Of a stretch of DNA of 64,000 bases, positions 1 through 64,000 are shown in pieces (position 1 is the first letter of the stretch; every line of letters begins with the position of its first letter). The notes beneath the pieces are model-generated. The model saw only the letters and a program-made list of their open reading frames with translations, made no database searches and was not told where the DNA came from. The stretch is from contig NZ_FXBM01000001.1 of assembly GCF_900177245.1 (NCBI RefSeq), positions 930,001 to 994,000 of the forward strand, written 5' to 3'. The position numbers were made by a program, and so were the translations under genes. This stretch comes from Rathayibacter oskolensis (lineage in GTDB: Bacteria; Actinomycetota; Actinomycetes; Actinomycetales; Microbacteriaceae).

Positions 1-1
1 C

Positions 2-1030
2 GTGCGCTTCGTCGACGTCGCCCGGCACTACGGCTCCGCCCGCGCCCTCGACGGCGTCTCGTTCGACGTCGCGCCGGGCGAGTTCGTCGCGCTCCTCGGC
101 CCGTCCGGATGCGGCAAGACCACCGCGCTTCGGGCGCTCAGCGGACTCGAGCGGATCGACTCCGGCCGCATCCTCGTCGACGAGGACGACGTCGCCGACG
201 TCCCCGTGGCCCGCCGCGACATGGGGATGGTCTTCCAGTCGTACTCGCTGTTCCCGCACCTGCGCGCCCGCGAGAACGTCGAGTTCGGCCTCCGCACGCG
301 CGGGATCGCCGCCCGAGAGCGTCGCGTCCTCGCCCAGGAGTCGCTCGACCTGGTCGGGCTCGGCGCCCTCGGCGACCGCTACGCCCACCAGCTCTCCGGA
401 GGCCAGCAGCAGCGGGTCGCCCTCGCCCGCGCCCTGGTCACCCGGCCGCGGGTCCTGCTCCTCGACGAGCCGCTGTCGGCGCTCGACGCCAAGGTGCGCG
501 TGCAGCTGCGCGACGAGATCCGCCGCATCCAGACCGAGATCGGCATCACGACGTTCTTCGTGACCCACGACCAGGAGGAGGCGCTCGCCGTCGCCGACCG
601 CGTCGCCGTCATGAACGCCGGCCGCATCGAGCAGCTCGGGGCGCCGGAGGACCTGTACGCGCGGCCCTCGACCCCGTTCGTCGCGCACTTCGTCGGGCTC
701 TCGAACGCCGTGGCCGGTGTCGTCTCGGGAGGCGAGGTCGCCGTCCTCGGGTCACGGCTGCCGCTGGTGGATCCCTCCGTCGCCGAGGGTGCCGTCTCGG
801 CGTTCCTCCGGCCGGAGGACATCGACATCGTGACCGAGAGCACCGCCGGCGCCCTCCCGGCCGTCGTGCTCTCCTCCAGCTTCCTCGGGCCGGTCCGCCG
901 TTCGACGGTGCGCACCGACCAGGGCGAGGAGCTCGTCGTCCAGCACACGGCGGGTCAGCGCCTCGAGGCGGGCGAGCGCGTCGGACTCTCGCTGGCGCTG
1001 CGCCCGGTCGCGGTCCGGTCCGCGTCGTGA
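2..1030 (+). CDS. ABC transporter ATP-binding protein, PotA/FbpC-like
   Basis: Cytoplasmic ATPase subunit of an ABC importer. It has a full nucleotide-binding domain: Walker A (GPSGCGKTT, about residues 33-41), Q-loop (FQSYS), signature LSGGQQQR, Walker B followed by DEPLSALD, and a switch histidine in VTHDQEEA. A C-terminal TOBE-like region of about 100 residues follows. The architecture and 342-residue length match ATPases of iron(III), spermidine/putrescine or thiosulfate importers; the substrate cannot be told. The permease and binding-protein genes would lie upstream, outside the window. The first possible start is a GTG at base 2, so a few N-terminal residues may be missing. Confidence 0.88.
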   Translation: MRFVDVARHYGSARALDGVSFDVAPGEFVALLGPSGCGKTTALRALSGLERIDSGRILVDEDDVADVPVARRDMGMVFQSYSLFPHLRARENVEFGLRTRGIAARERRVLAQESLDLVGLGALGDRYAHQLSGGQQQRVALARALVTRPRVLLLDEPLSALDAKVRVQLRDEIRRIQTEIGITTFFVTHDQEEALAVADRVAVMNAGRIEQLGAPEDLYARPSTPFVAHFVGLSNAVAGVVSGGEVAVLGSRLPLVDPSVAEGAVSAFLRPEDIDIVTESTAGALPAVVLSSSFLGPVRRSTVRTDQGEELVVQHTAGQRLEAGERVGLSLALRPVAVRSAS

Positions 1031-1077
1031 GCGCACCGATTCCTCCCGCGGAATGCACCGGGGATTAGTCTGAGCAG

Positions 1078-2274
1078 ATGAGACTGGGCAGGTTTCGCCG
1101 CACCTCCGGCTCGCGCGCCGTCGACCGCCCCACGCCGGCGATCACGACCCCCACCGCCCCGACTCCGCCCCCCTCGACTCCCGACTCCGCGCTCGTCAGC
1201 GACGGGATGCGCATCGCCGGGGCGTGGGCCTGGCGAGTGCTCGTCGTGGCCGCCGCGCTCGCCGTCCTGGGCCTGCTGGTGATCGAGCTGCGGCTGATCG
1301 TCATCCCGCTGCTGCTCGCGATCGTCATCGCGGCGCTCCTCGTGCCGTTCTCGAACTTCCTGCAGCGGCACCGCTGGCCGAAGTGGGCGGCGATCGTGCT
1401 GTCGGAGCTCGGCATCGTCGTCGTCATCGGCGGGCTGCTCTTCCTGGTCGTCACACAGGTGTACGCGGGCTTCGACGACCTCAGCCGGCAGACCGTCGAG
1501 TCGTACGACGACCTCAAGGCGTGGCTGCTCGAGGGGCCGCTGCACCTGACAGAGGGCGACATCAACGAGTACGCCCAGCAGGCGCTGTCCGCCCTGCAGC
1601 AGGACTCCGGGATGCTGGTCAGCGGGGCGCTCAGCGTCGGCTCGACCGTCGGGCACGTGCTGACGGGGGTGCTGCTCACCCTGTTCTCGACGCTCTTCAT
1701 CCTCATCGACGGGCCGAACATCTGGCGCTGGGTGGTCCGGCTGTTCCCGCGCCGCGCCCGCGCCGCGGTCGACGGCGCCGGGCGTGCGGGCTGGGTCACG
1801 CTGACCAACTTCGTCAAGGTGCAGATCCTGGTCGCCTTCGTCGACGCGGTGGGCATCGGGCTGGGGTCGTTCTTCCTCGGCGTGCCGCTCGCCATCCCGA
1901 TCGGCGTGCTGGTGTTCCTGGGCTCGTTCGTGCCGGTCATCGGCGCGGTCGTCACGGGGGCGCTCGCCGTCTTCATCGCGCTCGTCTACAACGGACCGCT
2001 GATCGCGCTGATCCTCCTCATCGTCGTCCTCGCCGTGCAGCAGCTCGAGGGGCACATCCTCCAGCCGCTGATCATGGGCTCGGCCGTCAAGGTGCATCCG
2101 CTGGCCGTCGTCCTGGCCGTCGCCGGAGGCTCCATCGTCGCCGGCATCCCCGGAGCGTTCTTCGCGGTGCCGTTCGTCGCGACCCTCAACGTCATGGTCA
2201 ACTACGTCGCGAGCGGTGCCTGGCGCTCGCCGACCCGAACCCCCGAGAAAGTTGCCGAAGAGCATGCAGACTAG
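1078..2274 (+). CDS. AI-2E family transporter (permease-like membrane protein)
   Basis: Polytopic membrane protein of the AI-2E/PerM family (398 residues). Several strongly hydrophobic segments are visible: a pair near residues 50-85, one near 100-120, and a cluster from about 180 to the C-terminus. The typical C-terminal region includes GSFVPVIGAVVTG and a QQLEGHILQPLIMG stretch. The charged, proline-rich N-terminus is probably cytoplasmic. Family members have been linked to AI-2 export or Na+/Li+ antiport, so a specific function is not assigned. The stop codon overlaps the start of the next gene by 11 bases, suggesting translational coupling. Confidence 0.88.
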   Translation: MRLGRFRRTSGSRAVDRPTPAITTPTAPTPPPSTPDSALVSDGMRIAGAWAWRVLVVAAALAVLGLLVIELRLIVIPLLLAIVIAALLVPFSNFLQRHRWPKWAAIVLSELGIVVVIGGLLFLVVTQVYAGFDDLSRQTVESYDDLKAWLLEGPLHLTEGDINEYAQQALSALQQDSGMLVSGALSVGSTVGHVLTGVLLTLFSTLFILIDGPNIWRWVVRLFPRRARAAVDGAGRAGWVTLTNFVKVQILVAFVDAVGIGLGSFFLGVPLAIPIGVLVFLGSFVPVIGAVVTGALAVFIALVYNGPLIALILLIVVLAVQQLEGHILQPLIMGSAVKVHPLAVVLAVAGGSIVAGIPGAFFAVPFVATLNVMVNYVASGAWRSPTRTPEKVAEEHAD

Positions 2275-3505
2275 CCGCGTCGTCGGTCCCACCCTCCGTG
2301 AGTTCGAGGCGGCCCGAACCGTCATCGCGCCGGTCATCGCCTCGACCCCGATGGAGACGAGCAACTTCCTCGCCGAGGTCCTCGGCTCGCCGGTGTTCCT
2401 CAAGTGCGAGAACCTGCAGCGGACGGGGTCGTACAAGATCCGCGGAGCCGTCTTCCGCCTCTCCCGGCTGTCGGAGGAGGAGCGCGCCCGCGGAGTCGTC
2501 GCCGCCTCCGCCGGCAACCACGCGCAGGGAGTCGCCTTCGCCGCCCGCGAGCTCGGCATCAGGGCGACCATCTTCATGCCGATCGGCGTCGCCCTGCCCA
2601 AGCTCTCGGCCACCCGCGACTACGGGGCCGAGGTCGTGCTGAGCGGCCACATCTTCAACGAGGCACTCGCGGCGGCGGCCGAGTTCGCCGAGCGCACCGG
2701 GGCGGTCTTCGTGCCGCCCTACGACCACCCCGACGTCATCACCGGCCAGGGCACGATCGGTCTCGAGATCCTCGAGGAGGCGGAGGGCGTCGAGACGATC
2801 GTCGTCCCGATCGGCGGCGGCGGCCTGATCGCAGGCGTCGCGTCGGCCGCGAAGCAGAAGGCGGCAGAGGAGGGGCGCACGCTCCGGGTCATCGGCGTGC
2901 AGGCCGCCAACGCGGCCCCCTACCCGCTGTCGCTCGCCAGTGGCGAGCCGACCGCGATCACGATCACTCCGACGATCGCCGACGGCATCGCCGTGGCCAA
3001 GCCCGGACTGCTGAACTTCGAGATCATCCGCGAGCTCGTCGACGAGGTCGTGACCGTCGAGGACGACGACATCGCCCGCGCCCTGCTGGTCCTGCTCGAG
3101 CGCGCGAAGCTCGTGGTCGAGCCGGCCGGAGCCGTCGGCATCGCCGCGATCCTGACCGGGAAGATCCGCGACGCGGGTCGCACCGCGGTGATCCTCTCCG
3201 GCGGCAACATCGACCCGTTGATGATGGAGCGGGTGATCAGCCGCGGCCTCGCCGCCTCCGAGCGCTACCTCAAGATGAGCATCGGCCTGCCCGACCGCCC
3301 CGGGCAGCTCGCCCGCATCGCCGAGCTGATCTCGGAGGCGAACGCGAACGTCGTCGAGGTGCTGCACACCCGCCACGGCCGCGGCCTGCAGATCAGCGAG
3401 GTCGAGCTCGAGATCAGCGTCGAGACGCGCGGACCCGAGCACGCGGAGCGCGTCCTGCAGGTCCTGACCGAGGCCGGCTACGACCCCCGCATCTCGAACG
3501 CCTGA
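2264..3505 (+). CDS. ilvA: threonine ammonia-lyase with C-terminal ACT domain
   Basis: PLP-dependent threonine dehydratase that converts threonine to 2-oxobutanoate and ammonia, the first committed step towards isoleucine. The PLP lysine lies in SYKIRGA (about residue 58). The phosphate-binding loop SAGNHAQG and the glycine-rich GGGGLIAG are present. The last 75 residues or so form a single ACT domain, as in the short (about 400 residue) catabolic/biosynthetic type. The ATG at 2264 is chosen because it gives the usual N-terminus; an in-frame start at 2216 would add 16 atypical residues inside the preceding gene. The 11-base overlap with the upstream permease suggests co-transcription. Confidence 0.93.
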   Translation: MQTSRVVGPTLREFEAARTVIAPVIASTPMETSNFLAEVLGSPVFLKCENLQRTGSYKIRGAVFRLSRLSEEERARGVVAASAGNHAQGVAFAARELGIRATIFMPIGVALPKLSATRDYGAEVVLSGHIFNEALAAAAEFAERTGAVFVPPYDHPDVITGQGTIGLEILEEAEGVETIVVPIGGGGLIAGVASAAKQKAAEEGRTLRVIGVQAANAAPYPLSLASGEPTAITITPTIADGIAVAKPGLLNFEIIRELVDEVVTVEDDDIARALLVLLERAKLVVEPAGAVGIAAILTGKIRDAGRTAVILSGGNIDPLMMERVISRGLAASERYLKMSIGLPDRPGQLARIAELISEANANVVEVLHTRHGRGLQISEVELEISVETRGPEHAERVLQVLTEAGYDPRISNA

Positions 3506-3530
3506 TCGCCCGCCGCCTCTGAGCGACCGA

Positions 3531-3572
3531 CGTCCCTCCGGGCTCCTGCTGACGCCGCCGGTCCGAGGGACG
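3531..3572 (+). terminator. probable terminator after ilvA
   Basis: Inverted repeat with arms CGTCCCTC (3531-3538) and GAGGGACG (3565-3572), 25 bases after the ilvA stop. No clear T-run follows, as is common in high-GC actinobacteria. Confidence 0.5.
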
Positions 3573-3587
3573 GGGACGCGCGGAACC

Positions 3588-3630
3588 CTGCTGGTCGAGC
3601 AGCCGCCGGAGGCGGCGTCTCGAGACCGAC
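3588..3630 (+). repeat. interspersed palindromic repeat, copy A
   Basis: Begins TGCTGGTCGAGCAGC and ends GCGTCTCGAGACC, with an inner GCCGCC/GGCGGC hairpin. Copy B, in the opposite orientation, is at 13758-13800. I associate TGCTGGTCGAG...TCGAGACC elements with intergenic regions of Microbacteriaceae; that is from memory, not a search. Here it lies between the convergent ilvA and greA genes and may also end greA transcription. Confidence 0.7.
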
Positions 3631-3654
3631 CCCGCTACGGGCGTCGGCCCGCGA

Positions 3655-4146
3655 TCAGTGGCCGTTCCAGGTCTCGACGTTGGTGACCTTGACGGTGATC
3701 TCGCGGCCCGTGGGAGCGGTGAAGCTCGTCGCGTCGCCGACGGCCAGGCCCATGATCGCCGAGCCCAGCGGGCTCTGCGGGCTGTAGACGTCGAGGTCGC
3801 TCTCGCCCGCCATCTCGCGGTTGCCGAGGAGGAAGCGCGACTCGTCGCCCGCGATCTCGGCGGTGATGATGGTGCCCGCCTCCACGACTCCGTGGCTCTC
3901 GGGCGGGGTGCCGATCTCGGCCTCGCGCAGCAGAGCGGTGAGCTGGCGGATGCGCGCCTCGATCTTGCCCTGCTCGTCCTTCGCGGCGTGGTAGCCGCCG
4001 TTCTCCTTGAGGTCTCCCTCTTCGCGGGCGACCTCGATGCGCTTCGCGATCTCCTCGCGTCCGGCGGTGGACAGCTCGGTGAGCTCCGCCTGGAGGCGGT
4101 CGTACGACTCCTGGGTCATCCAGGTGACCTGAGGCTGGTCTGCCAC
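3655..4146 (-). CDS. greA: transcription elongation factor GreA
   Basis: 163-residue GreA. It binds the RNA polymerase secondary channel and stimulates cleavage of backtracked transcripts. An N-terminal coiled coil (about residues 10-80) carries the family pattern (KENGGYHAAKDEQG), and the C-terminal FKBP-like domain contains SPLGSAIMGLAVGD. Length and order are typical. The gene precedes, in the same direction, nothing but the repeat; a DUF4307 gene lies upstream on the same strand and mca diverges beyond that, an arrangement I recall from mycobacteria. Confidence 0.95.
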   Translation of the reverse strand: MADQPQVTWMTQESYDRLQAELTELSTAGREEIAKRIEVAREEGDLKENGGYHAAKDEQGKIEARIRQLTALLREAEIGTPPESHGVVEAGTIITAEIAGDESRFLLGNREMAGESDLDVYSPQSPLGSAIMGLAVGDATSFTAPTGREITVKVTNVETWNGH

Positions 4147-4287
4147 GGTGGGCTCCTCACATGACGGCCGCGTTCGCGTCGTCCGACGACGCCTGAGCGC
4201 ATCCGCGCCCGGCGGCCGTGTCGGCCGAAGTCCGGCGGCGGTGGAAAAGACAAGGCCCCGACGAGTCCGTCAGGGCACCCGGCAACC

Positions 4288-4752
4288 CTACGGGAGCCAG
4301 CAGGAGGAGATCAAACCTGTGGTCGCGAGCTCCGTGGTCCGCACGGTCTCGGTGGAGGAGCGGAAGCGCTCGGTCGACGCCGGGTACTCCACCACGAGCC
4401 AGCCCACGACGGCCGACTGCTCGTTGAGCGCCTGGACGGCGCAGGCGACCTCGGTGCCGGTCGGCGCGGTCAGATCGAACGACACCTCGACGGTGCGGTC
4501 GTCGACGACGACGTGCGCCGTGTCCTGCACATCGACACCGTCGCGTGCGCCGTCGAGCCCGGCCCAGACCACCCACGCGGCGAACACGGCGACGAAGGCG
4601 ACCGCCACCCCGCCGAAGAGCCAGCGGTTGGCCTGCCGGGTGCGTCGCGTGCGTCCGTAGCGGGAGGCGAGCGGGCCGGCGGCGCGGACCTCGTCCGGGT
4701 CGAGAATCGCGGAGTCGCTCGACTCGGCGCTCTCGGACGTGCGGGCGGCCAC
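4288..4752 (-). CDS. DUF4307 family membrane protein
   Basis: 154-residue protein with one membrane anchor (about residues 44-66, hydrophobic run VAVAFVAVFAAWVVWAGL) and an exported C-terminal domain of about 85 residues. It matches the DUF4307 pattern: charged N-terminus with an RYGRTR-like motif, single TM, then a small beta-rich domain with VSFDLTAPTG and conserved Cys residues. Function unknown. It lies between greA and divergent mca, the usual place for this family. A longer open frame extends upstream, but the methionine at 4752 gives the expected N-terminus. Confidence 0.82.
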   Translation of the reverse strand: MAARTSESAESSDSAILDPDEVRAAGPLASRYGRTRRTRQANRWLFGGVAVAFVAVFAAWVVWAGLDGARDGVDVQDTAHVVVDDRTVEVSFDLTAPTGTEVACAVQALNEQSAVVGWLVVEYPASTERFRSSTETVRTTELATTGLISSCWLP

Positions 4753-4848
4753 GGAACTCCCCGGGTGGTGCGTCTACTCTGGATGGACGACGCCGGGCTC
4801 TCATCGAGCCGCCGTCGATCCCATTAAACCCCGAGGAATCGAGCGATC

Positions 4849-5775
4849 GTGTCCCAGGCCGCCGAGGTCTCCGTCGATTCGGAGGTGCGGGACGCCCCGC
4901 GCCTCCTCGCCGTGCACGCCCATCCCGACGACGAGTCCAGCAAGGGCGCGGCCACGCTGGCCGCCTACGCCGATCGCGGCGCCGAGGTCATGGTCGTCTC
5001 GTGCACCGGAGGCGAGGCCGGCTCGGTCCTGAACGAGGGGCTCGCGGCCCGCGCCCACGCCGAGCGCGACATCGGGGGGCTCCGCCGCCTCGAGATGGCC
5101 GCGGCCCAGGAGGTGCTCGGCATCGAGCACACCTGGCTCGGCTTCGTCGACTCGGGGATGCCCGAGGAGGGGCCCGTCCCGTCCGCGTCCTTCGCCGGGC
5201 TGCCGCTGCGCATCGCGGCCGCGCCGCTCGTGCGCCTCGTGCGCCGGTTCCGACCGCACGTCATCATCAGCTACGACGAGAACGGCGGGTACCCGCACCC
5301 GGATCACATCCGGGCGCATCAGGTCGCGGTCGAGGCGTTCCGCGCGGCGGGGGAGGCCGACGAGTACCCGGATCTCGGCGCGCCGTGGAGCGTCTCGAAG
5401 CTCTACTACGACCGCGTCTTCAGCGGCCAGAAGCTCCGCGCGATCGCCGAGCACCTGCGCTCGCTCGACCCCGAGGACCCGCGACTGGCGACCTTCGAGG
5501 AGATGAAGCGCTGGGGCGAGGAGACGCCGTTCCTCGCGACGACGCAGATCGTGATCTCGGGCTACCACGACCGCCGCGATGCCGCCCTGCGTGCCCACGC
5601 GAGCCAGGTGGCGCCCGACAACGCCTTCTTCTTCCTCCCGCACGAGGCGATCGACGCGGCCTGGCCGACCGACGACTTCCAGCTCGTCGAGAGCCGGGTC
5701 GATGCCCCGACCCCCGAGACCGACCTCTTCGCCGGAGTCGACCTCGGCTCCCACAGGAACGAGACGACCGCATGA
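4849..5775 (+). CDS. mca: mycothiol S-conjugate amidase Mca
   Basis: Zinc amidase that cleaves mycothiol conjugates of toxins into a mercapturic acid and GlcN-inositol, part of thiol-based detoxification in actinobacteria. The LmbE-family zinc motif HAHPDDESS is at about residues 23-31, and a second metal/substrate site HPDHIRAHQ lies near residue 150. The N-terminal motif (AHPDDESSKGAATLA) and context favour Mca over the paralogue MshB. The start is the GTG at 4849. The stop overlaps the next start as ATGA, so the downstream membrane protein is likely coupled. Confidence 0.92.
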   Translation: MSQAAEVSVDSEVRDAPRLLAVHAHPDDESSKGAATLAAYADRGAEVMVVSCTGGEAGSVLNEGLAARAHAERDIGGLRRLEMAAAQEVLGIEHTWLGFVDSGMPEEGPVPSASFAGLPLRIAAAPLVRLVRRFRPHVIISYDENGGYPHPDHIRAHQVAVEAFRAAGEADEYPDLGAPWSVSKLYYDRVFSGQKLRAIAEHLRSLDPEDPRLATFEEMKRWGEETPFLATTQIVISGYHDRRDAALRAHASQVAPDNAFFFLPHEAIDAAWPTDDFQLVESRVDAPTPETDLFAGVDLGSHRNETTA

Positions 5776-6053
5776 TCGCCGCAGCCCTCTCCTCCGGAGT
5801 CGACGCCGCCACGCTCGCGTTCGTGCGCGCCGCGTCGGCGACCCCGGTCCCGACCAGCGGACCCGAGTTCAACGAGGACACGGTGACGCCCGGCATCTTC
5901 GGCTTCGTCACGATGCTCGTCATCGCCCTCGCGGCCGTCCTCCTGGCGGTCGACATGGTGCGGCGCGTCCGCCGGAACACCTACCGCGCGCAGGTGGCGG
6001 AGCGGCTCGACGCCGAGGAGCAGGAGCGCGCGAGCGACTCCGCCGAGCGCTGA
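5772..6053 (+). CDS. small single-pass membrane protein
   Basis: 93-residue protein with a periplasm-facing N-terminal segment of about 40 residues, one membrane helix (about residues 45-65, FVTMLVIALAAVLLAVDMV), then a basic and acidic cytoplasmic tail. The ATG overlaps the mca stop by four bases (ATGA), so the two are probably translated together. A small membrane protein in this position next to mca is conserved in actinobacteria as I recall (compare Rv1083). Its role is unknown. Confidence 0.8.
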   Translation: MIAAALSSGVDAATLAFVRAASATPVPTSGPEFNEDTVTPGIFGFVTMLVIALAAVLLAVDMVRRVRRNTYRAQVAERLDAEEQERASDSAER

Positions 6054-6074
6054 CCGCTCCGACCCGCTCGGTTC

Positions 6075-6866
6075 TCAGTCGGCGTTGTAGGCCGGGTCGA
6101 TGCACACGAGCAGCGCCGCCGTCCAGTGGCAGAGGAACGCCACCGCGGTGAGCGCGTGGAAGATCTCGTGGAAGCCGAAGACCCCGGGGACGGGATTGGG
6201 CCGCTTGAAGCCGTAGACCACGGCGCCGACCGTGTAGCAGAGGCCGCCGACCAGGACGAGGATCATCATCGCCGCGCTCGCCTCGAACAGCGGGCCCAGG
6301 TACATCACCGCCGCCCAGCCGAGGAGCAGGTAGAGCGGCACGTAGAGCCAGCGCGGCGCCGAGATCCAGAACACGCGGAAGCCGATGCCCAGCAGCGCGC
6401 CCGCCCAGACCAGCGCGAGCAGCAGCCAGCCCTGCGACGGCGGCAGGGCGAGCGCGGCGAGCGGCGTGTAGGTGCCCGCGATGAGCAGGAAGATGTTGGC
6501 GTGGTCGAACCGCTTCAGGATCACCTTCGTCCGCGGCGACCAGTCGACGCGGTGGTAGAGCGCGGAGACGCCGAAAAGCAGCAGGGACGTCGTCGTGAAG
6601 ACCGCGGCCGCCCACTTCGCCGTCGTGCCGTCGGCGACGCCGATCAGCACGACTCCGGCCACGGCGGCCAGCGGGAAGAGCCCGGCGTGGATCCAGCCGC
6701 GCCAGCTGGGCTTGCCCTCGACCGAGGAGGCGTGATCGATCTCGTCGTCGACGAGCGGCAGATTCGGCAGCTCGGGGCCGGCCGCGTCGTCCTCCGCCAC
6801 CGCGAGATCGGCGTCGCGCGACGTCGACCCCTCTGCCGGATCGGGGGAGGGGGGCGTCGAGCTCAT
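6075..6866 (-). CDS. hemolysin III family (PAQR-like) membrane protein
   Basis: 263-residue protein. A hydrophilic, acidic N-terminus of about 55 residues is followed by seven predicted membrane segments. Family features are visible: SALYHRVDWS after TM2, an FDHANIFLLIAGTYTP segment, and HEIFHALT near the end, whose histidines match the metal-binding residues of the PAQR/HlyIII superfamily. Despite the family name, haemolytic activity is not implied. It diverges from the isoprenyl transferase at 6971, the same arrangement as Rv1085c/Rv1086. Confidence 0.9.
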   Translation of the reverse strand: MSSTPPSPDPAEGSTSRDADLAVAEDDAAGPELPNLPLVDDEIDHASSVEGKPSWRGWIHAGLFPLAAVAGVVLIGVADGTTAKWAAAVFTTTSLLLFGVSALYHRVDWSPRTKVILKRFDHANIFLLIAGTYTPLAALALPPSQGWLLLALVWAGALLGIGFRVFWISAPRWLYVPLYLLLGWAAVMYLGPLFEASAAMMILVLVGGLCYTVGAVVYGFKRPNPVPGVFGFHEIFHALTAVAFLCHWTAALLVCIDPAYNAD

Positions 6867-6970
6867 ACGGCACAGGATACGACCTGAGCCTCTCGGGGAA
6901 CCGGGCCGCGGGTGCGCGCCCGCCCCGTAGCCGCGGCCCTGTTCCCCGTGGCCCTGTTACCGTTGACACC

Positions 6971-7756
6971 GTGCCGAAGTCGAGACTGCCTGTGGGGAGG
7001 GACCTCCTCTACGGCGTCTACAAGAAGCGCCTGCGGTCGAGCTTCGCTCCCGGGACCCTGCCGAACCACGTCGCGATGATCATCGACGGCAACCGGCGCT
7101 GGGCGCGTCAGCGCGCTCTCGAGACCGCGGCCCACGGCCACCGTGCGGGTGCTGCGAAGGTGCACGAGTTCCTGCAGTGGTGCGACGAGCTCGGCATCCG
7201 GCACGTCACCCTCTACCTCCTCTCGCAGGACAATCTCGTGGGGCGCGAGACCTCCGAGCTCACCGAGCTGATCGCGATCATCGCCGACCTCGCCGAGGAG
7301 GTCTCGCAGCAGCCGAACTGGCGGGTTCAGCACGTCGGCTCCGACGACGGTCTGCCCGCCTCCCTCATCGCCGCCCTCGACAGCGCGGAGGAGCGCACGG
7401 CCGCGCACACCGGGCTGCACGTGAACCTGGCCGTCGGCTACGGCGGCAGGCACGAGATCGCCCAGGCGGTCAGGAGCATCCTCGACGAGCACGGCAAGCG
7501 CGGCTCGTCGATCGAGGACGTCGCCGAGCTGCTGACGCCCGAGCTCATCGGCGAGCACCTCTACACGAGCGGACAGCCCGATCCGGATCTGGTGATCCGC
7601 ACCTCCGGCGAGCAGCGCCTGTCGGACTTCATGCTCTGGCAGAGCGCGCACAGCGAGTTCTACTTCATGGAGGCGCTCGGACCCGACATCCGCGAGGTCG
7701 ACTTCCTCCGGGCCCTGCGCGACTACGCCGGGCGTCACCGCCGCTTCGGCAGCTGA
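6971..7756 (+). CDS. uppS: short-chain cis-prenyltransferase (isoprenyl transferase)
   Basis: 261-residue cis-prenyl diphosphate synthase that condenses isopentenyl diphosphate with allylic primers for polyprenyl-phosphate carriers of cell-wall synthesis. The catalytic motif MIIDGNRRWAR begins near residue 36, and RTSGEQRLSDFMLWQ, which binds the homoallylic substrate, is near residue 210. The GTG at 6971 opens the frame. Neighbourhood with the HlyIII gene suggests the Rv1086-type Z-farnesyl diphosphate synthase rather than the long-chain UppS; the product length cannot be read from sequence alone. Confidence 0.9.
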   Translation: MPKSRLPVGRDLLYGVYKKRLRSSFAPGTLPNHVAMIIDGNRRWARQRALETAAHGHRAGAAKVHEFLQWCDELGIRHVTLYLLSQDNLVGRETSELTELIAIIADLAEEVSQQPNWRVQHVGSDDGLPASLIAALDSAEERTAAHTGLHVNLAVGYGGRHEIAQAVRSILDEHGKRGSSIEDVAELLTPELIGEHLYTSGQPDPDLVIRTSGEQRLSDFMLWQSAHSEFYFMEALGPDIREVDFLRALRDYAGRHRRFGS

Positions 7757-7792
7757 ACCCGCGGCCCCGCCGCACCGACCGGAAGGGCCGGC

Positions 7793-8926
7793 ATGAGCTC
7801 GAACGACCTCGATCTGGACGCGTTCCTCGCGACGTTCGACGAGGAGGCGGGATACCTCGACTTCGCGCGGGTGGGTCCGATCTCGGCGACCGCCCTGGCC
7901 GAGCAGGACGCCGCCTCCGAGCTGCTCTCGCGGGTGCGCAGCGGCACTCTCGACGAGCTGTTCCGCCAGGACGCGCGGGTGCGCGCCGCCGTCGCGGCCC
8001 TCACGCGGTTCCCTGCCGATCAGGTCGTGTTCCAGCCGAACACGTCGTCGGGCCTGATGCAGGCCCTGTTCGGGCTCTCGGGCGCGGTCCTGCTCTCACC
8101 GGGCGAGTTCCCGAGCCTCCCGTTCGCAGCAGTGCGCGCGGGCGAGGTGCGCGGGGAGACCACTCCGGTGTGGCTCCGCGGAGAACCCGGGCGCGTCACG
8201 CCCGGCGGCGTCCGTGCCCAGCTGGCGGACGACGTGACGGCCGTCGCGCTCAGCCTCGTCGACTCGCGGACCGGTCACGTCGCCGACGTCGAGGGGATCC
8301 GCGACGTGATCGGCGATCGCCTCCTGATCCTCGATGCGATCCAGGGCTTCGGAGTGGTGGACGCACCCTACGAGCTGGCCGACGTCGTCGTGTCGGGCGG
8401 CCAGAAGTGGGCGCGGGCCGGGTGGGGGACGGGGTTCCTCGCCCTGAGCGAGCGCGCACTGGCGCGGCTCACCCCCGCCCTCTCGGGGTGGACCGGCACC
8501 GGGACGCCCGAGCCCTGGGACCACGTGGCGGCGCCGGCCTCCGATGCCCGCGCGTTCAGCGTCACGAATCCCGATCCGATCGCCCAGGCGCGCTTCGCCG
8601 GCGCGCTCGAGGACGTCCTGGCGGTCGGCGTGCCGACGATCGCCGAGCGGATGGCGGACAGGGTCGACGCGATCATCGACCTCGCGGACGAGTTCGGCCT
8701 CGCCGTCGTGGGCTCGCGCGACGAGAAGGACCGGGCGGGCATCGTGGTCGTCGAGCCCGCTCCCGAGGAGCTCGGGCCGCTGTCAGCGGCACTCGAGGCG
8801 CACGCTGTCACCGCACGGATCCGGCCGAGCACCGTGCGCTTCAGTGCGCACGCGAGCACCGACGACGAGACCCTCGCGATGCTGCGCGCCGCGCTCACCT
8901 CCGCGGCGACCGTCGTCGAGTACTGA
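7793..8926 (+). CDS. class V aminotransferase-fold PLP enzyme (kynureninase-like)
   Basis: 377-residue fold-type I PLP enzyme. The probable PLP lysine is in [16 protein letters not shown] (about residue 205), preceded by the aspartate of [13 protein letters not shown] that contacts the pyridinium nitrogen. The N-terminal half has [11 protein letters not shown], the phosphate-binding loop typical of the class V/kynureninase group. Substrate unknown: cysteine desulfurase-like, isopenicillin epimerase-like and kynureninase-like activities are all possible. Start ATG at 7793, preceded by GGAAGG. It stands 36 bases after uppS on the same strand. Confidence 0.8.
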
Positions 8927-9148
8927 GCCCGGCGCCTCCGGAGGTTCTGCCGATCGCCGTTCACATACTGGTTACACGTTCGTAGCGCAAGAAAGCACAC
9001 GGCTGTCATTCGCGGGGTTAGGTTCAAGACATCAGGTACAGCGCCTGGTCGAGACGGCCACACAAGTACGGCTCGATATCGCGCAGACCACCGAAGGGAA
9101 CTGCGCGGTGCGGACACGCACCCAAGGGGCCGGCTCGCAGCGTGAGCC

Positions 9149-9164
9149 GGGGGCCTCGGCCCCC
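9149..9164 (+). other. hairpin in the phoH leader
   Basis: GGGGGC-CTCG-GCCCCC, a six-base GC stem with a tetraloop, 18 bases before the probable phoH start. It could affect translation or mRNA stability. Confidence 0.4.
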
Positions 9165-9182
9165 GGGATGTGGAGAGTCGAC

Positions 9183-10565
9183 GTGACAGTTCCCCAGGGC
9201 ATGGATCCGCACACCGCAGCGCAGAGCGGCGTCCACCGCCGCGCGCAGCACGGTGCGTCGGATCCGACCGATCAGCTCCAACGCACCTACGTCCTCGACA
9301 CCTCGGTGCTGCTGTCGGATCCCTCCTCGATGTTCCGCTTCGCGGAGCACGCCGTCGTCCTGCCGGTCGTCGTGATCAGCGAGCTCGAGGGCAAGCGCAA
9401 CGACCCCGAGATCGGGTACTTCGCGCGCCAGGCCCTCCGCAATCTCGACGAGCTGCGGGTGCAGCACGAGAGGCTCGACTTCCCGATCGCGGTGGGCCGC
9501 GGCGGGACGCTCCGAGTGGAGCTCAACCACTCCAACATGTCGGTGCTCCCGAGCGGCCTGCAGCTCGGCGACAACGACGCCCGGATCCTCGCCGTCGCGA
9601 TGAACCTGCAGAGCGAGGGCGCTCTGGTGACCGTCGTGTCGAAGGACATGCCGATGCGCGTGAAGGCCGCCTCCATCGGTCTCGCCGCCGAGGAGTACCT
9701 CGCCGAGCTCGCACCGGAATCGGGCTGGACGGGGATGGACGACATCACCCTCGCCGGCGATGCGATGAGCGAGCTCTACGACCGCGAGCGGCTCTTCACC
9801 GACGAGGTCGCGAGCATCCCGATCAACACGGGGCTCGTCGTGCACTCCGACCGCGGCTCCGCCCTCGCGCGGGTGACGGGCAAGCGCCAGATCACGCTGG
9901 TCCGCGGCGACCGCGACGTGTTCGGGCTGCACGGCCGCTCGGCCGAGCAGCGCCTCGCCATCGATCTGCTGCTCGATCAGGAGGTGGGCATCGTCTCGCT
10001 CGGCGGCCGCGCCGGCACCGGCAAGTCGGCGCTCGCGCTCTGCGCGGGCCTGGAGGCGGTGCTCGAGAAGCGCCAGCACAAGAAGATCATGGTCTTCCGC
10101 CCGCTGTACGCGGTCGGCGGACAGGATCTGGGCTTCCTGCCCGGCGACGCCGCCGAGAAGATGAACCCCTGGGCGCAGGCGGTGTTCGACACCCTCGGCG
10201 CGCTCGTCTCGCAGAACGTGCTCGACGAGGTGATCGAGCGCGGGATGCTCGAGGTCCTGCCGCTCACCCACATCCGCGGCCGATCGCTGCACGACGCGTT
10301 CGTGATCGTCGACGAGGCGCAGTCGCTCGAGCGGAACGTGCTGCTGACCGTCCTCTCGCGGGTCGGGCAGAACTCACGGGTGGTGCTGACCCACGACGTC
10401 GCCCAGCGCGACAACCTGCGGGTCGGCCGGCACGACGGCGTCGCCTCCGTGATCGAGACGCTGAAGGGGCACCCGCTGTTCGCGCACGTCACCCTCACCC
10501 GCTCCGAGCGCTCGGCGATCGCCGCGCTCGTCACCGAGATGCTGGAGTCGAACGAGCTGGCCTAG
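9183..10565 (+). CDS. phoH: PIN domain-PhoH ATPase fusion (PhoH2 type)
   Basis: 460-residue protein. The N-terminal PIN nuclease domain has an acidic residue in [12 protein letters not shown] (about residue 40) and E in [11 protein letters not shown]. The C-terminal PhoH P-loop domain has Walker [11 protein letters not shown] near residue 280 and Walker [12 protein letters not shown]. Mycobacterial PhoH2 proteins of this layout are sequence-specific RNA helicase/RNases. The GTG at 9183 is chosen because GGAGA lies seven bases upstream; the frame stays open further upstream, so ATG 9168 or ATG 9201 are alternatives. A strong terminator follows. Confidence 0.88.
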
Positions 10566-10599
10566 CGCCCGCCCGAGCCGATCTCGGGCTCGCCGCAGC

Positions 10600-10642
10600 G
10601 CGTCCGGCTCGTGGAATCCGTGGATTCCTGCGAGCCGGACGC
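10600..10642 (+). terminator. strong hairpin terminator after phoH
   Basis: Perfect 12-base outer arms GCGTCCGGCTCG / CGAGCCGGACGC enclose a second pair GGAATCC / GGATTCC, followed by GTTTCT. It begins 34 bases after the phoH stop. Its right arm and tail recur at 33078-33109. Confidence 0.85.
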
Positions 10643-10659
10643 GTTTCTGCGTGCCGGAG
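10628..10659 (+). repeat. dispersed repeat, intact copy (right half)
   Basis: Matches 33078-33109 at 29 of 32 bases, including CTGCGAGCCG and GTTTCTGCG. In this copy the element is the right arm and tail of the phoH terminator. Confidence 0.6.
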
Positions 10660-10692
10660 TCCCTCGAGGACCGGGCGGCGTACCGTGGGACG

Positions 10693-11859
10693 GTGACCAT
10701 CCTCGATGACGCGCTCCTCGAGCGCTTCCGACTCCGTGCGGCCGACTACGACGAGCGCAACGCCTTCTTCGCGGAGGACCTCGACGAGCTGCGCGCGATC
10801 GGCTACCTCGAGATGTTCGTCCCGGCGGATCTCGGAGGGCCCGGTCTGGGGCTCGAGCACGTCGCCGCGGAGCACACCCGGCTGGCGACCGCCGCCCCGG
10901 CGACGGCGCTGGCCGTCACCATGCACCTGGTCTGGACGGGGGTCGCGCGCGTCCTCCGGGAGCGGGGCGACGACTCGCTGACGCACGTGCTGCGCGACGC
11001 CGCCGCGGGTCACGTCTTCGCGTTCGGGAACAGCGAGGCGGGCAACGACCTCGTCCTCTCCGACTCCCTGACCCGCGCCGAGCCGCTCCCCGGGGGCGGC
11101 TACCGCTTCACCGGCACCAAGATCTTCACCTCGCTCTCACCCGCCTGGACGAGACTCGGCGTCTTCGGCCGCGACGACAGCGGCCCCGAGCCCCGCCTGG
11201 TGCACGGCTTCGTCGACCGCGAGTCACCGGAGTCGTCCGTGCCCGGTCTCACGGTGCGCGACGACTGGGACATGCTCGGGATGCGGGCGACGCAGAGCCG
11301 CACGACGGTGCTCGACGGTGTCGAGGTGCCCGCCGATCGGATGATCCGCTCGCTGCCCGTCGGCCCCTCCGCCGACCCTCTCGTCTTCGCGATCTTCGCG
11401 GACTTCGAGCTGCTGATCGCCTCGGTCTACCTCGGCATCGCGCAGCGGGCCCTCGCCCTCGCGGTCGAGGCCGCTCGTCGTCGCACGTCGCTCCGTGCGG
11501 GGGGACGACCGCTGTCCGAGGATCCGGACATCCGGTGGCGCATCGCCGACGCGGCGATCCTCCTCGACGGCCTCGAGGCGCCGCTGCGCACCGCCGCCGC
11601 CGATGTGGACGGGCTCGTCGACCGCGGAGCCCGCTGGTTCCCCTCTCTGGTCGGGGTGAAGATCCGCACCACGGAGGCGGCGCTGCGCATCGTGGAGAGC
11701 GCCGTGCGCGCCTCCGGCGGGTCGGCGTACTCCCGCCGATCGGAGCTGTCACGGCTGTACCGCGATGTCCTCGCGGGCCTCTTCCACCCCTCCGACGACG
11801 AGTCGGCGCACGCGACCTTCGCGAACGCCTGGCTGGGCCCGGTCCCGCCGCGGGAGTGA
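10693..11859 (+). CDS. acyl-CoA dehydrogenase family protein
   Basis: 388-residue flavoprotein of the acyl-CoA dehydrogenase superfamily. The helical N-terminal domain, the beta domain with GNSEAGNDL and GGGYRFTGTKIFTS (substrate/FAD-contacting strand), then WDMLGMRATQSRTTVLDGVEVP, and the C-terminal four-helix domain all appear in order. The substrate is unknown, and the usual catalytic glutamate of fatty-acid enzymes is not obvious, so a DszC/hydroxylase-like or specialised dehydrogenase role is possible. GTG 10693 is preferred over GTG/ATG-type starts upstream, which lie in the terminator tail. Confidence 0.82.
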   Translation: MTILDDALLERFRLRAADYDERNAFFAEDLDELRAIGYLEMFVPADLGGPGLGLEHVAAEHTRLATAAPATALAVTMHLVWTGVARVLRERGDDSLTHVLRDAAAGHVFAFGNSEAGNDLVLSDSLTRAEPLPGGGYRFTGTKIFTSLSPAWTRLGVFGRDDSGPEPRLVHGFVDRESPESSVPGLTVRDDWDMLGMRATQSRTTVLDGVEVPADRMIRSLPVGPSADPLVFAIFADFELLIASVYLGIAQRALALAVEAARRRTSLRAGGRPLSEDPDIRWRIADAAILLDGLEAPLRTAAADVDGLVDRGARWFPSLVGVKIRTTEAALRIVESAVRASGGSAYSRRSELSRLYRDVLAGLFHPSDDESAHATFANAWLGPVPPRE

Positions 11860-11921
11860 GGCCCGTCCGCGCCTGTGGACAACTCCCGCGGGGTCGGGCG
11901 CGGTCGGCCTAGGGTCGGCGG

Positions 11922-12407
11922 ATGCGTCAGCCCCTGCCCGATGTCGTCGCGGTCGTGCTCGGAGGCGTCGCGTTCGTCGCCGTGGCGCTGCTGCGCGGCT
12001 CGGGGACCGCGGCGCTGGTCGTGGGCGCGGTGTCGGTGCCGCTCGTCCTCTCCGACGTGCGGCAGCGGCTGCTCCCGAACGCGCTGACCGTGCCGGTCGT
12101 GCTGGCGGGTGCCGCGGAGGCGATCACCTCGGGCGGGGGCGCGGTACCCGCGGTTCTGGCGACGGCGGTCGTGCTCGGTGCGCTGCACCTCGTCGGTGGC
12201 CTCGGGATGGGGGATGTGAAGCTCGGCATCGGTCTGGCGTTCCCCCTCGCCGACGCCGGTCCCCTCGAGGTGCTCGCGGCTCCCGCGCTGGCGTTCCTGC
12301 TCGGCGGGCTCTGGGCGCTTCCCCTCGTGCTGAGCGGCGACCGGGCGCGGATCCCGTTCGGCCCGTTCCAGCTGGCGGCGTTCTGGATCGTCCTCTCGGT
12401 GCCGTGA
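11922..12407 (+). CDS. small prepilin peptidase (A24 family)
   Basis: 161-residue membrane aspartic protease. The two catalytic aspartates are in SDVRQRLLPNALT (about residues 46-58) and GMGDVKLGIGL (near residue 94), the paired signature of A24 peptidases. About five or six hydrophobic helices are seen. It lacks the N-terminal cytoplasmic methylation domain of classical PilD, like CpaA/TadV and archaeal enzymes, so it would process Flp/Tad-type or pseudopilin precursors. No pilin genes are in the window. Start ATG 11922. Confidence 0.85.
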   Translation: MRQPLPDVVAVVLGGVAFVAVALLRGSGTAALVVGAVSVPLVLSDVRQRLLPNALTVPVVLAGAAEAITSGGGAVPAVLATAVVLGALHLVGGLGMGDVKLGIGLAFPLADAGPLEVLAAPALAFLLGGLWALPLVLSGDRARIPFGPFQLAAFWIVLSVP

Positions 12408-12453
12408 ACCTGCGGCGCACCCGTTCCTCCGGCCGGGGTCGCGGGTGTAGACC

Positions 12454-13749
12454 GTGTGCGGAGGCGGGACACCGCCGGAGGGGAGGGCCGTCACGAGCGA
12501 TCACACGACCTGCGTGGTCGTCGGGGGAGGACCGGCGGGCCTCGTGCTGGCCCTGCTGCTCGCCCGGGCCGGGGTGGAGGTGACGGTGCTCGAGAAGCAC
12601 GCCGACTTCCTCCGCGACTTCCGCGGCGACACGGTGCATCCGACGACGCTCGGTCTGCTCGAGGACCTCGGCCTCCTCGACCGGTTCGACGCGCTCGCGC
12701 ACTCCCGGATCGAGCGGGTGAGCGTGCCCGCCGGCGACGGGTCGGAGGTGGCCTTCGCCGACTTCTCGAGGCTGCCGGTCCGGCATCCCTACATCGCGAT
12801 GGTGCCGCAGTGGGATCTGCTCGATCTCCTCGCCGACGCCGCTGCGGCGGAGAAGACCTTCACCCTCCTCCGCGAGCACGAGGTGACGGGGGTCGTCCGC
12901 GCGGGCGGTCGCGTCACGGGCGTGGACTTCACGTCGCCAGCGGGTCCCGGGCGACTCACCGCCGACCTGACGGTGGCGTGCGACGGCCGGTGGTCGACGG
13001 TGCGACGCGGAGTCGGGCTCGAGGCGCGGGAGTCCGCCGTCGGCTTCGACGTCTGGTGGTACCGGATCGCGACCCGGCGCGACGTGGGCGAGTCGCTGCT
13101 CCCGCGCCTCACGGCGGGGCGCGCGGTGATCGCGATCCCGCGCACCGGCTACCTGCAGGTCGCGCGGCTGGGTCTCAAGGGGACCGACGCTGCGCTGCGG
13201 GCCCGCGGCATCGACGCGTTCCGTGCGGAGGCTGCGGGCATGCTCCCCGAGGTCGCCGGCGACGTGCACGGGATCGCCTCGATGGACGAGGTGAAGCATC
13301 TCGACGTCCGCCTCGACCGGCTCCGCCGCTGGCACGCGCGCGGCGTCCTGTGCATCGGCGACGCCGCGCACGCGATGTCACCCGTCGGAGGCGTCGGCAT
13401 CAACCTGGCGGTCCAGGACGCGGTCGCCACCGCGCGGCTGCTCGCGGGCCCGCTCCGACGCGGGGTGTTCACAGGGGGAGGCGGTGAGGACCTCCTCGAG
13501 CGCGTCCAGCGCAGGCGCGCCCTGCCCGCGGCGCTGATCCAGCTGCTGCAGCGGGTGCTGCACGCCCGCCTGATCATGCCCGCGCTGAGCGGGCGCCTCT
13601 CGGGCCCGCCCCGCGCGCTCGTCGCGGCGCTGCGGCTGGTGCCGGCCCTCGCGGTGCTCCCCGCCCTCCTGGTCGGCGTCGGCCCCCGCCCGGAGCGTGC
13701 TCCCGCCTGGTCGCGCCGCGACCCCGCGGCTCCCGACGACGCCGACTGA
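12454..13749 (+). CDS. FAD-dependent monooxygenase (aromatic hydroxylase type)
   Basis: Class A flavoprotein monooxygenase of 431 residues. The FAD-binding Rossmann motif VVVGGGPAGLVLALLLARAG is near residues 21-40, the middle motif contains TVACDGRWSTVRR, and the second FAD motif is CIGDAAHAMSPVGGVGINLA. The PheA/TfdB-like DTVHPTTL segment suggests hydroxylation of a lipophilic aromatic substrate, not identified. The C-terminal 90 residues are basic and proline-rich. The start is uncertain: GTG 12454 is the only standard start upstream of the FAD fold, but a strong GGAGGGGAGG stands just before a GTC codon at 12490. Confidence 0.85.
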   Translation: MCGGGTPPEGRAVTSDHTTCVVVGGGPAGLVLALLLARAGVEVTVLEKHADFLRDFRGDTVHPTTLGLLEDLGLLDRFDALAHSRIERVSVPAGDGSEVAFADFSRLPVRHPYIAMVPQWDLLDLLADAAAAEKTFTLLREHEVTGVVRAGGRVTGVDFTSPAGPGRLTADLTVACDGRWSTVRRGVGLEARESAVGFDVWWYRIATRRDVGESLLPRLTAGRAVIAIPRTGYLQVARLGLKGTDAALRARGIDAFRAEAAGMLPEVAGDVHGIASMDEVKHLDVRLDRLRRWHARGVLCIGDAAHAMSPVGGVGINLAVQDAVATARLLAGPLRRGVFTGGGGEDLLERVQRRRALPAALIQLLQRVLHARLIMPALSGRLSGPPRALVAALRLVPALAVLPALLVGVGPRPERAPAWSRRDPAAPDDAD

Positions 13750-13757
13750 GCACCCGA

Positions 13758-13800
13758 GAGACGGGGCTCGACACGCCGCTGCGTGGCTACTCGACCAGCA
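13758..13800 (-). repeat. interspersed palindromic repeat, copy B
   Basis: On the minus strand it reads TGCTGGTCGAGTAGCC, then GCGTGTCGAGCC, matching copy A at 3588-3630 in ends and layout. It lies between the convergent FAD monooxygenase and fumC genes. Confidence 0.7.
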
Positions 13801-13953
13801 GGCAGGCGGGAGGAAGACAGCCACCTCCGTAGACCCCCGGTCCCCGGACCGCCCGCCCCGCCGGAGGCGAACCGGCGAAACGCGTCCCAGCGTTTCGGCG
13901 TAGCCGAACGCACCCCGCTCTCCGGTCCGCAACCATCCACCCCGCCGACCGCG

Positions 13954-13981
13954 GTCGGGTCTGCGCCGGCGCAGACCCGAC
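13954..13981 (-). terminator. 28-base perfect palindrome, probable fumC terminator
   Basis: Perfectly self-complementary sequence with 14-base arms beginning GTCGGGTCTGCGCC, 23 bases beyond the fumC stop. A second small hairpin (CGAAACGC / GCGTTTCG, 13876-13897) lies further downstream of fumC. Confidence 0.7.
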
Positions 13982-14004
13982 GAAACAGCACAGCACGGAA
14001 CCGC

Positions 14005-15414
14005 TCAGCCCGGGTGCGTCATCCGCATGACGTCGAGGGCGACATCGAGCTGCTCCTCCGTCACCTCGCCGCGCTCGACGAAGCCGAGGTCGACGACCGA
14101 CTCGCGCACCGTGATGCCCTTGGCGACCGAGTTCTTGGCGACCTTGGCGGCGGCTTCGTAGCCGATGACCTTGTTGAGCGGCGTGACGATCGACGGAGAC
14201 GACTCCGCGAGGGCCCTGGCCCGCTCGATGTTCGCCTCGAGCCCGTCGATCGTCTTGTCGGCGAGAAGCGTCGACGAGGTCGACAGCAGCCGGATCGACT
14301 CGAGCAGCGCGGTGCCCATGACCGGGATCGCGACGTTCAGCTCGAACGCTCCGGAGGCTCCGGCCCAGGCGATGGTCGCGTCGTTGCCGATCACGCGGGC
14401 GCAGACCATCAGCACCGCCTCGGGGATCACCGGGTTGACCTTGCCGGGCATGATGGAGGACCCGGGCTGCAGGTCGGGGATGTGCAGCTCGCCGAGACCG
14501 GTGTTGGGGCCGGAGCCCATCCAGCGGAGGTCGTTGTTGATCTTGGTGAGGCTGACCGCGAGCACGCGCAGCGCTCCCGAGGCCTCGACGAGGGAGTCGC
14601 GGGCGCCCTGAGCCTCGAAGTGGTTGCGGGCCTCGGTCACCGGGAGCCCGGTCTCGTCGGCGAGGCGGGCGATCACCTTCTGCGGGAACCCGGCGGGGGT
14701 GTTGATGCCCGTGCCGACGGCGGTGCCGCCGAGGGGCACCTCGGCGACGCGCGGGAGGGCGGAGCGGACGCGCTCGATGCCGAGCCGGATCTGCGCGGCG
14801 TAGCCGCCGAACTCCTGGCCGAGGGTCACGGGCGTGGCGTCCATCAGGTGGGTGCGGCCCGACTTGACGACCTCCGACCACAGGTCGGCCTTGGTCTCGA
14901 GAGCCTCGGCGAGGTGCTCGAGCGAGGGGATCAGGCTCTCGATCAGGGCGCCGGTGACGGCGACGTGCACCGAGGTGGGGAACACGTCGTTCGAGGACTG
15001 GGAGGCGTTGACGTGGTCGTTCGGATGCACTGCACGGCCGAGCGCGGTGGTCGCGAGAGTGCTGAGCACCTCGTTCATGTTCATGTTCGACGAGGTGCCC
15101 GAGCCGGTCTGGTAGACGTCGATCGGGAAGTGCTCGTCGTAGCCGCCCGCGACGACGAGGTCGGCGGCGTCGGCGATGGAGCGGGCGATCTCGGCATCGA
15201 GGACCCCCAGCTCGGCGTTGACGAGCGCTGCCGCCTTCTTGATGCGGGCGAGTGCCGCGATCTGCGCCGGCTCGAGGCCGGCTCCCGAGATCGGGAAGTT
15301 CTCGACCGCTCGCTGCGTCTGCGCGGCGTAGAGCGCGTCGCGCGGGACGCGCACCTCGCCCATCGTGTCGTGCTCGATGCGGAAATCGGAATCGGTCGGG
15401 GAGTGATCCACCAC
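14005..15414 (-). CDS. fumC: class II fumarate hydratase
   Basis: 469-residue iron-independent fumarase of the TCA cycle, catalysing reversible hydration of fumarate to malate. The superfamily signature [11 protein letters not shown] is present, as are [14 protein letters not shown] and [17 protein letters not shown], which form the composite active site of the tetramer. Two adjacent GTG codons (15414, 15411) can start it; AAGGA lies about 10 bases upstream. The 5' leader is unusually repetitive (see 15415-15490). It is the last gene of a leftward series with carbonic anhydrase, DUF4245, xseB and xseA. Confidence 0.94.
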
Positions 15415-15490
15415 GCTGTGTTCGTCCTTGTCTCTGTGTCGTCGTCTGTCGTGTCGTCGTGCGTCGTGCCGTCGTCTGTCGTGCCGGCGG
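15415..15490 (-). repeat. low-complexity GTCGTC-type repeat in the fumC leader
   Basis: The strand shown is dominated by TGTCGTCGT/CTGTCGTG units. The word GTCGTCTGTCGTG occurs twice, at about 15440 and 15471. It fills the gap between the carbonic anhydrase stop and the fumC start. Confidence 0.6.
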
Positions 15491-15503
15491 CGGGGAGTGC
15501 TGT

Positions 15504-16325
15504 CTAGTGGAGGGGGGCGGGGCTCGGCGTCGACGACTCCTCGTCGGACGCGTCGGCCGATGCCACGCTCTGGAGCGGGCTGTGCGTGCGCTCGTGCTCG
15601 GAGCGGTAGGGGCTCAGCTGCGGAGGGTCGATGCCGAGGATCACGTCCGACATCACCGTGCCGTCCGACAGGCGGTAGTTCGCGCCGACGACGGCGAGCT
15701 CGCCCGTCGCGACGGCGTCCGCGATGAGAGGGGAGCGCTGGAGCAGTTCGGCGACGGTGTCGCGCAGGTGCTCGCGACCCACCGCGAGCGCATCGGTCGA
15801 CGAGGGATCCACGAGGACCCGCCCGTCGGGCTGCTGCCCGACGATGCGCCGCACCGCGGGGATGATCGGCTCGATCAGGTGCTCGATGTGCGGCGGGAGC
15901 CGCTCGGCTCCCGGGGCCTGCGACTGGATGGCCGCCTTCACCGCGCCGCACTCGTCGTGCCCCAGCACGAGGATCAGCTTCACGCCGAGGACGGCGACCC
16001 CGTACTCGAGCGAGCCGATGATCGAGTCGGCGATCACCTGCCCGGCGTTGCGGACGACGAAGAGATCGCCGAGCCCGAGGTCGAAGATGATCTCGGCGGC
16101 GAGGCGGGAGTCGCTGCAGCCGAAGAGGGCGGCGAGGGGCTTCTGCTCGGCGGCGAGCTCGGCCCGGCGCTCGACGTCCTGACGGGGATGCCGCGGCTCG
16201 CCGGCGACGAAGCGCTGGTTGCCGCGGAGCATCTCCTTCCAGACCCAGGCCGGTGGGCGGGACTCGCGGGGAACGGGGATCGTCTGCGGCGCCTCCGGAT
16301 CGGGGGTGCTCAGGTCGTGGCTCAT
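15504..16325 (-). CDS. beta-class carbonic anhydrase
   Basis: 273-residue zinc enzyme interconverting CO2 and bicarbonate. Zinc ligands are visible in GCSDSR (Cys, with the catalytic Asp-Arg dyad) and [11 protein letters not shown] (His and Cys), in the order typical of beta carbonic anhydrases. [16 protein letters not shown] at the N-terminus is the usual start of the family. The 25 C-terminal residues are Ser/Asp-rich and extend beyond the common length. The ATG overlaps the stop of the DUF4245 gene by four bases (ATGA), so the pair is translationally coupled. Confidence 0.93.
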
Positions 16326-16966
16326 CGGGACTCCTCCTGGCCGATCTGGGGGGCGATCGCGTCGACGACCTCGAGGATCTCCTCCACCGGGGCCGTGCCG
16401 TAGACGAGGTAGGTGCTGACCCCGTCCGTCGTCTCGAGAGCGTACGGGGTGTTCCCCGTGTCCGCACCGGAGTCGCGCCGGTCGTACACGGTCCACTCCC
16501 GGCCGTCGATCTGCTCGACTCCGGTCGCTCCGACGCGATCGAGCTGCGAGGCGACCCAGTCCTCGTCGGCGTCGAAGCCCTGGCTGAGGCCGATGTAGCC
16601 GTTCTTCGGCGTGAGCAGGCCGACGTACCAGAAGTCGACCCCGTCGTCGGTGCGTACCTCGGCGGCGTTCGCCGACCAGCCCTCGGGCAGATCGGGGACG
16701 GCGAGCGTCTGCTCCTCACCGGGCTGGAGCTGGGAGGCGACGGCCGCGACGTCGACGGGCGGACGCTCCGTGCCGTCGCCGCGGGGGACGATCAGCACGA
16801 TCAGGGCGACCACGCCCACCGTCGCGAGCAGGGAGAAGACGAGGTTGTTGACGGTCTTGCGCTGGCGGTAGAGGCGCGAGTTCTCGGCCTTGCGGGCGGC
16901 CATCTCGGCCGGGGTCTCCGGTCGTCCGAGCTCGGCGACGACGCGGGGCGGCTTGCTGCGGCTCAT
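16322..16966 (-). CDS. DUF4245 family membrane protein
   Basis: 214-residue protein. A basic cytoplasmic N-terminus of about 40 residues ([21 protein letters not shown]) is followed by one membrane helix (about residues 46-66) and an exported domain of about 145 residues containing [12 protein letters not shown], the DUF4245 hallmark region. Function unknown. The ATG at 16966 overlaps the xseB stop (ATGA), and its own stop overlaps the carbonic anhydrase start, giving a tight operon. A GTG at 17026 would extend it into xseB and is not preferred. Confidence 0.87.
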
Positions 16967-17229
16967 CCGGCGCTCGATCCGCCGGAGCGGGCGGCGTCGA
17001 GGCGCGCGCGAGCACCGATGAGCCACTCCTCGCAGCGTGCGGCGAGCGCCTCGCCGCGCTCCCAGAGGGCGAGCGAGCGCTCGAGGGTGGAGCTGCCCTG
17101 CTCGAGCTCCGAGACGACGCGGACCAGCTCGTCCCTGGCCTGCTCGTAGCTCAGCTCGGACACGCTCGGGCCGGGGGCGGCGGAGTCGGTGCGCTCCGCG
17201 GAGGGGGAGTCGGTGCGGGCGTCGGCCAT
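16963..17229 (-). CDS. xseB: exodeoxyribonuclease VII small subunit
   Basis: 88-residue XseB. It has a disordered N-terminus rich in Ser/Asp, then the family core [44 protein letters not shown], forming a helical hairpin that binds XseA. The complex degrades single-stranded DNA from either end. The ATG at 17229 gives the expected length. It follows xseA with a gap of 47 bases and overlaps the DUF4245 gene. Confidence 0.92.
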
Positions 17230-17276
17230 GGGGGAGATCCTATCGATCGGTGCTGAGGGGGAGCCCGGCTGCGCGG

Positions 17277-18509
17277 TCAGCCGCGTCCGGCCGGATCGGC
17301 CGCGGGACCCTCGGACCGGGCCGAGACGGCGCCCGCCGCGAGGGTCAGCACGAGCGCTTCTCCGGCGGTCGCGTCGTCGGGTGTCCGGACCACGTGACCG
17401 CTCGCGTTCTGCACGATGGCGTAGCCGCGGTCGAGGGTGTGCTGCGGGGAGAGGGCGCGCAGGTGGCCGTGCAGGCGCTCGACCTCGAGGTGGGCGCGCT
17501 CGATCCTCCGCTCGACGAGCTCGGCACCGCGAGCGACCCAGCGGGTGAGCTCCTCCGCGTGACGATCGACGAGGACGCGCGGCTGGGCCAGCACCGGCCG
17601 CGAGCGCAGCTGCGACAGGCGGTCGACCTCGTGCGAGACCAGCCCGCTGACACGGGTGGTCATCCGGAGCCTCGCCTGCTGCACGCGCAGGAGCTCGTCG
17701 GAGACGTCGGGGACGATGCGCTTCGCGGCGTCGGTCGGCGTGGACGCGCGGAGGTCGGCGACGTCGTCGAGCAGCGGCCGGTCGGCCTCGTGCCCGATCG
17801 CGCTGACCACGGGGGTCGAGCAGGCCGCCACCGCGCGGATCAGCCTCTCGTTGCTGAAGCCGAGGAGGTTCTGGAAGTCGCCGCCCCCGCGGGCGATCAC
17901 GATCACGTCGATGCTCTCGTCGGACTCGAGCGCTCGCAGGGCGGCGAGCACCTCCGGGACGGTGCGCTCGCCCTGGACGGCGGCGTGGACGACTCGGAAG
18001 CGGACCGCCGGCCAGCGCAGCTGGGCGTTCCGCAGCACGTCCTTCTCGGCGTCGGAGTCCTTCGCGGTGATCAGACCGACGCCGTGGGGGAGGAAGGGGA
18101 GCGGCTTCTTGCGGCTCCGCTCGAAGAGTCCCTCCGACGCGAGCTGGCGCCGGAGCCGCTCCAGCTTCTCGAGCAGGTCGCCCAGACCCACGTGCCGCAT
18201 CTCGAACACCTGCATCGAGAGCGTGCCGCCCTTGACCCAGTAGTTGGGCTTCACGAGCGCGATGACGCGATCGCCCTGAGCGAGATCGACCGGGAGCCGG
18301 GAGCGCACGGAGGACCACACCGTGAATCCGACGGTCGCCTCGCCCGAGAGGTCCTTCAGCTTGCCGTAGACGTTGCCGCCCGAGACGCCCCACTGCGTGA
18401 TCTCGCCCTCGACCCAGGCCGTGCCCAGGCGCTCGATCCAGCCCTTGATCTTGCTCGCGAGCAGAGCGACCGGCCACGGAGCATCGGCGGTGGGAGGGGC
18501 GTCTGTCAT
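17277..18509 (-). CDS. xseA: exodeoxyribonuclease VII large subunit
   Basis: 410-residue catalytic subunit of exonuclease VII. The N-terminal OB-fold domain (about residues 10-110) is followed by the catalytic domain with [35 protein letters not shown] and [30 protein letters not shown] coiled-coil region follows (about 280-365) and then the C-terminal segment with DRGYAIV. The ATG at 18509 fits the family start; the open frame continues far upstream only as an antisense shadow of ispH. Divergent from ispH. Confidence 0.94.
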
Positions 18510-18629
18510 CGGTGCCTTCGGTGCGGGCGGGCGGGGGGAGCGGGAGGGCGGTGCCGCGACGACCACGGTACGGGATGCCTCCGACACCGCGACGGCCCCC
18601 GCACAGGATGCAGCACGTAGAATCGTGAG

Positions 18630-19697
18630 GTGAGTGAAGCCCTGATCAGTCTGCCCATGCCGCGCATGCCCCGCGCTTCGGGGCGTCTGCGCGACGTTCC
18701 CGTCGACGGACCCAAGCGCGTCCTCCTCGCCGCTCCTCGCGGCTACTGCGCCGGCGTCGACCGCGCGGTGGTGGCCGTCGAGAAGGCCATCGAGCACTAC
18801 GGCGCCCCGGTCTACGTCCGCAAGCAGATCGTGCACAACGTCCACGTCGTCTCGACGCTCGAGAGCCAGGGTGCGATCTTCGTCGACGAGGTCGACGAGG
18901 TCCCGGAGGGGTCGCACATCGTCTTCAGCGCGCACGGCGTCTCGCCCGCCGTGGTGCAGGGCGCGGCCGACCGCGGACTCCAGGCCATCGATGCGACCTG
19001 CCCCCTGGTCACGAAGGTGCACCGCGAGGCCGTCCGCTTCGCTCGCGACGACTTCGAGATCCTCCTCATCGGCCACGAGGGCCACGAAGAGGTCGAGGGC
19101 ACCGCAGGCGAGGCGCCCGATCACGTCACCCTCGTCGGCAGCCCCGACGATGTGCCGAACATCCAGGTGAAGGACCCCGACAAGGTGGTCTGGCTCTCGC
19201 AGACCACTCTCTCGGTCGACGAGACGATGGAGACGGTGCGCCGCCTCCGCGAGCGCTTCCCGAACCTGCAGGACCCGCCGAGCGACGACATCTGCTATGC
19301 CACGCAGAACCGCCAGGTGGCGATCAAGAAGGTCGCCGCGGGCGCCGAGCTCGTGATCGTCGTCGGCTCCGCGAACTCGTCCAACTCGGTCCGCCTCGTC
19401 GAGGTCGCGCTCGAGTACGGCGCGAAGGCGGCCTACAGGATCGACTACGCGAGCGAGATCAAGCAGGAGTGGCTCGACGGCATCCGCACCGTCGGCGTCA
19501 CCAGCGGCGCCTCCGTGCCCGAGGTGCTCGTGCGCGAGGTGCTCGACGATCTCGCCGCCGCCGGCTACGGCGACGTCGAAGAGGTCAAGACGGCCGAGGA
19601 GGACCTGATGTTCTCGCTCCCCAAGGAGCTCCGGAAGGACGTCGCAGGCAAGCGCGACGCGCGCGCCGTCGGCGGTCGCATCAGCGCCGCGAGCTGA
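18630..19697 (+). CDS. ispH: 4-hydroxy-3-methylbut-2-enyl diphosphate reductase
   Basis: 355-residue iron-sulfur enzyme of the MEP pathway, reducing HMBPP to IPP and DMAPP. The cluster cysteines are seen in [22 protein letters not shown] and [11 protein letters not shown]; the [11 protein letters not shown] motif binds the diphosphate. A 25-residue basic N-terminal extension precedes the core, as in other actinobacterial LytB/IspH proteins. GTG at 18630 is the annotated start, with ATGs slightly downstream (about 18657 and 18666) as alternatives. It supplies precursors for the isoprenyl transferase at 6971. Confidence 0.95.
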
Positions 19698-19709
19698 CAC
19701 CGCCACTCG

Positions 19710-19754
19710 TACGAACGAGGCCGCCCTCCCTCCGGAGCGGCGGCCTCGTTCGTA
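19710..19754. terminator. bidirectional terminator between ispH and the DUF6264-like gene
   Basis: Perfect 16-base stem (TACGAACGAGGCCGCC and its complement) around a 13-base loop, between the convergent genes ending at 19697 and 19782. It would stop transcription from both sides. Confidence 0.88.
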
Positions 19755-19781
19755 TCGGTGCTCGTTCCGAGCGGTGGCGGG

Positions 19782-20348
19782 TCAGACGCCCTGACCGGTC
19801 GCCCCCTGCGTCGACATCCGCGAGACGTACTCGGCGAAGGTCGGATCGCCGAGGATCGCGATCGCGGCGACGATCATCGAGAGCACGACGGTCGCGGCGA
19901 TCCCCACGACCGGCACGAGCACGGCGCGCTTGCCGGCGCGCAGCCGGCGGATCGAGATCCACACGGCGAAGGCGACGGTCAGCGACTGCGCCAGCGCGAT
20001 GACGACTCCGAGCGCGCGAGCGAGCTCGGGGGAGGCATACGTGCCGATGCCCTGACTCGTGTACAGCTGCTCGAGGGTGGTCGCGAAGCTCGAGGGGTCG
20101 AGCAGGGTCGGCACGGCGAAGAACACGCCGAGCGCGAGGAGCACGATGGTGAGCAGCCGATCGACGGGGTGGGCGACGCCCGGGGCGGCCGGCTGCGAGG
20201 CGGGCCGCGGGTCGGTGTCGGAGCCGCGCGGATCCGGGACCACGACGGCGTCCTCCGGAGGCTGCCACGACCAGCCGGGCGGCGCGTACTCGCCGTACTG
20301 CGGCTTCGGGCGCTCGGCGCGGCCCGGCTGGTCGTGTGCGTTCGTCAC
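19782..20348 (-). CDS. membrane protein, DUF6264-like
   Basis: 188-residue protein with a proline-rich cytoplasmic N-terminus of about 60 residues (PQYGEYAPPGWSWQPPED) and three or four hydrophobic segments (about residues 62-82, 105-130 and 140-165). The YGEYAPPGW motif and small membrane domain resemble uncharacterised actinobacterial families such as DUF6264. Start GTG 20348. It begins 11 bases after the fructose-bisphosphate aldolase stop, so co-transcription with fbaA is likely. Function unknown. Confidence 0.75.
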   Translation of the reverse strand: MTNAHDQPGRAERPKPQYGEYAPPGWSWQPPEDAVVVPDPRGSDTDPRPASQPAAPGVAHPVDRLLTIVLLALGVFFAVPTLLDPSSFATTLEQLYTSQGIGTYASPELARALGVVIALAQSLTVAFAVWISIRRLRAGKRAVLVPVVGIAATVVLSMIVAAIAILGDPTFAEYVSRMSTQGATGQGV

Positions 20349-20359
20349 GGAGCGGTGTC

Positions 20360-21385
<1,026 letters not shown>

Positions 21386-21581
21386 GGCATCTCCTTTGAC
21401 GGATGAACGGGAGTGGGTCGGGCGAGGCCCGCGTCGCCGACGAGTCTAGCGAGGCGGGGCTGAGCCGTCCCCCGGGGCGTGAGGGGCTCCTCCGCTAGGC
21501 TTCGACCGGGATGGGGATCCGCTCCAGCGGGTCCTGCGACGACGCCGTACGCACGAAATCGACCGCGAAGGACTCCGCGCT

Positions 21582-22562
21582 GTGACCGACAACGACTCTC
21601 TGTATCTCCACCCTGACCGCAACCTCGGCATGGAGCTGGTCCGTGCCACCGAGGCCGCGGCGATCCGCGCCGTGCCGTTCATCGGCAAGGGCGACAAGAA
21701 CGCCGCCGACGGTGCCGCGGTCGACGCGATGCGCACCTTCCTCGGCACGGTGAACTTCGACGGCGTCGTCGTCATCGGCGAGGGCGAGAAGGACAACGCG
21801 CCCATGCTCTACAACGGCGAGCACGTCGGGAACGGCTCGGGGCCGGCCGCCGACATCGCCGTCGACCCGATCGACGGGACCTCGCTCACCGCGGCCGGTC
21901 GTCAGAACGCCCTCTCGATGATCGCCGTCGCCGACCGCGGGGCGATGTTCGACCCCTCCGCAGTCTTCTACATGGAGAAGATCGTCACTGGGCCCGAGGG
22001 CGTCGGGATCATCGACATCCAGCGCCCGATCGGCGAGAACATCCGCGCGCTCGCCCGCGCCAAGCGCAAGCCGGTCGACGAGATGCGCATCGCGGTGCTC
22101 GACCGCCCGCGGCACGCGCAGCTCATCGACGACATCCGCGCGGCGGGAGCGGGCACGCGACTCCTCCTCGACGGGGACGTGGCCGGAGGCATCAACGCCG
22201 CACGTCACGACTCCCGCCTCGACATGTGCGTCGGCACCGGAGGCACGCCGGAGGGGATCATCACGGCGTGCGCGATCCGCGCCCTCGGCGGCGTGATCCA
22301 GGGGATCCTCCGTCCGAAGGACGACGACGAGCGCCAGCGCGCCCTCGATGCGGGGCACGACCTCGACCGGGTGCTCCACGCGAACGACCTCGTCCGCAGC
22401 GACAACACCTACTTCGTGGCCACAGGCGTGACGAACGGCGGCCTGGTGAAGGGCGTGCGCAAGGAGGGGCACGTCATCACGACGGAGTCAATCGTCCTGC
22501 GCTCGCGCTCGGGCACCATCCGCCGAGTCACCGCGCAGCACCTCGCGGAGAAGTGGATCTAG
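21582..22562 (+). CDS. glpX: class II fructose-1,6-bisphosphatase
   Basis: 326-residue GlpX, which hydrolyses fructose-1,6-bisphosphate in gluconeogenesis. Visible motifs are [16 protein letters not shown] and [15 protein letters not shown], which bind metal, the phosphatase core [14 protein letters not shown], and the C-terminal GTGGTPEGI. Start GTG 21582 is preceded by AAGGA nine bases upstream. In many actinobacteria it is the only FBPase. The gene is convergent with rmuC. Confidence 0.96.
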
Positions 22563-22590
22563 GCCGTTCCTCGGGCGTCCGGGCACCGGA

Positions 22591-23835
22591 TCACGCGCTC
22601 CGCTCGTCGTCGAGCGACGGGGGGTCGACGAGCTCGACGGCGGTGAGCCTCCTCGGCGACGTGGTGACGCCTCCGATCGGGGCGATCACCCGCGACTCGT
22701 CGAGGGAGTCGAACTGGCGCGCGGTCACGAGCACGCGGCTCTCGAGCGAGCCGGCGAAGGCGTTGTAGGAGTCGACCGTCTTCTCGAGCGAGCGGCGGAG
22801 CCCCTCGGCGTGGTCGGCGAGCGTTCCGAGACGGGCGTAGAGCGTCTTGCCGAGATCGAGGAGCCGCTTGGCGTCGTCGGTCAGGACGTCCTGCTGCCAG
22901 GTGTAGGCGACGGTCTTCAGCACCGACCACAGGGTGACCGGGGAGGCCAGTGCCACGCGCTTGCGGAACGCGTACTCGAGCAGACTCGGATCGGCGTCGA
23001 GTGCGCTCGCGAGCAGGGGCTCGCTCGGCACGAAGGCGATCACGAACTCGGGGCTCGCGGGGAGGCCGCTCCAGTACTCGCGGGCGGCCAGCTCGTCGAT
23101 GTGGCCGCGGAGGGCCTTCACGTGCGCGCGCAGCAGCGTCGTGCGACGCGCCTCCTCGTCGGCTCCCGCGCCCGCCCGGATCGCGCTCGCCTCGAGGTAG
23201 GCGTCGAACGGGACCTTCGCATCGACGGCGATGGCCTTGCCTCCCGGCAGGCGGACGACCATGTCGGCGCGCCCGCGACCCGCCTCGCCCTCGAGCCCGA
23301 ACTGCACGTCGAAGTCGACCCTCTGGGTGAGTCCGGCGGCCTCGACCACGTTGCGCAGCTGCGTCTCTCCCCAGGCGCCGCGGCTCGTGTTCGAGCGCAG
23401 CGCCGAGGCGAGCGTCTCGGTCGTCGACCGGAGCCGCTCGCCCGCCGCGCGCTGACCCTCGAGCTGCTCGGTGATCGCACCGAACTGCGCGGCGCGCTCG
23501 CGCTCGAGCCGGCGCACCGACTCCTGCATGCCGCGCAGGCTCTCGGCGACGGGGGAGAGGGTCTGCAGGATCCGGGCGTCGTGGCGCTCGCGCTCGGCGA
23601 CGACGCGCAGCTGCTCCTGCAGCTCCCGGATCTGCTCGCGGGCCGAGCCGAGGTGCTCTCGGTGCTGCTCGACGACGGCGTCGTGCCGCTCCTCGAGACC
23701 CTCGGCCCGGGCGCGCGCGGTGGCGAGCTCGAGCGAGAGCGCCGCATCCGGAGTGCGGGATCGGGCGAGGAGCACGGCCACGACGGCGGCGAGGAGGGCG
23801 CCGAGCGCGAGGCCGATGACGAAGCTGGAGTCCAT
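22591..23835 (-). CDS. rmuC: DNA recombination protein RmuC
   Basis: 414-residue RmuC-family protein with an N-terminal membrane anchor (about residues 4-24), a long coiled coil (about 30-140), and a conserved domain with a PD-(D/E)XK-like core seen in TSRGAWGETQLRNVVEAAGL, DMVVRLPGGKAIAVDAKVPFDAYLEA and VIAFVPSEPLL. RmuC limits inversions at short inverted repeats and was predicted to be a nuclease. Start ATG 23835. It diverges from the cell-wall-binding-repeat protein. Confidence 0.92.
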   Translation of the reverse strand: MDSSFVIGLALGALLAAVVAVLLARSRTPDAALSLELATARARAEGLEERHDAVVEQHREHLGSAREQIRELQEQLRVVAERERHDARILQTLSPVAESLRGMQESVRRLERERAAQFGAITEQLEGQRAAGERLRSTTETLASALRSNTSRGAWGETQLRNVVEAAGLTQRVDFDVQFGLEGEAGRGRADMVVRLPGGKAIAVDAKVPFDAYLEASAIRAGAGADEEARRTTLLRAHVKALRGHIDELAAREYWSGLPASPEFVIAFVPSEPLLASALDADPSLLEYAFRKRVALASPVTLWSVLKTVAYTWQQDVLTDDAKRLLDLGKTLYARLGTLADHAEGLRRSLEKTVDSYNAFAGSLESRVLVTARQFDSLDESRVIAPIGGVTTSPRRLTAVELVDPPSLDDERSA

Positions 23836-23940
23836 GGTCGAAGAAGATCACGGACCTCCGACATCGACCGTTGTACCCCTCGGAAGGGTGAGAGAGGCGG
23901 ATGACGGTCGTGCCGGTCCCTGCCCCTAGGCTTCGAGATC

Positions 23941-26142
23941 ATGGGGAATCACCGCCGTCCATCGCGCCTGCTCACCGCCGCGCTCGCCCTCGCCGTCGGT
24001 CTCGGGACCGCCCTCGTCCCGGTCGCCGCCGCGTCCGCCGCCGACGAGACGCTCCCGCCGGCGTCCGTCCTCGTCGATCCCGGAGCGGGAGAGGCCACGC
24101 TCTCGGTCGCCGACGGCAGCGACCTGCCCGACCAGAAGGTGCAGTACCCGGCGAGCAGCACCAAGAGCTTCCGCGCCGGCTACATCTTCAGCGACGCCAA
24201 CTTCTTCGACAGCGACGCTCGCTCCGCCTCGCAGATGCAGGCCCTGCTCGACGACAAGGGCCGCAACTGCAGCGGCACGCCCAACGGCGTTCCGTGCCTC
24301 AAGGCCTTCAGCCAGGTGACGCCGACCAAGGCCGCCGACGCGATGTGCAAGCAGTACCGCGGCGGCGTCGTCGAGTCGGCTGCCTCGATCTTCGCCGGAG
24401 TCGGTGAGGCCTGCGGGATCAACCCGCTCGTGCTCGCCGTCCTGGTGCAGAAGGAGCGGAGCCTCGTCACCACCACCTCGCCGACCTCGGCCGACTACGC
24501 GAAGGCGACGGGGTACAACTGCCCCGACACCGCCGAGTGCGACCCCGGCTCGGCCGGCTTCTTCACCCAGGTCTACAGCGCGGCCCGCCAGTTCAAGCGC
24601 TACGCCAACCCGCCCGGATCCGGCGCGAACTTCACGGCCTACGCTCCCGGCACGACGGCGAGCATCCTCTACCACCCCGACACCGCCTGCGGCTCGTCCC
24701 CGGTGACCATCCGCAACCAGGCCACGGCGAACCTCTACTACTACACGCCCTACCAGCCCAACCAGTACGCCCTCACCAACACGGGCGACGCGAACTGCGC
24801 CACCTACGGCAACATCAACTTCTGGTACATCTTCAGCGACTGGAACGGCTCGCTCGCGAACGCCGGAGTCGCCCCCGCGGGCCGGGTCGACGCTCCCCGC
24901 ATCTCCGGCGGCACGCTCACCGCGACCGGCTGGGCGGTCGACCCGACCACGCAGCAGGCCGGCCTCACGACCACGGTGACCATCACCGCCCCCGACGGCT
25001 CCAGGACCGTCCGCACGCAGACCGCGAACGGCGCCCGCGGGGACATCCCCGGCGAGTACCCCGCCGCGGGATCGAACCACGGCTTCACCGCCACCGCGCC
25101 CGCCTCGGCCGTCGGCACCTACACGGTGTGCGCCACCGCCGCCTCCGTCGACTGGAACCTCTGGACCGGCTCGGGCGACAGTAAGGCGCCGGGCTCGAAG
25201 GACCTCGGCTGCTCGAGTGTGAGCTCGCAGGGCGCGGTGAGCGTGACGCGCCTCGCAGGCAGCGATCGTCAGGGCACCGCCGTCGAGATCTCGAAGGCGA
25301 CCTTCGGAGCGAACGTGCCCGTCGTCTACATCGCCACCGGAGGCGCGTTCCCGGACGCGCTCAGCGCGGCGCCGGCCGCCGCCAAGCAGGGTGGGCCGCT
25401 GCTCCTCGTCGACCGGAACTCGATGTCGCAGACCGTGCGCACCGAGCTGACCCGCCTGAAGCCGGCGAAGATCGTCGTGGTCGGCTCGTCGCTGAGCGTC
25501 AGCGACGCACTGCTCAACGACCTGAAGCAGTACGTGCGCACCGGTGCCACCCCGACCCGGCTCGGCGGGGTCGACCGCTACGACACGGCCAGGAAGGTCA
25601 TCGAGTACGCCTTCTCCGGAGGCTCGAGCAGGGCGTGGCTGGCGACGGGCGAGAAGTTCCCGGACGCCCTCGGCGCCAGTGCCGCGGCCGGAGCGGTCGA
25701 CGCTCCCGTCCTCCTCGTCAACGGCGGGCTCTCGACGGCCGACGCGACGACCAAGTCGCTGCTGTCGCGCCTCGGAGTGAGGTCGCTGACCATCGCGGGC
25801 AACTCGCTCTCGGTGAGCGACGGCATCCAGCGCTCGCTCCCCGTGGCCTCGATCACCCGCATCGCCGGGTCGGACCGCTACGACACCTCCGAGAAGCTGA
25901 ACCGGGCCGCCTTCACGAGGGCGGGCACGGTGTTCCTGGCGACCGGCGAGAACTTCCCCGATGCGCTCGCGGGAGCCACCGCCGCCGGCTACACCAGCAG
26001 CCCGCTCTTCGCGGTCCCGCCGACGTGCGTCCCCCAGGCGGTCCTCGACGACATCACGCGCTTCGGCGCCAAGAAGGTCGTGCTGCTCGGTGGGACGGGA
26101 ACGCTCTCGGACGCGGTCGCGCGACTCACTCCGTGCGGCTGA
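23941..26142 (+). CDS. secreted protein with hydrolase-like domain and three cell-wall-binding type 2 repeats
   Basis: 733 residues. A signal peptide (about 1-33) ends near AAASA. Residues about 45-310 form a domain shared with the next gene, with VLVQKERSLVT, ATGYNCPDT, GFFTQVYSAARQFKRY and LYYYTPYQPNQYAL. A beta-rich domain follows (about 315-415) with WAVDPTTQQAG. The C-terminal 310 residues hold three CWB2 repeats, each starting R(L/I)xG(S/V)DR and containing FPDAL. CWB2 repeats anchor proteins to the wall, so this is probably a surface protein. The first domain looks lysozyme-like (a conserved Glu in QKE); enzymatic activity is inference. Confidence 0.85.
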   Translation: MGNHRRPSRLLTAALALAVGLGTALVPVAAASAADETLPPASVLVDPGAGEATLSVADGSDLPDQKVQYPASSTKSFRAGYIFSDANFFDSDARSASQMQALLDDKGRNCSGTPNGVPCLKAFSQVTPTKAADAMCKQYRGGVVESAASIFAGVGEACGINPLVLAVLVQKERSLVTTTSPTSADYAKATGYNCPDTAECDPGSAGFFTQVYSAARQFKRYANPPGSGANFTAYAPGTTASILYHPDTACGSSPVTIRNQATANLYYYTPYQPNQYALTNTGDANCATYGNINFWYIFSDWNGSLANAGVAPAGRVDAPRISGGTLTATGWAVDPTTQQAGLTTTVTITAPDGSRTVRTQTANGARGDIPGEYPAAGSNHGFTATAPASAVGTYTVCATAASVDWNLWTGSGDSKAPGSKDLGCSSVSSQGAVSVTRLAGSDRQGTAVEISKATFGANVPVVYIATGGAFPDALSAAPAAAKQGGPLLLVDRNSMSQTVRTELTRLKPAKIVVVGSSLSVSDALLNDLKQYVRTGATPTRLGGVDRYDTARKVIEYAFSGGSSRAWLATGEKFPDALGASAAAGAVDAPVLLVNGGLSTADATTKSLLSRLGVRSLTIAGNSLSVSDGIQRSLPVASITRIAGSDRYDTSEKLNRAAFTRAGTVFLATGENFPDALAGATAAGYTSSPLFAVPPTCVPQAVLDDITRFGAKKVVLLGGTGTLSDAVARLTPCG

Positions 26143-26185
26143 TCGCGCGTCCGATCGGCCACCTCCGGGCAAGTAGCGTGGAGGG

Positions 26186-27067
26186 ATGAGCTCGGCCGCC
26201 CCGTCCCCGACCGACGCCCGACGTCGGAGGGGAGGGGCGGCCGCTCTGCTGGCCCTGGTCCTCGTCCTGCTCCTCGCGGGGGCGACGGATCTCACCGCGC
26301 GGGCGGCGCCTCCGGGTGCGGCATCGAGCGTGCGGATGTGGACCGACCTCGCCGGCGGAGTCGACGGGTCGGGCTTCGAGCCGGGAGACATCGTCTCGGA
26401 CGCCGTCTTCTTCGACGGCGGCGCTCTCGGACCACTCACGATCCAGGCGTTCCTCAACGCCCGTGTCCCCGAGTGCGCCGGTGTCGACGTGCCCTGCCTG
26501 CGCGACTACGCGGAGGACACGGGCGACGTCGCCGCGGACGAGCAGTGCGGCGACTACCGCGGCGGAGTCGGCCGCTCGGCCGCCGAGATCATCGGCTCGG
26601 TCGCCGTCGCGTGCGACGTGAGTCCGTCGGTCCTGCTCGTGCTGCTGCAGAAGGAGCAGTCGCTCGTCACCGACGACGCGCCGAGCGAGCGGCAGTTCCG
26701 CAGCGCCACCGGCTACGGCTGCCCCGACACGGCCGACTGCGACAGCGACTACTTCGGGTTCTTCGGTCAGGTCTACGGCGCGGCCTGGCAGTTCCAGCGC
26801 TACCGGAACCCCGACAGCAGCTTCGACTGGTACCCGGTGGGTGAGACGAGCGAGATCCAGTTCTCGCCCGACGCTACCTGCGGCACGGCGCCGGTCGTGA
26901 TCGAGAACGCCGCGACGGCCGGTCTCTACTACTACACGCCGTACCAGCCGAACGAGGCGGCGCTCGAGAACCTCTACGGCGAGGGCGACGCGTGCTCGGC
27001 GTACGGCAACCGCAACTTCTGGCGCATCTTCAGCAACTGGTTCGGGGACCCGCGCGCCGGGGAGTGA
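26186..27067 (+). CDS. secreted paralogue of the preceding hydrolase-like domain
   Basis: 293-residue protein with an N-terminal signal or anchor (hydrophobic about residues 20-38) and one domain closely similar to residues 45-310 of the upstream protein. Shared segments include LLQKEQSLVT, ATGYGCPDTADCD, QVYGAAWQFQRYRNP, LYYYTPYQPNEAAL and FWRIFS.NW. Conserved cysteines suggest disulfides outside the cell. It lacks cell-wall-binding repeats and so is probably released or membrane-tethered. Tandem duplication with loss or gain of the repeat region explains the pair. Function unknown; a peptidoglycan-acting enzyme is a hypothesis. Confidence 0.82.
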   Translation: MSSAAPSPTDARRRRGGAAALLALVLVLLLAGATDLTARAAPPGAASSVRMWTDLAGGVDGSGFEPGDIVSDAVFFDGGALGPLTIQAFLNARVPECAGVDVPCLRDYAEDTGDVAADEQCGDYRGGVGRSAAEIIGSVAVACDVSPSVLLVLLQKEQSLVTDDAPSERQFRSATGYGCPDTADCDSDYFGFFGQVYGAAWQFQRYRNPDSSFDWYPVGETSEIQFSPDATCGTAPVVIENAATAGLYYYTPYQPNEAALENLYGEGDACSAYGNRNFWRIFSNWFGDPRAGE

Positions 27068-27076
27068 CGTCCGCCG

Positions 27077-27664
27077 TCAGGCGGCGACCGGCGTCTTCGG
27101 GCGGAGCCGCTTGACCGAGACGCCGGCGAGGTCGCCGAGCTCGGCCATGCTCGCAGCACCGTGCCGACGCGCGGCGTGGACGACGATCGCCGCGCACGCC
27201 TCGGCATCGGCCGAGGCGTCGTGGTGGCGGAAGTCCTCGAAGCCGGCGGCCATCGCCACGACCGGCAGGCGGTAGGACTCGAGCTCGTAGGTCTTGCGGG
27301 CGAGCTGGAGCGAGCAGAGGTAGTCGTACTCGGGGTGCTCGAGCGCGGTCGCGGCGCAGGCGGCGCGGATGACTCCCATGTCGAAGCCGGCGTTGTGGGC
27401 GACGAAGACGTCGTCACCCGCGAAGGCCACCAGGTCGGCGAACTGCTCGGCCCACGAGGCGGCGGCGTGCACGTCGTGCTTGCGGATGCCGTGGATCCGG
27501 GTGTTCCACTCGAGGAAGTCGTCGAAGCCGTAGGGAGGGCGGATGAGCCAGCCGGCCCGGTCGACGATGTGGCCGTCACGGACCTTCACGAGGCCCACCG
27601 AGCAGGCCGAGGCCCCGTGGGAGTTGGCGGTCTCGAAGTCGATGGCAGTGAAGTCGATGGGCAC
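27077..27664 (-). CDS. DEDDh 3'-5' exonuclease (DnaQ-like)
   Basis: 195-residue exonuclease with all DEDDh elements: Exo I AIDFETAN (about residues 7-14), Exo II VFVAHNAGFDMGV, and Exo III HHDASADAEACAA, where the His and Asp are catalytic. It resembles the epsilon subunit of DNA polymerase III as a stand-alone protein. The 15 residues after the domain are basic. Likely roles are DNA repair or RNA trimming; the substrate is not evident. Start ATG 27664, divergent from ychF with a 70-base gap. Confidence 0.9.
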   Translation of the reverse strand: MPIDFTAIDFETANSHGASACSVGLVKVRDGHIVDRAGWLIRPPYGFDDFLEWNTRIHGIRKHDVHAAASWAEQFADLVAFAGDDVFVAHNAGFDMGVIRAACAATALEHPEYDYLCSLQLARKTYELESYRLPVVAMAAGFEDFRHHDASADAEACAAIVVHAARRHGAASMAELGDLAGVSVKRLRPKTPVAA

Positions 27665-27734
27665 GACTGCACCCTCTCACGCACCACCGACGGCGCCGCT
27701 CGCGGCACGCGGGGCCCGCGTAGGATGGTCGCCC

Positions 27735-28808
27735 GTGGCTCTCACTATCGCAATCGTCGGACTCCCCAACGTCGGCAAGTCGACGCTCTTCAACGCCCTG
27801 ACCAAGAACACGGTGCTCGCGGCGAACTACCCGTTCGCGACGATCGAGCCCAACGTCGGCGTGGTGAACCTGCCCGACTCCCGCCTCGAGGTCCTCGCCG
27901 GCATCTTCGGCTCCGAGCGCATCCTCCCGGCCCCCGTCTCGTTCGTCGACATCGCGGGCATCGTCCGCGGTGCGTCCGAGGGGGAGGGGCTCGGCAACAA
28001 GTTTCTCGCGAACATCCGCGAGGCCGACGCCATCGCGCAGGTCATACGAGGCTTCGAGGACTCGGACGTCGTCCACGTCGACGGCAAGGTCGACGCCGCG
28101 AGCGACATGGAGACGATCAACACCGAGCTGGTCCTCGCCGACCTGCAGACCCTCGAGAAGGCCGAGGCGCGCTACGAGAAGGAGCTCAAGGGCCGCAAGA
28201 TCGAGCCGATCGTCCTCGAGACGGCGAAGAAGGCGCGCGAGTTCCTCGATCAGGGCAAGCCGCTGTCCGCCTCCTCGATCGACCTCGAGCCGATCCGCGA
28301 GCTGGGGCTGCTCACCGCGAAGCCCTTCATCTACGTGTTCAACGTCGACGAGGCCGTGCTGACGGACGACGCACGCAAGGCCGAGCTGGCCGCGCTCGTC
28401 GCGCCCGCGCACGCGATCTTCCTCGACGCGAAGCTGGAGTCGGAGCTCATCGACCTCGACGCGGCCGACGCCGCCGAGATGCTCGAGTCGACCGGCCAGA
28501 CGGAGTCGGGCCTGAACCAGCTCGCGACGATCGGCTTCGACACGCTCGGCCTGCAGACCTATCTGACGGCGGGTCCGAAGGAGTCGCGCGCCTGGACGAT
28601 CGGCAAGGGCTGGACCGCCCCGCAGGCGGCCGGTGTGATCCACTCCGACTTCCAGAAGGGCTTCATCAAGGCCGAGATCATCTCGTTCGACGACCTCGTC
28701 GAGACGGGCTCGATCGCCGAGGCCCGCGCGAAGGGCAAGGCCCGCATCGAGGGCAAGGACTACGTGATGCAGGACGGCGACGTGGTGGAGTTCCGCTTCA
28801 ACGTGTAG
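27735..28808 (+). CDS. ychF: redox-regulated ATPase YchF
   Basis: 357-residue Obg-family P-loop NTPase. G1 is GLPNVGKST (residues 9-17), G3 is DIAGIVRGASEGEGLGN, and the G4 region reads FIYVFNVDEA instead of NKxD, which is why YchF prefers ATP. A helical insert (about 130-200) and the C-terminal TGS domain with EFRFNV complete it. It is a conserved ribosome-associated protein involved in stress responses. Start GTG 27735. Its intact 3' end marks the left boundary of the accessory island. Confidence 0.96.
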   Translation: MALTIAIVGLPNVGKSTLFNALTKNTVLAANYPFATIEPNVGVVNLPDSRLEVLAGIFGSERILPAPVSFVDIAGIVRGASEGEGLGNKFLANIREADAIAQVIRGFEDSDVVHVDGKVDAASDMETINTELVLADLQTLEKAEARYEKELKGRKIEPIVLETAKKAREFLDQGKPLSASSIDLEPIRELGLLTAKPFIYVFNVDEAVLTDDARKAELAALVAPAHAIFLDAKLESELIDLDAADAAEMLESTGQTESGLNQLATIGFDTLGLQTYLTAGPKESRAWTIGKGWTAPQAAGVIHSDFQKGFIKAEIISFDDLVETGSIAEARAKGKARIEGKDYVMQDGDVVEFRFNV

Positions 28809-28856
28809 AAGTGTCTGTGCTCGTAGAAAAAATCTCGCCGAAAAAATGGGGATTGA

Positions 28857-29348
28857 ATGTCTATCGTGAAGAGCTATGGGGAGTTCTGGAATCCAGACGC
28901 GGTAAACTGGGGAGCGAAGGAACTGCTGGGCACGTGGCGCAATGCAGGGAGCAACAAACAGAATAACTTTTGGAGCGCAAAGGGCATCTACGTGCTCTAC
29001 CAAGAGTTCAAGCCGCTGTATGTTGGCAAGGCGCTCGCTGACAGTTCAGGTGTTGGGAAGAGGCTCGCGGACCACTTATCGGATCGTCTCGTTGGTCGGT
29101 GGGATATGTTTTCGTGGTACTCGCTTTCGAAGCCGAGCAAGACAACTCTGGCCGTGAACATCGCGGGCTCTCGACACCTGAGCACCAAGCAGATGGTCGA
29201 GACGCTCGAAGCTATCGCTATTTTAATCACCGATCCGCCTCTCAATCGAAAGCGGGAGAGCCTGGACGGTGCAATCGAGGTCGAGCAAATAGGGGGCAGC
29301 GTTCGCACTATCCGTTCATACTTGCAGGAACTGGTTGACCGCCCCTAA
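28857..29348 (+). CDS. GIY-YIG nuclease family protein
   Basis: 163-residue protein. GIY at residues 43-45 and YVG at 55-57 form the motif pair; Arg69 and His73 (GKRLADH), Glu115/118 (ETLEAIAIL) and Asn130 (PPLNRKR) match the catalytic Arg, metal-binding Glu and conserved Asn of GIY-YIG nucleases. Most of the protein is the domain, with about 40 extra residues at the N-terminus. The size recalls small restriction enzymes such as Hpy188I, but no sequence-level relation is claimed. ATG 28857 is preceded by GGGGA. Codon use is more mixed than in ychF. Its partner may be the methyltransferase 2.4 kb downstream. Confidence 0.72.
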   Translation: MSIVKSYGEFWNPDAVNWGAKELLGTWRNAGSNKQNNFWSAKGIYVLYQEFKPLYVGKALADSSGVGKRLADHLSDRLVGRWDMFSWYSLSKPSKTTLAVNIAGSRHLSTKQMVETLEAIAILITDPPLNRKRESLDGAIEVEQIGGSVRTIRSYLQELVDRP

Positions 29349-30208
29349 TAAAGGCAAGACGTAGTAGGTTTATCGGCACCTAGCGCACGCGAACCACAAG
29401 ATGCAAATACTGTCCTATGGTATCCCACGCGAAACGAACATTGGCAACGCGGGGGCATGCGCCTAGCACTGGTCCCAGTGGTCAACGCAGAGTTGACAAC
29501 ATTATCATTTGTACAGCCTAGTATCTCAAAATCTGATTCACACCGAGACTATCCCTTTTGCCGCGACCAGCCGTATTCTGGGGTACACTCGCGACGGCGC
29601 CGACAACGAAGAACTTGGCTAGCGACCACAGAAGTTGCTCGTATCAACAGTTCGCGCTCCATACCGATCACGGGTCAGGTGAAGTGCGGTCAGCCGGGCT
29701 TTGCGCGCATGCGAGGGGACCTGTCAACCGGCGATGTCGTCGCAGTTCCGGAAATCAGTGGCGTTGGCCCTAACGCGTGTAAGCCGTCATCAATAGTACC
29801 AACTCATCCACTAGAGGCACTTACGTCCAAGCATGCGCCGATGGTGCGGCTTTGAATAGGATAGGCGAAGCGATGTGCTATCTCTTATGCAGATCGGAGT
29901 CCGCTTCGTCGAGCGCCGCGCGAAGGTCGGACTTGTAGGGGAAAGGCCAGGATGTTTTTGGGGGAAACCCGCGCTCTGGACGGCAAGTCGGCAGCGTTCC
30001 CGGTCGGCCTGAGCGACGAAGGTGTGAACACCTCCGGTATCGCCACGACACATGGCATCAGCGCCTCAACGGGCGCTGGCTACATCGCCACGCCCAGCGA
30101 CGACGCAGCGCATCCGGGTTCTCAGGCCGTGTGGACCGCCCCGGTCTGCTCTGTGGTGTAGCCACGGAGCGCGACAGCCGATAGATTTCTAGAAATGGCG
30201 TCGTGGCG
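29349..30208. other. 860-base stretch without a convincing gene
   Basis: Moderate-GC sequence with no well-supported coding frame. A TTGACA at about 29493 and a TAGTAT 20 bases further on form at best a weak promoter. Minus-strand sequence from about 30053 to 29878 reads as two frames that could be pieces of one broken gene (one contains FVAQADRERC, the other YKSDLRAALDEADSDLHKR before a stop). A 69-codon plus-strand frame (29952-30161) overlaps these. No hairpin or tRNA-like element stands out. Confidence 0.5.
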
Positions 30209-31636
30209 ATGGGGGATGAAGTGCCGGAACGAGTGGTGATCGACTGGGACGACCTGGCTGACCTGGACCTTGATCCGGACAACCCCCGGCACGATCCTGG
30301 GATGCCGCGTCGCGACATCATCAAATACCTGGTAGAGAAAGAAAGCGTACTTGGCCTGGCGAGGGACATCGTCAAGGTAGGCCTCAGCCCCTTGGACATG
30401 TTCGGGGCGATTTCCGCTCCTGGAGGCGGTTACGTCATCCTTGAGGGCAATCGCAGACTCTGCGCCTTGATCCTCCTTCATGATCCGACGCTCGCCCCGT
30501 CATCCGAGCGGCGGGCGTTTGAGCGATTGACTCGTTCGTTCAGTTCCGAGCACATCACGATCGAGTTGACCGTGTTCAAGGATGAGGACGAAGCCGACGT
30601 TTGGATCGATAGAAAGCATGCGGGGTCTGGCTCAGGAAACGGTCCTCGGCCTTGGAACCCGGTGCAGTTGGCTAGGCGGTACGGAGATCGGACTGGCAAC
30701 GCCCTCGCGCTAGCCCTTCTCGACTACGGTCAAAAGCACGGAATCCTGACGAAGGCCCAGTCCGCAGACATCCTCACCACGATTACTCGGTTCGTTTCGA
30801 ACCCATTTGTTCGAAAGCACGGCCTCGGTATTGCGACGAGTGCGTCTGATCCTGAGTTCAAGTTTCTAGGTACCCAGACCCTGTTCGATCTTCGCCTGCG
30901 GCGTCTTCTGGAGGACATTGTCGCGCGCGAAAATGGCGCGACTTCGAGGACGTCCAGCGCGGACCGCACCAAGTACGCGCAAGACCACCTCGTGAACCTC
31001 ACTGAGCCGTCAGTGGAGTCCTCGGGTGGGTCTGACTCTGACCTGCCGGAGGAGCCGGAGAACGCATCTTCGTCTGATTCTGATCAGCAACAGAACGATC
31101 CTTCCGCAGAGGACGAACCGCAAACCGACGGGGACAGTAAGCCGGGCGGGGGCGGCCTTCACCCCGATAAGCGACTCAAGCTTGTGCCGGACTCGTTCGC
31201 ACCCAGCCTGCGGGACGAACGGCTGAAACGCATCCTCGCGGAACTCGAGTCGGTTCGGCGTTTCAGTCCGATAGCAGCGGCGCTCGTAGTGCGCGTGTTC
31301 ATGGAGTCGGTCACGGTCGTGTACTTGGAGACTCGCGGCTCGCAGATCAATCACAACGACAAACTGCACCTCCTCGTACATAATGTCCTGGCACAGATCG
31401 AAAAGGAGAGGAAGAGTGGTGCGATTCACCTCACGAAGGCGGAGAATGGCGCACTTGGTCTCCTCAAAGGTCAGGTGACGGCGCCCGATTATGTCTATAG
31501 TGCATTTTATCTGGGCCTCATCGCCCACGGTTCTGCGTTCCCGCAGTGGGAGGTGTTGACGAAGAAGTGGGATGAAATCGAGCCGATTCTCGGCTACATC
31601 GCCTCGAACGCGGAACCTGCCATCGAACCCGCGTAG
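30209..31636 (+). CDS. ParB-like domain protein with helical, possibly HEPN-like, C-terminal domain
   Basis: About 475 residues. The N-terminal ParB/Srx-like domain has DLDLDPDNPRH, then GLSPLDMFG and ILEGNRRLCALILL (about residues 76-90), the site used by ParB-fold proteins for nucleotide binding. A middle helical segment (about 135-260) is followed by an acidic Ser/Asp/Gln linker (about 260-310). The helical C-terminal domain has AALVVRVFMESV and LGLIAHGSAFP, an R...H arrangement resembling DUF4145/HEPN-type domains; this is inference. Starts at 30203, 30209 and 30221 are possible; GGGGG before the GTG at 30221 supports the shortest. It ends 81 bases before the methyltransferase, likely one unit. 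Confidence 0.65.
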   Translation: MGDEVPERVVIDWDDLADLDLDPDNPRHDPGMPRRDIIKYLVEKESVLGLARDIVKVGLSPLDMFGAISAPGGGYVILEGNRRLCALILLHDPTLAPSSERRAFERLTRSFSSEHITIELTVFKDEDEADVWIDRKHAGSGSGNGPRPWNPVQLARRYGDRTGNALALALLDYGQKHGILTKAQSADILTTITRFVSNPFVRKHGLGIATSASDPEFKFLGTQTLFDLRLRRLLEDIVARENGATSRTSSADRTKYAQDHLVNLTEPSVESSGGSDSDLPEEPENASSSDSDQQQNDPSAEDEPQTDGDSKPGGGGLHPDKRLKLVPDSFAPSLRDERLKRILAELESVRRFSPIAAALVVRVFMESVTVVYLETRGSQINHNDKLHLLVHNVLAQIEKERKSGAIHLTKAENGALGLLKGQVTAPDYVYSAFYLGLIAHGSAFPQWEVLTKKWDEIEPILGYIASNAEPAIEPA

Positions 31637-31717
31637 CAAACAGGCGCCCCTGCTGGCCAACGTGGACGCAACCCTGTAGCGTTCCCGGTGACCACGAGTC
31701 GGACTGGACGGACCTGG

Positions 31718-32578
31718 ATGCCCTCAACGCCTTCACCCCTGCGATACCCGGGGGGTAAGACCGCCCTCTTCAAGCTTGCAGAACCGCTCTTGGAGTGGAA
31801 CGGTCTGCGCAAGACGACATACGCCGAGCCCTTCGCGGGTGGTGGTGGGCTGGCGCTCTCCCTTCTCTTTGAGGGCATGGTGCGTCGTATCGTCCTTAAC
31901 GACATCGATCCTGGTATCTACTCTCTTTGGGATGCGATGCTGAATCGAACCGACGCTTTGACGCAGCTGGTCACCAGGACGCCGATCACTATGGATGAGT
32001 GGTACCGGCAGCGAGAAATTTACCGCGCTATGAAGGATGTTCCGTCACTTGAGCTTGCGTTCGCAACCCTGTTTCTGAATCGCACCAACAGATCGGGAGT
32101 TATCAAGGGTGGCGTCATCGGCGGCCTTGAGCAAAAGGGCGAGTACAAGCTCGACTGCCGCTTTCAGAAGCCTATAATTGTCGAAAAGATCGAGCGCATT
32201 GCGCGATACAAGCGATCAATCTCTATTGCACGGAGTGATGGTCAGGACTTTCTGCGTGGCATGTCTCACCGAACCGACCGGGTCGTGTACTTCATTGACC
32301 CGCCCTACTTCGGTAAGGGTTCCGGCCTTTACACAAACTTTTACACCGACGAAGACCATGCAGCGCTATCGAATGTGGTGCGCGGTCTCGGGCAACCATG
32401 GGTGCTTACATATGATCTAGTACCACAGATCCAAGATCTGTATGCGGGCTTTCCTCAGTATGCGTTCGACCTGAATTACACCGCCGCCGTCAAGCGAGTA
32501 GGCACGGAACTGATGGTCACGAGCCAGGGCATTTCAGTTGCGGGCATCCCGCAGTTAAGGACGACTGCAGTGGCCTGA
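31718..32578 (+). CDS. D12-class DNA adenine N6-methyltransferase
   Basis: 286-residue Dam/DpnM-family enzyme that transfers methyl from S-adenosylmethionine to adenine N6. LRYPGGKTAL (residues 8-17) and AEPFAGGGG (36-44) form the cofactor site; DPPY at 194-197 is catalytic motif IV. The region between (about 60-180) would read the target site, which cannot be predicted. ATG 31718 gives the standard N-terminus, with GGACGG upstream; GTG 31688 would add ten residues. No typical restriction gene is adjacent, so it may be an orphan methylase, a self-mark for the ParB-like protein, or the partner of the GIY-YIG nuclease. Confidence 0.88.
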   Translation: MPSTPSPLRYPGGKTALFKLAEPLLEWNGLRKTTYAEPFAGGGGLALSLLFEGMVRRIVLNDIDPGIYSLWDAMLNRTDALTQLVTRTPITMDEWYRQREIYRAMKDVPSLELAFATLFLNRTNRSGVIKGGVIGGLEQKGEYKLDCRFQKPIIVEKIERIARYKRSISIARSDGQDFLRGMSHRTDRVVYFIDPPYFGKGSGLYTNFYTDEDHAALSNVVRGLGQPWVLTYDLVPQIQDLYAGFPQYAFDLNYTAAVKRVGTELMVTSQGISVAGIPQLRTTAVA

Positions 32579-33077
32579 GTTGCTTTCAGCACGGCAACGC
32601 CCACGCCTCCATAGACCCCATTGACAACCTGCGCGCGGGCTCCCCGGATTGCCTCACCGCATGCCGTGCAACTTTCTGGCGTTCCTTATTGACGGCCGGC
32701 GTCGGCCGTTGCTGTCCTGGTGGCGTACTCAGCGTCGGTCCTGTCGGTCCGGAAAGCAGCTAACGCTTTCGCTTCCAGCTTTTGTGTCTCGGCATACTTC
32801 CCGGTTCCGGGCACGCAACAAATTGGCCGGACGGAACCAGTTCGTTACGGCCCATTGCCCATTTCCAAATATCTCGCGCAAACCGTTCGATTGAGGGCGG
32901 TGAGATGGTCCGGCTTGCTCTCCACTGGCATTTCACGCCCGACCGCTCTCCGCCGCTATCGCGGCTGGGGCGGATGTCGATGGTGCAGCACCAGATGATG
33001 TGAGGACATCGTTCGGTGGAGGTCCGTTTGACCATCGGTTCGTCGAATTGTGGCCGGTTTCTCGCATTTGACCTACT

Positions 33078-33109
33078 CTGCGAGCCGAACGTGTTTCTGC
33101 GAGCCGGAG
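33078..33109 (+). repeat. dispersed repeat, truncated copy
   Basis: Matches 10628-10659 at 29 of 32 bases but lacks the left arm that makes the first copy a strong hairpin. It lies at the right edge of the AT-richer island. Confidence 0.55.
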
Positions 33110-33119
33110 GTGCCTCCGG
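33104..33119 (-). terminator. short hairpin after the DUF2510 gene
   Basis: CCGGAGG-TG-CCTCCGG immediately beyond the stop of the minus-strand gene ending at 33122. The loop is short, so this is only a possible terminator. Confidence 0.4.
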
Positions 33120-33121
33120 AG

Positions 33122-34192
33122 TCAGTTGAGCAGGTCGCCGATGATCCAGCTCGAGAGACCGACGAGGGTCGCGATGCCGACCACGACCCAGGCGATGACG
33201 CGGCGGGTCGAGCGGGTGACCGCCTCCGAGGTGCGGGAGGAGCGCCGCAGCGGGCGGACATAGGCGGCGGGCACGTCGTACCGTGCGGCCGTCGGCACGA
33301 GCGCGGGCAGTGTCACCGCGGGCCCGTCCACCCAGTGCGCGGGCAGCTCGGACGCGCGCGCGGCCTGGAGCGTCAGCTCGGCTTTCAGAGGTGAGCTGCG
33401 CAGGGCGGCGTACGCGGTCGGCGTGAGGCCCATCCCTTTGAGGTGGCGGACCGTGGGTGCGAAGTTCGGAGACGTGCCTGCCGACAGCTCGCCGACCCGG
33501 TCGCCGTCCAGTCGCACCTCGATCAGGTCGCTCGGGAGGAGGTGCAGCGTCACCAGGACGAGCCCGCGGCCCTCGACGATGCCGGTCAGCTGCGCGAAGT
33601 GCTCGTCCTCGCGCAGCACCTGCAGCCCGCGACCCCAGGGCAGCACGGAGTACCGCGACGTCGGGAGTGAGTTGAGCGGCACCACGAGGTCGGGCGACGG
33701 CAGCGCGATGCGGAGTGAGGCGCGCAGCCCCTCCTCCCCGCGCTCGACCCGGAGGCGGGCGCGGGTCACGGGGACGGCTCTGCTCGCGACGATGCGGTCG
33801 ATCGAGGGCCGGTAGGACGCCGCTTCGGGGAGGTAGCCGATGACCCGCCCACGCGCGCGGATCGAGACGGCGGGCGCGCCAGTGGGATGGTCGGGCTCGG
33901 GGATCAGCTCGACGTCGAGCCACTCCTCGACGACCTCGCCGGGACGCACCGGTCGGCCGAGGGCGTCGGCGATCTCCTCGATCCGCTCAGCCTCGTCGAT
34001 CGCATCGATTGTCGGGGTGCCGTCGGCGTTCGGGAGGCGGAGGACAGTAGAAAGGGGCGAGAACGGTCGATCGACGGCGGGCATGCGGTCGTCGGCGGAC
34101 ATGCGGTCCTCGGTCCACCGGGTGCCGTCCCACCAGCGCATCGCGCCGCCCTCGGGGTACCAGCCCGCCGGGGCGCTCACGTTCTCGTCCAC
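33122..34192 (-). CDS. DUF2510 domain membrane protein
   Basis: 356 residues. The N-terminal DUF2510 motif is AGWYPEGGAMRWWDGTRWTE (about residues 8-27). A long middle region with alternating hydrophobic and charged strands (about 60-300) includes VIGYLPEAASYRPSI and LKGMGLTPTAYAALRSSP, suggesting two related HIRAN-like beta modules; that is tentative. One C-terminal membrane helix (about 333-352) anchors it. Function unknown. GTG 34192 (GGGGAG upstream) and GTG 34180 are both possible. Base composition is again that of the host chromosome. Confidence 0.75.
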   Translation of the reverse strand: MDENVSAPAGWYPEGGAMRWWDGTRWTEDRMSADDRMPAVDRPFSPLSTVLRLPNADGTPTIDAIDEAERIEEIADALGRPVRPGEVVEEWLDVELIPEPDHPTGAPAVSIRARGRVIGYLPEAASYRPSIDRIVASRAVPVTRARLRVERGEEGLRASLRIALPSPDLVVPLNSLPTSRYSVLPWGRGLQVLREDEHFAQLTGIVEGRGLVLVTLHLLPSDLIEVRLDGDRVGELSAGTSPNFAPTVRHLKGMGLTPTAYAALRSSPLKAELTLQAARASELPAHWVDGPAVTLPALVPTAARYDVPAAYVRPLRRSSRTSEAVTRSTRRVIAWVVVGIATLVGLSSWIIGDLLN

Positions 34193-34307
34193 CGGCTCCC
34201 CGTTCTCTCGGCCGATCGAGTCTACGAGGGGAGCGCGGGCAGGCCCGATTCCTCGAAAGTTGCGGTGATCGCGCGCCACTACCGCAACTTCTGAGGAGTG
34301 GAGGGGC

Positions 34308-34517
34308 TCAGAGCGCCGGGTCCTCCGCCGCGTCGTCCGGGGCGATCGCCGCGCGCTGCTCCGTGGCACCCGAGCCGCTCCGCGGCCGCGCCTCGGCGAG
34401 GGAGGCGCCGGTGATCAGGCGCCGGACGTAGCGGGCGTGACCCCGGTTGATCGGTGCCGGATCCTCGAGGACCTCGTGGAGACGGCGGAGCGAGGCACGG
34501 GTCGCGAGGCTCGACAT
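34308..34517 (-). CDS. small hypothetical protein
   Basis: 69-residue protein from ATG 34517: a basic helical N-terminal half (RRLHEVLEDPAPINRGHARYVRRLITG) and a low-complexity acidic/Ala C-terminus. There is no recognised domain. It is kept because the N-terminal half looks like a real helical peptide and the divergent SDR gene starts 77 bases away, leaving room for shared promoters. Confidence 0.5.
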   Translation of the reverse strand: MSSLATRASLRRLHEVLEDPAPINRGHARYVRRLITGASLAEARPRSGSGATEQRAAIAPDDAAEDPAL

Positions 34518-34593
34518 GCCGAACAGGCTAGGTGCGCCTGACCGAGGGCGGTAGAGGCGATCCGCGACAGACCCCCCGCCTAGGCTCGAGAGC

Positions 34594-35271
34594 ATGACTC
34601 GACTCGATGGTGCCGTCGTCCTCGTCCTCGGAGCCTCCGGAGGCCTCGGCCGCCTGATCGCGGACGAGCTCGAGTCGAGAGGCGCGGCCGTCATCCGCTC
34701 GGGGCGTGACGCCGCAGCGCTGGGGGCGGAGCCGCTCGTCGCCGACCTGCGCGGCGAGGAGGCGCCTCAGCGGCTGATCGACGAGGTCGTGCGGCGGCAC
34801 GGCCGTCTCGACGGCGTCGTCGCCGCCTCCGGGGTCGTCGCCTTCGGGCCGTCCGCCGAGCTCGATCCGGCCGTGCTGGAGGAGCTGGTCGAGGTCAACG
34901 CGCTCGCCCCGATCCGCCTGTTGACGCTCGCCTTCCGCCTCCTCCAGCAGTCGGCGAGCGAGGGGCGCGAGCCCTTCGCGGTCACGATCAGCGGAGTCGT
35001 CGCCGAGGCTCCGACCGCCGGTCTCGCCGCGTACTCCGCCTCCAAGGCGGCGCTGCACTCGTTCGTCAGGGCCTCCCAGCGCGAGTACAAGCGCGCGGGC
35101 GTCCTCCTGCTCGACGCGCGGCCCGGTCACACCGAGACGGAGCTGTCGACGCACCCGCTCGCCGGCTCGGCCCCGAAGTTCGGCGCCGGACACAGCCCGG
35201 AGTCGGTCGCCGTCAGGATCGTGGACGCGATCGAGAGCGGCGAGACGGACCTGCCGCCCGCCGCGTTCTGA
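34594..35271 (+). CDS. short-chain dehydrogenase/reductase
   Basis: 225-residue classical SDR. The cofactor loop is LVLGASGGLGRLIAD (about residues 9-23), NAG-like VVAASGVVAFG follows, and the catalytic pair is in AYSASKAALHSF (Tyr-x-x-x-Lys near residue 150) with a Ser in TISGVVAE. The Arg after beta-2 (IRSGRD) favours NADP(H). The protein is slightly short, and the substrate is unknown. ATG 34594. Convergent with the DUF2277 gene. Confidence 0.87.
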   Translation: MTRLDGAVVLVLGASGGLGRLIADELESRGAAVIRSGRDAAALGAEPLVADLRGEEAPQRLIDEVVRRHGRLDGVVAASGVVAFGPSAELDPAVLEELVEVNALAPIRLLTLAFRLLQQSASEGREPFAVTISGVVAEAPTAGLAAYSASKAALHSFVRASQREYKRAGVLLLDARPGHTETELSTHPLAGSAPKFGAGHSPESVAVRIVDAIESGETDLPPAAF

Positions 35272-35274
35272 CGC

Positions 35275-35547
35275 TCAGGCCGTCGCGAAGCGCTTGGCCG
35301 AGCGCTCGCGCGCCTTCGCCGCCTCGACCTCGCGGTCCTTCGGCGGGGCGACCGCCACGAGGTCCTCGAGGAGGTGACCCGTGACGTGGGCGATCTCGGC
35401 GACGGCGCGGTCGAACGCCTCCTGGTTCGCCTTCGAGGGCTTGGTCGTCCCGCTGATCTTGCGGACGTACTGGAGGGCGGCGGCGTGCACCTCCTCGTCG
35501 CTCGCGGAGGGCTCGAAGTTGTGGAGGGTGTGGATGTTCCGGCACAT
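35275..35547 (-). CDS. DUF2277 family protein
   Basis: 90-residue protein beginning MCRNIHTLHNFEPSASDEEV, the strongly conserved start of DUF2277, then an AALQYVRKISGTTKPS segment and a basic C-terminus. Small, soluble and of unknown function, often seen beside metabolic genes in actinobacteria. ATG 35547 is chosen on the conserved N-terminus; an upstream in-frame start at 35613 would add 22 unrelated residues. Confidence 0.87.
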   Translation of the reverse strand: MCRNIHTLHNFEPSASDEEVHAAALQYVRKISGTTKPSKANQEAFDRAVAEIAHVTGHLLEDLVAVAPPKDREVEAAKARERSAKRFATA

Positions 35548-35633
35548 GCGACGAGGGTACGTCCGGGCGCCGACATCCGCGAGGGACACCCGCCGTTCAC
35601 CGTGCCGTCGCACGAGGGCTCTAGCGTCGCCCC

Positions 35634-36635
35634 GTGCCTGCCTCCACCGACCCCGCTCAGCCCTCGACGACCGAGACCACCGAGCTCCCCGCGACCACCG
35701 AGCTGGTCCCGACTCCCGAGCTGCTCCGCACGCTGACGCCCGAGGACGCCCGCGATCTCGTCGTCCTCGACGAGGACGACGACGACCCGGTCCTGGTGCG
35801 GCGGGACGGCACGCAGATCGACACCTGGCGCGAGGGCTACCCCTACGACGAGCGGATGTCGCGCGAGGAGTACGAGGCGGGCAAGCGCCTCCTGCAGATC
35901 GAGCTGCTCAAGCTGCAGAACTGGATCAAGAAGAACGGCCGTCGCCTCGTGGTCGTGTTCGAGGGGCGCGACGCCGCGGGCAAGGGCGGCACGATCAAGC
36001 GCTTCACCGAGCACCTCAATCCCCGCGGAGCCCGCGTGGTCGCGCTGGAGAAGCCGACCGAGCGCGAGAGCGGCCAGTGGTACTTCCAGCGCTACGTCTC
36101 GCACCTGCCTGCCGCGGGCGAGATGGTGCTGTTCGACCGCTCCTGGTACAACCGCGCCGGTGTCGAACGCGTGATGGGCTTCTGCACCCCGGAGCAGTAC
36201 GACGAGTTCATCCGGCAGGCCCCGCTTTTCGAGAGCATGCTCACGGGCGATGGGATCGACCTGGTCAAGCTCTGGTTCTCGGTCTCGGCGGAGGAGCAGC
36301 GCACCCGCTTCACGATCCGGATGATCGACCCCGTGCGCCAGTGGAAGCTCTCGCCGATGGACCTCGCCTCGCTCGACAAGTGGGACGACTACACCGCGGC
36401 GAAGGAGGCGATGATGGCCGCCACCGACACCTCCGACGCGCCGTGGACCATCGTCAAGAGCAACGACAAGAAGCGCGCCAGACTCGAGGCGATGCGCTAC
36501 GTGCTGAGCCTGTACGACTACGACGGCCGCGACGACGAGGTCGTCTCGCTGCTCGGACCGGATCCGCTCATCGTGGGCTCGGCGGCCGATGTCTACGAGC
36601 GCGGCGAGCAGGCCGCTCCTGCTCGCTCGAGCTGA
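35634..36635 (+). CDS. ppk2: polyphosphate kinase 2
   Basis: 333-residue PPK2, which transfers phosphate between polyphosphate and nucleotides. Walker A is FEGRDAAGKGGTIKR (about residues 115-129), the Walker B region is VLFDRSWYNRAGVERVMGF, and a lid region with Arg-rich EEQRTRFTIR follows. The length and YDERMSREEYE lead-in fit class I PPK2. The first 50 residues are disordered and acidic. Start GTG 35634, divergent from the DUF2277 gene. Substrate preference (ADP, GDP or NMP) cannot be read with certainty. Confidence 0.93.
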   Translation: MPASTDPAQPSTTETTELPATTELVPTPELLRTLTPEDARDLVVLDEDDDDPVLVRRDGTQIDTWREGYPYDERMSREEYEAGKRLLQIELLKLQNWIKKNGRRLVVVFEGRDAAGKGGTIKRFTEHLNPRGARVVALEKPTERESGQWYFQRYVSHLPAAGEMVLFDRSWYNRAGVERVMGFCTPEQYDEFIRQAPLFESMLTGDGIDLVKLWFSVSAEEQRTRFTIRMIDPVRQWKLSPMDLASLDKWDDYTAAKEAMMAATDTSDAPWTIVKSNDKKRARLEAMRYVLSLYDYDGRDDEVVSLLGPDPLIVGSAADVYERGEQAAPARSS

Positions 36636-36672
36636 GGGCGGGCCGGGGGTCTGAGGGCATGGGGGACGCAGG

Positions 36673-37422
36673 ATGAGAGCAGTCGACGACGATCTGCCGG
36701 GGGTGCATCTGCGCTGGCTGGCGCTGGATGAGCAGAGCCTGGACGCCGGGCTGCTGCTCCCGTTGCTGACACCGCTGGAGCGCGAGAGGTACGAGTCGAC
36801 GCCCGCGGCGGGCACGGCCGAGCGTTTCGTGTTCGGGCGCGTGCTGCTGCGGATGCTGGCCGCCGAGCTGACCGGCGGGCACCCCTCCGAGATCGACGTG
36901 GTCGCGTGCTGCCCCCGCTGCGGCGGTCCGCACGGGCGCCCGCGCCTGGAGGGGAGCGACGCGTCGCTGCCGCGCCTCTCCGTGAGCATCGCGCACTGCG
37001 CCGGTGCTGTCGTGGTGGCCGTGAGCAGCGCCGGCACGGTCGGGGTCGACATCGAACCGGTCGAGGGAGCCGCCGATCGGGGAGCCAGGATCACGCAGAT
37101 CGCGGGAGCGCCGTTCTCGATGGGCGCGATGCGGCCGCCGGACCCGATCCTGCACTGGACGCGGGTGGAGGCGGCGCTGAAGGCCGATGGGCGCGGGCTC
37201 GAGGTCGATCCGCGCCGGGTGCGCATCCACGAGTCGCGGCTGACGGCCGAGGCGAGGATCGACGAGGCGCGCTTCCGGCTCGCGGAGCCGCGCCTGGATC
37301 CGGCGTTCCGGGTCAGCGTCGCACTGGGGCCGCTGGACGGCCGCAGCGCCGGGCCGATCATCGGCTGGCGCCGCGAGGACGGCGAGGCGCTCGCCGACTC
37401 GCTCCTGTCAGCGACTCGGTAG
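36673..37422 (+). CDS. 4'-phosphopantetheinyl transferase (Sfp-like)
   Basis: 249-residue Sfp-type phosphopantetheinyl transferase that loads carrier domains from coenzyme A. VGVDIEPVEG (near residue 120) holds the Mg-binding Asp/Glu, and LHWTRVEAALKADGRGL matches the W-x-x-x-E-A-x-x-K motif. FVFGRVLLRMLAAE and VSIAHCAGAVVVAV are typical family segments. A CPRCGG pair is an unusual extra. It is next to the Pls-type NRPS, whose carrier domain is its probable substrate. The 3' end overlaps the convergent M1 peptidase gene by 15 bases. Confidence 0.88.
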   Translation: MRAVDDDLPGVHLRWLALDEQSLDAGLLLPLLTPLERERYESTPAAGTAERFVFGRVLLRMLAAELTGGHPSEIDVVACCPRCGGPHGRPRLEGSDASLPRLSVSIAHCAGAVVVAVSSAGTVGVDIEPVEGAADRGARITQIAGAPFSMGAMRPPDPILHWTRVEAALKADGRGLEVDPRRVRIHESRLTAEARIDEARFRLAEPRLDPAFRVSVALGPLDGRSAGPIIGWRREDGEALADSLLSATR

Positions 37423-38727
37423 CGGAGGCAGCGCCTCGCCCACCAGCCACGCGTCGAGCAGCGAGTCGACGCCGTCCGTCGACTCCGAGCACAGCAGACG
37501 GAAGTCGTCCTCGGTGACCGCCGTGTGCGCGTGCCGCGTCGTCCACGCGCGCAGAAGATCGAAGAAGGCGGTGTCGCCCACGTGCAGTCGCAGCGCGTGG
37601 AGGGTCAGCGCGCCGCGCTTGTAGACGCGGTCGTCGAAGAGCGCGACCGGGCCCGGGTCGCCCAGCACGAGGTCCTTCGGCTGGAAGCGGAGGAGGGCGT
37701 GGTGCCGCCGGGCGAGCGTGTCGGCGGAGGCGCCGCCCGACTCCTCCGACCACAGCCACTCCGCATAGCAGGCGAAGCCCTCGTTGAGCCAGATGTGCCG
37801 CCAGCGCGCGATGCCGACGCTGTTGCCGAACCACTGGTGCGCGAGCTCGTGCGCGATCAGCCGCTCCGAGCCGCCGCGGCCGTCGGCGTGGTTCGCCCCG
37901 AAGACGGCCATGCCCTGCGCCTCGAGGGGGATCTCGAGCACGTCCGCCGTGACGACCACGGTGTAGCCCGCGAACGGGTAGGGGCCGAAGACCCGCTCGA
38001 AGAAGGTGATCATCGCGCGGAGCGGGGCGAAGTCGCGGGCGACCCGGGCGGCGAGTGCCGCGGGGCGCGCGAGGGTTACGGCGACGCCTCCCAGCAGGCG
38101 GTCCTCGAGCACGTAGCGGCCGATCTGCACGGCGGCGAGGTAGGTGGCCGTCGGCTCGCGCTGCTCGTAGAGCCAGGTCCGCCGGCCCGAGCGCTCGCTG
38201 GTCTCGAGGAGCACACCGTTCGCCAGGGCGGAGTAGCCCTCCTCGGCCGTGATGCGGATCCGGTAGGGCGCCTTCTGGGCCACGTCGTCGTTGCAGGGGA
38301 ACCAGGTGGAGGCGCCCGACGGCTGCGACGCGACGAGCACGCCGTCGGCGAGCTCCTCCCAGCCGAGCTCGCCCCAGTGGCTCGAACGGGGCCCGGGATG
38401 CCCGCCGTACTCGATCTCGAGGACGAACGACTCGCCCGCCTCGAGCGGCTCCGCCGGTGTGATCCGCAGCTTGTGCGCGGTCTGCTCGGTGCGCGCCTTG
38501 CGGCCGGCGACCCTGGCCCGGGTCACCCTCAGCCGGCTCAGGTCGAGGGAGAAGCGGCGCAGCGGCTGCAGGGCGACGACGCGCAGCACGGCGCGGGCGG
38601 CCAGCCGGTTCGTCGCGACGCGGTAGTCGAGGTCGAGGTCGTACGACTCGACGCGGTAGCCCGTGTTCCCGATGCCCGGGAGGTAGGGGTCACCGGCGGT
38701 CTCGAGGGCGGTCGGCGCCGGGCTCAC
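37408..38727 (-). CDS. M1 family zinc metallopeptidase
   Basis: 439-residue M1 aminopeptidase-like enzyme. Zinc site: HELAHQWFGNSV (near residue 285) and the downstream NEGFACYAEW with the third ligand Glu. The usual GAMEN exopeptidase motif appears as EAQGMAVFG, so substrate recognition may differ from common aminopeptidases. The N-terminal beta domain is complete, but the large C-terminal helical domain of PepN is absent. The GTG start overlaps the stop of the upstream NRPS gene (GTGA), so it is probably translated together with it and may act on that enzyme's product. Confidence 0.88.
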   Translation of the reverse strand: MSPAPTALETAGDPYLPGIGNTGYRVESYDLDLDYRVATNRLAARAVLRVVALQPLRRFSLDLSRLRVTRARVAGRKARTEQTAHKLRITPAEPLEAGESFVLEIEYGGHPGPRSSHWGELGWEELADGVLVASQPSGASTWFPCNDDVAQKAPYRIRITAEEGYSALANGVLLETSERSGRRTWLYEQREPTATYLAAVQIGRYVLEDRLLGGVAVTLARPAALAARVARDFAPLRAMITFFERVFGPYPFAGYTVVVTADVLEIPLEAQGMAVFGANHADGRGGSERLIAHELAHQWFGNSVGIARWRHIWLNEGFACYAEWLWSEESGGASADTLARRHHALLRFQPKDLVLGDPGPVALFDDRVYKRGALTLHALRLHVGDTAFFDLLRAWTTRHAHTAVTEDDFRLLCSESTDGVDSLLDAWLVGEALPPLPSR

Positions 38728-41700
38728 GCGACGGGTGCGTGGTAGTCGCCGACACGGACCTCGCGCCACGGGCCGATGGGGTTGCCGCTCCAGCGGCTGC
38801 CGGCGGGCACGAGCTCGCCGCGCATCACCAGGGAGGCCGGCCCGACCGTGCCGTGCTCGGCGATGCGCGCCGCGGGCAGGATCACGCTGTGCGGGCCGAG
38901 GGTCGCACCGGGGTCGAGACTCACGAGATCCATGCTCATGATTCGATCATGGAACAAGTGCGTCTGCACGACGCAGCCCCGGTTGACCGCCGCTCCGTCG
39001 CCGAGTTCGACGAGATCCGCCTCGGGCAGCCAGTAGCTCTCGCACCAGACACCCCGGCCGATGCGCGCGCCGAGGCTGCGCAGCCACCAGACGAGAGCAG
39101 GGGTGCCCGCGGCGGCGTGGGCGAACCACGGCGCCGCGACCATCTCGGTGAAGGTGTCGGCGAGCTCGCTGCGCCACACGAACGACGACCAGAGCGGATG
39201 CTCGCTCGGCTGCACGCGCTGGATGAGGACCCACTTCGCCGCGGTCGACACCGCCGCCGCGACGGCGCCCGCCACGAGGAGGACGACTCCGCCGGCGAGG
39301 ACGGTGACGAGGGCGCCGACGACCGGGACCAGCGCGAGAAGGCTCACGACGACTCCGAAGCCGATCGCGACCGAGACGACGACGGGGACGAAGCGCAGCA
39401 GCTCCCAGACGATGCGGGCGAACCGGAGGCTCGCCGCGGGTCGGAAGGTGCGCGCCGACTCCGCCTCGACGACCGTCCGCCGCAGCCGCACGGGCGGTGA
39501 GCCGAGCCACGACGAACCGGCCTTCGACTTGCGCGGTGCCGAGGAGAGGACCGCGACGAGCCCGCCCGCCGGGACGGTGTGCCCGGGCGCCGCCATCCCG
39601 GAGTTGCCGAGGAACGCGCGCTCGCCGATCTCGGCGCGCGCGAGCCGCATCCAGCCGCCGCCGAGGGCGTAGGAGGCGACCAGCGTGTCGTCGGCCAGGA
39701 ACGCACCGTCGCGGATGGTCGTCATCGCGGGGAGCAGGAGCACCGTCGAGGCCTCGACGTCTCGGCCGACCTTCGCGCCGAGCAGTCGCAGCCAGACCGG
39801 GGTGAACAGCCCGGAGTAGAGCGGGAAGAGGAGCGTGCGCGCCTGATCGAGCAGGCGCTCGGTCGACCAGACCTGCCAGCCGATGCGTCCGCGGACGGGG
39901 TAGGTGCCCCGGTCGACCCCGCGGCCGAGGAGGCGGACGAAGGCGACCACGAGTGCGGCCAGGACGAGACCGGTGACGGCGACCGCGGGGACGAGCGCGA
40001 CGAGCGCGCGGGGGAGCGCCTCCGCCAGATCGCTCGAGCCCTGCGTCGCGATCGCGACGACGCCGGTCCCGGCGCCGAAGGCGAGGACGGGGACGGCTGC
40101 CAGGCCGACCGCCGAGAGCCCGTAGGCCCAGACCCACGCGGTGCGGCGCGGCGGCCGCTCGGCGGGGAAGCCCGCGTTCGCCTTGCCGAGGCGCTGCGCG
40201 GGGGAGCCGCCCCAGCGCTGACCGGCCGGGACCCGCCCGAAGACGGCGGAGCCGGGCTCGATCTGCGCGTTCTTCCCGATCCGAGCGCCGGGGAGCAGCG
40301 TGCTGCGCGCGCCGACCGTGCTGCCGGCGCCGACCCGGACCGCGCCGATGCGCACGGTGTCGCCGTCGATCCAGTAGCCCGAGAGGTCGACCTCGGGCTC
40401 GATCGCGGCACCGCGGCCGAGCGTCAGCATCCCCGTCAGCGGCGGCAGCGAGTGCAGGTCGACGTCGTCGGCGATGCGGGCGCCGAGCGCGCGCGCGTAG
40501 TAGGCGACCCAGGGGGCTCCGGCGAGGCTCACCGCTCCGAGCTGGTGCGCGATCTGCTCCGCCAGCCAGAGCCGGAGGTGCACCCCGCCGCCGCGGGGAT
40601 GGTCGCCGGCGCGGACCCCGCGCAGCAGCAGCCGTGCGGCGAGGACGGTGAGGCCCATCCGACCGAAGGGCGTGCAGAAGAGCACGAACGCCGGGACGAG
40701 CGCCCAGAGCCACACGGTCGGCAGCCAGTCGAAGCCGGGGAGGAGGTCGAGGATCGCGGTGACGGTGAGGATCGCCGTCAGCCAGCGCGCGCTGCCGAGG
40801 ACGAGCAGCGGTGCGCCGAGCAGGGTCTGCAGCACCTGCATCCGTCTCGGCACCGGCGCGATGCGGTGCTCGGACACCTCGCCGACCCCGGTCGCCCGGC
40901 CTGCGATCTCGGCCGACATCGCGGCGAGGCGGGGGTGGGCGTAGACGTCGGCGACGGTGAACTCGGGATCGCGCTCGCGGATGCGCGCCACCAGCTGGGC
41001 GGCCGCCAGCGATCCGCCGCCGAGATCGAAGAAGTTGGCCGCCTCCGAGACGGGCACACCGAGGACCTCGCGCCAGTGCGCCGCCAGCCAGGCGGTCTCC
41101 GGATCGAGTGTGTGGTCCTCGCCGCCGTCGTCCTCGAGCGGCCAGGGGAGTGCGGCGCGGTCGACCTTGCCCGAGGTGCGAGTCGGCAGCTCGGCGACGA
41201 CGGCGAGGAGGGGCACCAGGGCCGCGGGGAGCTCCGCGCGGAGCCGTGCGAGGGCCGCGTCGCGATCGAACCCGCGACCCTCCGGCACAGCGAGGTAGCC
41301 GACGAGCACCTGGTTGCCGGCGGTCGTGGTGCGGACGGCGGCCGCCGCTCCGGAGACGCCGGGCAGCGCCTGCAGCGCCGCCTCGACCTCGCCGAGCTCG
41401 ATGCGCCGACCGCCCAGCTTGACCTGGTCGTCGGCGCGGCCCTGGAACACCAGGCCGGCGTTCTCGAAGCGCACGAGATCGCCCGAGCGGTAGGCGCGGT
41501 CCCAGCCGAGGAGCGGAGCGGGCGCGTACTTCTCGGCGTCCTTCGCCGGGTCGAGGTAGCGGGCGAGTCCGACTCCGCCGATGATCAGCTCGCCGACCTC
41601 GCCCTCGCCGACGCGCTCTCCCGCGGAGTCCACGACGGCGAGACGCCAGCCGTCGAGGGGGAGCCCGATCCGGACCGGTCCGGGGCCGCCGAGCGGCGCG

Positions 41701-42671
41701 GCGCAGGCGACGACGGTCGCCTCCGTGGGCCCGTAGGTGTTCCAGACCTCCCGGCCGTCGACCGCGAGGCGCTCGCCCAGCTCGGGCGGGCACGCCTCGC
41801 CGCCGAAGATGAGCAGGCGCACGTTCTCGAGCGACTCCGCGGGCCAGAGCGCCGCGAGAGTCGGCACGGTCGAGACGACGGTGATGCCGTGGGTCGTCAG
41901 CCACGGCCCGAGGTCCATGCCGCTGCGCACGAGAGAGCGCGGCGCCGGCACGAGGCAGGCTCCGTGGCGCCAGGCCAGCCACATCTCCTCGCAGGAGGCG
42001 TCGAACGCGACTGAGAGGCCGGCCAGCACGCGGTCGCCCGGTCCGAGCGGTTCGTGCTGCAGGAAGAGGCGCGCCTCGGCGTCGACGAAGGCGGCCGCCG
42101 AGCGGTGACTGACGGCGACGCCCTTCGGGGTGCCGGTCGAGCCCGAGGTGAAGATGATCCAGGCGTCGTCCTCGAGCGAGGGCGGCTGCAGGAGCGGGAT
42201 CGACGCGGTGCTGGGGTGCGGCGCGCTCCCGACGAACAGTCGGGTCGAGGCGCCGTCGGACTCGCCGTCGCGGCGCTCGAACCGGCCGGACCCGGTGATC
42301 ACCCCGCGCACCCGCGCCTCCGTGAAGACGAGCTGCGCGCGCTCCTCCGGGTCGTCCGCGTCGACGGGAACGTAGGCGGCACCCGCGGCCAGGACGGCGA
42401 GGATCGCGATGTAGAGCTCGCGCGAGCCGCTGGCCATCCGCACGCCGACGCGGTCGCCGCGCCGCACTCCGGCGGCCGTGAGCTCGCCGGCCGTGGCGAC
42501 GACGCGGGCGAGCAGCTCCCGGTAGCTCAGTGCTCCGGCGGGATCCTCGAGGGCGGAGGCGTCGGGGTGCCGTTCCGCGCTCCCGCGGAGCACGTCGACG
42601 AGGGTCCTCGGCGACGGCGCGAGCTCTCCGGCGTCGAGGAGGTCCTGGTTCCCGATGCTCGTCTCGCCCAC
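38724..42671 (-). CDS. Pls/PosA-type membrane-bound non-ribosomal peptide synthetase
   Basis: 1315 residues. The adenylation domain (about 20-520) has ATP loop FTSGSTGTPKGVAVSH, FDASCEEMW with the amino-group-binding Asp, NTYGPTEATVV and RIELGEVEAAL. A carrier domain (about 530-600) has the pantetheine Ser in DLGGGSLAAAQ. The rest carries about six membrane helices in pairs, alternating with hexapeptide-like segments (GAAIEPEVDLSGYWIDGD, LGDGAAVNRGCVVQTH). This is the layout of epsilon-poly-lysine and related cationic isopeptide synthetases. The monomer (Lys, Orn, Dab) cannot be assigned without modelling. GTG start at 42671; coupled to the M1 peptidase downstream. Confidence 0.9.
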   Translation of the reverse strand: MGETSIGNQDLLDAGELAPSPRTLVDVLRGSAERHPDASALEDPAGALSYRELLARVVATAGELTAAGVRRGDRVGVRMASGSRELYIAILAVLAAGAAYVPVDADDPEERAQLVFTEARVRGVITGSGRFERRDGESDGASTRLFVGSAPHPSTASIPLLQPPSLEDDAWIIFTSGSTGTPKGVAVSHRSAAAFVDAEARLFLQHEPLGPGDRVLAGLSVAFDASCEEMWLAWRHGACLVPAPRSLVRSGMDLGPWLTTHGITVVSTVPTLAALWPAESLENVRLLIFGGEACPPELGERLAVDGREVWNTYGPTEATVVACAAPLGGPGPVRIGLPLDGWRLAVVDSAGERVGEGEVGELIIGGVGLARYLDPAKDAEKYAPAPLLGWDRAYRSGDLVRFENAGLVFQGRADDQVKLGGRRIELGEVEAALQALPGVSGAAAAVRTTTAGNQVLVGYLAVPEGRGFDRDAALARLRAELPAALVPLLAVVAELPTRTSGKVDRAALPWPLEDDGGEDHTLDPETAWLAAHWREVLGVPVSEAANFFDLGGGSLAAAQLVARIRERDPEFTVADVYAHPRLAAMSAEIAGRATGVGEVSEHRIAPVPRRMQVLQTLLGAPLLVLGSARWLTAILTVTAILDLLPGFDWLPTVWLWALVPAFVLFCTPFGRMGLTVLAARLLLRGVRAGDHPRGGGVHLRLWLAEQIAHQLGAVSLAGAPWVAYYARALGARIADDVDLHSLPPLTGMLTLGRGAAIEPEVDLSGYWIDGDTVRIGAVRVGAGSTVGARSTLLPGARIGKNAQIEPGSAVFGRVPAGQRWGGSPAQRLGKANAGFPAERPPRRTAWVWAYGLSAVGLAAVPVLAFGAGTGVVAIATQGSSDLAEALPRALVALVPAVAVTGLVLAALVVAFVRLLGRGVDRGTYPVRGRIGWQVWSTERLLDQARTLLFPLYSGLFTPVWLRLLGAKVGRDVEASTVLLLPAMTTIRDGAFLADDTLVASYALGGGWMRLARAEIGERAFLGNSGMAAPGHTVPAGGLVAVLSSAPRKSKAGSSWLGSPPVRLRRTVVEAESARTFRPAASLRFARIVWELLRFVPVVVSVAIGFGVVVSLLALVPVVGALVTVLAGGVVLLVAGAVAAAVSTAAKWVLIQRVQPSEHPLWSSFVWRSELADTFTEMVAAPWFAHAAAGTPALVWWLRSLGARIGRGVWCESYWLPEADLVELGDGAAVNRGCVVQTHLFHDRIMSMDLVSLDPGATLGPHSVILPAARIAEHGTVGPASLVMRGELVPAGSRWSGNPIGPWREVRVGDYHAPVA

Positions 42672-42821
42672 GTGTCGTCTCCGTTCCGGCCGCGCGATCG
42701 AACGCGCGGCAGCCGGGGCGTCACGGTAGGGCGGCCCGGTGACGCGGAGGTGAACGACCGGAGCCCCGCCGGCGAGGACGGTGCCGCGCGGGCGGCGTGC
42801 CGCCTCCGCGCTCGCCGCAGC

Positions 42822-44294
42822 CTAGTGGCCGATGGGGAGCGGGGCGTCCGACTCGGCCGGGCGTCGCACGAAGAAGGCCGCGACGATCGCCGCCGTCGCG
42901 ATGGACGCACCCCAGACGAAGGCGGAGTGGATGCCGCCGGCCGAGGCCGCGACCTGGTCGACGCCGTCGCGGGTGAGAGCCGCCGACTGGATCGAGAGGA
43001 CCGTGACGAACAGGGCGGTACCGGCCGCGCCTCCGAGCTGCTGGACCGTGCCGATGATCGCGCTGCCGTGGGAGTAGAACCGGGGCCGGACGGAGCCGAG
43101 ACCCGCGGTGAACAGCGGGGTGAAGACGAAGGCCAGACCGAGGCTCAGCACCACGTGCAGGGCGAGGATGAACCACGAGGTCGAGTTCTCGTCGAGCGCC
43201 GTGAACCCCCAGAGGGCGGTGGCGACGACGACGGAGCCCGGGACCAGCAGCACCTTCGGACCGAACCGGTCGTAGGCGCGGCCGACGAACGGCGCGAGCA
43301 GCCCCATCAGCAGGCCGCCGGGGAGCAGCAGCAGACCGGTCTCGAGGGGCGTCAGCCCGAGCACGTTCTGCGTGTAGAGCGGCAGCAGGATGAGCGTGCC
43401 GAACAGCGCCGACATGCTGATCGCCATCATCACGATCACGATGGTGAAGTTGGCCGAGGTGAAGGTGCGCAGGTCGAGCAGGGCCCGATCGTTCTTCTGC
43501 AGGGAGAGCTGACGCAGGATGAATCCCGCGAGGCCGACCCCAGCGACGACGAAGGGGACCCACGGAGCCACGATCGCCTCGCCGCCCTCGCTGAGGCTGC
43601 TGAGGCCGTAGACCAGGCCGCCGAAGCCGAAGACCGAGAGGACGATCGAGAGGGCGTCGATGGGGATGGAGCGCGGCTCCGTCACGTTCTCGACCTTGCG
43701 GAGCCCGAGCAGCAGCGCTCCGATCGCGATGGGCAGCACGATCCAGAACATCCAGCGCCAGCTGAGGAAGTTGAGGATGACGCCCGAGATCGTGGGACCG
43801 ACGGCGGGGGCGACGGAGATGACGATCGAGATGTTGCCCATCATCCGGCCGCGGATCGCCGGCGGGACGAGGGTCATCACGGTCGTCATGAGCAGGGGCA
43901 TCATGATCGCCGTGCCACCCGCCTGGACGACGCGTGCGGCCAGGAGGACGGCGAACGTGGGCGCGAGGGCCGCGGTCAGCGTCCCGATGCTGAAGAGGGT
44001 CATCGCCGCGGCGAAGAGGGTGCGGGTGTTCAGCCGCTGGATCAGGTAGCCCGTGATCGGGATGACGACCGCCATGGTCAGCATGAACGCGGTCGAGAGC
44101 CACTGGCCCACGTGCGCCTCCACGCCGAAGTCGGCCATGAGGTCGGGCAGGGCCACGCTCATGATCGTCTCGTTGAGGATCACGACGAAGGCGGACACGA
44201 GCAGCAGGCTGATCACGAGCCTGCTCTTGGGGTCGAGGACCGCCGAGCGGTCGGGCGCGGTCGTGCGCGTGTCGGTCAGGGTGCGCTCGGTCAC
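42822..44294 (-). CDS. MFS transporter, DHA2 (EmrB/QacA) family
   Basis: 490-residue exporter with about 14 hydrophobic helices. Family motifs are NETIMSVALPDLM in TM1, WLSTAFMLTMAVVIP, RVVQAGGTAIMMPL and VAPAVGPTISGVILN (motif C of drug/H+ antiporters). It likely pumps a drug or secreted metabolite using the proton gradient. It is encoded upstream of the Pls-type synthetase on the same strand with a 150-base gap and could export or protect from its product; the link is inferred from position only. Confidence 0.9.
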   Translation of the reverse strand: MTERTLTDTRTTAPDRSAVLDPKSRLVISLLLVSAFVVILNETIMSVALPDLMADFGVEAHVGQWLSTAFMLTMAVVIPITGYLIQRLNTRTLFAAAMTLFSIGTLTAALAPTFAVLLAARVVQAGGTAIMMPLLMTTVMTLVPPAIRGRMMGNISIVISVAPAVGPTISGVILNFLSWRWMFWIVLPIAIGALLLGLRKVENVTEPRSIPIDALSIVLSVFGFGGLVYGLSSLSEGGEAIVAPWVPFVVAGVGLAGFILRQLSLQKNDRALLDLRTFTSANFTIVIVMMAISMSALFGTLILLPLYTQNVLGLTPLETGLLLLPGGLLMGLLAPFVGRAYDRFGPKVLLVPGSVVVATALWGFTALDENSTSWFILALHVVLSLGLAFVFTPLFTAGLGSVRPRFYSHGSAIIGTVQQLGGAAGTALFVTVLSIQSAALTRDGVDQVAASAGGIHSAFVWGASIATAAIVAAFFVRRPAESDAPLPIGH

Positions 44295-44449
44295 AGGTTC
44301 GTCTCCGGTCGTGAGGGGGATCGTGTGAGGGGCGCATCGTCGGAGCAGACGCCGATGCGACGGATGGTACGAGTCTCAGAACACTGCCAGGCACCCCCGA
44401 CATTCCCGATCGCCCGACATCCGTCGCCGAGCGGCGTGTCGCCGGAGCC

Positions 44450-45559
44450 TCAGCCCGCGAGCACCGCCGCGAACGCCGCAGCGGCCGCCTCGGCCTCCTC
44501 GGTCGTCGAGGACCCGGAGAAGCTGAACCGCACGGCCGTCTGCGCGATCGCGGGCTCGATCCCGAGCGCCAGGAGCACCGCCGACGGCTCGTCGCGACCG
44601 GCGGCGCAGGCCGAGCCGCTCGAGACGACGACGCCGCGCTCCTCCAGCGCCAGCAGGATCGACTCGCCGCCGCGGCCCGGGACGACGTAGGAGGCGACCG
44701 ACGGGAGCCGGTGCGCGGGCGATCCGGTCGGCACGGCGCTCGGCGCCAGCTCGGCGACGCGCGCGGCGAAGGCGTCGCGCACGGCGGCGGTGCGCTCGAC
44801 TCGCGTCGGGTCGGCGAGCCCCACCGCCGCCCCGAGCGCGACGGCGAAGGCGACGTTCTCGGTGCCCGAGCGCCGGGCGCGCTCCTGCCCGCCGCCGTGC
44901 ACGAGCGGCTCGAACGGGAGACGGCTGCGCAGCATCAGCGCCCCGACCCCCTTCGGTGCGCCGAGCTTGTGCCCCGAGATCGAGACGGCGTCGGCGCCGA
45001 GCGACGGGAGGTCGAGCCACCCCGCGGCCTGCACCGCGTCGACGTGCAGGGGGATGCGCTGCTCACGGCACAGCGCGGCGATCGCAGGCACGTCCTGCAC
45101 CGTCCCGATCTCGTTGCTCGCCGCCACGATCGAGGCGAGCGCCGTGTCCGGCCGGAGCAGCGCGGCGAAGGCGTCGAGGTCGAGCCGCCCGTCGGCGTCG
45201 ACCGGCGCGACCGACACCTCGAAGCCGTGCAGGCGACGGAGGTGATCGGCCGACTCGACGGTCGCCTCGTGCTCGATCGCCGAGATCACGAGGTGGCGGC
45301 CGCGCGGCGCCCCCAGCGCGATGCCCTTGACCGCGGTGTTGATCGACTCCGTGCCGCCCGAGGTGAACAGGGTCTCGGAGGCGCGCCCTCCGAGGAACGC
45401 CGCGACGCGCGCCCGCGCCTGCTCGAGAGCACGAGCGGCCGCATCGCCGAGAGAATGGCGGCTCGACGGATTCCCGTACTCGCCGGTCAGGAACGGCCAC
45501 ATCGCCTCGAGCACCTCGCGGCGCACGGGAGAGGTCGCGGCGTGGTCGAGGTAAATCAC
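44450..45559 (-). CDS. nifS: cysteine desulfurase (NifS/IscS family)
   Basis: 369-residue PLP enzyme that takes sulfur from cysteine. YLDHAATSPV opens the protein; the PLP lysine is in SISGHKLGAPKGVGAL (near residue 195), and the persulfide cysteine is in SSGSACAAGRDEPS (near 315). Its start overlaps the nadC stop (GTGA), making it the last gene of the nad operon. As in Bacillus nifS-nadBCA loci, it probably supplies sulfur for the [4Fe-4S] cluster of NadA, although a general role is possible. Confidence 0.93.
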   Translation of the reverse strand: MIYLDHAATSPVRREVLEAMWPFLTGEYGNPSSRHSLGDAAARALEQARARVAAFLGGRASETLFTSGGTESINTAVKGIALGAPRGRHLVISAIEHEATVESADHLRRLHGFEVSVAPVDADGRLDLDAFAALLRPDTALASIVAASNEIGTVQDVPAIAALCREQRIPLHVDAVQAAGWLDLPSLGADAVSISGHKLGAPKGVGALMLRSRLPFEPLVHGGGQERARRSGTENVAFAVALGAAVGLADPTRVERTAAVRDAFAARVAELAPSAVPTGSPAHRLPSVASYVVPGRGGESILLALEERGVVVSSGSACAAGRDEPSAVLLALGIEPAIAQTAVRFSFSGSSTTEEAEAAAAAFAAVLAG

Positions 45560-46413
45560 GCCGCGTCGACGGCGATGTCGAGACCCAGATCGAGCGACCG
45601 CACGCTGTGGGTCAGCGCACCGACCGAGATCACGTCGACTCCCGCCTCCGCGATGGCCCGCACCGTCTCGAGGTTCACCCCGCCGCTCGCCTCGACGACC
45701 GCGCGGCCGCCGATCAGAGCGACGCCCTGGCGGAGCTCGTCAGGTGAGAAGTTGTCGAGCATGATCGTGTCGGCACCGCCCGCGAGCGCCGGCTCGATCT
45801 GATCGAGGCGGTCGACCTCGACCTCGATGTGCGTCGTGTGCGACACGGCGGCGCGCGCGGCGAGGAGCGCAGCGGTGAGGTCGACTCCGCGCTGGGCGAG
45901 GATCGCGAGGTGGTTGTCCTTCGCGAGGATCGCGTCCGAGAGGGAGAAGCGGTGGTTGTGGCCGCCTCCGCTGCGCACGGCGTGGCGCTCGAGCGCCCGG
46001 AGGCCCGGCGTGGTCTTGCGGGTGTCGACGATGCGCGCCCTCGTGCCCTCCACCGCGGCGACGTAGTGCGCCGTCAGCGTGGCGATCCCGCTCATCCGCT
46101 GCACCAGGTTGAGGGCCACGCGCTCGCCGCGGAGCACCCCGCCGGCCGGCCCGTCGATCGTGGCGAGGACGGCTCCGGCGTCGAAGACGGTCCCGTCCTC
46201 GACGAGGACGCTCGTGCGGATCCGCGAGTCGGCCTGGAGCATCGTGCCGACCAGCACGGCCCCTCCGCTGAAGACGCCGGGCTCGCGCGCGACGAGTGCG
46301 GCCGACGCGGTCGCCTCGGCGGGGATCAGCGTGTCCGAGGTGAGATCGCCCCAGGGCGCGTCCTCCTCGAGGGCGAGGGTGACGAGGCGGTCGATGCTCT
46401 GACGGGTCAGCAC
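45556..46413 (-). CDS. nadC: nicotinate-nucleotide pyrophosphorylase (carboxylating)
   Basis: 285-residue quinolinate phosphoribosyltransferase, forming nicotinate mononucleotide from quinolinate and PRPP. Visible motifs are EDAPWGDLTSDTLIP, NLVQRMSGIAT, IVDTRKTTPGLRALE, GGHNHRFSLSDAILAKDNH and VEASGGVNLETV. GTG 46413 overlaps the nadB stop by seven bases, and its own stop overlaps nifS. Third step of the aspartate route to NAD. Confidence 0.95.
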   Translation of the reverse strand: MLTRQSIDRLVTLALEEDAPWGDLTSDTLIPAEATASAALVAREPGVFSGGAVLVGTMLQADSRIRTSVLVEDGTVFDAGAVLATIDGPAGGVLRGERVALNLVQRMSGIATLTAHYVAAVEGTRARIVDTRKTTPGLRALERHAVRSGGGHNHRFSLSDAILAKDNHLAILAQRGVDLTAALLAARAAVSHTTHIEVEVDRLDQIEPALAGGADTIMLDNFSPDELRQGVALIGGRAVVEASGGVNLETVRAIAEAGVDVISVGALTHSVRSLDLGLDIAVDAA

Positions 46414-47897
46414 GGCACGGCGACCTTTCTGCTTCCGGCGACGCGGTAGGCGGTCGCCGAGGTCCGGGGGTGGTCTGTCCTGTGGTGCGCGCCGCGCGAC
46501 TCGGCCCTGGCGAGCGCCGCCTCGATCAGGGCGAGCCCGCAGGTGCGGAGGTTCGCGTTCTCGAGGGTCTCGACGCTGAGGGCCGCCGGAGAGCCTCCGG
46601 CGAGCTCGGCTCGCGCCGTCTCGAGGCCGGCCTCGCTGCGCGAGACGCCGGCTCCTGCCCACATCGCGGCCTGCAGCGCCTGCCGGTCGAGGTCGAGCGG
46701 GACGACGGTGCGGGCAGGGGCGGGCGTGGGGGAGGGCTCCGTCGGCTCGCTCCCGAGCGCCTCGGCGGCCCGTCGGGCGAACACGACGGCCTCGAGCAGG
46801 CTGTTCGACGCGAGCCGGTTCGCCCCGTGCACGCCCGTGCAGGCGACCTCGCCGACGGCGAAGAGCCCGGGGAGGCTCGTGCGCCCGTCGAGATCGGTCG
46901 CGATCCCGCCCATCCAGTAGTGAGCGGCGGGCGTCACGGGGATGAGATCGTCGGCGAGCGAGAGGCCGCCGGCGCGGCACGCGGCCGAGATCGTCGGGAA
47001 CCGGCGCGCCAGCACCTCCGCCGGGACGGCCCTCGCGTCGAGGTGCACGGGCAGACCGCCCTGGAGGCGCATCCTCTCGGCGATCGCGCGCGCCACGACG
47101 TCCCGCGGCGCGAGCTCCGCGTCCGGATGCACGGCCGTGAGGAAGCGCTCGCCGGCGGCGTCGCGCAGCAGGGCGCCCTCGCCGCGCACGGCCTCCGAGA
47201 CGAGGAAGCCGCTCGGGAGCGCCGTGGGGTGGAACTGGTAGAACTCGAGGTCGGCCGTCACGGCTCCCGCGCGGATCGCCGCCGCGAGCCCGTCGCCCGT
47301 CGCGACCGACGGGTTGGTGGTGTGGCTGAAGAGCCGGCCCGCACCCCCCGTCGCCAGGACCACCGCGTCGGCGTCGATCCGCTCGACGAGACCGTCGCGC
47401 AGCACATCGACGCCGGTGACAGCGTCGGCGGGGCGCACGAGGTCGACGAGCGCGGTCCGCTCGAGAGCGGTGACGGAGGCGGCGCGCACGGCGGTGACGA
47501 GCGCCGCCTCGATCGCGGCGCCGGTCGCGTCCCCTCCGGCGTGCAGGATGCGCGAGCGCGAGTGCGCCGCCTCGAGACCGCGGGCGAGGTCGCCTCCGTC
47601 GCGGTCGAAGCCGACACCCCACTCCTGCAGGGCCGCGACCGCCGCCGGGCCCTCTGAGCAGAGCACCTCGACGGCCGAGCGCGAGCAGAGCCCGGCGCCG
47701 GCGGCGAGGGTGTCCTCGACGTGCAGGGCGACGGAGTCGGCGGAGGAGGTGACCACCGCGATCCCGCCCTGGGCCCAGCGCGTGTTCGACTCCGCGATCT
47801 CGGCCTTGGTCACGAGGACGACCTCGTTCCGGCGCGAGGCCAGCAGAGCGGTGACGAGTCCGGCGATCCCGCTGCCGACGACGACGACGCGCGGCAC
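46407..47897 (-). CDS. nadB: L-aspartate oxidase
   Basis: 496-residue flavoprotein that oxidises aspartate to iminoaspartate for NadA. The N-terminal FAD motif is VVVGSGIAGLVTALLA; RWAQGGIAVV, HAGGDATGAAIEAAL, YQFHPTALPSGFLVSEAVRGEGA and the GVHGANRLASNSLLEAVVFA region follow the succinate dehydrogenase/NadB plan. The C-terminal helical part is normal length. GTG start at 47897, one base from the nadA stop. Confidence 0.95.
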   Translation of the reverse strand: MPRVVVVGSGIAGLVTALLASRRNEVVLVTKAEIAESNTRWAQGGIAVVTSSADSVALHVEDTLAAGAGLCSRSAVEVLCSEGPAAVAALQEWGVGFDRDGGDLARGLEAAHSRSRILHAGGDATGAAIEAALVTAVRAASVTALERTALVDLVRPADAVTGVDVLRDGLVERIDADAVVLATGGAGRLFSHTTNPSVATGDGLAAAIRAGAVTADLEFYQFHPTALPSGFLVSEAVRGEGALLRDAAGERFLTAVHPDAELAPRDVVARAIAERMRLQGGLPVHLDARAVPAEVLARRFPTISAACRAGGLSLADDLIPVTPAAHYWMGGIATDLDGRTSLPGLFAVGEVACTGVHGANRLASNSLLEAVVFARRAAEALGSEPTEPSPTPAPARTVVPLDLDRQALQAAMWAGAGVSRSEAGLETARAELAGGSPAALSVETLENANLRTCGLALIEAALARAESRGAHHRTDHPRTSATAYRVAGSRKVAVPC

Positions 47898-47898
47898 G

Positions 47899-49197
47899 TC
47901 AGGCCGCCGTCGGGGCGACGGGTCCCGCGGGCGGAACGGCGGCGAGCATCCGCTCGAGGGCGACGCGAGCCTCGGCCTGCACGCTCTCGGCGACGGAGAT
48001 GCGGTTGAGCACGCGGCCCTCGACCAGGCCCTCGAGGACCCAGGCGAGGTAGCCCGGGTGGATCCGGTACATCGTCGAGCACGGGCAGACCACGTCGTCG
48101 AGGCAGAAGATCGTGTGCTGCGGGTACTGAGCCGCGAGCCGCTGCACGAGGTTGATCTCGGTGCCGATCGCGAAGGTGCTGCCGGCGGGTGCCGCCTGGA
48201 TCGCCTTCACGATGAAGTCGGTCGAGCCGTACTCGTCGGCGGCGTCGACGACCGCCATCGGGCACTCGGGATGCACGATCACGCGCACTCCGGGGTGCTC
48301 GAGGCGCGCCTTCTCGATCTGCGCGACGGTGAAGCGCTTGTGCACCGAGCAGAACCCGTGCCAGAGGATGACCTGCGCGTCGAGCAGGGTCGCGGTGTCG
48401 GAGCCGCCCTGCGGCTTCCGCGGGTTCCACATCGGCATCCGCTCGAGCGGCACGCCCATCGCTTTGGCGGTGTTGCGGCCGAGGTGCTGGTCGGGGAAGA
48501 AGAGGACCCGCTGCCCGCGCGCGAAGGCGTCCTCGAGCACGGTCGCGGCGTTCGAGGACGTGCAGACGACGCCTCCGTTGCGGCCGCAGAACGCCTTGAG
48601 CGCGGCGGAGGAGTTCATGTAGGTCACCGGGACGAGCGGCACGCGGCCGTCGGCGTCGGGCTCGGTGCCGTAGAGCTCGGTCAGCTCGGCCCACGCGTCC
48701 TCGACGGAGTCGATGTCGGCCATGTCGGCCATCGAGCAGCCGGCCGCGAGGTTCGGAAGGATCACGGCCTGCTCCGGACGCGAGAGGATGTCGGCCGTCT
48801 CGGCCATGAAGTGCACGCCGCAGAAGACGATCGCCTCCGCCTCCGGGCGGCCCTTCGCCGCCTTGGCGAGCTGGAACGAGTCGCCGACGAAGTCGGCGTA
48901 CTGCACCACCTCGTCGCGCTGGTAGAAGTGCCCGAGCACCACGACGCGGTCGCCGAGGGTCTCCTTCGCCGCCAGGACGCGGCGGTGCAGCTCGTCGGCG
49001 CTCGCTGAGGTGTACTCGTCGGGCAGTCGGCCCTGCACCGGTGCCGCAGCCGGGATCGGGTCGGCCTGGGAGGCGCCGGGACCGTACGCGGGGAGGCCGA
49101 GGTCGAACGACCAGGGCGCGTCGGCGAGCTCGGGGGCGCAGGTCGCGCCGGGGGCTCCCCGCTCGATGAGCTGGATGGTGCTGTCGACCGATGTCAC
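47899..49197 (-). CDS. nadA: quinolinate synthase
   Basis: 432-residue [4Fe-4S] enzyme condensing iminoaspartate with dihydroxyacetone phosphate. Motifs: VVVLGHFYQRDEVV, LPNLAAGCSMADMAD, CGRNGGVVCTSSNA, FFPDQHLGRNTA, HPECPMAVVDAADEYGSTDFI and CLDDVVCPCSTM. Cysteines are available for the cluster, including extra ones near the C-terminus. The N-terminal 70 residues are longer than in short NadA proteins, as is usual in actinobacteria. GTG 49197 has AGGAG six bases upstream. The gap from nrtR is only 35 bases. Confidence 0.95.
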   Translation of the reverse strand: MTSVDSTIQLIERGAPGATCAPELADAPWSFDLGLPAYGPGASQADPIPAAAPVQGRLPDEYTSASADELHRRVLAAKETLGDRVVVLGHFYQRDEVVQYADFVGDSFQLAKAAKGRPEAEAIVFCGVHFMAETADILSRPEQAVILPNLAAGCSMADMADIDSVEDAWAELTELYGTEPDADGRVPLVPVTYMNSSAALKAFCGRNGGVVCTSSNAATVLEDAFARGQRVLFFPDQHLGRNTAKAMGVPLERMPMWNPRKPQGGSDTATLLDAQVILWHGFCSVHKRFTVAQIEKARLEHPGVRVIVHPECPMAVVDAADEYGSTDFIVKAIQAAPAGSTFAIGTEINLVQRLAAQYPQHTIFCLDDVVCPCSTMYRIHPGYLAWVLEGLVEGRVLNRISVAESVQAEARVALERMLAAVPPAGPVAPTAA

Positions 49198-49232
49198 GGT
49201 GTCTCCTCGGATGGTGCGGACTGACGGGGCGC

Positions 49233-49919
49233 TCAGACGGGGAGCGGACCGTTGTCGACGAGTGCCACTGACCCGTCGTAGCGGTACAGCCGGGGCGGGC
49301 GGTGACGGGTGCCCGTCAGGCGCTCCTCGGTCGGGACCACGGTCTTGGAGGCCTCGATCGTGCGGCGGAAGTTCGCCGGATCGAGGGGTTTCTGGAGCAC
49401 GGCCTCGTGCACCTCGCGCAGCTGGGCGAGGGTGAACGTCTCGCCGAGGAACGCGTGGGCGATGCGGGAGTACTCCATCTTGTTGCGCAGGCGCCACAGC
49501 GCGTACTCGACGATCACCCCGTGATCGAACGCGAGCTCGAGGGGCAGATCGGTGCAGAGCCAGGTGACGTTCTCATCGTCGAGCGCCTCGTCCGCCTCCG
49601 AGGTGCGCACGAGCGCCCAGTAGACGATCGAGACCACGCGGCGCTCGCCGGGGGAGCGGTCCGTGCCGCCGACGGCGTAGAGCTGCTCGAGGTAGCGGGG
49701 GGCGAGGCCGGTGGTGTCGCGCAGAGTGCGGCGCGCCGCCTCCGCGAGGTCCTCGTCGGGACGGAGCGGCCCGCCGGGGAGCGCCCAGAGACCCTCGAAC
49801 GGCTCACGGATGCGTCGGACGACCGGGATCCACACCGTGCTCGCCCCCGTCTCGGGGTGCGGGCGCAGCGCGAAGATCACGGTCGACACCGCGAGCTGCG
49901 GCTGATCGTCTCGATCCAC
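49233..49919 (-). CDS. nrtR: Nudix-related transcriptional regulator NrtR
   Basis: 228 residues: an N-terminal Nudix-like domain (about 10-145) and a C-terminal winged helix (about 155-225) with FTLAQLREVHEAVLQKPLDPANFRRTI. The Nudix box reads GPLRPDEDLAEAARRTLRDTTGL instead of ending REx2EExG, so hydrolysis is unlikely; NrtR proteins bind ADP-ribose as an effector. First gene of the nad operon, with a palindromic operator just upstream (49945-49976), so autoregulation and repression of nadA-nadB-nadC-nifS are expected. Confidence 0.88.
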   Translation of the reverse strand: MDRDDQPQLAVSTVIFALRPHPETGASTVWIPVVRRIREPFEGLWALPGGPLRPDEDLAEAARRTLRDTTGLAPRYLEQLYAVGGTDRSPGERRVVSIVYWALVRTSEADEALDDENVTWLCTDLPLELAFDHGVIVEYALWRLRNKMEYSRIAHAFLGETFTLAQLREVHEAVLQKPLDPANFRRTIEASKTVVPTEERLTGTRHRPPRLYRYDGSVALVDNGPLPV

Positions 49920-49930
49920 GGGATGTCCCT

Positions 49931-49976
49931 ACTAAGAGTCGTCGTGACACTAAGTGCTGGAGCGAGCTTAGTGTCA
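49931..49976 (-). promoter_or_regulatory. probable NrtR operator
   Basis: Perfect 10-base inverted repeat TGACACTAAG (49945-49954) / CTTAGTGTCA (49967-49976) with a 12-base spacer, plus a third ACTAAG half-site at 49931-49936. It lies 12-57 bases upstream of the nrtR start. Confidence 0.75.
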
Positions 49977-50137
49977 TCCCGACCCGAACACCAAACCATG
50001 CAGGTCGGACTCGCGAGACGCCACCGGTGAACGACACACGCCGGAGGAGGCGCTCCGAAGTGGCCTCTCGAGGAGGGGACAGTGCGTGCAGGCCCCCGCT
50101 AGGCTGACAGGACAACCGAATACCGGGCCGCATACGC

Positions 50138-50320
50138 GACGCGGGAGAGCCGACTCCGGTCGGCACCGAAGGAGCAAGCCTCCCCGCCAATCTCTCAGGT
50201 CTTGTACCGCGTCGAACTGGCCACTCTGGAAAGCGATCCGCCTACGGATCCGCCCATGGTGAAAGCGAACGTCCCTCCGAGGGCGCCGCGAATCTCTCAG
50301 GCACCACGACAGAGGGGGAG
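50138..50320 (+). ncRNA. tandem glycine riboswitch
   Basis: Two successive aptamers with the family's conserved blocks. The first has GCGGGAGAGCC, CACCGAAGGAGCAAG and AATCTCTCAGGT; the second has CTCTGGAAAGC, GGTGAAAGCGAA and AATCTCTCAGGCACCA. A terminal CAGAGGGGGAG is complementary to CTCTGG and closes the second aptamer. It ends 78 bases before gcvT. Glycine binding is expected to switch on the glycine-cleavage operon. Confidence 0.92.
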
Positions 50321-50397
50321 TTCCCACGGCACTGCTGTGCCACGCATCGCCGACCAGCGGACGCGGAGACGGCACTGCGACGAAACGGAGAACTCCC

Positions 50398-51654
50398 ATG
50401 TCCGACACCCCCGCCGGCGAGACCACCGCAGCCGAGAACACCGCCGACGCCGGCGCCGTGTCTCCCGACGCCACCCCGGTGCCCGAGGCCGCAGAGCCCC
50501 GCTACTCGCCCCTCCACGAGGTGCACGTCGCCGCCGGCGCGTCCTTCACCGACTTCGCCGGCTGGCAGATGCCGGTCCGCTACTCCGGCGATCTCGCCGA
50601 GCACCACGCCGTCCGCACGGCGGCGGGCCTGTTCGACCTGTCGCACATGGGCGAGATCCTCGTCGTCGGTCCGGAGGCGGTCGACGCCCTCGACTACGCG
50701 CTGGCGAGCGATCTCACCGCCGTCGCCGTCGGACGCGCCAAGTACACGCTCCTCCTCGACCGCACCGGCGGCGTGATCGACGACCTCGTCGTCTACCGCA
50801 CCGGCGAGGACCGCTTCATGGTCGTCGCCAACGCCTCGAACCGCCACGTCGTCGCCGAGCAGCTCCGCGACCGCACCGCGATGTTCGACTGCGAGCTCTT
50901 CGACGAGAGCGACGACGTCGCGCTCCTCGCCCTGCAGGGTCCGCGCTCGCTCGAGATCCTGCAGAACGTGCAGGGACTGGCCGTCGAGACCGAGCGCGGT
51001 GCGGAGTCGGTGCTCGACACCGACGACGCCGCCCGACTGCTCGCCGAGCTCCGCTACTACCGCGCCGTCCCCGCGACGTTCGAGGCGCATCCCATCCTCA
51101 TCGCGCGCACTGGCTACACCGGCGAGGACGGCTTCGAGATCTACGTCGCACCCGACACCGCGCCGTCCCTCTGGCAGGCGCTCGCCGAGACCGGGGCCGG
51201 AGCCGGGCTCGTTCCCGCCGGTCTCGCCGCGCGCGACACCCTGCGGCTCGAGGCGGGCATGCCGCTCTACGGCCACGAGCTCTCCCGCGAGATCTTCCCG
51301 GCGCAGGCCGGTCTCGGGCGCGTCGTCGCGTTCGGCAAGCCGATCGACTTCGTCGGGCGCGCCGCCAGCGAGGAGGGCCCGGCGGGGGACGCCCCCGTCC
51401 TCGTCGGCCTCACCGGCGAGGGCCGCCGCGCCGCCCGTGCCAACTACAGCGTCTACGCCTCCGACGACGCGACCGACGCGATCGGAGTCGTGACCAGCGG
51501 CGTCCTCTCGCCCACGCTCGGCGTCCCGATCGCGATGGCCTACGTCGCCCCGAGCCACGCGCAGCCCGGCACGACGCTCTCCGTCGACATCCGCGGCAGC
51601 CGCCTCCCGATGACCGTCACCGAGCTCCCCTTCTACTCGAGAAAGAAGAACTGA
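50398..51654 (+). CDS. gcvT: glycine cleavage system T protein (aminomethyltransferase)
   Basis: 418-residue GcvT, transferring the methylene group from the lipoyl-bound intermediate on GcvH to tetrahydrofolate and releasing ammonia. Motifs: [50 protein letters not shown] and [17 protein letters not shown]. The first 32 residues are an Ala/Thr/Glu-rich extension; ATG 50398 follows GGAGAA closely. First gene of a riboswitch-controlled operon. Confidence 0.96.
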
Positions 51655-51655
51655 C

Positions 51656-52030
51656 ATGGCTGTTCCGGCCGACCTGCAGTACACCTCCGATCACGAGTGG
51701 ATCCTCGTCGACGGCGACACCGCGACCGTGGGCATCACCGCCTATGCGGCCGACAAGCTGGGCGACGTCGTGTTCGTCGAGCTGCCCGACGCCGGCTCCC
51801 GCGTCGAGGGCGGCAGCGTCGTCGGCGAGATCGAGTCGACGAAGTCGGTCGGCGAGCTGTTCGCGCCGGTCGACGGAGAGGTCCTCGAGACCAACACCGC
51901 CGTCGTCGACAGCCCCGAGCTGGTCAACTCCGACCCGTTCGGCGAGGGCTGGCTGATCAAGGTGCGCTTCGACACCCTGCCCGACGGCCTCCTCGACGCC
52001 GCCGCGTACGGCGAGCTGGTCGGAGAGTAG
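51656..52030 (+). CDS. gcvH: glycine cleavage system H protein
   Basis: 124-residue lipoyl carrier that shuttles the aminomethyl intermediate between GcvP, GcvT and the L protein. The lipoylated lysine is Lys63 in [27 protein letters not shown] and [12 protein letters not shown] are typical. ATG 51656 is one base after the gcvT stop; the stop abuts the gcvP start. No L-protein (lpd) gene is in the window, as expected for a shared subunit. Confidence 0.97.
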
Positions 52031-54919
52031 ATGTCGTCCCCCCGCATCCCCGGCGACTTCGAGTCGCGCCACATCGGGACCGACGCCGACGCCCAGCGCA
52101 CCATGCTGGCCGCGCTCGGCTACGACTCCGTCGACGCGCTGGTCGCCGCCGCCGTGCCCGACTCGATCCAGGTCCGCGATCTCGAGCCGGTCCTCCCCGC
52201 CCCCGCGACCGAGACGGAGGCGCTCGCCGAGCTGCGCGCGCTCGCCTCGCGCAACACGGTGCGCCGCCCGCTGATCGGTCTCGGCTACCACGGCACGCAC
52301 GTGCCCGCCGTGATCAAGCGCAACGTCCTCGAGAACCCGAGCTGGTACACGGCATACACGCCGTACCAGCCCGAGATCTCGCAGGGCCGCCTCGAGGCGC
52401 TCATCAACTTCCAGACGATGGTCTCTGACCTCACCGGTCTCGACACCGCCGGCGCCTCGATGCTCGACGAGGGCACCGCCGTCGTCGAGGCGATGCTGCT
52501 GGCCCGCCGTGCCTCGAAGGCGCGCACCGACGTCTTCGTCGTCGACTCCGACGCGCTGCCGCAGACGCTCGCGCTGCTGCGCGGCCGCGCGGAGGCGGTG
52601 GGCATCCGCATCGTCGAGCTGCCGCTGTCCGAGACCCCGCCCGACGAGGTCCCGGAGGCGTTCGGCGCGCTCGTGCAGTACCCGGCCGCCTCCGGCCGCC
52701 TGTGGGACCCGTCGGCGGTCCTCGCCGCCGTCAAGGCGCACGGCGGCCTCGGCGTCGTCGCCGCCGACCTCCTCGCGCTCACCCTCGTCCGCTCGCCGGG
52801 CGAGCTCGGCGCGGACGTCGCGGTCGGCACCTCGCAGCGCTTCGGCGTCCCGATGGGCTTCGGCGGCCCGCACGCCGGTTACCTCGCGGTGCGCAAGGGG
52901 CTCGAGCGACAGCTCCCCGGCCGCCTCGTCGGCGTCAGCCAGGACGCGGTCGGCCATCCCGCCTACCGACTGTCGCTGCAGGCCCGCGAGCAGCACATCC
53001 GGCGCGAGAAGGCGACCTCGAACATCTGCACCGCCCAGGTGCTGCTCGCCGTCATGGCGGCGATGTACGCGGTCTACCACGGCCCCGACGGGCTCGCCCG
53101 GATCGCCGAGCGCGTGCACTCGCACGCCGCGCTCCTCGCCCGCCTGCTCACCGACGCCGGCCGCACCCTCCTGCACGACGACTTCTTCGACACCGTCGCC
53201 GTCGTCGTGCCGGGCGGCGCGGAGGCGGCGCTCGTGCGCGCCCGCGACGCCGGCTTCGACGTGCGGCTGATCGACGCCGACACGGTCGCCGTGTCGATCG
53301 ACGAGACCGTCACCACCCAGGAGGTGATCGCCGTCGCCACCGCGATCGGCGAGCTGCCCACCTCCTCCGGCTTCATCGGTGGCGCCGCGCGCCGGATCCC
53401 CGCCGATCTCGAGCGCGCGACCCCGTTCCTCGTGCACCCGATCTTCAACACGCACCGCAGCGAGACGTCGATGATGCGCTACCTCAAGCGCCTCGCCGAC
53501 GCCGACTACGCGCTGGACCGCGGCATGATCCCGCTCGGCTCCTGCACGATGAAGCTCAACGCCGCCACCGAGATGGAGGCGGTCAGCTGGCCCGAGTTCG
53601 CGAACCTGCACCCGTTCGCGCCCGAGTCCGACGTCGAGGGCTCCCTCGCGCTCATCGACCAGCTCGAGCGCTGGCTCGCGCACCTGACCGGCTACGACTC
53701 CGTCTCGCTGCAGCCCAACGCCGGCTCGCAGGGCGAGCTCGCCGGGCTCCTCGCGATCCGCGGCTACCACCGGTCGAACGGCGATCTCGACCGCACCGTC
53801 TGCCTGATCCCCTCGAGCGCGCACGGCACGAACGCGGCCAGCGCCGTGCTGGCGGGGATGCGCGTCGTCGTCGTCGCCTGCGACGAGCTCGGCAACGTCG
53901 ACCTCGACGACCTGCGCGTGAAGATCGCCGAGCACGCGGCGTCCCTCGCGGCGCTGATGATCACCTACCCGTCGACGCACGGCGTCTACGAGCACGAGGT
54001 CGCCGAGATCTGCCGCCTCGTCCACGAGGCCGGCGGCCAGGTCTACGTCGACGGCGCGAACCTCAACGCGCTGCTCGGGTTCGCCCGCTTCGGCGACTTC
54101 GGCGGCGACGTCTCGCACCTCAACCTGCACAAGACGTTCTGCATCCCCCACGGCGGAGGCGGCCCCGGAGTCGGTCCCGTCGCAGCGAAGGCGCACCTCG
54201 CGCCGTTCCTGCCCGGGCACCCGCTCGCGCAGCGCCTCGAGCACGCCGTCGGCCAGGACGGCGCGACCGTCGTGCACGGCGGAGCACCCGTCTCGGCCGC
54301 GCCCTACGGCAGCCCGGGCATCCTGCCCATCTCGTGGGCCTACGCCCGGATGATGGGCGAGGAGGGGCTGCGGGCCGCGACGGGTGCGGCCGTCCTCTCG
54401 GCGAACTACGTGGCGACGCGACTCCGCGAGCACTTCCCCGTGCTCTACACCGGTGACAACGGACTCGTGGCTCACGAGTGCATCCTCGACATCCGACCGC
54501 TCACCGCGGCCACCGGAGTGAGCGTCGACGACGTCGCGAAGCGGCTCATCGACTACGGCTTCCACGCACCGACCATGAGCTTCCCGGTCGCGGGCACACT
54601 GATGGTCGAGCCGACCGAGAGCGAGGACCTCGCCGAGATCGACCGGTTCATCGACGCGATGATCGGCATCAAGGCCGAGGCCGACCGCGTGGGCGCGGGG
54701 GAGTGGCCGGTCGACGACAACCCGCTCCGGGGTGCGCCGCACACCGCCGAGTCCCTCGTCGCCGAGGAGTGGACGCACCCGTACTCGCGCGAGGAGGCGG
54801 TCTACCCCGTCCGCTCGCTCGTGCGCGGCAAGTACTGGCCGCCGGTCCGGCGCGTCGACCAGGCCTACGGCGACCGCAACCTCGTGTGCGCCTGCCCGCC
54901 GATCGAGGCCTTCGCCTGA
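52031..54919 (+). CDS. gcvP: glycine dehydrogenase (decarboxylating), P protein
   Basis: 962-residue single-chain GcvP that decarboxylates glycine. The N-terminal half carries [27 protein letters not shown]; the C-terminal half holds the PLP lysine in [18 protein letters not shown] and the preceding [14 protein letters not shown] 52031 follows the gcvH stop without a gap, so the three subunits are tightly coupled. A strong hairpin follows the stop. Confidence 0.97.
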
Positions 54920-54937
54920 CGTCCGCTGCTGACCCGC

Positions 54938-55003
54938 ACAACTGAGGCTGGATGCACGATTCCCGAGGATGCTCGGCGTTTCGGGCCATCCAGCCTGAGT
55001 TGT
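54938..55003 (+). terminator. terminator after gcvP / long imperfect palindrome
   Basis: 17-base arms starting ACAACTGAGGCTGGATG pair with 54987-55003 with one mismatch; an inner CCGAG/CTCGG hairpin sits in the loop. A related half, CCAGCCTTACTTGTGCGGCG, recurs at about 56020-56039 beyond the next gene. Confidence 0.7.
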
Positions 55004-55105
55004 GAGGCGGTTGGGCGCTCCTCCCGAGGTTATGGCACCCGTCAGCTCTCCACTGTTGCCGGCCTGCGCCGCGCGCGCCCCCGCCCACGAGGCCATCCTC
55101 GCCGC

Positions 55106-55981
55106 ATGGACCGCCTCCTCCTCGCCCTCGCCGCTCGCGGCGGGGTGGCGTCAGCCCGTCAGCTCGCCTCCGCCGGGTGCAGCCGGCACTTCCTCGAGTC
55201 GGCCGTGCGCGACGGGCTCGTGATCCGACTGCGACGGGGCTGGTTCGCTCTGCCGTCCGTCCCTGTCGACGAGCGACGAGCCGTCGCAGCAGGCGGAGTG
55301 CTCACCTGCGCGTCCGCGCTCGCCTCCCGGAAGGTCTGGGTCCTCGCAGAGCGGGAGCTGCATGTCGCCGTCGCACCGAACGCGGTGCGGTCGCCCGCGC
55401 GAGGTGTCCGCCTGCACTGGAGTCGGTGGCCGGGATGCGGTCAGGAGACGTCCTCGCGCGACGGGATCCGTGCCAGCGCCCTGCACGCGGTCGCCTGCCT
55501 CCCCGAAGAGGAGGCGGTCATGGCCCTCGACTCGGTGGTGGACAGGGGCCTCCTGCCCTACGACGACCTGATCGAACTGAGCTCTCTCGCGTCCGCTGGG
55601 CGACGACGGGTCTTCGACTTGGTCGTGAGGGGCTGCCAGTCGGGTCTCGAGACCAGGATCCGCCTGGCCGCAGTGCGCCTCCGGACACGCGTTCGCGCAC
55701 AGGTTCCGGTGGAGGGGGTGGGCTCCGTCGACAACGTGATCGGCGACTGCCTCGCGGTCGAGACGGACGGTCGTGCCTTCCACACCGGCTCCGTTGCGCT
55801 CGAAGAGGACTATCGCCGCACGCTCGCGTTGCAGGCGCGCGGCTTCGTCGTCGTGCGGCTGTCCTCTCGTCAGGTGCTGCACGACTGGCCGGCCACTGAG
55901 GCGTCCCTCGCCGGTCTGGTGCGTCGTCGCGTGCACCTGTGGACGCCGTCTCAGCGACGACGCCTGCAGAACGAAGGCTGA
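55106..55981 (+). CDS. AbiEi-like winged helix plus DUF559/Vsr-like nuclease-fold protein
   Basis: 291 residues. The N-terminal winged-helix region (about 1-70) with LAARGGVASARQLASAGCSR and LRRGWFALP resembles AbiEi antitoxin/transcription-factor domains. The C-terminal region (about 175-275) has SGLETRIR, GDCLAVETDGRAFH and QARGFVVVRLSSRQVLHDW, the Vsr/DUF559 PD-(D/E)XK pattern. Such proteins are common and often solitary in actinobacteria; both antitoxin-like and nuclease roles are unproven. No AbiEii-like toxin is adjacent. Related palindrome halves flank it. Confidence 0.75.
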   Translation: MDRLLLALAARGGVASARQLASAGCSRHFLESAVRDGLVIRLRRGWFALPSVPVDERRAVAAGGVLTCASALASRKVWVLAERELHVAVAPNAVRSPARGVRLHWSRWPGCGQETSSRDGIRASALHAVACLPEEEAVMALDSVVDRGLLPYDDLIELSSLASAGRRRVFDLVVRGCQSGLETRIRLAAVRLRTRVRAQVPVEGVGSVDNVIGDCLAVETDGRAFHTGSVALEEDYRRTLALQARGFVVVRLSSRQVLHDWPATEASLAGLVRRRVHLWTPSQRRRLQNEG

Positions 55982-56011
55982 AAGCGTCGAACCGTCGCGG
56001 AATTCCCGGAA

Positions 56012-56039
56012 TCGGGTGTCCAGCCTTACTTGTGCGGCG
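56012..56039 (+). repeat. second half-copy of the gcvP-side palindrome
   Basis: CCAGCCTTACTTGTGCGGCG resembles CCAGCCTGAGTTGTGAGGCG at about 54990-55009. Together the two flank the AbiEi/DUF559 gene. Confidence 0.4.
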
Positions 56040-56065
56040 CCGACGCTACCGACGTCGACGCCCGC

Positions 56066-56884
56066 TCAGCCGCTCGGAGTCGGAGTCGGAGTGCCGGGCG
56101 GCGTCGGCGCGCCGAACAGCTCCGGCCAGAGCGCGACCGCCAGCGGGTATCCGACGAACGACACGATGTCGATGATCGAGTGCGCGATCACGAGCGGGAG
56201 CGTGCGTCCGAAGCGCTGATAGAACAGCCCGAACACCACGCCCATGATCACGTTCCCGATGAACGGGCCGATGCCCTGGTAGAGGTGGTAGCTGCCCCGG
56301 AGGAGCGCGCTGGCGAACAGGATCCGCCAGCGTCCCCAGCCCAGATCCTCCAGACGCGCGAACAGGTAGCCGACGACGATCACCTCCTCCTGGATCCCCG
56401 CGCGGATCGCGGACAGCACGAGCACGGGGACCGTCCACCAGAGCCAGTCCTCTGGCGCGGCGCTCACCGCCACGGTGATGCCCAGCGCCCGGCCGACGAC
56501 GTAGAGGCCGATGCCCGGGGCTCCGATCGCGACCGCGAGGACGGCGCCCGTCCCGAGGTCCCATCCCGGACGGCGCAGGTCGAGACCGAGGCGGCCGAGG
56601 GGGCGCCCCGAGCTCTGCCAGAGCAGGAAGGCGCAGAGGGCGACGGGCACCAGGTCGAAGAACAGCGCCAGGAGCTGGTAGATCAGGTCGAACACGGGCC
56701 GGTCGCTGAGGGATCCGTTGATGGTCGCCGTCTGGTCGCCGAGCGCGGTCGGCCCGGTCAGCTTGTTGGTGATCGAGACGATCGAGTAGACGGCCGACGC
56801 GCCGAGCGAGAGCCCCAGCACCAGGAGGATCTCGGCCCTGATCCGCCGCCTCGACGGGGTGCTTCCTGGAAGGTCGATGGACAC
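56066..56884 (-). CDS. CPBP family intramembrane metalloprotease
   Basis: 272-residue membrane protein with about eight hydrophobic segments. The CPBP/CAAX-protease motifs are present: motif 1 EE within AGIQEEVIVVGYLFARLE, motif 2 as RGSYHLYQGIGPF, and motif 3 HSIIDIV. These place Glu-Glu and His residues at a probable metal site. Family members process prenylated proteins or give immunity to bacteriocins; no specific role can be chosen here. The proline-rich C-terminus (PTPPGTPTPTPSG) is disordered. ATG 56884. Confidence 0.87.
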   Translation of the reverse strand: MSIDLPGSTPSRRRIRAEILLVLGLSLGASAVYSIVSITNKLTGPTALGDQTATINGSLSDRPVFDLIYQLLALFFDLVPVALCAFLLWQSSGRPLGRLGLDLRRPGWDLGTGAVLAVAIGAPGIGLYVVGRALGITVAVSAAPEDWLWWTVPVLVLSAIRAGIQEEVIVVGYLFARLEDLGWGRWRILFASALLRGSYHLYQGIGPFIGNVIMGVVFGLFYQRFGRTLPLVIAHSIIDIVSFVGYPLAVALWPELFGAPTPPGTPTPTPSG

Positions 56885-57156
56885 CGGCCGGATCCTTTCG
56901 AAACTTCGATGATGTGCGTGATGGCGCCCCTGGACGCACGATTCATGCGGAACGACGCAAGGATTCCACCTCCCGGTTACCGCTGTGTAACGGTTCCCAC
57001 ATGCTTTTGCAGAGATAGCGAGTCAATACATAGTCTCGTGCAAGGCATTCGCGCGGTGGCCAACAGTCCTCGTGCGCCGACGCCGTCGCCACGCGCACGG
57101 CCCTCTCCGCGTCAGGGAAACCACTTCTCGCGCGCCCCCACATCACTGGAGGAATA

Positions 57157-58776
57157 GTGAAAATCAGACGATTCGGCCTCGGAGCTCTGGCGCTCGTCGC
57201 CGCGAGCACGCTGGTCCTGGCGGGCTGCACCAGCTCGGGCGACACCGGAGGCGGTGACGCGGCAGGCGACTCCGCCGCCATCATCACCACCAACGGCTCC
57301 GAGCCGCAGAACCCGCTGGTTCCGACGAACACCAACGAGGTGGGCGGCGGCAAGATCCTCGACGAGATCTTCGCCGGCCTCTACTACTACGACGCCGACG
57401 GTGCCGCCGTTGCGGACCTCGCGGAGTCGGTCGAGTCGGACGACGCTCAGAACTACACCATCACGATCCAGTCGGGCCGCACCTTCACCAACGGTGAGGA
57501 GATCACCGCGCAGTCGTTCGTCGACGCGTGGAACTACGGAGCCAAGTACTCGAACGAGCAGCTCCAGAGCTACTTCTTCGAGGACATCGAGGGCTTCAGC
57601 TACGAGGAGGACACCGAGCTCACGGGCCTGAAGGTCGTCGACGACACCACCTTCACCGTCGCCCTCACCTCGCCCAAGTCCGACTTCCCGCAGCGCCTGG
57701 GCTACTCGGCCTACTACCCGCTGCCCAGCGTCGCCTACGACGACATGGACGCCTTCGGTGAGAACCCGATCGGCAACGGCCCCTACATGCTCGACGGCGA
57801 CGGCGCGTGGCAGCACGACGTGCAGATCGACCTCGTCGTGAACCCCGACTACGACGGACCCCGCGTCCCGGTCAACGGCGGCATCTCGATCGTGTTCTAC
57901 GCGACCCAGGACGCCTCCTACGCCGACCTCCTCGCCGGCAACGTCGACGTGGTCGACCAGATCCCGGACTCGGCGTTCGGCACCTTCGAGAGCGACCTCG
58001 GCGACCGTGCGGTCAACCAGCCCGCGGCCGTGTTCCAGTCCTTCACCATCCCGGAGCGCCTCGAGCACTTCAGCGGTGAAGAGGGCCAGCTGCGCCGTCA
58101 GGCGATCTCGATGTCGATCAACCGCGAGGAGATCACCGACGTGATCTTCGAGGGCACCCGCACCCCCGCCTCCGACTTCACCTCCCCGGTGATCGACGGC
58201 TGGAGCGACTCCCTCGAGGGCGCCGACGTGCTCGCGTACAACCCCGACGAGGCCAAGGCGCTGTGGGCTCAGGCCGACGCGATCAGCCCGTGGAGCGGCA
58301 CCTTCTCGATCGCCTACAACGCCGACGGCGGCCACCAGGGCTGGGTCGACGCGGTCATGAACTCGGTCAAGAACACCCTCGGGATCGACGCCTCCGGTGT
58401 CGCCTACCCGACCTTCGCCGAGGCCCGCACGCTCATCGTGGACCGCACGATCGAGACCGCGTTCCGCACCGGATGGCAGGCCGACTACCCCGGTCTGTAC
58501 AACTTCCTCGGACCGCTGTACGCGACCAACGCCTCCTCGAACGACGGTGACTACTCCAGCCCCGAGTTCGACCAGCTCCTGCAGGACGGCTCGGCCGAGA
58601 CCGACCTCGACACCGCGAACGAGGACTACCAGAAGGCTCAGGAGGTCCTGCTGAAGGACCTGCCCGCGGTCCCGCTCTGGTACTCCAACGTGACCGGTGG
58701 ATACGGCGAGTCCGTGTCCAACGTAGAGTTCGGCTGGAACTCGGTTCCGCTGTTCTACCAGATCACCAAGAGCTGA
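57157..58776 (+). CDS. peptide ABC transporter substrate-binding lipoprotein (family 5)
   Basis: 539-residue OppA/DppA-type lipoprotein. The signal peptide ends in a lipobox, LVLAGC (Cys about residue 24), followed by a Gly/Asp-rich linker. The binding fold includes GGKILDEIFAGLYYYD, GRTFTNGEEITAQSFVDAWNYG and IGNGPYMLDG. GTG 57157 is preceded by GGAGGA. First gene of a five-protein-domain import operon; a strong hairpin follows the stop, likely giving more binding protein than permease. Confidence 0.93.
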   Translation: MKIRRFGLGALALVAASTLVLAGCTSSGDTGGGDAAGDSAAIITTNGSEPQNPLVPTNTNEVGGGKILDEIFAGLYYYDADGAAVADLAESVESDDAQNYTITIQSGRTFTNGEEITAQSFVDAWNYGAKYSNEQLQSYFFEDIEGFSYEEDTELTGLKVVDDTTFTVALTSPKSDFPQRLGYSAYYPLPSVAYDDMDAFGENPIGNGPYMLDGDGAWQHDVQIDLVVNPDYDGPRVPVNGGISIVFYATQDASYADLLAGNVDVVDQIPDSAFGTFESDLGDRAVNQPAAVFQSFTIPERLEHFSGEEGQLRRQAISMSINREEITDVIFEGTRTPASDFTSPVIDGWSDSLEGADVLAYNPDEAKALWAQADAISPWSGTFSIAYNADGGHQGWVDAVMNSVKNTLGIDASGVAYPTFAEARTLIVDRTIETAFRTGWQADYPGLYNFLGPLYATNASSNDGDYSSPEFDQLLQDGSAETDLDTANEDYQKAQEVLLKDLPAVPLWYSNVTGGYGESVSNVEFGWNSVPLFYQITKS

Positions 58777-58790
58777 CATCAGACACGACG

Positions 58791-58838
58791 GGCGCTTCGC
58801 CCGTGGGACGGCATCGCCGTTCCCACGGGCGGAGCGCC
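58791..58838 (+). terminator. intra-operon hairpin after the binding-protein gene
   Basis: 18-base stem (GGCGCTTCGCCCGTGGGA with 58821-58838, one G-T pair) around a 12-base loop, then TT. It lies 15 bases after the stop and 59 bases before the permease gene, so it probably causes partial termination or stabilises the upstream mRNA. Confidence 0.8.
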
Positions 58839-58896
58839 TTGTCAGGTCACGATCGAATGAGGTCCTCCATGCGACACCGGAACAGGCAGGGCTGAC

Positions 58897-59826
58897 GTGC
58901 TCGCCTACATCGTCCGACGCATCCTGCAAGCCGTTCCCGTCCTGATCGGAACAACGTTCCTGATCTACTTCATGGTCTTCGCCATGCCCGGGAACCCGCT
59001 CCTCTCGCTCTTCGGCGACAAGACGCCGAACGCGGCACTGCTCGCGCGCCTCGAGGAGCAGTACCACCTGAACGAGCCGTTCATCGTCCAGTACCTGTAC
59101 TACCTCGGCGGCGTCGTCCGCGGCGACTTCGGCATCTCGTTCTCCGGTCAGCCGGTCAACGACATCCTCGCCCGCACCTTCCCCGTCACCCTCACCCTGG
59201 CGATGATGGCGATCATCATCGAGATCGTCGTCGCCCTGACCATCGGCCTGATCAGCGGTCTCCGGAAGGGCTCGTTCTTCGACGCGAGCGCGCTGGTCGT
59301 CAGCCTCCTCCTGGTCTCGGTCCCGATCTTCGTGCTCTGCTTCATCGCGCAGTCGTTCTTCGCCGTGCAGCTCGGATGGTTCCCGCCGACGGTGGGCGGT
59401 CAGGCCACCTTCGGGCGCCTGCTGCTGCCCGCGATCGTGCTCGCGCTGTTCGTGGTCGCCTCCGCGATCCGCCTGACGCGCGGCTCGGTCATCGAGACCG
59501 CGGGCTCCGACTTCGTGCGCACCGCCTACAGCAAGGGCCTCACGCGCCGCCGCGTCGTCCCCGTGCACATCCTGCGCAACTCGCTCATCCCCGTCACGAC
59601 CCAGTTCGGCGCCGACTTCGGCCTCCTGATCGTCGGCGCGACCGTGACCGAGGGCATCTTCAACGTTCCCGGAGTCGGGAACACGCTCTACCAGGCGATC
59701 ATCCGAGGGGAGCGACCGACCGTCGTCTCCTTCGTCACGGTCATGGTGCTGTTCTACCTCGTGGTGAACATCCTCGTCGACCTGCTCTACGCCGTACTCG
59801 ACCCGAGGATCCGCTATGCCAAATGA
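58897..59826 (+). CDS. oligopeptide ABC transporter permease (DppB/OppB type)
   Basis: 309-residue inner-membrane permease with six predicted helices. The N-terminus MLAYIVRRILQAVPVLIGTTFLIY and LNEPFIVQYLYYLGG are classic for the B subunit; the cytoplasmic coupling (EAA) loop is RTAYSKGLTRRRVVPVHILRNSLIPV. GTG 58897. The 3' end overlaps the next permease gene by 11 bases. Confidence 0.94.
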   Translation: MLAYIVRRILQAVPVLIGTTFLIYFMVFAMPGNPLLSLFGDKTPNAALLARLEEQYHLNEPFIVQYLYYLGGVVRGDFGISFSGQPVNDILARTFPVTLTLAMMAIIIEIVVALTIGLISGLRKGSFFDASALVVSLLLVSVPIFVLCFIAQSFFAVQLGWFPPTVGGQATFGRLLLPAIVLALFVVASAIRLTRGSVIETAGSDFVRTAYSKGLTRRRVVPVHILRNSLIPVTTQFGADFGLLIVGATVTEGIFNVPGVGNTLYQAIIRGERPTVVSFVTVMVLFYLVVNILVDLLYAVLDPRIRYAK

Positions 59827-60780
59827 GACTCCCGGCGGCGCCCGCTCGGCCCGCCGCATCGATCACTTCGTGGCTCCGCTCGAGGACACGCCGATCGCGT
59901 CGATCGACGCCGTCAACCTCGACGAGAAGCCCAGCAACCTCTGGACCGACGCGTGGCGCGATCTCCGCCACCGCCCGATGTTCTGGATCTCCGGCGCGCT
60001 GATCCTCCTGATCATCGCGGTGGCCCTGCTGCCCGGCCTGTTCACCTCGGTCGACCCGAGGCAGTGCGCCCTCTCGTTCAGCAACCAGGGCCCGTCGGCC
60101 GGTCACCCGCTCGGCTACACCAAGCAGGGGTGCGACGTGTACTCGCGGATCATCCACGGCACGTCGACCTCGCTGACCGTCGGTCTGATCGTGATCCTGA
60201 TCACGACGATCACCGGTGTGATCGGAGGCGCCCTCGCCGGCTTCTTCGGCGGCTGGGTGGACACCGTGATCATGCGCGCGGGCGACATCTTCTTCTCGAT
60301 CCCCTACATCCTCGCGGCGGTCGTGATCATGTCGGTCTTCTCGGCGTACCGGAACGTCTTCGTCATCGCGCTCGCGATCGGGGCGTTCGCCTGGCCCACC
60401 ACGGCGCGCGTCCTGCGCTCGGAGGTCCTGCGCGTCAAGCAGTCCGACTTCGTCGGAGCGGCGACGGCCACCGGACTGTCCCGGATGGCGATCCTGTTCC
60501 GCCACGTGATGCCCAACTCCATCGCCCCCGTGATCGTCGTCACGACGATCTCGCTCGGCGCGGCGATCACCGCGGAGGCGACCCTGTCGTTCCTCGGCGT
60601 AGGCCTCCCCGGCGACGTGATGTCGTGGGGCAACGACATCAGCCAGGCCCAGCGCGATCTGCGGACCAACCCGCAGACGCTGATCTACCCCTCCATCGCG
60701 CTGACCGTGACCGTGCTGAGCTTCATCCTCCTGGGCGAGTCGCTCCGCGACGCGCTCGACCCGAAGGCGAGGGCCCTCCG

Positions 60781-60784
<4 letters not shown>
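59816..60784 (+). CDS. oligopeptide ABC transporter permease (DppC/OppC type)
   Basis: 322-residue second permease. An N-terminal cytoplasmic stretch of about 50 residues with NLWTDAWRDLRHRP precedes the first helix; the periplasmic loop contains SNQGPSAGHPLGYTKQGCDVYSRIIHGT; the coupling loop is GAATATGLSRMAILFRHVMPNS. ATG 59816 overlaps dppB-like, and its stop overlaps the ATPase gene as ATGA. Confidence 0.94.
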
Positions 60785-62517
<1,733 letters not shown>

Positions 62518-62524
62518 CCAGCGC

Positions 62525-62599
62525 CGACGAGGGGCCCCGATCCCCGCCGAGAGAGCCCGCCGCGCGGGCGCCTCCGGTGGAGAACGGGGCCCCTCGTCG
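62525..62599 (+). terminator. terminator of the peptide transporter operon
   Basis: Perfect 15-base arms, CGACGAGGGGCCCCG and its complement at 62585-62599, enclosing GC-rich sequence, followed by TT. Confidence 0.8.
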
Positions 62600-62670
62600 T
62601 TCCGCGGTGCGCCTGCGGTACGATGGATGGTCCCCCTTACTGCACGAGAACACGAGACGAGTCCGTTCAC

Positions 62671-64000
62671 ATGGCAAGTGCCACCCGCTCCGACCTGCGC
62701 AACGTCGCGATCGTCGCCCACGTCGACCATGGCAAGACCACGCTGGTCGACGCCATGCTCAAGCAGACGAACTCCTTCGACGCGCACGCCCACGTGGACG
62801 AGCGCGCGATGGACTCGAACGAGCTCGAGCGCGAGAAGGGCATCACGATCCTCGCGAAGAACACAGCTGTCTCGTACAGCGGCAAGCACGCGATCGACGG
62901 CCCCATCACCATCAACGTGATCGACACCCCAGGCCACGCCGACTTCGGTGGCGAGGTCGAGCGCGGCCTCTCCATGGTCGACGGCGTCTGCCTCCTGGTC
63001 GACGCGTCGGAGGGCCCCCTCCCGCAGACCCGCTTCGTGCTCCGCAAGGCGCTCGAGGCGAAGCTCCCCGTCATCCTGCTGGTCAACAAGACCGACCGCC
63101 CCGACGCGCGCATCGACGAGGTCGTCGCCGAGAGCCAGGACCTCCTGCTCGGCCTCGCCTCCGACATGGCGGACGACGTCCCCGACCTCGACCTCGACGC
63201 GATCCTCGACGTCCCCGTCGTCTACGCCTCCGGCAAGGCGGGCCGCGCGTCCTCGAACAAGCCCGAGAACGGCACCCTGCCCGACGCCGAAGACCTCGAG
63301 CCGCTCTTCGAGGCGATCCTCAAGCACATCCCCGCGCCGACCTACGAGGACGACGCGCCCCTCCAGGCCCACGTCACGAACCTCGACGCGTCGCCGTTCC
63401 TCGGCCGCCTCGCCCTCCTCCGCGTCTTCAACGGCACGATCAAGAAGGGGCAGACCGTCGCCTGGGTTCACCACGACGGCACCCACACCAACGCCCGCAT
63501 CACCGAGCTGCTGATCACCAAGGCGCTCGACCGCTACCCGGCCGAGTCGGCGGGCCCCGGCGACATCGTCGCGATCGCGGGCTTCCCCGAGATCACGATC
63601 GGCGAGACCATCGCCGACCCGGAGGACATCCGACCGCTGCCGGCCATCACGGTCGACGACCCGGCGATCTCGATGACGATCGGCACCAACACCTCGCCGC
63701 TCGTCGGCAAAGTCAAGGGCCACAAGCTCACCGCGCGCATGGTGAAGGACCGGCTCGACCGCGAGCTGATCGGAAACGTGTCGCTCAAGGTCCTCGACAT
63801 CGGCCGCCCCGACTCGTGGGAGGTCCAGGGCCGCGGCGAGCTCGCGCTCGCGATCCTCGTCGAGCAGATGCGCCGCGAGGGCTTCGAGCTCACGGTCGGC
63901 AAGCCCCAGGTGGTCACCCGCCAGGTCGACGGCAAGGTGCACGAGCCCTTCGAGCACCTGACCATCGACGCTCCGGAGGAGTACCTCGGCGCGATCACGC
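62671..64000 (+). CDS. typA: translational GTPase TypA/BipA (cut by window end)
   Basis: First 443 residues of a ribosome-associated GTPase. G1 is AHVDHGKTTL (about residues 16-25), G3 is DTPGHADFGGEVER, and G4 is NKTDRPDA. REKGITILAKNTAV is the switch I region with the TypA-specific spelling. Domain II (about 215-300) and the start of domain III follow, through VQGRGELALAILVEQMRREGFEL; the C-terminal BipA-specific domain lies outside the window. ATG 62671. A TACGAT at 62619-62624 may be the promoter -10 element. It acts in ribosome assembly and stress adaptation. Confidence 0.95.
   Translation, partial: MASATRSDLRNVAIVAHVDHGKTTLVDAMLKQTNSFDAHAHVDERAMDSNELEREKGITILAKNTAVSYSGKHAIDGPITINVIDTPGHADFGGEVERGLSMVDGVCLLVDASEGPLPQTRFVLRKALEAKLPVILLVNKTDRPDARIDEVVAESQDLLLGLASDMADDVPDLDLDAILDVPVVYASGKAGRASSNKPENGTLPDAEDLEPLFEAILKHIPAPTYEDDAPLQAHVTNLDASPFLGRLALLRVFNGTIKKGQTVAWVHHDGTHTNARITELLITKALDRYPAESAGPGDIVAIAGFPEITIGETIADPEDIRPLPAITVDDPAISMTIGTNTSPLVGKVKGHKLTARMVKDRLDRELIGNVSLKVLDIGRPDSWEVQGRGELALAILVEQMRREGFELTVGKPQVVTRQVDGKVHEPFEHLTIDAPEEYLGAIT

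Follow-up and report, generated by a model that had tools for sequence, protein, structure and literature searches.

Directly downstream of ychF in Rathayibacter oskolensis lies a short run of DNA that differs in composition from its surroundings and holds three clear genes. Which system, if any, do these genes make up, and do all three belong to it? We addressed this in a window of 64,000 nucleotides (contig NZ_FXBM01000001.1, positions 930,001 to 994,000), to whose coordinates all positions below refer.

Boundaries and composition of the insert

A sequence-only reading of the window had seen a segment of distinct composition running from ychF to just before a DUF2510 gene, and that outline was borne out. 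The relative G362, whose ychF is 95% identical, has an empty site (loci L144/L164), with about 14 bases where the insert sits in R. oskolensis. Because similarity to G362 breaks at 28815 and resumes at 33035, we place the insert at 28816–33034, about 4.2 kb with sharp ends. Its GC content is 0.578, against a mean of 0.716 elsewhere in the window (sd 0.024, n = 116 overlapping 1-kb windows), and the seven 1-kb windows of the island have a mean GC 5.6 sd below the rest. Codon usage is not normal either: GC3 is 0.64–0.70 in the three insert genes versus 0.89–0.96 in seven flanking genes, and a CAI-like index is 0.27–0.32 versus 0.62–0.84. The reference set for this index was six of the seven flanking genes; ychF, outside the set, scored 0.82. 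The genes are also not fixed after ychF in relatives. Judged by its sequence, the insert is of foreign origin and was acquired horizontally.

The 3′ end of ychF (28785–28808, + strand) is an insertion hotspot. In the congener G406, the same 24 bases of the ychF end also mark the far end of an element encoding a serine recombinase. No second copy of this core was found in the window and, since it has just the one, insertion by a G406-type serine recombinase is unproven. Repeats within 28780–33200 were short and none brackets the insert. There was no integrase among the insert ORFs scanned, no tRNA gene in the window and no Rfam match in 28000–34500, and scans for promoters and terminators were uninformative.

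Three intact ORFs, all on the + strand, lie at 28857–29348 (163 aa), 30203–31636 (477 aa) and 31688–32578 (296 aa), and approximately 1.3 kb of the insert has no supported gene. In the gene-poor 854 bp at 29349–30202, the longest listed ORF (132 aa) is Pfam-negative. We considered a phage remnant in this stretch and rejected it, as there was no DNA match in phage records. A Pfam scan of the insert ORFs recognized no phage structural genes, which speaks against a prophage location.

Assignment of the gene pair to PD-Lambda-5

The second and third genes, A and B, answer the first part of our question. A (30203–31636, + strand, 477 aa) matches the PADLOC profile PDLC04002 for PD-Lambda-5_A at E = 2.6e-220 over residues 7–476; its start is either GTG at 30203 or ATG at 30209. 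B (31688–32578, + strand, 296 aa) matches PDLC04018 for PD-Lambda-5_B at E = 2.9e-112, with a generic type II methyltransferase profile scoring almost equally (E = 1.2e-106). The genes are adjacent and co-directional, their listed ORFs lying 51 bp apart. Both profile matches run nearly end to end, and the invariant residues of the two alignments are kept. On these matches, the pair is PD-Lambda-5, a named anti-phage system, and the locus is a further example rather than a new system; the earlier impression that the set belonged to no recognized named system is set aside. In PHROG, A falls in a family of unknown function and B in a DNA methyltransferase family.

That the insert is instead a decayed remnant of cargo with no present function seems improbable to us. 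The lack of an integrase among the scanned ORFs, the single ychF end and the 1.3 kb free of genes would fit decay, but the three ORFs are full length and A and B have kept both their extent and their invariant residues.

B is predicted to be a D12-class N6-adenine DNA methyltransferase, as the sequence-only reading had it. It matches Pfam MethyltransfD12 at E = 8.8e-18 and, in the PDB, adenine-methyltransferase and Dam chains. It carries AEPFAGGGG at residue 46 and DPPY at 204, which we take to be the AdoMet-binding and DPPY motifs of D12 methyltransferases. Two aligned relatives begin at the residue encoded by 31718.

In its available text, the original description (Vassallo et al. 2022, PMC9519451) presents PD-Lambda-5 as a compact restriction-modification-plus-abortive system and shows anti-phage activity for an E. 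coli relative. The R. oskolensis copy resembles that system in that A and B are neighbors and each matches its profile over almost the full length. It differs in being chromosomal without a recognized phage structural gene, in having a GIY-YIG gene alongside, and in its actinobacterial host (Microbacteriaceae). According to the accessible part of another report, a prophage location is frequent and not obligatory (PMC10482375). In near relatives, mobile-element genes occur no more than 3 kb away, namely a terminase small subunit gene (L089) and a TrwC relaxase gene (L086). Like a type II restriction-modification system with a Dam-family (D12) methyltransferase, the pair sets a D12 gene next to a putative effector gene; unlike such a system, the partner is ParB-like, with no recognized restriction endonuclease.

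Pairing across genome and viral loci

We surveyed 137 A loci, 57 from genomes and 80 from viral contigs (best 80 of 118). The genome loci came from an alignment-based contig scan, a single-protein scan having found nothing. A D12 methyltransferase was counted at phmmer E < 1e-20 within 2.5 kb of A, weaker D12 matches being left uncounted near or far, and near-duplicate loci were retained in the counts. By this measure, 55 of the 57 genome loci have a D12 gene near A, always on the same strand and in 48 cases with a gap of at most 150 bp. Among the viral loci (best 80 of 118) the figure is 61 of 80; in 20 of those 61 the D12 gene is inverted relative to A, directly adjacent in 8 cases and about 1 kb away in 12. 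The other 694 kb of the same loci contained no D12 match at E < 1e-20. Distances among A proteins and among B proteins are also correlated (r = 0.893, 0 of 2000 permutations, n = 50; the window plus 49 of the 57 genome loci; those that lacked B or had a short ORF were excluded). The pairing of A with B, which the sequence-only reading had raised as something to check, is tight and is not due to chance.

The 19 viral loci (of the best 80 of 118) without D12 within 2.5 kb consist of 12 with a C5-type methyltransferase, six that end within 3 bases of A, and L081, which has 1.7 kb after A with no methyltransferase ORF there. A C5-type ORF was thus present in 12 of the 13 viral loci (best 80 of 118) with at least 1.7 kb after A and no D12, and the C5-type motif pair was found in 0 of 122 other loci. 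The C5 call rests on FSGCGG-like and PCQ motifs, with one protein (L080) compared with profiles. Two of the 57 genome loci, L116 and L141, have neither a D12 gene near A nor a C5-type ORF. Altogether, a DNA methyltransferase ORF lies beside A in 128 of 137 loci (viral loci being the best 80 of 118), 116 of them D12 and 12 C5-type; the nine others are the six viral stretches ending at A, L081, L116 and L141. This near-universal neighbor makes a self-marking hypothesis for PD-Lambda-5 directly testable.

Protein A and a proposed mechanism

A has a ParB-like N-terminal part, with an EGNRR box at residues 81–85, followed by a C-terminal domain. The window protein itself has no Pfam match, ParB_N included. 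Across the family, ParB_N matches 6 of 72 members at E ≤ 0.1 (best 7e-4), and the family profile matches ParB chains in the PDB weakly (E = 0.015 and 0.028). The EGNRR box is present in all 72 aligned members, an invariance that is partly by construction because the relatives were gathered with patterns containing EGNRR. We identified no nuclease motif in A, and searches with the C-terminal domain gave no match in the PDB and none in Pfam that was solid (the Pfam scan covered 19 rows, the L015 row at full length; the PDB search was run with L015 corrected).

The sequence-only reading had also called this protein HEPN-like, a label that did not hold up. The Rx4-6H motif is not enriched, occurring in 23 of 72 members versus 37.6 ± 3.7 after shuffling, and it falls at the conserved histidine in 0 of 42. 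The HEPN family DUF4145 matched 1 of the 19 C-terminal members (E = 0.003). An HEPN assignment is unsupported by motif, Pfam or PDB profile. Some members of the superfamily have lost Rx4-6H, as the available portion of Anantharaman et al. 2013 (PMC3710099) states. The ParB-HEPN fusions in that portion (e.g., Saro_3948) likewise join a ParB-like part to a C-terminal domain in a restriction-modification context, whereas in the A family the Rx4-6H motif is not enriched; no Novosphingobium plasmid was among the matches of the A family search. GmrSD/DUF262, DndB and DpdB, as far as the accessible text on them goes (PMC10952713, PMC10853773, PMC12839542), share a ParB-like domain in DNA-modification defense, but none of the scanned insert ORFs matched an HNH (DUF1524), phosphorothioate or deazaguanine family.

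The literature naming PD-Lambda-5, in its available text, offers no worked-out mechanism. The reading that we lean toward is that the insert holds one PD-Lambda-5 system, in which B marks self and A acts on unmarked phage DNA, together with a probably unrelated GIY-YIG gene. B would methylate adenine at a short site in host DNA, and A would engage phage DNA lacking this mark through its ParB-like domain. By analogy, the EGNRR-box domain may be a nucleotide-dependent DNA-binding clamp or a nuclease. The C-terminal domain would then halt infection, by cutting DNA or disabling the cell. Both the reading of the mark by A and the nature of the effector step are what we infer.

T-even phage DNA carries glucosylated cytosines, which block many restriction enzymes. 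In the available text on PD-lambda-5, protection is stronger against T-even phages than against lambda, so that plain restriction does not fit readily. PD-Lambda-5 might instead be a toxin-antitoxin-like abortive system, in which a toxic A is restrained by B through binding or methylation until phage takeover frees A and the cell dies. The discoverers suggested an abortive component in the accessible text (Vassallo et al. 2022, PMC9519451), the C-terminal domain showed no DNA nuclease motif that we could identify, and the single DUF4145 match points the same way, as do the ParB-HEPN fusions, mostly active, of the available text of Anantharaman et al. 2013 (PMC3710099). Set against this are the Rx4-6H counts given above and the two A genes (L116 and L141) with no nearby methyltransferase, and we regard such a system as unlikely, if worth keeping in view beside self-marking by B.

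The GIY-YIG protein

The first gene of the insert (28857–29348, + strand) encodes a predicted stand-alone GIY-YIG nuclease-like protein of 163 aa. We take the motif to be a GIY and a YVG followed further along by R, H, E and N. When the protein is aligned with two distant relatives, GIY, YVG, R69, H73, E118 and N130 are the same in all three. The earlier label stands on these residues, although Pfam gave no GIY-YIG match and UvrC N-domain chains in the PDB matched only at E = 0.46–1. Relatives occur in G472, where the protein carries HARE-HTH (Pfam), and in G745. The protein is rare, with relatives in 2 of 396 genomes of the phylum (Actinomycetota) and in 0 of 398 of the family (Microbacteriaceae) in a scan without a positive control. 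One viral-contig scan with it gave no match, and two Synechococcus phages carry a relative.

Could all three genes work as a single system, with the GIY-YIG protein as the cutter, the ParB-like protein directing it and methylation sparing self? They sit together in the same foreign DNA and are alike in GC and codon usage, the catalytic residues are present, and GIY-YIG enzymes act as restriction enzymes elsewhere. Yet a GIY-YIG relative (phmmer E ≤ 0.01) was found in 0 of the 137 PD-Lambda-5_A loci (viral loci being the best 80 of 118, and some loci short), and four loci of GIY-YIG relatives (L004, L005, L211 and L212) lack PD-Lambda-5 genes over the stretch compared. Moreover, the 854 bp without a supported gene separate the GIY-YIG gene from A, and DNA similarity to five genomes with A relatives spans the A and B genes only. 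We find a three-gene system very hard to credit. We reject a role as effector of A and B on co-occurrence across these loci, and by its distribution the protein is probably a passenger outside PD-Lambda-5. The restriction-modification-like module proposed earlier thus survives in part: the methyltransferase plausibly marks self with a ParB-like partner, while the GIY-YIG part drops out. What had been an unnamed island becomes a known system, with a likely passenger nuclease separated from the pair.

Three-gene sets in viral contigs

In viral contigs, a shorter ParB-like protein occurs with another protein and a D12 or C5-type methyltransferase in three-gene sets. Because these shorter forms pair with other partners, the ParB-like reader gives the impression of a common core whose partners can be exchanged. 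Tentatively, the ParB-like domain could be a general reader of DNA methylation in a modular defense family, in which the writer is D12 (N6-adenine) or C5-cytosine and the effector is either its own C-terminal domain, as in PD-Lambda-5, or a separate protein, maybe a nuclease. If true, PD-Lambda-5 would belong, as one branch, to a family of ParB-guided restriction systems in which writer and effector can be swapped.

PDB and Pfam searches with the separate protein gave no credible family, so that calling it a "nuclease" is guesswork based on which residues are conserved. The protein is 300–380 aa long and has an invariant D-x3-D-x3-W … Q … W-x2-K signature. Of the 12 C5 loci, 10 entered the comparison of this protein; the other two, L071 and L079, have an ORF of 310 and 315 aa at that place.

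Identification of a PD-Lambda-5 gene pair

The sequence-only reading had not recognized the three insert genes as a named system. PADLOC, however, names two of them as PD-Lambda-5: the ParB-like protein A (30203–31636, + strand) matches PD-Lambda-5_A (E = 2.6e-220), and the adjacent protein B (31688–32578, + strand) matches PD-Lambda-5_B (E = 2.9e-112). B is a D12 methyltransferase by Pfam, and its PDB matches include adenine-methyltransferase and Dam chains. PD-lambda-5 came out of a functional selection in E. coli (PMC9519451), and another paper describes it as frequently prophage-encoded in Actinobacteria (PMC10482375). The insert holds a further member of an already known system, with a likely passenger nuclease alongside, at a variable site.

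The suggested check on co-occurrence of the ParB-like and methyltransferase genes came out in favor of the A–B pair. A D12 methyltransferase adjoins A in 55 of 57 genome loci, on the same strand in all 55, and lies beside A in 61 of 80 viral-contig loci (the best 80 of 118), 20 of those 61 being on the opposite strand. Farther from A, no D12 matches at E < 1e-20 were found in approximately 694 kb of the same loci. Relatives were drawn from Microbacteriaceae, the family of G001 (the Frigoribacterium genome of locus L090), in which the A profile matches 9 of 398 genomes (E ≤ 1e-10), full-length in one of the nine. All eight of these genomes examined with flanks have a D12 methyltransferase within approximately 1.1 kb of A, and the ninth (G002, the genome of locus L089) has one too; in G050 (locus L216), A lies across two frames that overlap. 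Distances among A proteins correlated with those among B proteins (r = 0.893; 0 of 2000 permutations; n = 50, the window counted in).

The GIY-YIG gene

The GIY-YIG protein (28857–29348, + strand) keeps the expected catalytic residues and had been put forward as a possible effector of a restriction-modification-like module. The A–B pairing in that proposal held up; the role given to GIY-YIG did not, as none of the 137 A loci (57 genome loci and the best 80 of 118 viral loci) contains a relative. Across the phylum, relatives turned up in just two genomes out of 396, and DNA similarity between the insert and five genomes with A relatives is confined to the A–B part. From these comparisons, the most likely reading is that the gene encodes a passenger nuclease distinct from the A–B pair.

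HARE-HTH is a predicted DNA-reading domain. It forms the N-terminus of the relative in locus L211 (1264–2076; Pfam E = 1.1e-18), and the relative in locus L212 (2697–3527) has an extension judged similar by eye; the window copy has neither. The two extended proteins are a lead to a small family of modified-DNA nucleases.

Domains of A and a possible mechanism

A had been called ParB-like/HEPN-like. An EGNRR box and weak ParB matches suggest that the N-terminal part may deserve the first half of that label, with the weight of the box tempered by our having gathered A relatives with patterns that contain EGNRR. In the C-terminal domain, RxxxE, H, P and W are invariant across 19 relatives. The HEPN label is unsupported because the Rx4-6H motif is not above chance in this domain. 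Since one of the 19 members matches DUF4145 (E = 0.003) and PMC3710099 describes HEPN families that have lost the motif, the domain could still be a divergent or inactive HEPN. That paper also gives examples of ParB-HEPN fusions and of operons combining HEPN genes with genes for ParB and DNA methylases, so the general ParB/HEPN/methylase idea is not new.

We lean toward a model in which the adenine methyltransferase B would mark self DNA and the ParB-like protein A would recognize phage DNA that lacks the mark. The E. coli work used an mrr-deleted host, for a reason not stated there (PMC9519451); this choice is compatible with active methylation. Protection by PD-lambda-5 was stronger against T-even phages than against lambda, which is not as simple restriction would predict.

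Three-gene sets in viral contigs

Some viral contigs encode a shorter ParB-like protein (approximately 360–400 aa), whose N-terminal part is matched by PD-Lambda-5_A profiles (two tested). Next comes a separate protein (approximately 300–380 aa) and, after it, a methyltransferase that in most cases lies on the opposite strand. Among the best 80 of 118 viral loci, 11 with a recognized separate protein have a D12-type methyltransferase (L053, L056, L058, L059, L064–L066, L068, L069, L078 and L083). A C5-type ORF, on the opposite strand, is found in 12 of 13 loci in the same sample that lack D12 and extend at least 1.7 kb beyond A (L050, L060, L063, L071, L074–L076, L079, L080, L082, L084 and L085), versus none of 122 other loci. 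The separate protein, for which the comparison covered 10 of the C5 loci, has invariant D199, D203, W207, Q226, W233 and K236 (14 aligned members) and matched no credible Pfam or PDB family. A partial open-access literature search found no description of such sets. The adenine-for-cytosine methyltransferase swap beside the same putative reader is the aspect worth following.

The insert and its site

The segment of distinct composition is real. GC3 is 0.64–0.70 in the three insert genes versus 0.89–0.96 in seven flanking genes, and the mean GC of the island (28816–33034) is 5.6 SD under the rest of the window. Against the empty site of G362, similarity breaks off at 28815 and restarts at 33035, with approximately 14 bases between.

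All 15 congeners (the genomes of G362's genus) carry ychF; A has a weak match in one (G050), on a contig other than that of ychF. Where the DUF2510 gene was found, its distance from ychF ranged from approximately 100–120 bp (G362, G404) up to 4.7 kb (G175); it was not found in the stretches examined of G407, G267, G405 and G335. Occupants of the site include Fic/Doc genes (G403 and G405 by Pfam, G387 by eye), an SF1-type helicase with an MkoC match (G175), a RelA/SpoT-domain protein (G225) and, by eye, a pair of proteins predicted to be secreted, whose starts are twin-arginine-like (G120, locus L165, 8899–11062). G406 (loci L199/L193) carries a 16-kb element at the ychF 3′ end, in which Pfam recognizes a serine recombinase. 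By eye the element resembles a phage, but the one other gene of it that was scanned had no Pfam match. This element shares 15 bases with the ychF 3′ end on the ychF side and 24 on the far side, the 24-base core lying at 28785–28808 of the window. Within this genus, then, the ychF 3′ end serves as an insertion hotspot, of which the window insert is one occupant.

For the DUF2510 protein (33122–34369, − strand), a HIRAN match reached E = 0.0037, short of the curated cut-off.
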